DNA from: Methanosphaera sp.
Lineage (GTDB): Archaea > Methanobacteriota > Methanobacteria > Methanobacteriales > Methanobacteriaceae
DNA: 35,478 bases
NCBI RefSeq assembly: GCF_022768985.1
Contig: NZ_JALEKL010000012.1
Location: forward strand, 1 to 35,478
Direction of reading: 5' to 3'
This document shows, one piece after another, positions 1-35,478 of the stretch; within the stretch, counting starts at the first letter, position 1, and each line of letters opens with the position of its first letter. Made by a program: the position numbers and the translations under genes. The notes below the pieces were generated by a model. That model saw nothing but the letters and a program-made list of their open reading frames with translations. It made no database searches and was not told the DNA's origin.

Positions 1-332
<332 letters not shown>

Positions 333-660
333 TTTACACATTTAATGTTGTAAATCAGTATCAATCTAAGCAGATTTTGTAGTAATTTACACACTGTTTT
401 TATATTGTCTAGTAAATAAGAAGTATTTATTAGAAAAGTACAAAAAATTTCTTTTAAACTTAAAAAAAATCTAGCAGTTTTTTCACAATACATTATTTGC
501 GGATGTATTGCACCACACAACCAAACTTTTAAACACAGTTATGTTTTCAAAGTTTTAGTTGTCTACACTTTGCGTTTAACATACATCAAACTAAATCACT
601 ACTTGAATTTCAAGTAGCTTTACTTTAGCTTTCAATATTATAAATGTTTCGTTATAATAT
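333..660 (-). promoter_or_regulatory. 16S rRNA leader and probable promoter region
   Basis: This stretch is upstream of 16S on the minus strand and holds no credible gene. It contains an 8-bp inverted repeat touching the 16S 5' end (331-338 with 349-356, 10-nt loop) and a second 8-bp hairpin (486-493 with 503-510, 9-nt loop). TATA-like elements on the minus strand lie near 390-400 (AATATAAAAA), 636-645 (TTTATAATAT) and 651-663 (TTATATTATA). Which one drives the rRNA operon cannot be decided from sequence alone. The hairpins may take part in precursor processing, but the partner strand 3' of 16S is outside the window. Confidence 0.4.
599..617. repeat. 19-bp perfect palindrome upstream of the rRNA operon
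   Basis: CTACTTGAA (599-607) and TTCAAGTAG (609-617) are perfect inverted arms around one central T. A one-base spacer is too short for an RNA hairpin using the full arms, so the pattern looks more like a binding site for a dimeric DNA-binding protein. It lies in the spacer between 16S and the divergent gene at 925. No regulator is identified. Confidence 0.4.
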
Positions 661-924
661 AATAAGAAATATTATTGCTACACTTGGAAAAAACATTCAA
701 TCATAACAAAACATACTTAATGTTTTTGTTCATGTGTCTCGCTTTTTGTAGCACATACTATTCTCACAACACCTACCTTAACAATATAATTAGAAAATAT
801 TGCATAAATAATTAATTGAAAATACATGAAAAAATAACAGAAAATTAATTACTAAAAAACTATTTTAGAGTTAAAATTAATATTATCAAATATCTAAAAA
901 GAAACATTTTAAAGGTGATTTATA

Positions 925-1272
925 ATGGATGAAAATATGCAGAAATTTGCAAGTTCCCACATGCAACTTTTAAAAGAAGATTTTCCAGATCTTCACAAAA
1001 ACATGATGGACTTTAAAAAAATAATATTTGAAGATAGTACTGTTGATAAAAGAACATTAAAACTTGTTGCAATTGCACTTACAGCAGCATCAGATTCTGA
1101 AATGCCTATACGTAAACAAATGAGTACAGGTATAAAACAATTTGGTTTTACAAAAGAAGAAATTATGGATGTTTTAAAACTTGTACTTTTAGTATCTGGA
1201 AAACCAGGATTTCTAAAAGCTGTAGGTATTATGTATGATGAACTTGAAAAACAAGGAAAACTTGATGAGTAA
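925..1272 (+). CDS. carboxymuconolactone decarboxylase (CMD)-family protein, short form
   Basis: This 115-aa protein has the all-helical CMD/AhpD-like pattern: an N-terminal helix, a core helix around KLVAIALTAASDSEMPIRKQM (residues 49-68), the turn FGFTKEEIMDVLKL, and a closing helix. In redox-active AhpD-type members the core helix carries a CxxC pair. No cysteine is present here, so peroxidase-type chemistry through that site is unlikely. The start is supported by AAAGGTGAT (911-919) just upstream of ATG. The gene reads away from the rRNA operon and converges on a second CMD-family gene. Its substrate is unknown. Confidence 0.75.
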   Translation: MDENMQKFASSHMQLLKEDFPDLHKNMMDFKKIIFEDSTVDKRTLKLVAIALTAASDSEMPIRKQMSTGIKQFGFTKEEIMDVLKLVLLVSGKPGFLKAVGIMYDELEKQGKLDE

Positions 1273-1290
1273 ATAAAATTCTCATCATAA

Positions 1291-1318
1291 TCCCCTCTTA
1301 TATATTACTATTTTTTTT
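1291..1318 (+). terminator. C-rich plus oligo-T gene end
   Basis: Shortly after the stop codon of the 925 gene comes TCCCCTC and then a run of eight T (1311-1318), which overlaps the end of the converging gene. This fits the oligo-T type of archaeal terminator. Confidence 0.4.
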
Positions 1319-2054
1319 ATTCTAATTTATTTAATACAGCTAGTACATTATGTATTCTTGGAAAACCTATGTATGGTATTAGTATCATTATCATTGCAAT
1401 TAATTGATCATCACTAAATCCTACACTTTTACATCCTCTTAGATGTATTTCTAGTTGTGGTTCACATCCACGCATTGATATTAGTATTGCTATGGTTATT
1501 ATTTCTCTTTGTTTATCATCTAGTCCTCCTCTTGCATAGAAGTCTCCAAATCCAAATTCTGAGATATAGTCCCATAGTCTTCTCTGATTTTGTTGTGTTG
1601 CTTGTATTTGATCTTCCATCCATTGTTTTCCATAATGTTGTTGTTGTATTTTATATCCTTCTTGTTTTCTGGTTTTTTGTGTTACTGTTGATTGTCCTGG
1701 TAGTGGTAGTGTTACTCCTTTTTCATCAAATACATTGTTTGTTATATCTATAAATTCATACATCTTTCCTATTCCAAGATATACTATTGACTGATATAAC
1801 ATTTCTTTTACTATGATTGGATCTAATCCTTCAACTATTGCCTCTGTTAGTATCTTTTCATATAACTTATGTGATTGATTTGCAATTAGTGTTGAAAGTA
1901 TTAGTAGCATTCTTTCTGTAAATGTGATTTTTTCATATTCTTCTTTCAGATCATTTACTATGAAATTGTCTAGTATTTCAACTAGTTCTGGATCTGTATC
2001 TTTTAGTTGTGTGTCATATATTGAGATTTGTTCGATAATTTCATTATTTTCCAT
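1317..2054 (-). CDS. carboxymuconolactone decarboxylase-family protein with two CMD domains
   Basis: This 245-aa protein reads as two CMD domains in tandem. The first (about residues 40-110) contains LSTLIANQSHKLYEKILTEA and ends in YLGIGKMYEFID. The second (about 150-245) contains ITIAILISMRGCEPQLEIHL and ends in IPYIGFPRIHNVLAVL. A Gln-rich linker joins them. The second domain keeps a cysteine and a downstream histidine (GCEPQLEIHLRGC) where family members have catalytic or redox residues; the first lacks cysteine. It begins 37 bp after tag, with a weak GAGTGGG site, so it is probably the last gene of the 3948-1317 operon. The substrate is unknown. A link to thiol or peroxide chemistry is inference from the family. 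Confidence 0.75.
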   Translation of the reverse strand: MENNEIIEQISIYDTQLKDTDPELVEILDNFIVNDLKEEYEKITFTERMLLILSTLIANQSHKLYEKILTEAIVEGLDPIIVKEMLYQSIVYLGIGKMYEFIDITNNVFDEKGVTLPLPGQSTVTQKTRKQEGYKIQQQHYGKQWMEDQIQATQQNQRRLWDYISEFGFGDFYARGGLDDKQREIITIAILISMRGCEPQLEIHLRGCKSVGFSDDQLIAMIMILIPYIGFPRIHNVLAVLNKLE

Positions 2055-2091
2055 TTTTTCCCACTCTTTTCTAATCTTTTTTTTATAATTA

Positions 2092-2643
2092 CTATTTTTT
2101 ATACATGAAACAATCTGGTGTATGTGAATTTATCACACCTATTGCTTGGAGGTATGAATAGATTGTTATTGATCCTGTAAATTTCATTCCACGTTTTTTA
2201 AGATCATCTGATAGTCTATCTGAGATCTCATTTTGTGTTTTATCATATTCATAGATTATTTCATCTTGTATAAAATTTTTTAGATAATTATAAAAACTTC
2301 CATATTCATCTACTATTTGTTTGTATATTTTTGAGTTTTCTACTGATGCATTTATTTTAAGTTTGTTTCGTATGATGTCTTTGTTTTCATATAGTTGTTG
2401 TTTTTTTGTTTCATCATATTTTATTATCTTATCTATGTTGAAGTTATCATATGCATCTTTGAATGCTTTTCTTTTATTTAGTATGATTTCCCAGCTTAGT
2501 CCTGCCTGGAATGTTTCTAGTATGAACATTTCATATAGGTATTGTTCATCTTTTGTTTGTTGTCCCCATTCTTCATCATGATATTTTACATACTGGGGAT
2601 TTTTCATGTTACACCATTTACATCTAGTCTTTTCTTCTGTCAT
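2092..2643 (-). CDS. tag: DNA-3-methyladenine glycosylase I
   Basis: This enzyme removes 3-methyladenine from alkylated DNA to start base excision repair. The 183-aa length is typical. The family's HhH-zinc layout is visible: Cys8 and His22 (RCKW...YVKYHDEEWG), LETFQAGLSWEIIL with the conserved Glu (about residue 43), LKKRGMKFTGSITIYSYLQA, and the C-terminal HTPDCF supplying the last His and Cys zinc ligands. It starts only 14 bp after mtaA on the same strand and so is probably co-transcribed with it. Its ribosome site is weak, suggesting translational coupling. A methylation-damage repair gene beside a methyl-transfer gene is suggestive, but may be coincidence. Confidence 0.92.
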   Translation of the reverse strand: MTEEKTRCKWCNMKNPQYVKYHDEEWGQQTKDEQYLYEMFILETFQAGLSWEIILNKRKAFKDAYDNFNIDKIIKYDETKKQQLYENKDIIRNKLKINASVENSKIYKQIVDEYGSFYNYLKNFIQDEIIYEYDKTQNEISDRLSDDLKKRGMKFTGSITIYSYLQAIGVINSHTPDCFMYKK

Positions 2644-2657
2644 GTCACATACTCTAA

Positions 2658-3671
2658 TTATTGTTGGTAGTATTCATCTCTTGCTTTTATCATTTCATGT
2701 ACATTTTCTTCAGGCGTATATGGTGGTACAGAACAGCTTGATGCTACTATGTCAATACCTTTATTTAGTGCTGTTTTTACCTCAGTATTTATCTGTGTTT
2801 TATCACCTAGTAGTAATGTTTTTGTTGAAACATTTCCACATACCTTTGTTTTTGATTGTGTTTTTGTTCTTTGTTCATTTACATAGTCAAGATCTACTAT
2901 ATTTTCTATACTTATTGCATCATAGTTACATGTTAGCATATCTTCTATTATTTCTGTTGAATTTCCACATACATGTAATATACTATGTGATTGTATTGAA
3001 TCTGCAATATATTCTACTTCTTCTTTTATGAGTTTTTTAAATATTTTAGGATCAAGCAAGTCACATGAACAGCTTGGTTCACATATACATATTGCAGATG
3101 GGTTGTGTTTATCAATTTCTTCACAAAACATTATTAGTGCTTCTGTTATGACACTTATTGCTTCTTCTATTTCAAAGTACTCTGTTTTTATGTATTTGAG
3201 TAGATCTTCAATTCCTAGTAGTTGTCCAAGTAGTGTAAATGGTCCTACTACTCCTACTATTAATGGTACATCTGGATATTGCATGTTTATTTTATCCATT
3301 GCATCAAAGAGTATTTTCATACGTGATGAGTCTGTGAAGTTTTCTGGTATTTCTATGTCTTCTGGTTTGCTAAATGGTGATGATGCTACCTCCGGCATGT
3401 TTGATCCATCACGCATATCTATTTCACATCCAAATGATTGTGATTCTATTGTCATGTCAAATGGTATGTTTATTCCCTCAATTTTTGATGTATTATATGG
3501 TGCTGTTGCAAGTTTTACCATATCATCTACATTAAGGTGTGCTTCTGGAAATTGCACATCTAGATTTTGTCTGTATTTTATCAGATTTATTGTTGTTATT
3601 GGTGCTACTATTGTTTTTTCATTGTTGTTTTTATCATCTAGTATATCTGAAAATTTCTCTCTTAGTGTCAT
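2658..3671 (-). CDS. mtaA: methylcobamide:coenzyme M methyltransferase (uroporphyrinogen decarboxylase fold)
   Basis: The 337-aa protein belongs to the MtaA/MtbA branch of the URO-D superfamily, which transfers a methyl group from a methyl-corrinoid protein to coenzyme M. The zinc/thiol activating motif His-X-Cys...Cys is present as ILHVCGN (His233, Cys235) and SSCSVPPYTP (Cys313). VVGPFTLLGQLLG (about 141-153) and the Cys-rich CICEPSCSCD (195-204) also match this branch. MtaA is used for methanol and MtbA for methylamines; sequence alone leaves the specificity open. Methanol is favoured because the rest of the window suggests a Methanosphaera-like organism. No corrinoid protein or MtaB gene is adjacent. 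A small Cys-rich gene lies 22 bp upstream and tag 14 bp downstream. Confidence 0.85.
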   Translation of the reverse strand: MTLREKFSDILDDKNNNEKTIVAPITTINLIKYRQNLDVQFPEAHLNVDDMVKLATAPYNTSKIEGINIPFDMTIESQSFGCEIDMRDGSNMPEVASSPFSKPEDIEIPENFTDSSRMKILFDAMDKINMQYPDVPLIVGVVGPFTLLGQLLGIEDLLKYIKTEYFEIEEAISVITEALIMFCEEIDKHNPSAICICEPSCSCDLLDPKIFKKLIKEEVEYIADSIQSHSILHVCGNSTEIIEDMLTCNYDAISIENIVDLDYVNEQRTKTQSKTKVCGNVSTKTLLLGDKTQINTEVKTALNKGIDIVASSCSVPPYTPEENVHEMIKARDEYYQQ

Positions 3672-3693
3672 ATTTATTATCTCACATCTAATT

Positions 3694-3948
3694 TTATTCG
3701 TCTTGTTTGTCTTCTTTTTCTTCTATTTCTGCTAGTTTTGCTTCCATTTTTGCAAATACTGTGTTTGCATCATATTCTCGTTTTCTTTCATCTCGTATAT
3801 CATCTGGTAGTGGCATGTGAAGACCACATCTTGGACATTTTACTTGTCCTCCTCCACATCCAAATCCACAGTCACAACATCCTGAATTTTCTATGTCAAA
3901 TTCACATCCACATATGTCACATGTTACCATATAATTATCATATTCCAT
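3694..3948 (-). CDS. small Cys-rich zinc-binding protein upstream of mtaA
   Basis: About 84 aa with ten cysteines in the first 45 residues, arranged as CDICGC, then CCDCGFGCGGG and CPRCG. These look like two or more zinc-knuckle or rubredoxin-like sites. The C-terminal half is a charged helix ending in EEKEDKQDE. The start chosen is ATG at 3948 because GGGGGAGTGA sits at proper spacing before it; the in-frame GTG at 3957 lies inside that site. It is the first gene of a probable operon with mtaA, tag and a CMD protein. I do not recognise a named family. A role in metal delivery or as a partner of the methyltransferase is speculation from position. Confidence 0.7.
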   Translation of the reverse strand: MEYDNYMVTCDICGCEFDIENSGCCDCGFGCGGGQVKCPRCGLHMPLPDDIRDERKREYDANTVFAKMEAKLAEIEEKEDKQDE

Positions 3949-4082
3949 AGGATTCACTCCCCCATTTTTTTAAGTATTGTAATTTTGTTTGAATTTAAAA
4001 TTTTATTTTTATCTATATTATTGTTATATGTATATATGTTAAATATTTTTTAATATCTATAATAGTATTAATATATAATGTA

Positions 4083-4090
4083 TTATATAA
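4083..4090 (+). promoter_or_regulatory. TATA-like element for the surface protein gene
   Basis: TTATATAA lies about 60 bp before the TTG start at 4144. This would place transcription start near 4111 and give a leader of about 30 nt that contains the strong ribosome site. The opposite strand must also hold the promoter for the 3948 operon in this 190-bp divergent spacer. Confidence 0.35.
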
Positions 4091-4143
4091 CCAAGAAAAA
4101 GAAATTTTTAATATTATTTTTTCCTTTAGGAGGGAGGTAAGTT

Positions 4144-5319
4144 TTGAGTAAATTTAAATCAAAGATGGAACTTTTTATAGTTCTAATTTTAGTATTTGCA
4201 TCAGTACTTCAATGTGTTAGTGCAACTAGTGTATTTCTAACATCTGATAATATTGGAGGATCTGATAATGACTTTGAAATGCTTAATGAAATTAAAGATT
4301 ATATTATGGAATTTTCTAATGGTAAGCTTGATGTTATAGTTGACCCTGAATCTTCAACTCCTGGTGAGGGTACTCGTGCAATTGAAAGTAATTGTGATGT
4401 TAGTGTTAATTTTGCCGCTGTTGATTGTGGTAATTTGAAGCTTCTTGCTAAGTATTCAGCAGGTAGTGATAAACAGGTAATATTTGTTAATACTGGAAAT
4501 CTTGACCTTGAAAGTCGTGATTTTATTAAAAGAGCATGGGATGATAATTATTCAGAAACATCTTTTGCTGCAATTGCAAGTCCTTCAAAGTTTTTAGATG
4601 ATGCTGGTATTAGTTATATTCAGCCTCTTAAGAAGTTTCCAAATGCAGCATCAGATGGTGTATATACAAGATCTCAAAGTGATGTAAATAAGTATATTGC
4701 ACAGGAAGTTGTTAATTCAATTAATAGCTATGATGCATCAGAATCTAAAAGTTATGATGAATCTCTTATATTAAAACATAATCTTCAACCACAAGTTATG
4801 GCAGAGGCAAGTAGTGCATATCTTGAAAGTAACACAACAGATAGTAGCATGAATGATACATATAATTCATATTCTCAGGCTCAACTTCTCTATCTTACAT
4901 CATCATATCTTAATGGTAGTGCTCTTGTTGATCCTAAAGATTATGATGCACCATCAAATCCTCTTAAGTATTCATTTCTTACAAAGGATAGTTATTCCTA
5001 CTATGACTATGTAAATATGGCAAAAACAACACAACAGTATATGAATGAAAATGGTCGTGCACCAGACTATATTACATATGAGGGTGCATATATTGGATAT
5101 TATGACTTGCTTTATAACTTTGCAAAAATTACACAAAATCATACAACAAATTCACAGATGGGATTTGACAGATATTATAGCTTTGATAAGAGTAATGATT
5201 CAATACTTATAAATATGCTTCCTGTTGCAATTGTTGGAATTATAGTACTTGTTGTATTATATGCAATTAGGTCAATTTTCAGACGAAGATCACAAAGAAA
5301 TAGACGTCGACGTTACTAA
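4144..5319 (+). CDS. secreted, membrane-anchored protein with a pseudomurein-binding-type repeat
   Basis: The 391-aa product starts with a signal peptide (basic SKFKSK, hydrophobic LFIVLILVFASVLQ, likely cut after VSA near residue 27). It ends with one membrane helix (MLPVAIVGIIVLVVLYAI) and a very basic tail (RRRSQRNRRRRY). Before the helix, residues about 290-335 (YYDYVNMAKTTQQYMNENGR, then APDYITYEG and a second YYDLL helix) match the pseudomurein-binding repeat with its NGRxPxY core. The central domain (about 30-170, Asp/Ser-rich, two Cys) is not recognised. The start is TTG, supported by the very strong GGAGGGAGGT (4129-4138). A cell-wall-facing role is inferred. Confidence 0.7.
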   Translation: MSKFKSKMELFIVLILVFASVLQCVSATSVFLTSDNIGGSDNDFEMLNEIKDYIMEFSNGKLDVIVDPESSTPGEGTRAIESNCDVSVNFAAVDCGNLKLLAKYSAGSDKQVIFVNTGNLDLESRDFIKRAWDDNYSETSFAAIASPSKFLDDAGISYIQPLKKFPNAASDGVYTRSQSDVNKYIAQEVVNSINSYDASESKSYDESLILKHNLQPQVMAEASSAYLESNTTDSSMNDTYNSYSQAQLLYLTSSYLNGSALVDPKDYDAPSNPLKYSFLTKDSYSYYDYVNMAKTTQQYMNENGRAPDYITYEGAYIGYYDLLYNFAKITQNHTTNSQMGFDRYYSFDKSNDSILINMLPVAIVGIIVLVVLYAIRSIFRRRSQRNRRRRY

Positions 5320-5330
5320 AGAAAAATTAT

Positions 5331-5370
5331 ATTCTCCTCTCCACACTTTTTTTTATACTTACTTTTTTTT
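5331..5370 (+). terminator. C-rich plus double oligo-T gene end
   Basis: Downstream of the 4144 gene lies TCTCCTCTCCACAC, then T8 (5347-5354), an 8-nt spacer, and T8 (5363-5370). The same arrangement recurs after several genes in this window. Confidence 0.5.
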
Positions 5371-5532
5371 AAATTACTGATTTAATTTTTAGAAAATTAT
5401 TAAATTAGAAGATATAAATTAATAATATATAATAATGATGTTTTAGAGAAAAAATTTAAAAAAAAATTATAAAATTTAATTATTATTTTTCATTTTATAA
5501 AAAAAAATTATATTGGGAGATTAACAGGTAAT

Positions 5533-7224
5533 ATGATTAAAATTGAACATCTAACTAAAATATATAAATTAAATGATAATAGTATGATTAAAGCACTTGA
5601 TGATGTAAGCTTTACTGTTGAAGATGGTGAAATTTATGGTATTATGGGAATTAGTGGATCTGGAAAAACAACTCTAATGCGTATACTAAGAGGTGTTGAA
5701 GGATTCGATGAAGGAACAATAACAATAGATGATACACAAATTACACCTGAAAATTATCGTGAACACCAAAATATGCTTAAAGAACAAAGTGCAATTCACC
5801 TACAAAGATCATTTGGATTATGGTCAAAAACAGTACTTGAAAATATAATTCATAAAATGGTAGGACTTAAAACTGGTGATGAAACAACTGTATTTATTAA
5901 TGATGATGTAATTGAAGAATATAAAGATGAAGCACTTGATATTCTTGATACTGTAGGACTTAAACATAAGGCTGATCATTTTGCACCAGTACTTAGTGGT
6001 GGAGAAAAACAAAGACTTGTACTTGCACGTCAACTTATTAAGAAACCTAAACTTCTTCTTCTTGATGAACCTGCAACAATGAGCAGTCCTAAACTTAAAG
6101 ATGAAATTCTTAAAACAATTAAGAAAATCAATGAAAAATATGGTACAACAGTTATTGTAGTATCACACATGCCAGAGGTACATATGGCTATTTCTGATCG
6201 TGTAATGCTTATATATAATGGTAAAGTTGAAAAAGTTGATGCACCTAAAGTTATTGTTGATGAATTTCTTGCACAAAAAGAGGATGAATATCCACTTGCA
6301 AAATGTGAAAATACAGATCCTATTATAAAGGTTCGCAATCTTACAAAAGACTTCTACTTATATCGTGGTGGTCATGTTCTTACAATTGAGGATGTGAACT
6401 TTGATGTATATGAATCTGAAATTGTTGCACTTGTTGGTAAAAGTGGAGCTGGAAAAACTGGTATTCTTCGTATGATTGCAGGATTTGATGATGCAGATAG
6501 TGGATCTATTGAAATACGTTGTGATGATACTTTTACTCGTATGGATGATTATGGTGAAAATCGTATGAAAATCCGTAAAAATCTTGGATTTATGCATCAG
6601 GACTTTAGTCTTTCACCAAATTCCACACTTCTTGAGCAGATGTCTACAAGACTTGCACCAAAAACACAGCAAGGATTTGAAAATGCAATTAAAAAGGCTG
6701 AGGAATTCAACTTATCTCGTGAATCTCTTGATATAATCTATCAGTTAACTGATCTTTCACGTGATGAGGCTATTACAAAACTTGAAAAGGTAAATCTTTC
6801 ACCTGAAATTCTTAATATATTATTCCCACCTCTTACACTTGAAGATACAATAGATTATATGGCACCTATATTTGAGGCACTTGACTTACCTCTTCCACTC
6901 TTAAATCGTAAGTTTACAGAACTTTCTGGTGGACAAAAGGTTCGTGCTGCAATTGCTGCATCACTTGCATCAAATCCTGACATATTAATTCTTGATGAAC
7001 CATTTGGTGATCTTGACCCTGTAACTCTTCGTATAGTTGCAAATTCACTTAAACAAATAAACCAGGAACTTGGTACTACAATTGTTATTGTAAGCCATAC
7101 AATGGATTTCATCAAAGAAGTTGCAATGCGTGCAATTCTTATTGAAGATGGTAAAGTTATAGATGTTGGAGATGCAACAGAAATTGTTGATGAATTTATA
7201 GCAAAAGAGGAAAGTGAAGAATAA
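5533..7224 (+). CDS. atwA: methyl-coenzyme M reductase activation component A2 (double ABC ATPase)
   Basis: This is a soluble 563-aa protein with two ABC ATPase domains and no membrane segment. Domain 1 has Walker A GISGSGKTT (39-47), signature LSGGEKQR (154-161) and Walker B LLLLDEP (174-180). Domain 2 has GKSGAGKTG (302-310), LSGGQKVR (465-472) and ILILDEP. Unusual inserts, such as the charged stretch after LSPNSTLLEQ (about 370-455), and the overall length fit AtwA, the ATP-dependent factor that helps reductively activate Mcr. An ordinary transporter ATPase is less likely, as no permease gene is nearby. GGGAGATT lies 12 nt before ATG. It is followed closely by a universal stress protein gene. 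Confidence 0.85.
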   Translation: MIKIEHLTKIYKLNDNSMIKALDDVSFTVEDGEIYGIMGISGSGKTTLMRILRGVEGFDEGTITIDDTQITPENYREHQNMLKEQSAIHLQRSFGLWSKTVLENIIHKMVGLKTGDETTVFINDDVIEEYKDEALDILDTVGLKHKADHFAPVLSGGEKQRLVLARQLIKKPKLLLLDEPATMSSPKLKDEILKTIKKINEKYGTTVIVVSHMPEVHMAISDRVMLIYNGKVEKVDAPKVIVDEFLAQKEDEYPLAKCENTDPIIKVRNLTKDFYLYRGGHVLTIEDVNFDVYESEIVALVGKSGAGKTGILRMIAGFDDADSGSIEIRCDDTFTRMDDYGENRMKIRKNLGFMHQDFSLSPNSTLLEQMSTRLAPKTQQGFENAIKKAEEFNLSRESLDIIYQLTDLSRDEAITKLEKVNLSPEILNILFPPLTLEDTIDYMAPIFEALDLPLPLLNRKFTELSGGQKVRAAIAASLASNPDILILDEPFGDLDPVTLRIVANSLKQINQELGTTIVIVSHTMDFIKEVAMRAILIEDGKVIDVGDATEIVDEFIAKEESEE

Positions 7225-7249
7225 AATATTAGATGGAGTTGATTGTGTT

Positions 7250-7642
7250 ATGTTTGAGAAAATTCTTGTTCCTATTGATGGATCTGAAATATCAAAAAAA
7301 GCAGTAAGTAAGGCTGTTGAGATGGCAAAAGAGTTAGGCTCTACTATTGTTGTTGCAAATATTATGAATCAGAAAAATAGTTTTTCATTTGATATGCAAG
7401 ATGATGAATCTAGAGATTTTGTCAGTGCAATGGTTGACTATATTAAAGGTGAGGATGTTGCTGTTGAAAGTATGATCTTATTTGGTAGTCCTGAGTTTGA
7501 TATTGAAAAAGTTGCACGTAAAAGTGAAGCTGATGTAATGCTTCTTGGATGTAATGTTAAAGAAAGTCTTGATGATCCTATTGGAAGTTTTACTAAAGCT
7601 TCAATTAGACATGTTAAACTTCCAATTATTCTTATAAAATAA
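7250..7642 (+). CDS. universal stress protein, UspA family
   Basis: The 130-aa product starts MFEKILVPIDGSEISKKA, the standard N-terminus of single-domain Usp proteins, followed by the alpha/beta pattern STIVVANIM, VAVESMILFGSPE, EADVMLLGC and HVKLPIILIK. The ATP-binding loop is altered: instead of GxxG(x9)GS/T the sequence is GCNVKESLDDPIGSFT, keeping the final GS but not the second Gly. Nucleotide binding is therefore uncertain. ATG at 7250 was chosen over an in-frame GTG at 7214, inside the atwA end, because family members begin M-x-x-K-I-L-V-P. It lies 25 bp after atwA and probably shares its transcript. Confidence 0.8.
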   Translation: MFEKILVPIDGSEISKKAVSKAVEMAKELGSTIVVANIMNQKNSFSFDMQDDESRDFVSAMVDYIKGEDVAVESMILFGSPEFDIEKVARKSEADVMLLGCNVKESLDDPIGSFTKASIRHVKLPIILIK

Positions 7643-7680
7643 GTAATATTTTATTTTTAATATTACTTATTCTTCTTTTT
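7638..7680. terminator. bidirectional stem-loop terminator between uspA and cbiZ
   Basis: A perfect 13-bp inverted repeat (AATAAGTAATATT at 7638-7650 and its complement at 7659-7671, 8-nt loop) includes the uspA stop codon and is followed by a T-rich tract. It sits between two converging genes and could serve both. Confidence 0.6.
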
Positions 7681-7681
7681 C

Positions 7682-8764
7682 TTATTTTTTTGATAGTATT
7701 ATTTTATTTAGTTTTTCATTAATTATTTCAACCACATAACTTATAATGTCACTTTTTTGTTGTATCTTACATTCATTATTTATATGCATATAGTTTTCAG
7801 TAAGTAATTTAATAATTCCACCTACATCACCTATTGAAAGTAGACCATTTTCTACTTCATCTGCAAGATTTATAATCATACTAACCCATGCAATATTTTC
7901 ACAATCATCACAAAAATCATATAATACAGATGCATAATCAGCTATATCAACATCATATTTATATGCATCATATAACACATCAAAATCAACATTAAATCTT
8001 GAAAGACGACTAAGAACATTTGCCTGATAATCAGGTGACATTGCAGTTTGAAGATATAAAGCCTTAAATGTAGCAGTACGTACAGCCTTTGCAATAACCT
8101 CTCCTAGTTTTGAATGCTTTCCTGCATTTTCAAGATGATTATCAGATGATTTATTTGAAATAACACATATACCATCAGTACCAGTACCTGTTGCAATATT
8201 TTCAGAATACTGACTTTCAAGCTTTAAATCCATAAGAGTAGATGATTTTGCCTCAGTTGCCGTTATAATAGCATTAATTAATGTACCAGCCTCTAGGTTT
8301 GCATCAATAAAAAGTATAATATTAATAGTTCCCACATTCTCATAGCTATGATCATATTCATAAAATGATGCACTATCACCTGCCTTAATACCATTTTTAT
8401 CAGCACCAGCTGTAACTACTGCTACAACCTTAACATCACGATATATGACAGTTTCAATTGCATAATTATCCATACATGCAGATGTTATAAGACCAGCAGA
8501 ACGACTACTATCAAGACCCAGATCTTCCATTACCAACTTTTGATAATCACAAAAATCCATAGTGTCAATTATCTTGTAATCTTCACATTCAACAGTCTGA
8601 TTTAGAATATGTTTCATATTCTCATGATATCCACCATTATGCCATGAGGAGATCATAACATTATTTTGACATTTAAGATCAAAAACTATAGATTTATGAT
8701 GAATATTTACATCAATATTATTATCTGAGTAAATATTTCTAAAATAGTAATTATTTTTTAACAT
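7682..8764 (-). CDS. cbiZ: adenosylcobinamide amidohydrolase (corrinoid salvage)
   Basis: CbiZ cleaves adenosylcobinamide to adenosylcobyric acid, letting archaea reuse incomplete corrinoids. Family landmarks appear in order: the Gly-rich ISSWHNGG segment, SAGLITSACM, KVVAVVTAGADKNGIKAGD, GTINIILFIDANLEAGTL, IITATEAKSSTLMDL, IATGTGTDGICV and HSKLGEVIAKAV. The last about 130 residues (from about 250 on) are a helical extension rich in Asp and Asn. ATG at 8764 is preferred over ATG at 8779 because AGGGATGA lies before it, while the longer start has no spacing from that site. Corrinoid salvage would feed corrinoid-dependent methyl transfer, the pathway of mtaA. Confidence 0.85.
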   Translation of the reverse strand: MLKNNYYFRNIYSDNNIDVNIHHKSIVFDLKCQNNVMISSWHNGGYHENMKHILNQTVECEDYKIIDTMDFCDYQKLVMEDLGLDSSRSAGLITSACMDNYAIETVIYRDVKVVAVVTAGADKNGIKAGDSASFYEYDHSYENVGTINIILFIDANLEAGTLINAIITATEAKSSTLMDLKLESQYSENIATGTGTDGICVISNKSSDNHLENAGKHSKLGEVIAKAVRTATFKALYLQTAMSPDYQANVLSRLSRFNVDFDVLYDAYKYDVDIADYASVLYDFCDDCENIAWVSMIINLADEVENGLLSIGDVGGIIKLLTENYMHINNECKIQQKSDIISYVVEIINEKLNKIILSKK

Positions 8765-8853
8765 GATAAAAAAATTCATCCCTAATTAAATTATTAATAT
8801 AATTAGTATGTTTTAAAAAAAGTAGTATAATAAAGTTTTTATATAAAAGAGAA

Positions 8854-8925
8854 TAGTCCTTAGCGGAGTCGAACCGCTGTCACAAGATCCAGAGTCTCGT
8901 AGGATTGCCACTACCCTAAAGGACT
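8854..8925 (-). tRNA. tRNA-Gln (anticodon CTG)
   Basis: This 72-nt tRNA folds fully. The acceptor AGTCCTT pairs with AAGGACT, followed by discriminator A. The D arm holds GGGTAGTGGCAATCC. The anticodon stem CGAGA/TCTTG encloses the loop CTCTGGA (anticodon CTG). The T arm is AGCGG-TTCGACT-CCGCT. No CCA is encoded. The A1-T72 pair is usual for glutamine tRNAs. Confidence 0.93.
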
Positions 8926-8938
8926 ATTTATTACTGGA

Positions 8939-8975
8939 ATATGAAACCATAATAATTTCATATCTATATAATAAA
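8939..8975 (-). promoter_or_regulatory. tRNA-Gln promoter region
   Basis: On the minus strand TTTATTATATA (8965-8975) lies about 40 bp upstream of the tRNA, a normal distance for an archaeal TATA box with a short 5' leader. An 8-bp inverted repeat (8939-8946 with 8956-8963) lies between it and the tRNA. Confidence 0.4.
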
Positions 8976-9767
<792 letters not shown>

Positions 9768-9830
9768 GCATTTTTACATGGCAAAAAAACTTTAGAATTG
9801 GGAAAGTTAAAATAAGAAGATGGTTACATT

Positions 9831-11000
9831 ATGGGATTTATAAGAGATAGTATTCATGGTGATCTACACCTAACTGACTTTGAACTTGAAATTCTAGATA
9901 CTGTTGAAATGCAGAGACTACGACGTATCAAACAGTTAGGATTTACTAATCTAATATATCCTGGAGCTAATCATACAAGATTTGAACATTCAATAGGAAC
10001 TCTACACTTAGCTGATAAACTTGCAAGAAGACTCAACCTTGATAGTGAAATTATTGAATTGTTAAGAATATGTGGACTACTTCATGATATAGGACACACA
10101 CCCTTTTCTCATGTAACAGAAAGAGTACTTAAAAATGACCATGAAACTAATACAAAGGAAATAATAAAAAACTCAACAATAACAGATATACTAAATAAGA
10201 AAATTGACCCAGAACTTGTCGTAAATATTGTAGATGGAAAAACTAAGTACGGAAAAATAATAACAGGAGATCTTGATGTAGATCGTATGGATTATCTTAA
10301 ACGTGATTCATACTATACAGGTGTTGCATATGGAATAATTGATACAGAACGATTGCTCTACAGCCTAAAATATCATGAAAATGAGCTTGTACTTTCATCA
10401 AAAGGTGTTCAGGCTGCAGAGTCAACTCTTCTTGCACGTTATTTCATGTATCCTACAGTATATCAACATCATACAACACGTATTGTTAATGGAATGTTTA
10501 GAGTAGCACTTAAATGTCTACTTGATGATAAGGCAGTAACAGAAGATGAACTTAAATATCTTGATGATGGAGATCTTATAAATATTGCACGAAATCATGA
10601 TGGTATTGTTAAAAAGACTATGGAAAATATTGATACACGACACCTCTACAAGAAGACTGATTCAATAACACTTAGTCTGTATGAGGATCCTGAGAAAATT
10701 GTTAATATGAAAAAGAAATACTTAACACAAGCAGAAGAAGAAATAGCACAAGACCTTAATATAGATCCACAAGAGGTAATTATTGACATACCAGAGGAAT
10801 TATCATATAAGAAAATGTCAATACAAGTTGAAACACCAGACGGTCTTAAGGCACTTAGTGAGGTTTCAACAATAATACAATCACTAAAAAAGGCTCAGTA
10901 TAACTATGCTGATGTTGCACTATTTATGTCAGAGGAAAATAAACAAAAAGCTATTAATAAGAACATAAAAATAGATAATTATCTTAACTTACCAGTGTGA
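9831..11000 (+). CDS. HD-domain phosphohydrolase (SAMHD1/dGTPase-like)
   Basis: The 389-aa protein starts IRDSIHGDLHLTDFELEILD and carries the HD metal site: His53 (FEHSIG), His85-Asp86 (LLHDIGHTPFSH) and Asp151 in GDLDVDRMDYLKRDSYYTG. This set is typical of the COG1078 family that includes SAMHD1-type dNTP triphosphohydrolases. The actual substrate is unknown. The C-terminal region (about 290-389) is helical and charged. The upstream site GATGGTTAC is weak. Its stop codon lies 5 bp before the next start, so a downstream small gene is probably translationally coupled to it. Confidence 0.85.
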   Translation: MGFIRDSIHGDLHLTDFELEILDTVEMQRLRRIKQLGFTNLIYPGANHTRFEHSIGTLHLADKLARRLNLDSEIIELLRICGLLHDIGHTPFSHVTERVLKNDHETNTKEIIKNSTITDILNKKIDPELVVNIVDGKTKYGKIITGDLDVDRMDYLKRDSYYTGVAYGIIDTERLLYSLKYHENELVLSSKGVQAAESTLLARYFMYPTVYQHHTTRIVNGMFRVALKCLLDDKAVTEDELKYLDDGDLINIARNHDGIVKKTMENIDTRHLYKKTDSITLSLYEDPEKIVNMKKKYLTQAEEEIAQDLNIDPQEVIIDIPEELSYKKMSIQVETPDGLKALSEVSTIIQSLKKAQYNYADVALFMSEENKQKAINKNIKIDNYLNLPV

Positions 11001-11005
11001 TAGGT

Positions 11006-11245
11006 ATGAAGTATGAAAGAAAAGTAAAAAAAGAACTTAGCAAATCTGAATATTCAAAGTTTATAAAAGAAGTAATAAATTATAATCAGGATCATAGAGA
11101 ACTTGCACAGTATATTCTTATTGATGATACTAAAGTTTTCAAAAATGAATATGTTGAAGCTATAGAATCTGTAAATAAGTTCATACTAGAAAATGGTCGT
11201 GAACCTGAAAAAGTAACAATCTATGAAAAACATAATCATTCATAG
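11006..11245 (+). CDS. small protein of two pseudomurein-binding-like repeats, no signal peptide
   Basis: About 79 aa. Two related segments can be aligned: KSEYSKFIKEVINY...HRELAQYILID and KNEYVEAIESVNKFILENGR followed by EPEKVTIYE. Both have EY, an amphipathic helix, an R-E/P turn and a hydrophobic strand. The second strongly resembles the pseudomurein-binding repeat core NGRxPxxV. Unlike wall proteins it has no signal peptide or membrane helix. The start chosen is ATG 11006, with GTGTGAT overlapping the end of the HD gene; a GTG at 10997 overlapping the HD stop codon is also possible. The function is unknown. Close coupling to the HD hydrolase suggests a partner or regulator. Confidence 0.6.
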   Translation: MKYERKVKKELSKSEYSKFIKEVINYNQDHRELAQYILIDDTKVFKNEYVEAIESVNKFILENGREPEKVTIYEKHNHS

Positions 11246-11290
11246 ATTAAAATTTAGAAGTTGAAAAAAAATTAGTTGTGAATATTTTAA

Positions 11291-11328
11291 CCACCAGAAA
11301 TAACCTTTTTTTATTTTCTCTTTTTTTT
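11291..11328 (+). terminator. double oligo-T gene end
   Basis: CCACCAGAAATAACC is followed by T7 (11306-11312), an 8-nt spacer and T8 (11321-11328), downstream of the HD/small-protein pair. Confidence 0.5.
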
Positions 11329-11396
11329 ATTATTTTTACATTGAAAAAATTAATTTTATAGAAAAAATAGTATCATTTCTTTATTTTTAGGCGGAG

Positions 11397-11468
11397 ATCA
11401 AATATCTATTTTAAAAAAAATAATAAAAAATAAAAGGATAATTTTAACCCCAGATATCTAAATTTGAT
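11397..11468. repeat. imperfect inverted repeat between converging genes
   Basis: ATCAAAT-ATCT (11397-11407) can pair with AGAT...ATTTGAT (11452-11468), giving 7 plus 4 bp with a six-base bulge and a long AT-rich loop. The rest of this 300-bp spacer holds no gene, only oligo-A and oligo-T tracts and the guaB gene end. Confidence 0.3.
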
Positions 11469-11478
11469 ATCAACTTAT

Positions 11479-11511
11479 AAAAAAAAAGATGGGGAAAATA
11501 AATTTGGGGGA
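11479..11511 (-). terminator. guaB gene end, C-rich plus oligo-T
   Basis: On the minus strand, after the guaB stop, come CTCCCCC and CCCCATC followed by T9 and ATAA. Confidence 0.45.
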
Positions 11512-11549
11512 GAATTTAATTTATTTATTTTTATAGTTAATCTTTGAAT

Positions 11550-13052
11550 TTAACTTCTTGGATTGTAGTTTGGACTTTCATTTGTAATTGTTACATCGTG
11601 TGGATGACTTTCAGACATACCATTAGGTGTAATATGTACAAGTTCTGCTTTTTCATGCATTTCCTGAATTGATGCTGCACCAACATATCCCATTGATGAT
11701 TTAAGACCACCCATAAGTTGATATACAATTTGACTTGCAGCTCCTTTATATGGTACAACTCCTTCAATACCTTCAGGTACAAGTTTTGTTGAATTCATGT
11801 TACTACTACTGTTTGTTGAGTTCTGGAAGTAACGATCTTTACCAGCACCAACACCACCAGTCATAGCACCAAGAGATCCCATTCCACGGTATTGTTTATA
11901 TTTACGTCCATTTCTTATTGTCATTTCACCAGGTGATTCTTTAGTACCTGCAAGAAGACTTCCTACCATAACAGCATTTGCTCCTACAGATAATGCTTTT
12001 GCAATATCACCAGAATAACGTAGACCACCATCAGCAATTACAGGTACACCATAGTCTTCTGCTACATCTGCAACACTTGAAACTGCACTAAGCTGTGGAA
12101 CTCCTACACCTGCTACAATTCTTGTTGTACATATTGAACCAGGACCAATACCTACTTTTATACCGTTAATTTCTGCTTTAAGAATATCTTCTGCTGCTTT
12201 TGCTGTTGCAATGTTACCAAGAAGTACATCTGATTCTACATTTTTATTCATTTCACGAACTGATTCTATAATATCTGTTTTATGTCCATGTGCACTGTCA
12301 ATTGCAATAATATCTGCACCAGCATCACTAAGTGCCATTGCACGATCCATATCAAACGGTCCACATGCAGCTGCAACCATGTATGCTCCTTTTTTATCTC
12401 TTGCTGCATTTGGATATTTTTTATGTTCAAGAATATCTTTCATTGTTACAATACCAACAAGTTCACTATTATCTGAAACAACAGGAAGTCTTTCAACTTT
12501 ATTTTCATATGCAACATCAAGTGCATCTGCTGTATCTGTACCTTCTGCAATTGTTACAACGTTTTGTGTCATAAATTCTGATACTTTACGATTTAGGTGA
12601 CGTCCATGTAATGGTTTTACATCACGACGACTTATAATACCAACAACAACATCGTTATCATCAACTACTGGAAGTCCGCTGATTTCTTCAAAGTCCATGA
12701 TGTCTTTTGCTTCACTTACTGTTTCATCAGGTGATATTGTTATAACTTCACGTACTGTTAATTCATTTGAAAGTTTTACTTTTTTAACTTCTTTTACTTC
12801 ATCTTCAATTGTAAGATTTCTGTGGATAACACCAAGTCCACCTTCACGTGCAAGTGCTATTGCCATTGGTGCTTCTGTTACTGTATCCATTGCTGAACTT
12901 ACAACAGGTATGTTTAATTCATAGTTTGTTGAAACCTGTGTTTTAAGTGTAACATCTTTAGGTTCAATTGATGATAATCCTGGTTTTATAAGGAAGTCAT
13001 CATAGGTGTATGTATCTTCAGCTTTTGTTAATTTATCCATATATTTGCTCAA
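11550..13052 (-). CDS. guaB: IMP dehydrogenase
   Basis: It oxidises IMP to XMP, the committed step of GMP synthesis. Counting from the in-frame ATG at 13067, the catalytic loop GIGPGSICTTR has Cys313; two CBS domains sit at about 100-215 inside the barrel (VREVITISPDETVSEAKDIM and VSEFMTQNVVTIAEG); and GGLRYSGDIAKAL and GMGSLGAMTGG form the substrate and flap region. The full length of about 500 aa is normal. ATG at 13067 has no site before it. GGGGGA overlaps its first codons and is well spaced for TTG at 13052, giving SKYMDKLTKAEDTYTYDDF, which agrees better with archaeal family N-termini. I prefer TTG 13052. mfnB ends just downstream of this gene's promoter region. Confidence 0.93.
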   Translation of the reverse strand: MSKYMDKLTKAEDTYTYDDFLIKPGLSSIEPKDVTLKTQVSTNYELNIPVVSSAMDTVTEAPMAIALAREGGLGVIHRNLTIEDEVKEVKKVKLSNELTVREVITISPDETVSEAKDIMDFEEISGLPVVDDNDVVVGIISRRDVKPLHGRHLNRKVSEFMTQNVVTIAEGTDTADALDVAYENKVERLPVVSDNSELVGIVTMKDILEHKKYPNAARDKKGAYMVAAACGPFDMDRAMALSDAGADIIAIDSAHGHKTDIIESVREMNKNVESDVLLGNIATAKAAEDILKAEINGIKVGIGPGSICTTRIVAGVGVPQLSAVSSVADVAEDYGVPVIADGGLRYSGDIAKALSVGANAVMVGSLLAGTKESPGEMTIRNGRKYKQYRGMGSLGAMTGGVGAGKDRYFQNSTNSSSNMNSTKLVPEGIEGVVPYKGAASQIVYQLMGGLKSSMGYVGAASIQEMHEKAELVHITPNGMSESHPHDVTITNESPNYNPRS

Positions 13053-13175
13053 ATTATAATCCCCCATTTTTTTAATAATTTTTACATCTTTCTGAAAATA
13101 AGTTTTTATTTTTAAAATAAAAAAAAATTTAATAAAAAAAAAATATATTAGTATTATTTTTATTTAATATAATAA

Positions 13176-13880
13176 TTAAATGTTAGCTTTTAATTGTTCA
13201 ACTAATTTATGATCAATTGTTCCATTATTACGATCATTACCTGTACATACACAGCCACGAACACCCATAATGTCACAATTAATAGATTCTAGCATTTCAA
13301 TATCATTAGCATTTACAGATCCTGCAAGTGCTACTTTAAGACCATAACTATGTGAAATATCAGTAAATTCTTTTAATTGCTCAGAATTCAGGTGATCTGT
13401 AAGTCTATGACCATCTTTTATGTATGTATCAAGCATTGCAAGATCACAGCCACTATCATGTGCTACTTCTGGAATATCCATATATTCAACAGATCCAACT
13501 TTATATGCATCAGCATATCCACATGCAACAACAGTAATGGATTCATCATATTCTTTAACTGTTCTTACAACAGCTTCCATTACTTCCATTGCTTCATCAT
13601 AGTTTTCAGGCCCATAAAGTCCTACTTTTACATAGTTTGAACCTGAAACTGCACATCCTAGTGCTGCAAGTGATACTGTACCAGGTTTATATGGTACATC
13701 ACCTATTGTTGTACTTACAATCATATCTTCATCTGCAAAATCACTAATTTCACGGATAACCCATGGGAAGTTTGCACCAAGTGATCCTTCCTTAGGATTT
13801 TTCACATCAAGTATGTCTGCTCCACCTTTTACTGCTTGTTTTGCTTCATCTATATTTATTGCACTTACTAGTAATTCCAT
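13176..13880 (-). CDS. mfnB: (5-formylfuran-3-yl)methyl phosphate synthase, methanofuran biosynthesis
   Basis: MfnB condenses two glyceraldehyde-3-phosphate molecules into the furan precursor of methanofuran. The protein of about 234 aa starts MELLVSAINIDEAKQAVKGG and continues ADILDVKNPKEGSLGANFPW, the hallmark of this TIM-barrel family, in which the Lys of DVKNPKEG is catalytic. STTIGDVPYKPGTVSLAA, YVKVGLYG and LAGSVNANDI follow. The start is ATG at 13880; the longer reading from GTG 13892 adds VFR, not found in homologues. The 49-aa gene and pheS lie directly upstream on the same strand, so these are probably one transcript. Confidence 0.92.
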   Translation of the reverse strand: MELLVSAINIDEAKQAVKGGADILDVKNPKEGSLGANFPWVIREISDFADEDMIVSTTIGDVPYKPGTVSLAALGCAVSGSNYVKVGLYGPENYDEAMEVMEAVVRTVKEYDESITVVACGYADAYKVGSVEYMDIPEVAHDSGCDLAMLDTYIKDGHRLTDHLNSEQLKEFTDISHSYGLKVALAGSVNANDIEMLESINCDIMGVRGCVCTGNDRNNGTIDHKLVEQLKANI

Positions 13881-13906
13881 CCTAAAAACCACACCATTAA
13901 TAATTT

Positions 13907-14056
13907 TTAGAATACTTTTAATTCTTTTAGAAGTTTATCTCTTTCTTTTTTAAGTTGATCAATTTTATCCTTGTTTTCATCTTTATTTTCTTTTTCTAAC
14001 ATTTTTATTGTGTTTGTTACTGCTTCAAGATTAAGTTCTAATGTATTGTATACCAT
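13907..14056 (-). CDS. 49-aa charged coiled-coil protein
   Basis: This short reading frame encodes MVYNTLELNLEAVTNTIKML, then a Lys/Glu-rich helix ending in DQLKKERDKLLKELKVF. A strong GGAGG (14066-14070) lies 9 nt before the ATG. The gene lies 41 bp after pheS and 26 bp before mfnB on the same strand. The C-terminal half has a heptad-like Leu/Ile pattern, so a small coiled coil is likely. I do not recognise a family. It is probably expressed, given the ribosome site and tight packing in the operon. Confidence 0.65.
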   Translation of the reverse strand: MVYNTLELNLEAVTNTIKMLEKENKDENKDKIDQLKKERDKLLKELKVF

Positions 14057-14097
14057 AATATTTTTCCTCCATCAAATTTTTTTTATTTTATATATTT

Positions 14098-15651
14098 CTA
14101 GAATTGTTTTATGTTACATGTAACAGGTAAGTTTCTAAGCCATCCAATGTCACTTTGATATAACATACGTATATCTTCAATTCCATATCTCATCATTGCA
14201 AGTCTTTCAATTCCAAGACCAAATGCTGCAACCTGGGTTTCTACACCTAGTGGTTCAAGTACTTCTGGTCTGAACATTCCAGATCCACCAAGTTCCATCC
14301 AGCTTTTCTTTTCTGGAACATATATTTCAGATTCAACTGATAAGTAGGTGTATGGGAAGTATGCAGGTCTGAATCTTACTTTAAATCCTAGTTTTTTATA
14401 GAATTGTTTAAGAATTCCTAGAAGATTTTTAAAGCTCATATCTTCTCCTGCAACAATACCTTCTACCTGGTGGAATTCAGGGAGATGTTTGTAGTTGATT
14501 GTTTCTCGTCTAAATACACGTCCTACTGAGAACATTTTAAGTGGTGGTTCATTTTCACTTAGATGTCTTACAGATAATCCTGTTGTATGTGTTCTTAGAA
14601 CGATCTGTTTTGCAACTTCTTCATTCCACTGGTATTTCCATCCTTCTGATCCTGTATTTCCACCATGTTCATGTTCTGCTTTTGTCATTTCAACAAGTTC
14701 ACGACTTGGAAGTTCAGCTTTTGGTGGATTTTTTACATAGAATGTATCTTGCATTTCACGTGCTGCATGATCTTGTGGCTGGAATAACATATCAAAGTTC
14801 CAGAATGCAGATTCTAGAATTGTTCCTTTTGCTTCATCAAATCCCATATCTATGAAGATGTCACGAATTTCCTCAATTGTCTGCTGAAGTGGATGAATTT
14901 TTCCAGGATAGTTTTTTGGTGCTGATGCATTAATATCATATCCACGGTAGTGGAGATTTTTCCATGAACCTGTTTTTAGTTGTTCATGTGTAAGTTGTGT
15001 TGCTTCATCTTGTATTTCAAATCCATGATCAAGAATTTGCTCACCAAGATCTTTTAATTTGAAGTCAAAGTCTTGTCTTGATTTAATATTGAAAAGTTCT
15101 TTTCTTTTTGAGAACTGTTTTTGTATTTTCTTAAATTCTTCTGGTATTTCATTATCTGCAATATCTTTATGATCTGCTAGGAATTTTAGGAATTTGTTTT
15201 CTTCTACATTATCTGTATCTACTTCTTCAGCTTTTGGTTGTATTGCAAGTTTTCCCTGATTCATACGTGCCCATTGGTTACGCATAAGTGTTCCTATTGC
15301 AAAGTTCATCTGTTGACGTGTTACTTTTGCTTTTTCTATGATATCATCTATTGCAACTTCACTTTTTCCTTCTTTTTTAAATTGTTGTAATGCTTTTAGA
15401 ATTCTGTACTCTGGAAGTCCATTTTTTGCATAGTCTTCTCCTTCTTTTGAAAGATTTATGATATCTGTAGAATTTTTATGCATAGATATTATATTTTTAC
15501 TTGAAAGCATACCTGCTGCACTTGTAACAGCTTTAAGTGGCATTTTTGTTTTCTGTGCTATTTCTTCTGGTGTAAGATTTGAATCTTCTTTTAATTGTTT
15601 TAATAATTTTTTTTCATAAAGATGTAATTTATTTATTGTTTTATCTATCAT
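14098..15651 (-). CDS. pheS: phenylalanyl-tRNA synthetase alpha subunit
   Basis: This is the catalytic subunit of the alpha2-beta2 enzyme. The 517-aa length is normal for the archaeal/eukaryal form. The N-terminal about 160 residues contain winged-helix units (LTPEEIAQKTKMPLKAVTSA and AIDDIIEKAKVTRQQMNFAI). The class II core follows: IHPLQQTIEEIRDIFIDMGF, the HDAAREMQDTFY segment, motif 2 in FSVGRVFRRETINYKHLPEF (continuing HQVEG), and motif 3 in AFGLGIERLAMMRYGI near the C-terminus. GGGAGATT lies upstream of ATG. No pheT gene is in the window. It is flanked by a CitG-like gene upstream and the 49-aa gene and mfnB downstream. Confidence 0.95.
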   Translation of the reverse strand: MIDKTINKLHLYEKKLLKQLKEDSNLTPEEIAQKTKMPLKAVTSAAGMLSSKNIISMHKNSTDIINLSKEGEDYAKNGLPEYRILKALQQFKKEGKSEVAIDDIIEKAKVTRQQMNFAIGTLMRNQWARMNQGKLAIQPKAEEVDTDNVEENKFLKFLADHKDIADNEIPEEFKKIQKQFSKRKELFNIKSRQDFDFKLKDLGEQILDHGFEIQDEATQLTHEQLKTGSWKNLHYRGYDINASAPKNYPGKIHPLQQTIEEIRDIFIDMGFDEAKGTILESAFWNFDMLFQPQDHAAREMQDTFYVKNPPKAELPSRELVEMTKAEHEHGGNTGSEGWKYQWNEEVAKQIVLRTHTTGLSVRHLSENEPPLKMFSVGRVFRRETINYKHLPEFHQVEGIVAGEDMSFKNLLGILKQFYKKLGFKVRFRPAYFPYTYLSVESEIYVPEKKSWMELGGSGMFRPEVLEPLGVETQVAAFGLGIERLAMMRYGIEDIRMLYQSDIGWLRNLPVTCNIKQF

Positions 15652-15686
15652 TTTATTGTTAATCTCCCATTAAATTAGTTTTAGTT

Positions 15687-16616
15687 CTATATTCCTGTTA
15701 TTGAATACTTATCAACTAGTCCTACAAATAATGATGCTGCTGTAAAATCAGCAGTTGTTCCAGGATTATATTTATGATCTATAAGGTAGGAGTCAAAGTT
15801 TTTCAGTGATGTAAGTCTATCTTTTGTTGCGATTGTTGTATTTTTTAATATTTCATTTGCTTTTGATGAGACTTTTTTTGCAACTTTTTGTCCATATTTT
15901 CTTTCAATTAATGTATCTGGAGTACTTGCTAGTATGTTCAGATATACTTCGATTGTAACATCGTTTATTTCATATTCAGATTCATACTTTGCATAGGTAG
16001 GATATCCATACTTTGATATTACAGGTAGTTCATTGATTAGTTCATATGATATTTTATCATAGTCCTCTGACATCTTAAGTAAGTCATAGATGTTAATGTG
16101 ATTGTTTCGTATATCATCAAGTGTTGATGCTTGATTTACATCATAGTCTTGTGTTTTACCTTCAAGTCCACCTGCATCTGCCATAGATATTGCCTTTACT
16201 AATGCAACTGCATCGTCTACTTCAGTATTTTTAATAATAGTATCTAATGTTTTTTGTAATTTATTAATTGGATTTTCATCAACTAATGCACCAAATGTTG
16301 CAGCTATTGGTATTAGAAGCATACTTATGCCAAGATTTGTATTTGTATGTGTTAGAGTATTTGTTCCCCTGACACAGTCAAATATACATTCTCCTATTCC
16401 AATATCATTTAACATATATGGATATGATTTATGTCCATTATATGCTGCAATATACAATGGATCTCGTATAGATGCACTACTTATTAGAAAATCTTCATAT
16501 TTCATATCACTAAAGTCCTGTGTTCTGTGTACATTTCCAGGCTTAGGATATCCACTAACTTCAAGTAATGTTGCTATTTCACCAAGCTTTGCTATATCTT
16601 GAGTAGTTAAATTCAT
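15687..16616 (-). CDS. CitG/MdcB-like triphosphoribosyl-dephospho-CoA synthase family protein
   Basis: The 309-aa protein has the family's three signatures: SGYPKPGNVHRTQDF (about 20-34, like TPKPGLVD), GTNTLTHTNTNLGISMLLIP (about 84-103, like TNTHKGxxF) and PGTTADFTAASLFVGLVDKY (about 285-304, like GGSADLLAA). In bacteria the family makes the prosthetic-group precursor of citrate or malonate lyase from dephospho-CoA and ATP. No lyase genes are seen here and methanogens usually lack them, so the archaeal protein probably does another phosphoribosyl- or nucleotide-transfer reaction. GGAG lies 12 nt before ATG. It starts a probable operon with pheS, a 49-aa gene and mfnB. Confidence 0.75.
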   Translation of the reverse strand: MNLTTQDIAKLGEIATLLEVSGYPKPGNVHRTQDFSDMKYEDFLISSASIRDPLYIAAYNGHKSYPYMLNDIGIGECIFDCVRGTNTLTHTNTNLGISMLLIPIAATFGALVDENPINKLQKTLDTIIKNTEVDDAVALVKAISMADAGGLEGKTQDYDVNQASTLDDIRNNHINIYDLLKMSEDYDKISYELINELPVISKYGYPTYAKYESEYEINDVTIEVYLNILASTPDTLIERKYGQKVAKKVSSKANEILKNTTIATKDRLTSLKNFDSYLIDHKYNPGTTADFTAASLFVGLVDKYSITGI

Positions 16617-16737
16617 ATCTCATACTGTCTCCTAAGAAAATTTTTTTATTTATCTATTATTAATTAAATTTATGTAAAAACAACATTATTAATATTACTT
16701 TAATATAAAGAAATGTTCTAAAATTATAGGGTTGTTA

Positions 16738-16770
16738 TTTAAAAAAATAAAAAAATAAAAAGGGGGATGG
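16738..16770 (-). terminator. hemB gene end, C-rich plus oligo-T
   Basis: On the minus strand CCATCCCCC is followed by T5, T7 and T7 blocks in close succession, about 25 nt after the hemB stop codon. Confidence 0.45.
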
Positions 16771-16794
16771 TTATGGAATAAAAAATATTTTTTT

Positions 16795-17766
16795 TTATAA
16801 GTCTTCTGCTAGCATTGGTACAAAGTAGCTTATTATCATATCTGCACCAGCACGTTTTATACTTAGAAGTGTTTCATAGAGTAAGTCTTTTGTAATGTAT
16901 CCTTTTTCTATTCCTGCACAGATCATTGAATATTCACCACTTACCTGGTATGCTATTGTTGGCATTTTAAATGTCTGTTTTACTTCACGTAGTACGTCAA
17001 GATATGCAAGTGCTGGTTTTACAATTATTGCATCTGTACCTTCAAGTACGTCAAGTTCTACTTCACGTATTGCTTCATTGAAGTTTCCTGGATCCATCTG
17101 GTATGATTTTCTATCACCAAAGCTTGGTGCTGAATCTGCTGCATCTCTAAATGGTGCATAGTATGTTGATGCATATTTTGCTGCATATGAAAAGATTGGT
17201 GTATTTACATAATCATTTAAGTCAAGTGCTGTTCTTATTGCATCTACACGTCCATCCATCATATCACTTGGTGCTATTACATCTACACCTGCATCAGCAT
17301 AGCTTACTGCTATTTTTGATAGATATTCTAGTGTTGGATCATTTTGTACATATCCATCATCATTGATTATTCCACAGTGTCCATGGTTTGTATATTCACA
17401 CATACACACATCACCTAAAACAACAAGATTTGTCTGTTCTTTTAGTGCACGTATTGTTTGTTGAATTATTCCATTAGGATCATATGCACTTGATGCTACT
17501 TCATCTTTATGATCTGGTATTCCAAAGAGTATTACAGATGTTAGTCCTTTATCTTCTAGTTTTCCTGCATATTCTACTGCATCATCTACTGAGTATCTGT
17601 ATTGTCCAGGCATTGTATCGATATGTTTTGGACTTCCATTTTTTGCTGATTCTTCTATATATAATGGGTAGATGTAGTCGCTCATGTCAGGTTTTGGTGT
17701 TTCACTAAACATTTCACGTATTCTTTTATCTGCTCTCATTCTTCTTAGTCTTGTTGTTGGAAACAT
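16795..17766 (-). CDS. hemB: delta-aminolevulinic acid dehydratase (porphobilinogen synthase)
   Basis: It condenses two 5-aminolevulinate molecules to porphobilinogen, the precursor of F430, corrinoids and siroheme. The 323-aa protein shows RLRRMRADKRIREMF, PLYI, the zinc-binding DVCMCEYTNHGHCG (Cys121, Cys123, Cys131), and the two Schiff-base lysines: Lys197 in FSYAAKYASTYYAPFRDA and Lys250 in IIVKPALAYLD. YQVSGEYSMI also matches. Three zinc cysteines mark the zinc-dependent type. GGAG precedes ATG at good spacing. It appears to be a single-gene unit with its own C-rich/oligo-T end. Confidence 0.95.
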   Translation of the reverse strand: MFPTTRLRRMRADKRIREMFSETPKPDMSDYIYPLYIEESAKNGSPKHIDTMPGQYRYSVDDAVEYAGKLEDKGLTSVILFGIPDHKDEVASSAYDPNGIIQQTIRALKEQTNLVVLGDVCMCEYTNHGHCGIINDDGYVQNDPTLEYLSKIAVSYADAGVDVIAPSDMMDGRVDAIRTALDLNDYVNTPIFSYAAKYASTYYAPFRDAADSAPSFGDRKSYQMDPGNFNEAIREVELDVLEGTDAIIVKPALAYLDVLREVKQTFKMPTIAYQVSGEYSMICAGIEKGYITKDLLYETLLSIKRAGADMIISYFVPMLAEDL

Positions 17767-17847
17767 TTTAAATCTTTTCTCCTGTAAAATTTAATTTCAT
17801 TATTTATTTAATTGAAGTTATGTTTTTTAATATATTTTATATTTTTA

Positions 17848-18756
17848 TTAATTTAGGCTATTATCTTGTGTTGATTTATGTGTTAGGAAATCATATATTA
17901 CCTTTGCAGCATTTATTGATGTTACATCACCTATTGTATCTGATGATACCTCAACTACGTCAAGTCCCACCACATCTTTATTTGATACTACCTCTATTAT
18001 ATCTTCTACATCACGTGGTGTTAAGCCACATGGTGCTGGTGTTCCCACACTTGGTGCATAGGCAGGATCAAGTACGTCAATATCTACTGTTATATATACA
18101 GGTGAATCTATTTTATTTAATGTTTTTAGTATTTCATCTTTTCTATCAAAGATGTCATAACTTGTATAGTATGATATGTTATCTTGTGAATTTACATATT
18201 GAAGTTCATCATATTCAGCAGATCTTATACCAAGTTGTATTATCTCTCGTGGATTGTGTTCTGCAACTCGTCTTAGTACTGTTGCATGTGAAAATTTCTC
18301 ATCAAGATAGGTGTCACGCATGTCAAGGTGTGCATCAAGATGAACAACAGTTAAGTCATGAAATAGTTCATGGTCATAGTCATAAATTGCACCAAGTGTT
18401 CCATTTGTTATTGTGTGTTCTCCACCTACTGCTATTGGCTTTAATCCCATTTCAAGAAGTGTTTTTGTTGTATCTTCTATCATCATATTTGTCTTTTCAT
18501 AGTTTCCATTATTTAATGCTACATCTCCTATATCATAACATGGTGCTGTTACATGCTTATTAAAACGGAGGTTGTATGCTTCAAAGTTATATGATGCTTC
18601 ACGCACAGCCTTAGGTCCATATCTTGCACCTGATTTATATGTGGTTGTACTGTCAAATCCTACTCCAAAAAATGCATATGCACCATCTATGTAGTCATCA
18701 TCATCGAGTGGTTGTGAAAATGCAAAGTTCATCATATTATCTGCATAAAAAAACAT
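17848..18756 (-). CDS. speB: agmatinase / ureohydrolase family
   Basis: The 302-aa protein has the binuclear manganese site of arginase-fold enzymes: GGEHT (111-115), VVHLDAHLDMRD (137-148) and DIDVLDPAYAP (225-235), plus FSHATVLRR and GLDVVEV. Length and motifs favour agmatinase, which makes putrescine and urea from agmatine, as in archaeal arginine-to-polyamine routes. Arginase or another ureohydrolase cannot be fully excluded. GGGAGTTGAT lies before ATG 18756. The two in-frame Met codons a few residues later lack a well-spaced site. Confidence 0.88.
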   Translation of the reverse strand: MFFYADNMMNFAFSQPLDDDDYIDGAYAFFGVGFDSTTTYKSGARYGPKAVREASYNFEAYNLRFNKHVTAPCYDIGDVALNNGNYEKTNMMIEDTTKTLLEMGLKPIAVGGEHTITNGTLGAIYDYDHELFHDLTVVHLDAHLDMRDTYLDEKFSHATVLRRVAEHNPREIIQLGIRSAEYDELQYVNSQDNISYYTSYDIFDRKDEILKTLNKIDSPVYITVDIDVLDPAYAPSVGTPAPCGLTPRDVEDIIEVVSNKDVVGLDVVEVSSDTIGDVTSINAAKVIYDFLTHKSTQDNSLN

Positions 18757-18808
18757 AAAAATATCAACTCCCTAGTATTATTATTTTGAAATTTTTATTT
18801 TATAATTG

Positions 18809-18878
18809 AAAAAAAGTTTTAAAAAAAAATTAATTAATAAAAGTTGAGAATTTTATTAAAACTTATCCATCCTCAACT
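18809..18878 (-). terminator. rfcL gene end: stem-loop plus two oligo-T tracts
   Basis: On the minus strand a 7-bp inverted repeat (AGTTGAG/CTCAACT, 18872-18878 with 18842-18848) is followed by T9 (18821-18829) and T7 (18809-18815). It lies 20-90 nt after rfcL and before the speB promoter. Confidence 0.5.
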
Positions 18879-18899
18879 AAAATATTGTGCTTATTTTTT

Positions 18900-20480
18900 T
18901 TAGAAATCAAACAATGTTGTCTGTTTTGATTTAGGTTTATCATCAGATTTTTTAGGTTCTGTTTTTTCCTTTTTATCAGCTGTTTTTGTATTATCTGAGT
19001 TTTTAATTTCAGGTTTATGTGTTGTTGTTTTTTCAACTTTTACCACTGGCTTTTCATCAACAATATCATCTGTTAAATCAAGAAGATTTCCACCACTTAC
19101 TGCTGGTTTATCTTCAACTTCTGCTTCAACTGATTGTTTTTCATTGATGTTAAAGTTATTTAAGCTAGCATCCCTTTGAAGTTTAGCTTCTTGTTGTTTT
19201 TTGTACTCATCAACTTCCATTTTTTGTTGTTTTTGAAGTTCTTTTTCACGTTTCTTTGCAATGGATGCAGGGATCTTACGTGGACGGAATAGTTTTACTT
19301 CATCATCTGTTAATTTAAAGTATTCTTTAAGATCATATGCCTGTTCATTATCCTTAAACATTTCCTTATAATATGGTATTTGACTTTTAAGTTGTGCTGG
19401 TGATGTGTGAAGTTTAACACTCATCTTCTGTGTTACAGCATCAATGAGCTTGTTTTGTTTTCGTGCCTTTGATGCTCTTGCATATACAGTTGAGTTAACA
19501 AAACGTCCAAATTTATGATATTTTTCATGTTTTGCATTTGCAACACCACGCCCCATAAATAGAAATGCATACTTCCAGTAGACATAGTTTTGTGTTCTAA
19601 ATGCACGTCCAAGGTTAATATCTGCAAGTGATATCATATCATATGCCTTTGCAACTTCCTCTGGTTTTTCATATTCACGTGGAATATTTTCAGCAAGAAG
19701 TTCAATTAAAAACTGTGGCTGTGCATCAGTATTCATTGCCTCTTTTATGTGTTGTGGATTTTTACTTTTAAGAATAATTGTAAGTGTATCAAAGATTCCA
19801 TTTTTTGTATCTTTCTTTTTAACTACATTTACATCATCCATTGTTATTGATTTTTCATCATCAACAATTGCCTCAAGTGATGTAATTGCAGATCTAAGAT
19901 CTCCTGCACTTTCACGGCTAAGATGCATAAGAGCATCAGGGTCAAAGTTTATTCCCTCATTTTGACATATACGACGCAGTTGTGCATTAATTGATGGTGA
20001 TCTTATCTTTGTAAATTTAATAACTGTTGAATTATTCTTTATTGATGCAATATTTTTACTATATGGATCATTTGCCATCAAGATAACTGGCTGTTTTGCT
20101 GTTTTTATTGTTTCATTAATTGCACGTCCACCACTCCTATCATGACGTCCTGATATACCATCAACTTCATCAATAATTATAAGCTTATATCCCTGGTGGA
20201 ATAAACTACGTGTTTTTGATGATTCACCAACAGTTCTTTGTATAAGATCATATGATCTTTTATCACTAGCATTAACTTCTATAGTTTCTGAAAAATATTC
20301 CTTACCAACTAAGTGTGCAATTGTTGTCTTTCCAACACCAGGTGGTCCTACAAGTAGTAGTGGCTTTTGTGCTTCTCCTGCTAACCATCGACTTGCCCAT
20401 GTTTCGATTTGGTCTTTAATTTTTCCATTTCCAACAACATCAGCAAGTGATTGAGGAGCATATTTTTCTACCCATTTCAA
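18900..20480 (-). CDS. rfcL: replication factor C large subunit (clamp loader)
   Basis: With RfcS it opens the PCNA ring and loads it on primed DNA. The 526-aa protein has the AAA+ core: WVEKYAPQSLADVVGN, Walker A GPPGVGKTT (45-53), Walker B IIIDEVDG (102-108), and sensor 1 VILMANDPYSKN. After the collar domain there is a long charged tail (about 400-526, rich in Lys/Glu/Asp). It ends in a PCNA-interacting box, KQTTLFDF, at the very C-terminus. The gene starts 17 bp after rfcS on the same strand, so both subunits are made from one transcript. The adjacent pairing is common in euryarchaea. Confidence 0.95.
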   Translation of the reverse strand: MKWVEKYAPQSLADVVGNGKIKDQIETWASRWLAGEAQKPLLLVGPPGVGKTTIAHLVGKEYFSETIEVNASDKRSYDLIQRTVGESSKTRSLFHQGYKLIIIDEVDGISGRHDRSGGRAINETIKTAKQPVILMANDPYSKNIASIKNNSTVIKFTKIRSPSINAQLRRICQNEGINFDPDALMHLSRESAGDLRSAITSLEAIVDDEKSITMDDVNVVKKKDTKNGIFDTLTIILKSKNPQHIKEAMNTDAQPQFLIELLAENIPREYEKPEEVAKAYDMISLADINLGRAFRTQNYVYWKYAFLFMGRGVANAKHEKYHKFGRFVNSTVYARASKARKQNKLIDAVTQKMSVKLHTSPAQLKSQIPYYKEMFKDNEQAYDLKEYFKLTDDEVKLFRPRKIPASIAKKREKELQKQQKMEVDEYKKQQEAKLQRDASLNNFNINEKQSVEAEVEDKPAVSGGNLLDLTDDIVDEKPVVKVEKTTTHKPEIKNSDNTKTADKKEKTEPKKSDDKPKSKQTTLFDF

Positions 20481-20497
20481 TTTAATTGCTTCCCTTT

Positions 20498-21457
20498 TTA
20501 TTTTTTAACTATTAAAAACTTACTAAGTAATGCTTCAATTTGAAGTCTTGCATTTGCTCCTTCACGGATACGATAGTCACATTCACTGATATATTCCATA
20601 AGTTGAATAAAGCTATCTTCACTTATTAAATCCTCAGATGACATAGCTACAACTTCCTGGTATATCTGTGTTATAAGGTCATCTCCACTTACACCATCAA
20701 CAATCATTACATCACGAAGAAGATTACGTGCACTCATAAAGTCATGATCAAGTGCTTTTAGTATGATTTTTCTAACGCTTTTAGGCTTTGCCTTATTTAC
20801 AACATCGTTCACTGCATCTGCTGTAACTTTTCCTTCTGTTGTTGTTGATGCTTGTAGTATGTTTATTGAACGTCTCATATCACCTTGTGTGAAGTATACA
20901 ATATTTTCAAGTGCTGCTTCTTCAACATCAAGATTTTCACATTCTGCAATATATTGTAATCTTTTAATAACCTGTCCTGCCTTAATTGGTGTAAAACGGA
21001 ATATTGCACATCTTGACTGGATTGGATCTATTATTTTTGATGAATAGTTACATGAAAGTATGAATGATGATGTTTTTGTATACATTTCCATTTCACGTCT
21101 TAGAGCTTGCTGTGCATCTTTTGTCATGTTATCTACCTCATCAAGGAAGATTATTCTAAATGGTGCACCTACAGCTTTAAGTTTACAGAAGCTTTTTATC
21201 TGGTTACGTACAGTGTCAATTCCTCTTGCATCTGATGCATTGAGTTCTAGGAAGTTTTGTTGCCAGTATTCTCCAAGTAGTGATTTTGCAAGTGCTATTG
21301 CACATGTTGTTTTTCCCACACCTGCTGATCCTGTAAACATTATATTAGGTAATGATTCTTCTTCAACATACCTATTTAATCTTTTAACAATCTGATCTTG
21401 TCCTATTACATCATCTAATGTTTTTGGTCTGTATTTTTCTACCCATGGTATATTCAT
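20498..21457 (-). CDS. rfcS: replication factor C small subunit (clamp loader)
   Basis: About 319 aa. The AAA+ motifs are [20 protein letters not shown], Walker [24 protein letters not shown], Walker B FLDEVDNM, sensor 1 [11 protein letters not shown], and the arginine-finger SRC motif in [15 protein letters not shown] at 21457 is preferred because GGGTGAA (21465-21471) precedes it at 8 nt; the in-frame GTG at 21469 is part of that site. It is the first gene of the rfcS-rfcL operon. The 200-bp AT-rich spacer upstream holds the promoter and the end of the preceding SHOCT gene. Confidence 0.95.
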
Positions 21458-21607
21458 TGTATTATTCACCCATAAATTTTATGAAATTTATATTAAAGTT
21501 ATATTTTCTTTTATTTTAAAAAATTAGTTCTTTATTCTATTAAGTTAATTGTTTATTATATTTGTAAATTCTTAAATAAATTATTTTATGAAAAGCATTA
21601 TTTTAGA

Positions 21608-21650
21608 TAAAAAAATTTTGTATAAAAAAAAATATAATAGTTGGGGGAGG
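21608..21650 (-). terminator. C-rich plus double oligo-T end of the SHOCT gene
   Basis: On the minus strand CCTCCCCC is followed by T9 (21624-21632), an 8-nt spacer and T7 (21609-21615). Confidence 0.5.
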
Positions 21651-21664
21651 TTATGGTGTTTTAT

Positions 21665-22357
21665 TTAAAGATCTAGTAGTTGTTTTTTCTTAGCTTCAAA
21701 TTCTTCTTGTGTTATAATTCCATCTTCTTTTAATTCATAGTAGCGTCTTATTTCATCTACTGGATCTTTCTTTTCATCTACTACATCTATGTTTTCATCA
21801 ACAACTGGTGTATTATTTACAGGCATTTCATCTACTTTTACATCATTAAATGGCATATTTTGTTGTGGATGTGCATCCATAGATGGTGCTGCATCCATTG
21901 GTGCCTGTTGAGTTGGTGCCTGTTGTGCCATTGTCTGTTGTTGTAGTGGATGATTTGGTTGTGGCATGCCCTGTTTTGGTTTTGGCATTTGACTATTATT
22001 TTTTGGTTGTTGTTTTGGTGCTTCTTTTTGTTTCATTTGAAGAATTGTTTCATAGAATCTTTTAAATTCTGGATCATTATCATCTAAACCTTTAAGAACA
22101 AGTGTTTGATTTCCAATTCCAATGTATATTTTTGGTTCATTTAGGAAGTTTCCTTCATCAAGTTTTAGTGATAGGATCTGTGAAAGATTAAGTCTTGGAA
22201 TTGTCTTATTTTCATATGATGTGAAGATTATGTCACGTCCTTTAAGAACTACTGAACATTTTCCATATCCATCCAATTTTATTCTTCCTACTGCTTCCCC
22301 TTTATTTATGTAAGGTATTAATTCTGGATCTATTTCTTCTTTACTAAAAAATGACAT
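21665..22357 (-). CDS. SHOCT-domain protein with Gln/Pro-rich linker
   Basis: About 230 aa in three parts. Residues about 1-105 form a beta-rich domain of PH-like pattern (GRIKLDGYGKCSVVLKGRDI, later KIYIGIGNQTLVLKG). About 110-175 is low complexity, rich in Gln, Pro and Met. The C-terminus, DEIRRYYELKEDGIITQEEF plus EAKKKQLLDL, is a SHOCT module, a short oligomerisation element often found at protein ends. No signal peptide or membrane segment is present. ATG at 22357 is preferred, with GTGAT just upstream; GTG at 22366 overlaps that site. It stands alone between rnz and rfcS. The function is unknown. Confidence 0.7.
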   Translation of the reverse strand: MSFFSKEEIDPELIPYINKGEAVGRIKLDGYGKCSVVLKGRDIIFTSYENKTIPRLNLSQILSLKLDEGNFLNEPKIYIGIGNQTLVLKGLDDNDPEFKRFYETILQMKQKEAPKQQPKNNSQMPKPKQGMPQPNHPLQQQTMAQQAPTQQAPMDAAPSMDAHPQQNMPFNDVKVDEMPVNNTPVVDENIDVVDEKKDPVDEIRRYYELKEDGIITQEEFEAKKKQLLDL

Positions 22358-22390
22358 TATTATCACGATCTATTTTTTTTAAAGTTGGAA

Positions 22391-22404
22391 TGTATTTAAA
22401 TACA
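22391..22404. promoter_or_regulatory. 14-bp perfect palindrome upstream of the SHOCT gene
   Basis: TGTATTTAAATACA is a perfect palindrome 34 nt before the SHOCT gene start and between it and rnz. It may be a TATA-region operator or a chance AT-rich palindrome. Confidence 0.3.
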
Positions 22405-22474
22405 AATCATTAATATTATCTTATAACTTTTTTCATATTTAATAATTTAATCTTATTAATATTATTTTAATTGT

Positions 22475-23410
22475 TTATTTAAGGTTTTTAATTACTGTAG
22501 GCTTTTTATTTTCAATTACTAGTTGCATAAAATCATATGCATAGTGTGTATTTTCAAATACAGCTTTTGCTTCATCTTCAAGTTCTTTTGATTCTGTGTA
22601 TCTGTTTGACAGGTGTGTTAACACTAAAAGATTTACACCTGCATCTTTTGCAATATATGCTGCATCTTCAGCTACTGTATGTCCATTTTCCTTTGCTTTT
22701 GTGCGTATATCTTTTGTAAATGTTGCCTCATGAATTAGTACATCAGCATCACGAGCAAACTCCACCATTGCATCACATGGTATTGTATCACCACTAAATA
22801 CTAGTTTTATACCTTTACGTGGTGGTCCTGTTACTTGTTGTGGTTTTATTATTTTTCCATCAACTTCAACATCTTCTCCACTTTGTAGTTTTCCAAATAG
22901 TGGTCCTGGCTTTATTCCTAGATCTATTGCTTTTTGTCTTAGGAATTTTGGCTGTCTTATCTGTTCTATTTTATATGCATAGTCTGGTACTGTATGTTTC
23001 ATTAGCCTTGCTTCTATTTTAAAGTCATCTTGTCTGTATACTTCACAGTTTTGTTCTGTTATTTCATGTGTTATTATTTCATATCCTATTGTTGCATAGC
23101 CTAGATGTTTTATATTTTCAAGTAGTTGTCCTATTCCTTTAGGCCCATAGATGTTAAGTGGTCTGTCTCGTCCTCTGAATGCTAGTGATTGTATAAGTGC
23201 TGGAAGTCCTAGTATGTGATCTCCATGAAGGTGTGTTATGTAGATATCATCTAGTTTCATTGGACTTATTTCTGCTTCCATTAATTGTTTTTGTGTTGCT
23301 TCTCCACAATCTAGTAGTATCATACGATCTGATACTTTTACAACTATTGATGTATGATTTCTTTTTCGTGTTGGAATTGCTGATGCTGTACCTAAAAATG
23401 TAACTTCTAT
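22475..23410 (-). CDS. rnz: ribonuclease Z (tRNA 3' processing), apparent ATA start
   Basis: It cuts pre-tRNA at the discriminator to make the 3' end; the tRNA here lacks an encoded CCA. The full frame gives xEVTFLGTASAIPTRKRNH and then TSIVVKVSDRMILLDCGEAT, the classical RNase Z N-terminus. THLHGDHILGLP (metal motif), LVFSGDT, LIHEATF and LTHLSNRY follow; 311 aa is the usual length. The first in-frame ATG (23323) would remove the first beta strands with FLGT. No ATG, GTG or TTG exists between the in-frame TAG (23423-23425) and GAA-GTT. ATA at 23408-23410, or ATT at 23411-23413, lies 6-9 nt after AGGGG, so a non-standard start is likely. A sequence error remains possible. Confidence 0.9.
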   Translation of the reverse strand: MEVTFLGTASAIPTRKRNHTSIVVKVSDRMILLDCGEATQKQLMEAEISPMKLDDIYITHLHGDHILGLPALIQSLAFRGRDRPLNIYGPKGIGQLLENIKHLGYATIGYEIITHEITEQNCEVYRQDDFKIEARLMKHTVPDYAYKIEQIRQPKFLRQKAIDLGIKPGPLFGKLQSGEDVEVDGKIIKPQQVTGPPRKGIKLVFSGDTIPCDAMVEFARDADVLIHEATFTKDIRTKAKENGHTVAEDAAYIAKDAGVNLLVLTHLSNRYTESKELEDEAKAVFENTHYAYDFMQLVIENKKPTVIKNLK

Positions 23411-23450
23411 AATAAACAGCCCCTATTGTATTATTTTTTTTGTTAAGAGA

Positions 23451-23493
23451 GGATGAAGATTTTCTCATCCATTTTCTATTAGTATAATATAAG
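23451..23493 (-). promoter_or_regulatory. rnz promoter and leader hairpin
   Basis: On the minus strand CTTATATTATACT (23481-23493) is a TATA candidate about 75 nt before the apparent start codon. A 6-bp hairpin (GGATGA/TCATCC, 23451-23456 with 23465-23470) lies at the expected 5' end of the transcript. Confidence 0.3.
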
Positions 23494-23538
23494 TTTATGT
23501 TTTTTAATTCATTTAATTATTTTATATTAATAATAAAA

Positions 23539-23551
23539 ACTATAAATATAA
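23539..23551 (+). promoter_or_regulatory. nadC TATA-like element
   Basis: ACTATAAATATA lies about 70 bp before the nadC start. It predicts transcription start near 23573 and a leader of about 40 nt. Confidence 0.35.
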
Positions 23552-23615
23552 TACAATAATAGAGAAATAAACTTTTTTAAATTTAAATAAAATATTTATG
23601 GGGAAATGATTATTA

Positions 23616-24458
23616 ATGACTATTTTTAGTGATGATCGTATTATTGAAAATATATATGATGATATAGGATTTGAAGATATTACAACAAACAGCTTAGTAG
23701 ATGATGATAAATGGGCACAGGCAACAGTTATATGTAAAGAAGATGCAGTAATTGCTGGTATGGATGTTGCATGTTTTATTCTTGAATACTTTAATTTAAG
23801 TATTGTAAGTCAATACTTTGATGGAGATAAAGCAAAAAAGGGTGATGTAATACTTGAATATGAAGGAAGTGCAAAAGACATACTAATATCAGAACGTAGC
23901 ATACTTAACTACCTAATGCATCTTAGTGGTATTGCAACAACTGTTAATAAAACAGTAAAAAGAGTTCACAAAGTTAATCCACATATTCGTGTTGCAGCAA
24001 CACGTAAAACCACGCCTGGTCTTCAAAAGCTTGAAAAACATGCAGTTGAAATTGGTGGTGGAGATGCTCATCGTTTCCGTCTTGATGATTGTATACTAAT
24101 TAAAGACAACCATATTCAAGTTGTGGGAAGTGTTATTGGTGCAATTGAAAAGGCAAAAGAAAATACAAGCTTTACAAAAAAAATTGAAATTGAAGTTGAA
24201 TCAACTGATGATGCACTTAAAGCTGCAATGTTTGGAGCTGATATTGTAATGCTTGATAATATGACACCAGATGAGGTTCAAAAAACTACTAATGAACTTA
24301 AAAAAAGGTACCTTCGTGATAATATACTAATTGAAGTTAGTGGTGGAATTACACCAGATAATATCATGGATTATGTTGATTGTGATATTGATGTTATATC
24401 AAGTGGATTTCTAACAAACAGTACAAAGTCTGTTGATATGGGACTTGACATATTATAA
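23616..24458 (+). CDS. nadC: nicotinate-nucleotide diphosphorylase (carboxylating), quinolinate phosphoribosyltransferase
   Basis: It converts quinolinate and PRPP to nicotinate mononucleotide in de novo NAD synthesis. The 280-aa length is typical. Motifs: DIGFEDITTNSLV, AVIAGMDVA, ERSILNYLMHLSGIATTV, the active-site run VAATRKTTPGLQKLEKHAVE, GGGDAHRFRLDDCILIKDNH, EIEVES, ADIVMLDNM and EVSGGITPDNI. Residues needed for quinolinate and PRPP binding (the Arg, Lys and His of these blocks) are present. GGGGAAATGAT precedes ATG. It is divergent from rnz and no nadA or nadB is in the window. Confidence 0.95.
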   Translation: MTIFSDDRIIENIYDDIGFEDITTNSLVDDDKWAQATVICKEDAVIAGMDVACFILEYFNLSIVSQYFDGDKAKKGDVILEYEGSAKDILISERSILNYLMHLSGIATTVNKTVKRVHKVNPHIRVAATRKTTPGLQKLEKHAVEIGGGDAHRFRLDDCILIKDNHIQVVGSVIGAIEKAKENTSFTKKIEIEVESTDDALKAAMFGADIVMLDNMTPDEVQKTTNELKKRYLRDNILIEVSGGITPDNIMDYVDCDIDVISSGFLTNSTKSVDMGLDIL

Positions 24459-24573
24459 ATTTGATTCCATGTAAAATAAACATACATTATAAAATATGAT
24501 AAATTCATTTAATTATTTAATAGATTTTATGTTTAAAAGTATTTTATTTTAAAGCAATCTTTAATAATTTAAG

Positions 24574-24589
24574 ATATATTTATAAAATA
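24574..24589 (+). promoter_or_regulatory. TATA-like element of the histone-fold gene
   Basis: ATATATTTATAAAATA lies about 100 bp before the start at 24678, giving a leader of about 70 nt. The spacer 24459-24677 otherwise holds only tiny open frames of ten codons or fewer. Confidence 0.35.
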
Positions 24590-24677
24590 AAAACAACATA
24601 AATATAACATGAGAATATTCAAATGAGTACTAAAATAAATAGTCATCAAATGTAATATTCATAAGGAGAATTATATT

Positions 24678-25130
24678 ATGGAAGAATATAACAACAACAT
24701 AGAAAATGAAGAAATCATAGAAGAAGAATTTAATGAAGAAGCATTCGATGAAATGGTGGATGATGAAGAAAATGAAAAACTACCATTTGCAAAAGCAGAA
24801 GTAGTTCGTCTTATGAAACAACACCTAGATGATGACAAAATGATAAGAGAACGTGTAAAAGTAGAAATGAACAAATTCCTAGGTGACGTTCTTGAAAATG
24901 TATGTAAACAATTAAATCAATACCCATATTCAACAGTAGAATATGAAATGCTTAAAGAATCAACATACCCATACAGAAACATTGAAAGAATCAATGAAGA
25001 AAAACTAAGAATCCTAAAACACCTAGATGCAATAAAAGCAGACTGTGACGCACTAAGTATGGATGTTAAAGCAACACTTAAAATCAACGACAGACCAGAT
25101 CAAGACGAAGAAGAAGACGATTTATTCTAA
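24678..25130 (+). CDS. histone-fold protein with acidic N-terminal tail and C-terminal helix
   Basis: The 150-aa product has three parts. Residues 1-35 are very acidic ([20 protein letters not shown]). Residues about 35-100 align with the archaeal histone fold: [15 protein letters not shown] parallels LPIAPIGRIIKDA (helix 1), [20 protein letters not shown] parallels the long helix 2, and [11 protein letters not shown] parallels KTIKAEDIELA (loop and helix 3). A further helix ([20 protein letters not shown]) and an acidic end ([10 protein letters not shown]) follow. Classic archaeal histones are only about 65-70 aa, basic, and tailless. AGGAG (24664-24668) precedes ATG. DNA binding is uncertain because of the acidity; a chaperone or modulator is possible. 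The fold is assigned by eye only. Confidence 0.6.
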
Positions 25131-25157
25131 GTCAAAAAAATAAAAATATATTACAAT

Positions 25158-25185
25158 CCCCACCCCCAATTTTTACCTTTTTTTT
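25158..25185 (+). terminator. C-rich plus oligo-T end of the histone-fold gene
   Basis: CCCCACCCCC (25158-25167) is followed by AATTTTTACC and T8 (25178-25185), about 30-55 nt after the stop codon. Confidence 0.5.
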
Positions 25186-25301
25186 AAAAAAAATATTAAA
25201 TTTATAATAATATTTACATAACTAATCTAAATATTCATCTAAAAAATTAAATTCTAAAAAAAATAAGAAAAAAAAGAGAATTATAATATTCAACTAATTT
25301 T

Positions 25302-28277
25302 TTATGATAATAATCCTTTGTAAATATCATCAAAAATAATACCTTCAATTCTTTCTCTTGATTCCCTGTCCTTAATTAGTAATGAACTTAAATCTTTTGT
25401 AGAATCTGATGAATTTACTAAGTTATTAATCAAATATTGTTTAAAACTATTCTTATCTGACTCATTACTAAAAACTGAGGATCTAAATTCTTCTTTAGAA
25501 TTATTTTTTACTGAATCTTTTAAAATACTAGAATTAATCATATCTTCTTTTATTTTATTTATTAATGAACAACCATCATCAATATCAAAATCCTTTCCTT
25601 TTTGATCATGAAGCATTTTAAGTATTTCAGATAAATGAATTTCTTTATCATCTACACTTACAATATTACTACTTTGATTAGTTCCATGTATTATCTCATT
25701 TTCACAGATAATACCTTTATGATATTCATCTTTTTTTTGTTGTTTAACTTCACTAATAGCAATAAGACCATCTAAGTTACATTTAAATTCATATTGACTT
25801 TTCAAATATGTACTTAAAGATGAAAATAAATTATATTTTATATGAAGAGATTTATCTTTAAAATCTGAAGATAAAGTTAAAAATTCATAAACTCTGATAA
25901 ATTTATGTATTAACTTTCTAAGTTTATCTCTTTCATCTTCTGGAATATTTTCAATCTTTGAAATTTCAGATTGAATAAATTTAATTAATTCTTTTGTATT
26001 ATTATTATCACTTAATGATTTATTGAAATTTCTAAGATCTTCCATGCTTATGTTATAATATTTATTAATCTTTAATTCTAATTCATAGATACTTCCTACT
26101 GATAAGATATCACCTAAAAGTGTTGTTTGAGTATAATATTGTGAAAATGCTTCTTTAATATCTTTATAATCGTTTTCAAAGTCAAGAATAAAAGTATTCT
26201 TATTTGATGAATATGTTCTATTAAGTCTTGAAAGTGTTTGAACAGCATTAACTCCTCTTAATTCTTTACAAATATACATTGCACAAAGTTTTGGTTGATC
26301 AAAACCTGTCTGATATTTATTTGCAACAATTAATATTCTATTTTCATCTTTATCAAATACACTTGGAAGTTTATCTGCAGAAAATCCATTTATACTCTCT
26401 TCACTAAATTCACCATCATATCCTTTAAGTTTTACCTTATCTGTAAAAGCCACAAGAGGAATATTAATATCAAGATGCTTTTCAGCAATATATTTTTTAA
26501 TAGCTAAGTAATATTTAACAACAGCTTCTCTTGATGAGGTAACAATCATAGCTTTAGATTTACCACCTAGTTCACCATTTACATTACATAAAAAGTGTTT
26601 AATTATAATTTCTACTCTTTGTTTAATATTTTCATCATCGAGTGAAATAGCTTTTTTAATTTCACCCATTGCTTCACGTGGCTTATACTTGGGATCTTTT
26701 GATGTTATCTTCTCAATATTACAATATGTTTCATATGTTGTGTAATTTTTAAGTACATCAAGAATAAATTTTTCCTCTATTGCTTGTTTCATAGAATATA
26801 TATGGAAAGGTTCTTTTTGTCCTTTATTATTTTTTCTTCCGAATAAATTTAATGTTGAATCTTTAGGTGTTGCTGTAAAAGCAAATGTTGAAATATTATC
26901 CTGTTTTCCATGAGCTTTCATATCCTTTTCAATAAACTGATTAGGTGTATCCATACTTTCTTTTGATGATAAAGTTTTATATACAGATCGCATTTCCTCA
27001 CCTGAAGTTGAAGAATGAGCCTCATCAATAATAAGAGCAAATTTCTTATTTTGCATAGATTGTACTTTATCTATTATGTAATTAAATTTCTGAATTGTTG
27101 ATATGATAATTTTATTATTTCCCTCCAAAGCTTCGGCAAGATCAATAGATGTACAACTATTATCCATAGACTTAATAAAACCTCCTTGATGTTCCAGACT
27201 ATTAATTGCATCTTGAAGTTGTCTATCAACAACTATACGATCAGTAATAATTAAAACACTATCAAAAATAATTTCATCAGACTCATTATGAAGAGAAGCT
27301 AACCTATATGCAAGCCAAGCAATAGACTTAGTTTTTCCACTACCTGCACTATGCTGAATTAAATAGTTCTTAGATGAACCATTAACCATGACATCTTCAA
27401 GAATTTTATGCACAACATCACGCTGATGATACCTTGGAAAGATTAATGATTTTTCTTTAACAATATTACCTGTATTTTCATCAACAACTCTTTTTTCATC
27501 TAAAAAAATAAACTTACTAATTAACTCAATAATTGAATCCTTAGTTAAAATATCCTCCCACATATAAGAAACTTTACAAACTTGATCATCATCACTAGGA
27601 TTTCCAGCACCCTTATTTATACCACTTCCACTACCCCTATTAAATGGTAGAAAAACAGTGGAATCTCCATCAAGTTTAGTTGTCATATAAACATTTTCAA
27701 GATCCATTGCAAAATTAACAAGACAACCACAATTAAACTTAAAAAGTCTTCCATCAGGATCTCTACTCTCTTTATACTGATCAATAGCATCATAATAAGA
27801 TTGACCTGAAAAATTACTTTTAAGCTCAAAACTCATAATAGCAAAACCATTAAGAAAAATAACAAGATCAACTCTTTCCTTATCAGATGCATGAACCTCT
27901 TCAATAACAGATAAAATATTATTACCATAATTTACTACAAGATCATCATTAAAAGAGTTAGCAGGCTTATTATACATCAAATTAACCTTAATATTTGAAA
28001 TAGTAACACCATGTTTAAGAGCATAAAGCAAACCAGTATCATTTTTGATAACTCTATTAATCTCACTAACTATCTCATTAAGATCTCCATGATATACTTC
28101 TTTAAGTTCACTTAATGTATCAGGCTGAGTTTTAGATAAAAAATCAAAAAATAAGTCACAATCCATAGCACAAGATTTATCAAAATCATGACTTTTTCTT
28201 ATAATAAAATTATTTTCATCCTTAAGATAATTAATAAAAAACCTCTGAAAATCACATTCTTTAAGAACATTAATCAT
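25302..28277 (-). CDS. hsdR: type I restriction enzyme R subunit (endonuclease/translocase)
   Basis: This is the motor and nuclease subunit of a type I restriction system. The 991-aa length is typical. The N-terminal PD-(D/E)xK nuclease site is visible as RVDLVIF...FELKS (Asp137, Glu151, Lys153). The SF2 motor follows: Walker A HSAGSGKTKS (309-318), LIITDRIVVDRQLQ, DEAH (418-421), FTATP, and the second half ILIVANKYQTGFDQPKL with VQTLSRLNRTY (motif VI). The C-terminal about 300 residues are helical. The start ATG overlaps the hsdS end by 8 bp, so the two are translationally coupled. The system runs hsdM-hsdS-hsdR. The reading frame is intact. Confidence 0.93.
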   Translation of the reverse strand: MINVLKECDFQRFFINYLKDENNFIIRKSHDFDKSCAMDCDLFFDFLSKTQPDTLSELKEVYHGDLNEIVSEINRVIKNDTGLLYALKHGVTISNIKVNLMYNKPANSFNDDLVVNYGNNILSVIEEVHASDKERVDLVIFLNGFAIMSFELKSNFSGQSYYDAIDQYKESRDPDGRLFKFNCGCLVNFAMDLENVYMTTKLDGDSTVFLPFNRGSGSGINKGAGNPSDDDQVCKVSYMWEDILTKDSIIELISKFIFLDEKRVVDENTGNIVKEKSLIFPRYHQRDVVHKILEDVMVNGSSKNYLIQHSAGSGKTKSIAWLAYRLASLHNESDEIIFDSVLIITDRIVVDRQLQDAINSLEHQGGFIKSMDNSCTSIDLAEALEGNNKIIISTIQKFNYIIDKVQSMQNKKFALIIDEAHSSTSGEEMRSVYKTLSSKESMDTPNQFIEKDMKAHGKQDNISTFAFTATPKDSTLNLFGRKNNKGQKEPFHIYSMKQAIEEKFILDVLKNYTTYETYCNIEKITSKDPKYKPREAMGEIKKAISLDDENIKQRVEIIIKHFLCNVNGELGGKSKAMIVTSSREAVVKYYLAIKKYIAEKHLDINIPLVAFTDKVKLKGYDGEFSEESINGFSADKLPSVFDKDENRILIVANKYQTGFDQPKLCAMYICKELRGVNAVQTLSRLNRTYSSNKNTFILDFENDYKDIKEAFSQYYTQTTLLGDILSVGSIYELELKINKYYNISMEDLRNFNKSLSDNNNTKELIKFIQSEISKIENIPEDERDKLRKLIHKFIRVYEFLTLSSDFKDKSLHIKYNLFSSLSTYLKSQYEFKCNLDGLIAISEVKQQKKDEYHKGIICENEIIHGTNQSSNIVSVDDKEIHLSEILKMLHDQKGKDFDIDDGCSLINKIKEDMINSSILKDSVKNNSKEEFRSSVFSNESDKNSFKQYLINNLVNSSDSTKDLSSLLIKDRESRERIEGIIFDDIYKGLLS

Positions 28278-29474
28278 CTACCATAACCTCTTTTTTACCT
28301 GTCACATACTCATAAATAAGAGACTTCTCATACTCCTTAAGAACCTCTAACTGCTCCTCTTTTAAAGCAATAACTTCATCAATACTAGAAACCTTCTCAT
28401 CTAAATACTCAGCAATTTCTTCTTGTTCTTTTAATGATGGTAATGGAATATATTGATTTTTTATTGTTGTTGCTGTAATTAATGGTTGTGCAGTTCCTGA
28501 AGCTAATAAATCATATGGTAATAATTTAAGTACATAATATAAAAATCTAAGATTTATATGAGTATTATTTTTAATTATTAATGCATTATCTGATACCCAA
28601 ACATCTTTAACTATGAAAAAAGTTCCAGTAGTTTTTACTTTTGCTCCAACCCTTCCCATTATTAAAACTTCCTCATATACATTTTTTTTATTTATATTTC
28701 CAATTTTTCCATTTGCACCCATGATATCATATTTACCATTATCTACATAATCATTCTTTGAAACATATTCACCACTATTAATACTACAAACACTTTTTAT
28801 TTTGGAAGTTCTCCAGTTTTCAGGTATCTTATCTATCCATTCAACACCACTATCTTTCAAAGAAACATTATCATCAAGTCCCCTTGTAACTACTTCAGAA
28901 ATTAATGATAACTTATACTCTTTAAGAATTTGAACTTGTTCTTTAATTTCATGAGAAATTTCATTTATATCTGAACATTTTTTATTTAAATAATTTGTAA
29001 TTTCTTTTTGTTCTGATATTGGAGGAAGTAAAAAAGGCATACTTTTTAGAAAATTTCCATCCACATGTGGAATTCCCATCCCATTAGTATTCTTTTTAAG
29101 TTCAATTTCCATAAATTTTAAATAAAATTTTCCATAATCATTTATTAATTTCTGATGATTCTTAGATAATATTGCTGTTGTAGAAGGTGCATATCCTTTA
29201 GGATGATCTAAAATAATTTCACCTGCTTTAGATCCATCCCATAATAATAGAATATCATCTTCTTCTACTAAATCACCATCTTCAGCATATTTTAACACTA
29301 CATCTTTTCCCCTAATATAATCCATAGATAAATATGGAGTTAAAGAGTTATCATCATAAAATTTAGAAGGTAATTTAGCTTTTTTAATATTATAAACAAA
29401 TTTAAGTCTTAATTTTCCCAATGATCTGGAATTACTCCAAGCCATTCAACTCCACTATCTTTAAAATTAGACAT
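28270..29474 (-). CDS. hsdS: type I restriction specificity subunit, frameshifted near its start
   Basis: HsdS chooses the DNA target. The true start is ATG 29474, 2 bp after the hsdM stop with AGGAGATT before it, giving MSNFKDSGVEWLGVIPDHWE followed by Asn and a TAA at 29411-29409. Adding one A to the AAAA run at 29413-29416 would read on as KLRLKFVYNI into the long frame. That frame on its own starts at ATG 29445 and runs 391 aa. The centre repeats the N-terminal phrase (KDSGVEWIDKIPENW), supporting the repair. Two target domains alternate with coiled-coil spacers (ISEQKEITNYLNKK and LKEQEEIAEYLDEKVSSIDE). It could be inactive, shortened by restart at 29445, or a sequence error. Confidence 0.85.
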
Positions 29475-29476
29475 TT

Positions 29477-31570
29477 TTAATCTCCTAATTTATTAACCTT
29501 TTCATTCATCATCTTTTCTAATTTAAGAAATTTATCTAATAGAATATTACTTGAAGTTGGTTTCTGATATTTGTAAAAACACTTATTGAATGATATTTCA
29601 GCTCCTTCTTTTTTGGAATCCTTTTTAGCTGAAATTCGCGTATTTTCATTTACAAATGGTAATACTTCCTTTTCAAAATATTCATTAATATTTACAGTAG
29701 ATGGTATAATTTCTGTAATTTTTGAATCTGGTTCAGTATCATATCTCACTCCTCCTCTTTTATTCCTCTCAGGAGGTAAAGTTTCATCTCTAACTGAAAG
29801 ACCTTTCATAATTTGATTTACCTTATTTGTGAGTTCTTTTTTACTATTAAAAATATCTTTAAGAATATCTAATAGTATTGGTTCAAATTCTTCTGAAGTT
29901 GTATAAATTTCATCTGAAATATTATTTGTTAATGAATCCATAATTGCATAATATGTAGATTCATTTTTTCTAAATTTTTCAAGTTTTGTTTTATCTTCTT
30001 TTTTAATTTTTTCTCCATTCAATTCTTTATTTAATAATTCTTCATATTTATTTTTATTAAAAAAACTTGATAAATTAGATTCACTCATTTTATTTATTCT
30101 TTCTTCAGTTATTGCATAATTTCTTTGAAGTGGTTGTTCTATTGTATATTGACATAATATAAATTCTTGATTATCATATATTTTTGAGTATTCATTTTCT
30201 TCAAAATCATGATATAACTTTGTAATTTTTTCTATATGTTCTGGTCTTATTTCATATTGTTTATTTCCTAATGAATTTCCTAATTTCTTTTTAAATGAAG
30301 ATGCATCTATTAACTGAATTTTACCTCTTCTTTTTTCTGATTTATTTTTAGATATGATCCAAATATATGTGGAAATTCCTGTGTTGTAAAACATATTATC
30401 TGATAATTGAATTATTGATTCTACATAATCATTTTCAAGTATCCATTTTCTTATTTTAGAATTACCTGAGGTTATTGTTCCACTAAATAAAGGTGAACCA
30501 TTTGATATTATTGCTGCTCTTCCATTATCTGCTAGTTTATTTATTGATGATTGTAAGAAAAGTAACTGCATATCTCCCCCATTAGGTACTCCTGCAGGAA
30601 AACGTCCATTTTCTTTTTTGGCTTCTTGATTTACTGCATTTTCCACTCCTTCTGCTGCTTTTTTACCTTTCCATGCTAATCCAAATGGTGGATTTTCAAA
30701 TAAAAATCGCATTTTCTCATCTTCAAAACAATCAGAAATCATAGTATCTTGAAGTTTAATATTACTTGTGTCTTGTCCTCTAATTAGCATTTCAGCAAGA
30801 CATAATGCATATGATTCTGGATTTACTTCCTGTGAGTAAAGTTTTACATTTGCATCAGGATTTTCATGTAAAATATAATCCATTGCTGTAGTTAGCATTC
30901 CTCCTGTTCCTGCTGCTTGATCAAGAATTTTCACTATTTTTTGTTTTTCATTTAAAACATCTTCACAACCTTCAGATAGTACCAATGAAACCATTAAACG
31001 AATAATATCTCTTCCTGTATAATGATCTCCTGCTTCTGCATTTTCTGAAAATCTTCTTATAAGATCTTCAAAAATATAACCCATTTTTATATTATCCACA
31101 TTTTTTGGATTTAAATCAACTTCACTAAATTTTTGTATAACTTCATTTAATCTATTAGATGCGTAAAGTTTTTCTATTTCTCTTTCAAAATCTAAGTTTT
31201 TAATAATATCAACTACATTTGGTGAAAAAGCATTAATATATTTTTTAAAGTTTTCAACAATATTTTCTTGATCATCTAATAATTTTTTTAGGGTAAAATC
31301 ACTTTTATTGTAAAATTGATGTTTTGAAAAAGTATATAACACTTCATCTGGATAATTATCCTTATTTTTAAGTACTTCTTCTTTTGTATCTTCAAGTGCA
31401 CATTCAAATCTTCTAATAACTACCATTGGTAGTATAACATCTTTATATTTATCACTTGTATATGGTCCTCGTAGTTTATTTGCTATATTCCATATCATAT
31501 CAGATTCTTTTTTAATATCTACTGAATTATTTTCATCCCATACTGTAAATGTTGTATTTTCTTCAGACAT
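29477..31570 (-). CDS. hsdM: type I modification subunit, adenine-N6 DNA methyltransferase
   Basis: HsdM protects host DNA and is also needed for restriction. The 697-aa product has the N-terminal helical domain (WNIANKLRGPYTSDKYKDVI, then LPMVVIRRFECALE), the docking segment FSENAEAGDHYTGRDIIRLM, the SAM site DQAAGTGGM (217-225; family DPACGTGG) and the catalytic NPPF (293-296). After about residue 480 there is a Lys/Glu-rich C-terminal region with RGGVRYDTEPDSKITEIIPS. It is longer than the classic 500-aa form, as in some families with an extended tail. GAGGGAATG precedes the start. It is the first gene of the hsd operon and is intact. Confidence 0.93.
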   Translation of the reverse strand: MSEENTTFTVWDENNSVDIKKESDMIWNIANKLRGPYTSDKYKDVILPMVVIRRFECALEDTKEEVLKNKDNYPDEVLYTFSKHQFYNKSDFTLKKLLDDQENIVENFKKYINAFSPNVVDIIKNLDFEREIEKLYASNRLNEVIQKFSEVDLNPKNVDNIKMGYIFEDLIRRFSENAEAGDHYTGRDIIRLMVSLVLSEGCEDVLNEKQKIVKILDQAAGTGGMLTTAMDYILHENPDANVKLYSQEVNPESYALCLAEMLIRGQDTSNIKLQDTMISDCFEDEKMRFLFENPPFGLAWKGKKAAEGVENAVNQEAKKENGRFPAGVPNGGDMQLLFLQSSINKLADNGRAAIISNGSPLFSGTITSGNSKIRKWILENDYVESIIQLSDNMFYNTGISTYIWIISKNKSEKRRGKIQLIDASSFKKKLGNSLGNKQYEIRPEHIEKITKLYHDFEENEYSKIYDNQEFILCQYTIEQPLQRNYAITEERINKMSESNLSSFFNKNKYEELLNKELNGEKIKKEDKTKLEKFRKNESTYYAIMDSLTNNISDEIYTTSEEFEPILLDILKDIFNSKKELTNKVNQIMKGLSVRDETLPPERNKRGGVRYDTEPDSKITEIIPSTVNINEYFEKEVLPFVNENTRISAKKDSKKEGAEISFNKCFYKYQKPTSSNILLDKFLKLEKMMNEKVNKLGD

Positions 31571-31788
31571 TACATTCCCTCATTATCTTTTTTTAAATTA
31601 TTAAATTAAGTACGAAAAATGAATATAAATTATTATTTTTAATTAAAACACTTGCAAATAGTTTTATAATATTATTAATTCCATATTTTTTTAATTATAC
31701 TGAATAAAAGTTCTTTCATTTTTCTAATATTTCTTTTAATATATTATTTAGTATTAAAAAATAATAAAATTTACAGTATTATGCTATG
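31571..31788. other. AT-rich spacer with hsd promoter
   Basis: No gene is seen. On the minus strand AATTTATATTC (31619-31632 region) is a TATA candidate about 55 nt before the hsdM start. The remainder up to the nitroreductase gene end is AT-rich without clear structure. Confidence 0.3.
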
Positions 31789-31828
31789 AAAAAAAAGTTT
31801 TTATAAAAAAAAGAGATAAATTGGTGGT
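31789..31828 (-). terminator. nitroreductase gene end, double oligo-T
   Basis: On the minus strand ACCACC is followed by T8 (31805-31812), an 8-nt spacer and T8 (31789-31796). Confidence 0.5.
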
Positions 31829-31847
31829 TATAGTTATTGAAATATCC

Positions 31848-32354
31848 TTAGATATATTCAACTAGTTCACTTAATTCTTTACGTGGTGCATCACGTGGCT
31901 GTGCATCTGGATATCCTAGTGGTGTAAGAAGTACAGGATGTTCTTCATCAGAAAGATCTAGTAGTTCTGCCATTGCTTTTTCATGGAATGCTGCAATGTA
32001 GCATGTTCCAAGTCCTAGTTCTGTTGCTTGTAGTATCATATGATCCATTACTATTGTTGCATCTATTTCATTAAGATTTTTTATATCCCATGGTCTTGTC
32101 CATGCATCGTTTGCTTTACTTACAACTGCAAGTACATATGGTGCTTGGACTATCCATTCTTTATTGTATGATTTTAGTATTGCTTCACGATTTTTCTTTG
32201 TATCAATTACATATACTTTGAATGCTTGACTATTTACACCTGTTGGTGCAAGTTGTGCTGCTTTTAGGATTTTTTCGAGTTTTTCATCTTCTACAGGGCG
32301 ATCCTGGTATCCTCGTACACTATATCTTTTTTCTATTACTTCTTCAACTGACAT
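31848..32354 (-). CDS. nitroreductase-family flavoprotein
   Basis: The 168-aa protein begins with the FMN-binding signature RYSVRGYQDRPVEDEKLEKI, then AAQLAPTGVNSQAFKVYVI, IVMDHMILQATELGLGTCYI and LTPLGYPD. These are the standard motifs of NAD(P)H-dependent, FMN-containing nitroreductases. It is on the short side, as are many anaerobe members. The physiological substrate is unknown. GGAGG precedes ATG at good spacing. It lies 27 bp after the ZPR1-like gene on the same strand, so the two may be co-transcribed. Confidence 0.88.
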   Translation of the reverse strand: MSVEEVIEKRYSVRGYQDRPVEDEKLEKILKAAQLAPTGVNSQAFKVYVIDTKKNREAILKSYNKEWIVQAPYVLAVVSKANDAWTRPWDIKNLNEIDATIVMDHMILQATELGLGTCYIAAFHEKAMAELLDLSDEEHPVLLTPLGYPDAQPRDAPRKELSELVEYI

Positions 32355-32381
32355 GTTAATTTTCCTCCATTATATTATTAT

Positions 32382-32990
32382 TTATTCATCTTCTAGGTCG
32401 TCTTCATCTATTATTGTAAATCCTGTTTCTAATGATTCTGCTTCTTGTTGTGTTAGTATTTCCATTTTTGCATCATCATCATCTATCATACTGTTTCCAA
32501 ATGGATCTTCAAGTATCAGGTCCACTGTTTTATCTCCACTTTTTACAGCGAAGATGTTTCTTAGTATTGCCAGTGCATTGTCTTGTATTTCATCGTTTCC
32601 ATCATTTAGTAGTAGTGCCTGGTTTACTGCATCTTCAAATCTATTTAGTATTCCTTCTACATTTGATACATATCCCTGTGATTTTGATCCTGGTTCTACT
32701 TTTAGTCCAAGTTCTGGTATTGTTAGTGTTGCTGTTTGTGATTTTGCAACTCTTGAATTTAGTTTCTGAGTATCTATCTTTAATGTGTATCTTGAAGGAT
32801 CATGATGGTCGAGACATATATTGTCTGCTGATTGGTATCCACATTTTTCACATCTTACAGCAGTTTCTAGTATGTTTCCAAAGTATGGTATGTTGTCTGT
32901 TTTGTTTGTTACAACTAGTGTGTTTTCAGAGTTACATACAGGACAGTCTGATCTCATTTCATTATCTTGTTTTTCATCTATTTTTTGCAT
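32382..32990 (-). CDS. ZPR1-type zinc-finger protein
   Basis: The 202-aa protein has one C4 zinc finger (CPVCNSENTL...AVRCEKCGYQS, about residues 16-52). The typical ZPR1 extension follows: YTLKIDTQKLNSRVAKSQTA, then LTIPELGLKVEPGSKSQGYV, SNVEGILNRF and DPFGNSMI. Eukaryotic ZPR1 has two such modules and binds translation elongation factor 1A; archaeal proteins have one. A role with EF-1A is inference from the family. It ends with an acidic tail (TIIDEDDLEDE). GGTGTC precedes ATG. It lies 27 bp from the pgk2-like gene upstream, suggesting an operon of kinase, ZPR1 and nitroreductase. Confidence 0.85.
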   Translation of the reverse strand: MQKIDEKQDNEMRSDCPVCNSENTLVVTNKTDNIPYFGNILETAVRCEKCGYQSADNICLDHHDPSRYTLKIDTQKLNSRVAKSQTATLTIPELGLKVEPGSKSQGYVSNVEGILNRFEDAVNQALLLNDGNDEIQDNALAILRNIFAVKSGDKTVDLILEDPFGNSMIDDDDAKMEILTQQEAESLETGFTIIDEDDLEDE

Positions 32991-33017
32991 CTTGACACCA
33001 TATATTTTATTTATTTT

Positions 33018-33989
33018 TTAGTTTTCATCTTCTTGTATATTATTTATCTCGCTTTTATTATATAGTAGGTTTTTTTCTTTAAGTTCACGTATTATCTTAT
33101 TTAGTCGTCTTTTATCTGGTGCATATATCTTGTGTGAGTAGATGTTATCTGATAATTCAAATAGTGCTTCTAGTGATTTTCTTTCATTTGTTTTTCTATC
33201 TTCATCATCTATGTTTCGTGTTAGTTGATTTTCATCATCTATACATCTGATAAATGGCTGACTAAATCCTGGAAGATAGTAGCCTACATTTACTATTCGT
33301 CCACAATTGTTTGTAATTATATCTTGTGCTTCTCCTATTTTATCAATAGGGTTTTTAAGATAGATTATTTCTGATACTTCATTTATATATTGCATCATCT
33401 TTTTAATAGTTTCATCTTTATCTGTATTGTTATATATTACAGGTACCTTGAAAAGTTCTGCCTTTTCAATTAAATCATTATTAATAATACGATTTTCCTT
33501 GAAATAGTCAAGTTGTGTTCCACCACGTTTTATTGCCATTGCACGTTGAATAAAACGTTCCTTGTGTGTTTGTTCATCTGTTGTAAGAATAAAAAAGTAT
33601 ACATGTGCAAAGTTTTCAAACTGTTTAACATCAATAAGACCAGGAACAAGATGTACACCTTCTATGATAATTGAATCCTTATCACGTATTGATCTTGCAA
33701 TAACTTTTTCAATTGCTGGAATTACAAACGATGAATGTTCCTCAAATCCTGCTACTATTAGTTTTTCTTCATCTGGAAAATTAAATTCATCACGAAGAGA
33801 TGTATATGCATCATATGATGATTTATGTAGTGCTGGTGCATACTCAGATCCTATAACTCCACGTACTATTTCACGTATAAAATCTGTTTCAATTAAATAT
33901 TTTATATCGAGTTTTTTTGATATTTCATATGCAATAGTTGACTTTCCCACACCTGATGCTGAACCAATTAAAATTACATAAGGCTTCAT
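33018..33989 (-). CDS. 2-phosphoglycerate kinase (cyclic 2,3-diphosphoglycerate pathway)
   Basis: The 323-aa protein has a P-loop, GSASGVGKST (9-18), at the very N-terminus. It then has DFIREIVRGVIGSEYAPALH, FEEHSSFVIPAIEKVI, SIIIEGVHLVPGLI, and a C-terminal region with GRIVNVGYYLPGFSQPFIRC. These match archaeal 2-phosphoglycerate kinase, which makes 2,3-diphosphoglycerate on the way to the cyclic compound found in Methanobacteriales. The substrate is not shown by sequence alone and related P-loop kinases exist. GGTGTGAT lies before ATG. The final about 30 residues are basic and then acidic. Confidence 0.85.
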   Translation of the reverse strand: MKPYVILIGSASGVGKSTIAYEISKKLDIKYLIETDFIREIVRGVIGSEYAPALHKSSYDAYTSLRDEFNFPDEEKLIVAGFEEHSSFVIPAIEKVIARSIRDKDSIIIEGVHLVPGLIDVKQFENFAHVYFFILTTDEQTHKERFIQRAMAIKRGGTQLDYFKENRIINNDLIEKAELFKVPVIYNNTDKDETIKKMMQYINEVSEIIYLKNPIDKIGEAQDIITNNCGRIVNVGYYLPGFSQPFIRCIDDENQLTRNIDDEDRKTNERKSLEALFELSDNIYSHKIYAPDKRRLNKIIRELKEKNLLYNKSEINNIQEDEN

Positions 33990-34196
33990 TTAAATCACAC
34001 CTTCTTAAAACAATTACATTATAATAATACACATATTCATTAATTCTATTTTTATATTAAAAATATATAATTTTTCAACAATCTAATAATACTTTTAATT
34101 AAATATTATAGTTTTTAATACTTATCTATTTTAATAGGATAAATATTTTAATTAAAAAAAAGAAGATTTTTACTTTAAATTTTTAAATATAACAAT
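33990..34196. other. AT-rich spacer between Hsp20 gene end and kinase start
   Basis: No gene and no clear regulatory site beyond AT-rich tracts; the promoter of the kinase operon should lie here. Confidence 0.3.
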
Positions 34197-34238
34197 AAAA
34201 AAAAAAGGAATAATATTTTAATTATAAAAAAAAAGGAG
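34197..34238 (-). terminator. Hsp20 gene end, double oligo-T
   Basis: On the minus strand CTTCTCC is followed by T10 (34225-34234) and, 18 nt further, T10 (34197-34206). Confidence 0.45.
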
Positions 34239-34254
34239 AAGTTGAAAAGAAAAT

Positions 34255-34839
34255 TTACATTATTTCTACGTCAACTTTTCTTCCTTTAATTTTAGGTACT
34301 GTAATTGTAAGTACAGAATCTTCAAATTCTGCTGTTACTTCATTAATTGCTACTTCTTCTGGAAGTGGAATTACAGTTTTTGTTAATCCTGAACATCTTG
34401 TACTTTTAATTAATTTTACATCTTCTGGTATATCTTCTGGGAATGTTGCATCTACTTCTATTGATTCTGTTGAAATTTTAAGTGATACATCATCTTTTGC
34501 TACACGTGGAAGATCAATTTTTGCTACAAGATCTTCTTCTGTTACATATAAATCAAATGCTGGTTTGTTTGTTCTTAATTCTTCTACTGTTTTATTAAAT
34601 TCTGACTGTTTTGATTTAATATTTTCAAAGAGATCTCCAAGTATACGATCAGCTGCTTTTTTAGCTTCATCTTTTACTTCATTACCATATACTTCATAGT
34701 CTACACTATCAGTTTTAGCTTCACTTTCATCTGCTTCAACTTTTTCATCTGCAACTTTTTCTTCAACATCTATCTTTTCTACTTCTTCAACTTCTATTAC
34801 ATTTTCATCTTTATTTTCTATATTTTTTTCATCTGCCAT
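34255..34839 (-). CDS. small heat shock protein, Hsp20/alpha-crystallin family
   Basis: About 194 aa. The alpha-crystallin domain spans about residues 95-190: PAFDLYVTEEDLVAKIDLPR, VSLKISTESIEVDATF, RCSGLTKTVIPLPEEVAINE and FEDSVLTITVPKIKG. Before it lies a long N-terminal region (1-60) rich in Glu, Asp, Lys and Val, more acidic than in most archaeal Hsp20 proteins. ATG at 34839 is preferred; GTG at 34854 adds a few residues but lacks a site and falls where transcription probably starts. It is a molecular chaperone holding unfolded protein. Confidence 0.88.
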   Translation of the reverse strand: MADEKNIENKDENVIEVEEVEKIDVEEKVADEKVEADESEAKTDSVDYEVYGNEVKDEAKKAADRILGDLFENIKSKQSEFNKTVEELRTNKPAFDLYVTEEDLVAKIDLPRVAKDDVSLKISTESIEVDATFPEDIPEDVKLIKSTRCSGLTKTVIPLPEEVAINEVTAEFEDSVLTITVPKIKGRKVDVEIM

Positions 34840-34861
34840 TTTATTTGACCACACTATAAAT

Positions 34862-34870
34862 TTTTATAAT
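34862..34870 (-). promoter_or_regulatory. Hsp20 TATA-like element (nearly leaderless transcript)
   Basis: On the minus strand TATAAAAAT lies about 25 bp before ATG 34839, so transcription would begin almost at the start codon. Confidence 0.35.
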
Positions 34871-35006
34871 ACATAATTTTAGTAAAGTATTATTTAAATA
34901 TTTGTTATTTTTACATATTAAATCCTTTTAAAATACATAAAAAAGTATATGAAACTATGAAAAAATATGAAAAAAATAGTTTAGTTAAAATTTTAGTTAA
35001 TATATT

Positions 35007-35028
35007 AAAAAAAAAGTATAAAAAAAAA
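35007..35028 (-). terminator. GTPase gene end, double oligo-T
   Basis: On the minus strand T9 (35020-35028) and T9 (35007-35015) are separated by 4 nt, about 25-45 nt after the stop codon. Confidence 0.45.
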
Positions 35029-35051
35029 TAAATAAGTGAAGATGTGTATAT

Positions 35052-35478
35052 TTATTTTCTTGGATGTCTTAGTTGATACTTTTCATTGTATGCATCAATT
35101 TCATCCTGTTTTCCAATATCCTCAATTAGAGAACGTACATCCTCAATACAGCTTAAATCATTAATACTTGTCTTAAATATTGGATCATCAATTTTTGCTG
35201 AGTATTCCTCAATTATTGATTCATCCTCGAGAAGATCAGTCTTATTAAATAAACATATCATTGGTGTGTCAAATACATCTTTAATTTCACTATATAATAG
35301 GTACTGATTTTCCATTATATATCCTGATGTTTCAGATGGATCAAAAATGTAGATTATAACATTTCCAAGATGTTCAAGAGCAGCAATTGCATTTAATTCT
35401 ATTTCATTCATATCATCAATTGATCTATCAAGAAGACCTGGTGTGTCAATTATCTGATACTTTTTATAGTTACGTTCA
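35052..35478 (-). CDS. Nog1-like GTPase, C-terminal part (5' end beyond right edge)
   Basis: The open frame continues past the ATG at 35411 to the window edge and gives RNYKKYQIIDTPGLLDRSID followed by DMNEIELNAIAALEHLGN. It then has VIIYIFDPSETSGY and LFNKTDLL. DTPG is the G3 motif and NKTD the G4 motif of a small GTPase. DTPGLLDR...MNEIE and FDPSE(T/S)xGY are characteristic of the Nog1 branch, whose eukaryotic member acts in large-subunit ribosome assembly. The N-terminal domain, P-loop and G2 are outside the window. It ends KYQLRHPRK. Confidence 0.85.
   Translation of the reverse strand, partial: ERNYKKYQIIDTPGLLDRSIDDMNEIELNAIAALEHLGNVIIYIFDPSETSGYIMENQYLLYSEIKDVFDTPMICLFNKTDLLEDESIIEEYSAKIDDPIFKTSINDLSCIEDVRSLIEDIGKQDEIDAYNEKYQLRHPRK

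What the first reader, a model, noticed from the sequence alone, without database searches (positions are those of the whole stretch)
29405..29474. One-base frameshift near the start of hsdS
From ATG 29474, with a good ribosome site and 2 bp after hsdM, the frame reads a normal HsdS start and stops after 21 codons. One extra A in the run 29413-29416 would restore it. The start of the long frame at 29445 overlaps the short frame, so restart after the stop could give a protein lacking about 20 residues. This may be an on/off switch of specificity, a recent inactivation or an assembly error.
Basis: seen in the sequence. Interest (0 to 1): 0.6.

Follow-up and report, generated by a model that had tools for sequence, protein, structure and literature searches.

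The report
Frameshifted hsdS in a methanogen restriction operon
In a gut-type methanogen, the gene that tells a DNA-cutting defence system which sequence to recognise has lost one base near its start, so the full-length protein cannot be made; this looks like an ordinary recent mutation, possibly softened by a nearby backup start, and not an evolved on/off switch.

Summary
A complete type I restriction-modification operon (hsdM-hsdS-hsdR, minus strand, 25302-31570) carries a net one-base loss in hsdS. From ATG 29474 the frame reads MSNFKDSGVEWLGVIPDHWEN and stops at 29411-29409. The rest of HsdS is open in the -1 frame to 28270. Ten orthologous loci all read through this point without a break, with constant spacing in 19 aligned segments. 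A profile places the shift right after the conserved IPxxW. Reads were not available, so an error is not excluded. However, contig ends overlap by exactly 141 nt, which suggests a short-read de Bruijn assembly, and no other frameshift turned up in about 30 kb of conserved sequence on this contig. A real mutation is therefore more likely. An on/off switch is not supported: the run is only 4-5 A, one of hundreds in 70 kb of coding DNA, and there is no repeat tract or second hsdS cassette. An internal start at ATG 29445 has a decent ribosome site, so an HsdS lacking about 20 N-terminal residues may be made; its activity is unknown. Most likely: a recent inactivation or weakening of one acquired type I system. 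Low interest.

The parts
29477..31570 (-). hsdM, type I DNA adenine methyltransferase subunit, 697 aa, intact (motifs AAGTGG, NPPF)
   Evidence: Pfam N6_Mtase 1.4e-57 and HsdM_N 1e-23; PADLOC MTase_I 8.4e-213; motifs
29409..29474 (-). Interrupted start of hsdS: MSNFKDSGVEWLGVIPDHWEN then TAA
   Evidence: matches the N-terminal HsdS profile, 22.7 bits
29411..29420 (-). Stretch TGGGAAAATT within which one base is missing relative to orthologues (which base cannot be told)
   Evidence: profile frame-path scores 64.3 with a -1 shift, 44.2 without; constant spacing in 19 orthologous segments
28270..29445 (-). Long open frame of hsdS, 391 aa from internal ATG 29445; contains most of TRD1, CR1, TRD2, CR2
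   Evidence: Pfam Methylase_S 1.2e-35; PADLOC Specificity_I aligns residue 13 to profile position 28 of 448
29443..29453 (-). Possible internal start: GGAG, 4-nt spacer, ATG 29445; falls on the codons of the conserved SGVEW motif
   Evidence: duplex -5.9 kcal/mol; matched or exceeded by only 5.9% of internal out-of-frame ATGs
25302..28277 (-). hsdR, type I restriction subunit, 991 aa, intact (ELK, AGSGKT, DEAH, TAT)
   Evidence: Pfam HSDR_N, ResIII, T1R_D3-like; NCBIfam TIGR00348 1.2e-61, below its cutoff; motifs
25131..31847 (.). Segment holding the operon, placed between two convergent genes that are direct neighbours in three other genomes of the genus
   Evidence: synteny; operon G+C 26.1%, rest of window 30.2%

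Best explanation
The hsdS gene of an otherwise complete type I restriction-modification operon has lost one base just after the codons of its conserved IPxxW motif. Translation from the normal start, which sits 2 bp after hsdM, ends after 21 codons, so no full-length specificity subunit is made. Type I systems need HsdS for both methylation and cleavage (established knowledge), so the loss switches both off together and is harmless to the cell. The mutation is probably recent, because the rest of hsdS and all of hsdM and hsdR are still open. Some N-terminally shortened HsdS may be made from the internal ATG 29445. Shown: the shift, its position relative to orthologues, and the intact neighbours. 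Inferred: that it is real in the organism, recent, and reduces activity.
For: The frames were read directly. Ten orthologous hsdS genes beside a related hsdM or hsdR in the same family all have a continuous N-terminus with the same W-to-[KR][LIV]K spacing. The profile path gives 64.3 with the shift and 44.2 without. hsdM and hsdR are full length with catalytic motifs. The long frame has no internal stop, while the other two frames of that strand have 36 and 62. A 141-nt exact overlap between contig ends suggests a short-read de Bruijn assembly. No other real frameshift was seen in the parts of contig C12 covered by proteins of five relatives, 29.7 kb.
Against: There are no reads and no second strain, so an assembly error or a minority allele cannot be excluded. 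The intact downstream frame would also fit a shortened HsdS that still works. Only about 30 kb was checked for other frameshifts, which bounds the error rate loosely.
Confidence: 0.66

Rival explanations
1. Sequencing or assembly error: the gene is intact in the organism.
For: No reads were seen. The window comes from a draft of 15 contigs, and contigs break inside another hsdS of the same genome. Such assemblies can hold single-base errors or merge strain variants.
Against: Short-read indel errors in a 4-base run are rare (own knowledge). The contig-end overlap fits a short-read assembler, and no other frameshift was found in about 30 kb of conserved genes on the contig.
Confidence: 0.18
2. 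Functional shortened HsdS: translation starts at ATG 29445, and the protein (MAWSNSRSLG + KLRLKFV...) still recognises DNA, perhaps with changed stability or specificity.
For: The internal ribosome site at -5.9 kcal/mol is at least as strong as at 63% of real starts. All downstream domains are open. HsdS tolerates large rearrangements: an EcoDXXI S subunit with its N-terminus deleted still worked as a homodimer, and circular permutations of EcoAI HsdS work (PMC3874165).
Against: All ten orthologues keep the lost segment, and the [IMV]PxxW-type motif is present in nearly every N-terminal and central copy. Here it would be lost from TRD1. The internal start is a by-product of the codons for SGVEW.
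Confidence: 0.1
3. Reversible on/off phase variation by slippage in the A run.
For: Phase-variable hsdS by homopolymer change exists: NgoAV of Neisseria gonorrhoeae, poly-G of 6-9 (PMC9577141).
Against: The run is 4-5 A. Cut-offs used for switching tracts in Campylobacter are at least 10 for A/T and at least 7 for G/C (PMC6321876). There are 680 A4 and 306 A5 runs in 70 kb of coding DNA here, and hsdS has an A8 run elsewhere inside its open frame.
Confidence: 0.03
4. Programmed -1 ribosomal frameshifting fuses the two frames.
For: The direction of the shift is -1, and the two frames overlap by 37 bases.
Against: The zero-frame codons TGG GAA AAT TAA hold no X XXY YYZ heptamer. Orthologues have one continuous frame.
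Confidence: 0.02

Closest known systems
Frameshifted or degraded hsdS genes (pseudogenes) of type I RM systems
   Same: A single-base indel breaks hsdS while hsdM and hsdR remain open.
   Different: The break lies at codon 22, with a fair internal start 34 bases upstream of the stop.
NgoAV of Neisseria gonorrhoeae (hsdS1/hsdS2, PMC9577141)
   Same: A one-base change in a homopolymer splits hsdS.
   Different: NgoAV has a poly-G tract of 6-9 at the 3' end of hsdS1, giving a functional half-subunit. Here a 4-A run near the 5' end gives a 21-residue peptide.
EcoDXXI S subunit with deleted N-terminus (reviewed in PMC3874165)
   Same: N-terminally shortened HsdS.
   Different: [quoted passage not shown] Here nearly all of TRD1 would remain.
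Invertible hsdS systems (PMC7394358)
   Same: Type I specificity subunit whose product can vary.
   Different: No second hsdS cassette and no hsdS-derived inverted repeats at this locus.

Membership tests
Type I restriction-modification system | hsdM with N6-adenine methylase motifs and HsdM_N | tested here: met
   Pfam N6_Mtase, HsdM_N; motifs
Type I restriction-modification system | hsdR with nuclease, Walker A and DEAH helicase motifs | tested here: met
Type I restriction-modification system | HsdS with two TRDs and two conserved helical regions, uninterrupted | tested here: not met
   TRDs and conserved regions present, but the start is separated by a frameshift
Homopolymer phase-variable RM gene | Tract of a length known to vary (A/T at least 10, G/C at least 7 in PMC6321876) | tested here: not met
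   4-A run; runs of 4-5 A are ubiquitous
Homopolymer phase-variable RM gene | Both alleles present in a population | not testable with these tools
   no reads, one genome per species
Invertible or shuffling hsdS locus | Second hsdS cassette with inverted repeats nearby | tested here: not met
   repeat search of 24600-31900
Programmed -1 frameshift gene | Slippery heptamer with conserved overlap in homologues | tested here: not met
   sequence; ten orthologues continuous
Recent pseudogene | Disrupting change absent from orthologues, few further lesions | tested here: met
Recent pseudogene | Loss of activity | not testable with these tools
   needs a methylome or an assay

The most novel reading that the evidence does not exclude
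The codons for the conserved SGVEW motif (AGTGGAGTTGAATGG) carry a built-in out-of-frame ribosome site and ATG. This lets HsdS survive -1 frameshifts just downstream by restarting with a replaced N-terminus, and the shortened subunit still works in this archaeon, possibly with altered activity.
Probability: 0.08. Interest if true: 0.4.

Novelty: new member of a known kind. Interest (0 to 1): 0.14.

Why it matters
It corrects the annotation: a gene caller would probably report a 391-aa HsdS starting at 29445 with a false N-terminus, hiding the lesion. If real, it suggests this lineage has lost or weakened one barrier to foreign DNA. Broken hsdS genes are a familiar kind of thing, so the general lesson is modest.

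Tried and rejected
Looking for the same locus in viral contigs found none. The scan of genome contigs found only two distant relatives. Syntenic empty sites were checked for a hairpin split by the operon, because a 36-nt, 81% inverted repeat brackets it. The relatives' intergenic regions show no such palindrome, so this was dropped. Slippage, inversion and recoding were considered and rejected for the reasons given above. The one frameshift candidate in the contig scan lies in a plus-strand frame opposite the minus-strand rfcS gene and was discarded. An attempt to identify the exact species from genome papers gave no match for a 1.608 Mb genome in 15 contigs.

Full report
What was checked. The minus strand of the window from 31570 to 25302 holds hsdM (31570-29477, 697 aa), hsdS and hsdR (28277-25302, 991 aa). 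The hsdM stop is followed after 2 bp by ATG 29474, with an AGGAG ribosome site (duplex energy -7.0 kcal/mol). That frame gives MSNFKDSGVEWLGVIPDHWEN and stops at 29411-29409. It then accumulates stops throughout. The rest of HsdS lies in the -1 frame, open from ATG 29445 to 28270 (391 aa).

Is it a frameshift? Relatives of HsdM were sought in 139 genomes of the same family. Thirteen genomes, the window's own included, had a match at E <= 1e-60, and the closest locus (in G018) is 54% identical; HsdR gave a similar set. The stretch around hsdS was fetched for the orthologous loci, and ten had a readable HsdS start. All ten read continuously through the place in question. Their N-termini and central repeats, 19 segments in all, align without gaps at this place, with a fixed spacing from the W of IPxxW to [KR][LIV]K. 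The window fits that spacing only if the frame changes by -1 after the W/E codons. A profile of these segments scores the shifted path 64.3 and the unshifted one 44.2. The N-terminal part alone matches in one frame at 22.7 bits, and the RLKFVYN part continues in the other. The gene's own central copy, KDSGVEWIDKIPENWRTSKIKSV, has the same spacing. The missing base cannot be assigned to the A run: a G, A or T within TGGGAAAATT would serve equally.

Is it real? Reads are not available. Two contigs of the same genome (C1 and C8) share exactly 141 nt at their ends, inside another hsdS. That length equals the largest default word of the MEGAHIT assembler (own knowledge), so the genome is probably a short-read metagenome assembly. 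Indel errors in a 4-base run are rare in such data (own knowledge). Proteins from five related genomes were aligned to the whole contig C12. They cover 29.7 kb, and no other real frameshift was seen. This argues for a real change but does not prove it.

Is it a switch? Runs of 4 and 5 A occur 680 and 306 times in 70 kb of coding DNA on this contig, and hsdS carries an A8 elsewhere inside its open frame. Cut-offs used for phase-variable tracts in Campylobacter are at least 10 for A/T and at least 7 for G/C (PMC6321876). The known homopolymer switch in hsdS, NgoAV, uses a poly-G tract of 6-9 (PMC9577141). The locus has no second hsdS cassette and no hsdS-derived inverted repeats, unlike invertible systems (PMC7394358). 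The zero-frame codons at the overlap do not form a slippery heptamer, so programmed frameshifting is unlikely.

Could a shortened HsdS be made? ATG 29445 follows GGAG with a 4-nt spacer. The duplex energy, -5.9 kcal/mol, is at least as good as at 63% of the real starts on the contig and is matched by only 5.9% of internal out-of-frame ATGs. Both ribosome site and ATG arise from the codons of the conserved SGVEW motif. The product would carry nine or ten unrelated residues, then KLRLKFV and everything downstream; it lacks about profile positions 1-27 of 448. HsdS tolerates large changes: an EcoDXXI S subunit with a deleted N-terminus and circular permutations of EcoAI HsdS are active (PMC3874165). 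In a solved HsdS, a short strand at the very start of each TRD pairs with one at its end (PMC3047542). The lost segment probably lies just before that strand, so an effect on TRD1 is likely but not certain.

Context. In three other genomes of the genus (G003, G004, G016) the two genes flanking the operon are direct convergent neighbours. The operon has lower G+C than the rest of the window (26.1% against 30.2%). It is therefore probably an acquired defence system, absent from that site in relatives. G016 has exactly the 1,767,403 bases that PMC10845953 gives for Methanosphaera stadtmanae, so the genus is probably Methanosphaera.

Conclusion. The finding is a correctly observed one-base frameshift. 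The best reading is a recent inactivation or weakening of an acquired type I system in the assembled strain. Assembly error is the main rival, a working shortened HsdS the next, and an evolved switch has no support.

Noticed in passing
window 23323-23425 (minus strand), RNase Z gene: The RNase Z gene has no ATG at its conserved start: the family's opening (IIEVTFLGTASAIP) is preceded only by ATT/ATA. G003, G004 and G016 show the same ATT-ATA start, with a ribosome-site-like stretch upstream, and G001 has TTG-ATT, so a non-ATG start seems conserved in this genus.
   Followed up: partly
window 25162-25197 and 31793-31828: A 36-nt inverted repeat, 81% complementary, brackets the whole hsd operon. 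It could be ends of a mobile unit, terminators or chance in AT-rich DNA; empty sites in relatives show no matching palindrome.
   Followed up: partly
window 25131-31847: The hsd operon sits between two convergent genes that are direct neighbours in G003, G004 and G016, so it looks like an insertion.
   Followed up: yes
L002, L003 and L004 (G000 contigs C8 end, C1 end and C8 start): A second hsdS of the same genome is split across two contigs that overlap by exactly 141 nt; the other end of C8 carries a further type I methylase and specificity gene.
   Followed up: partly
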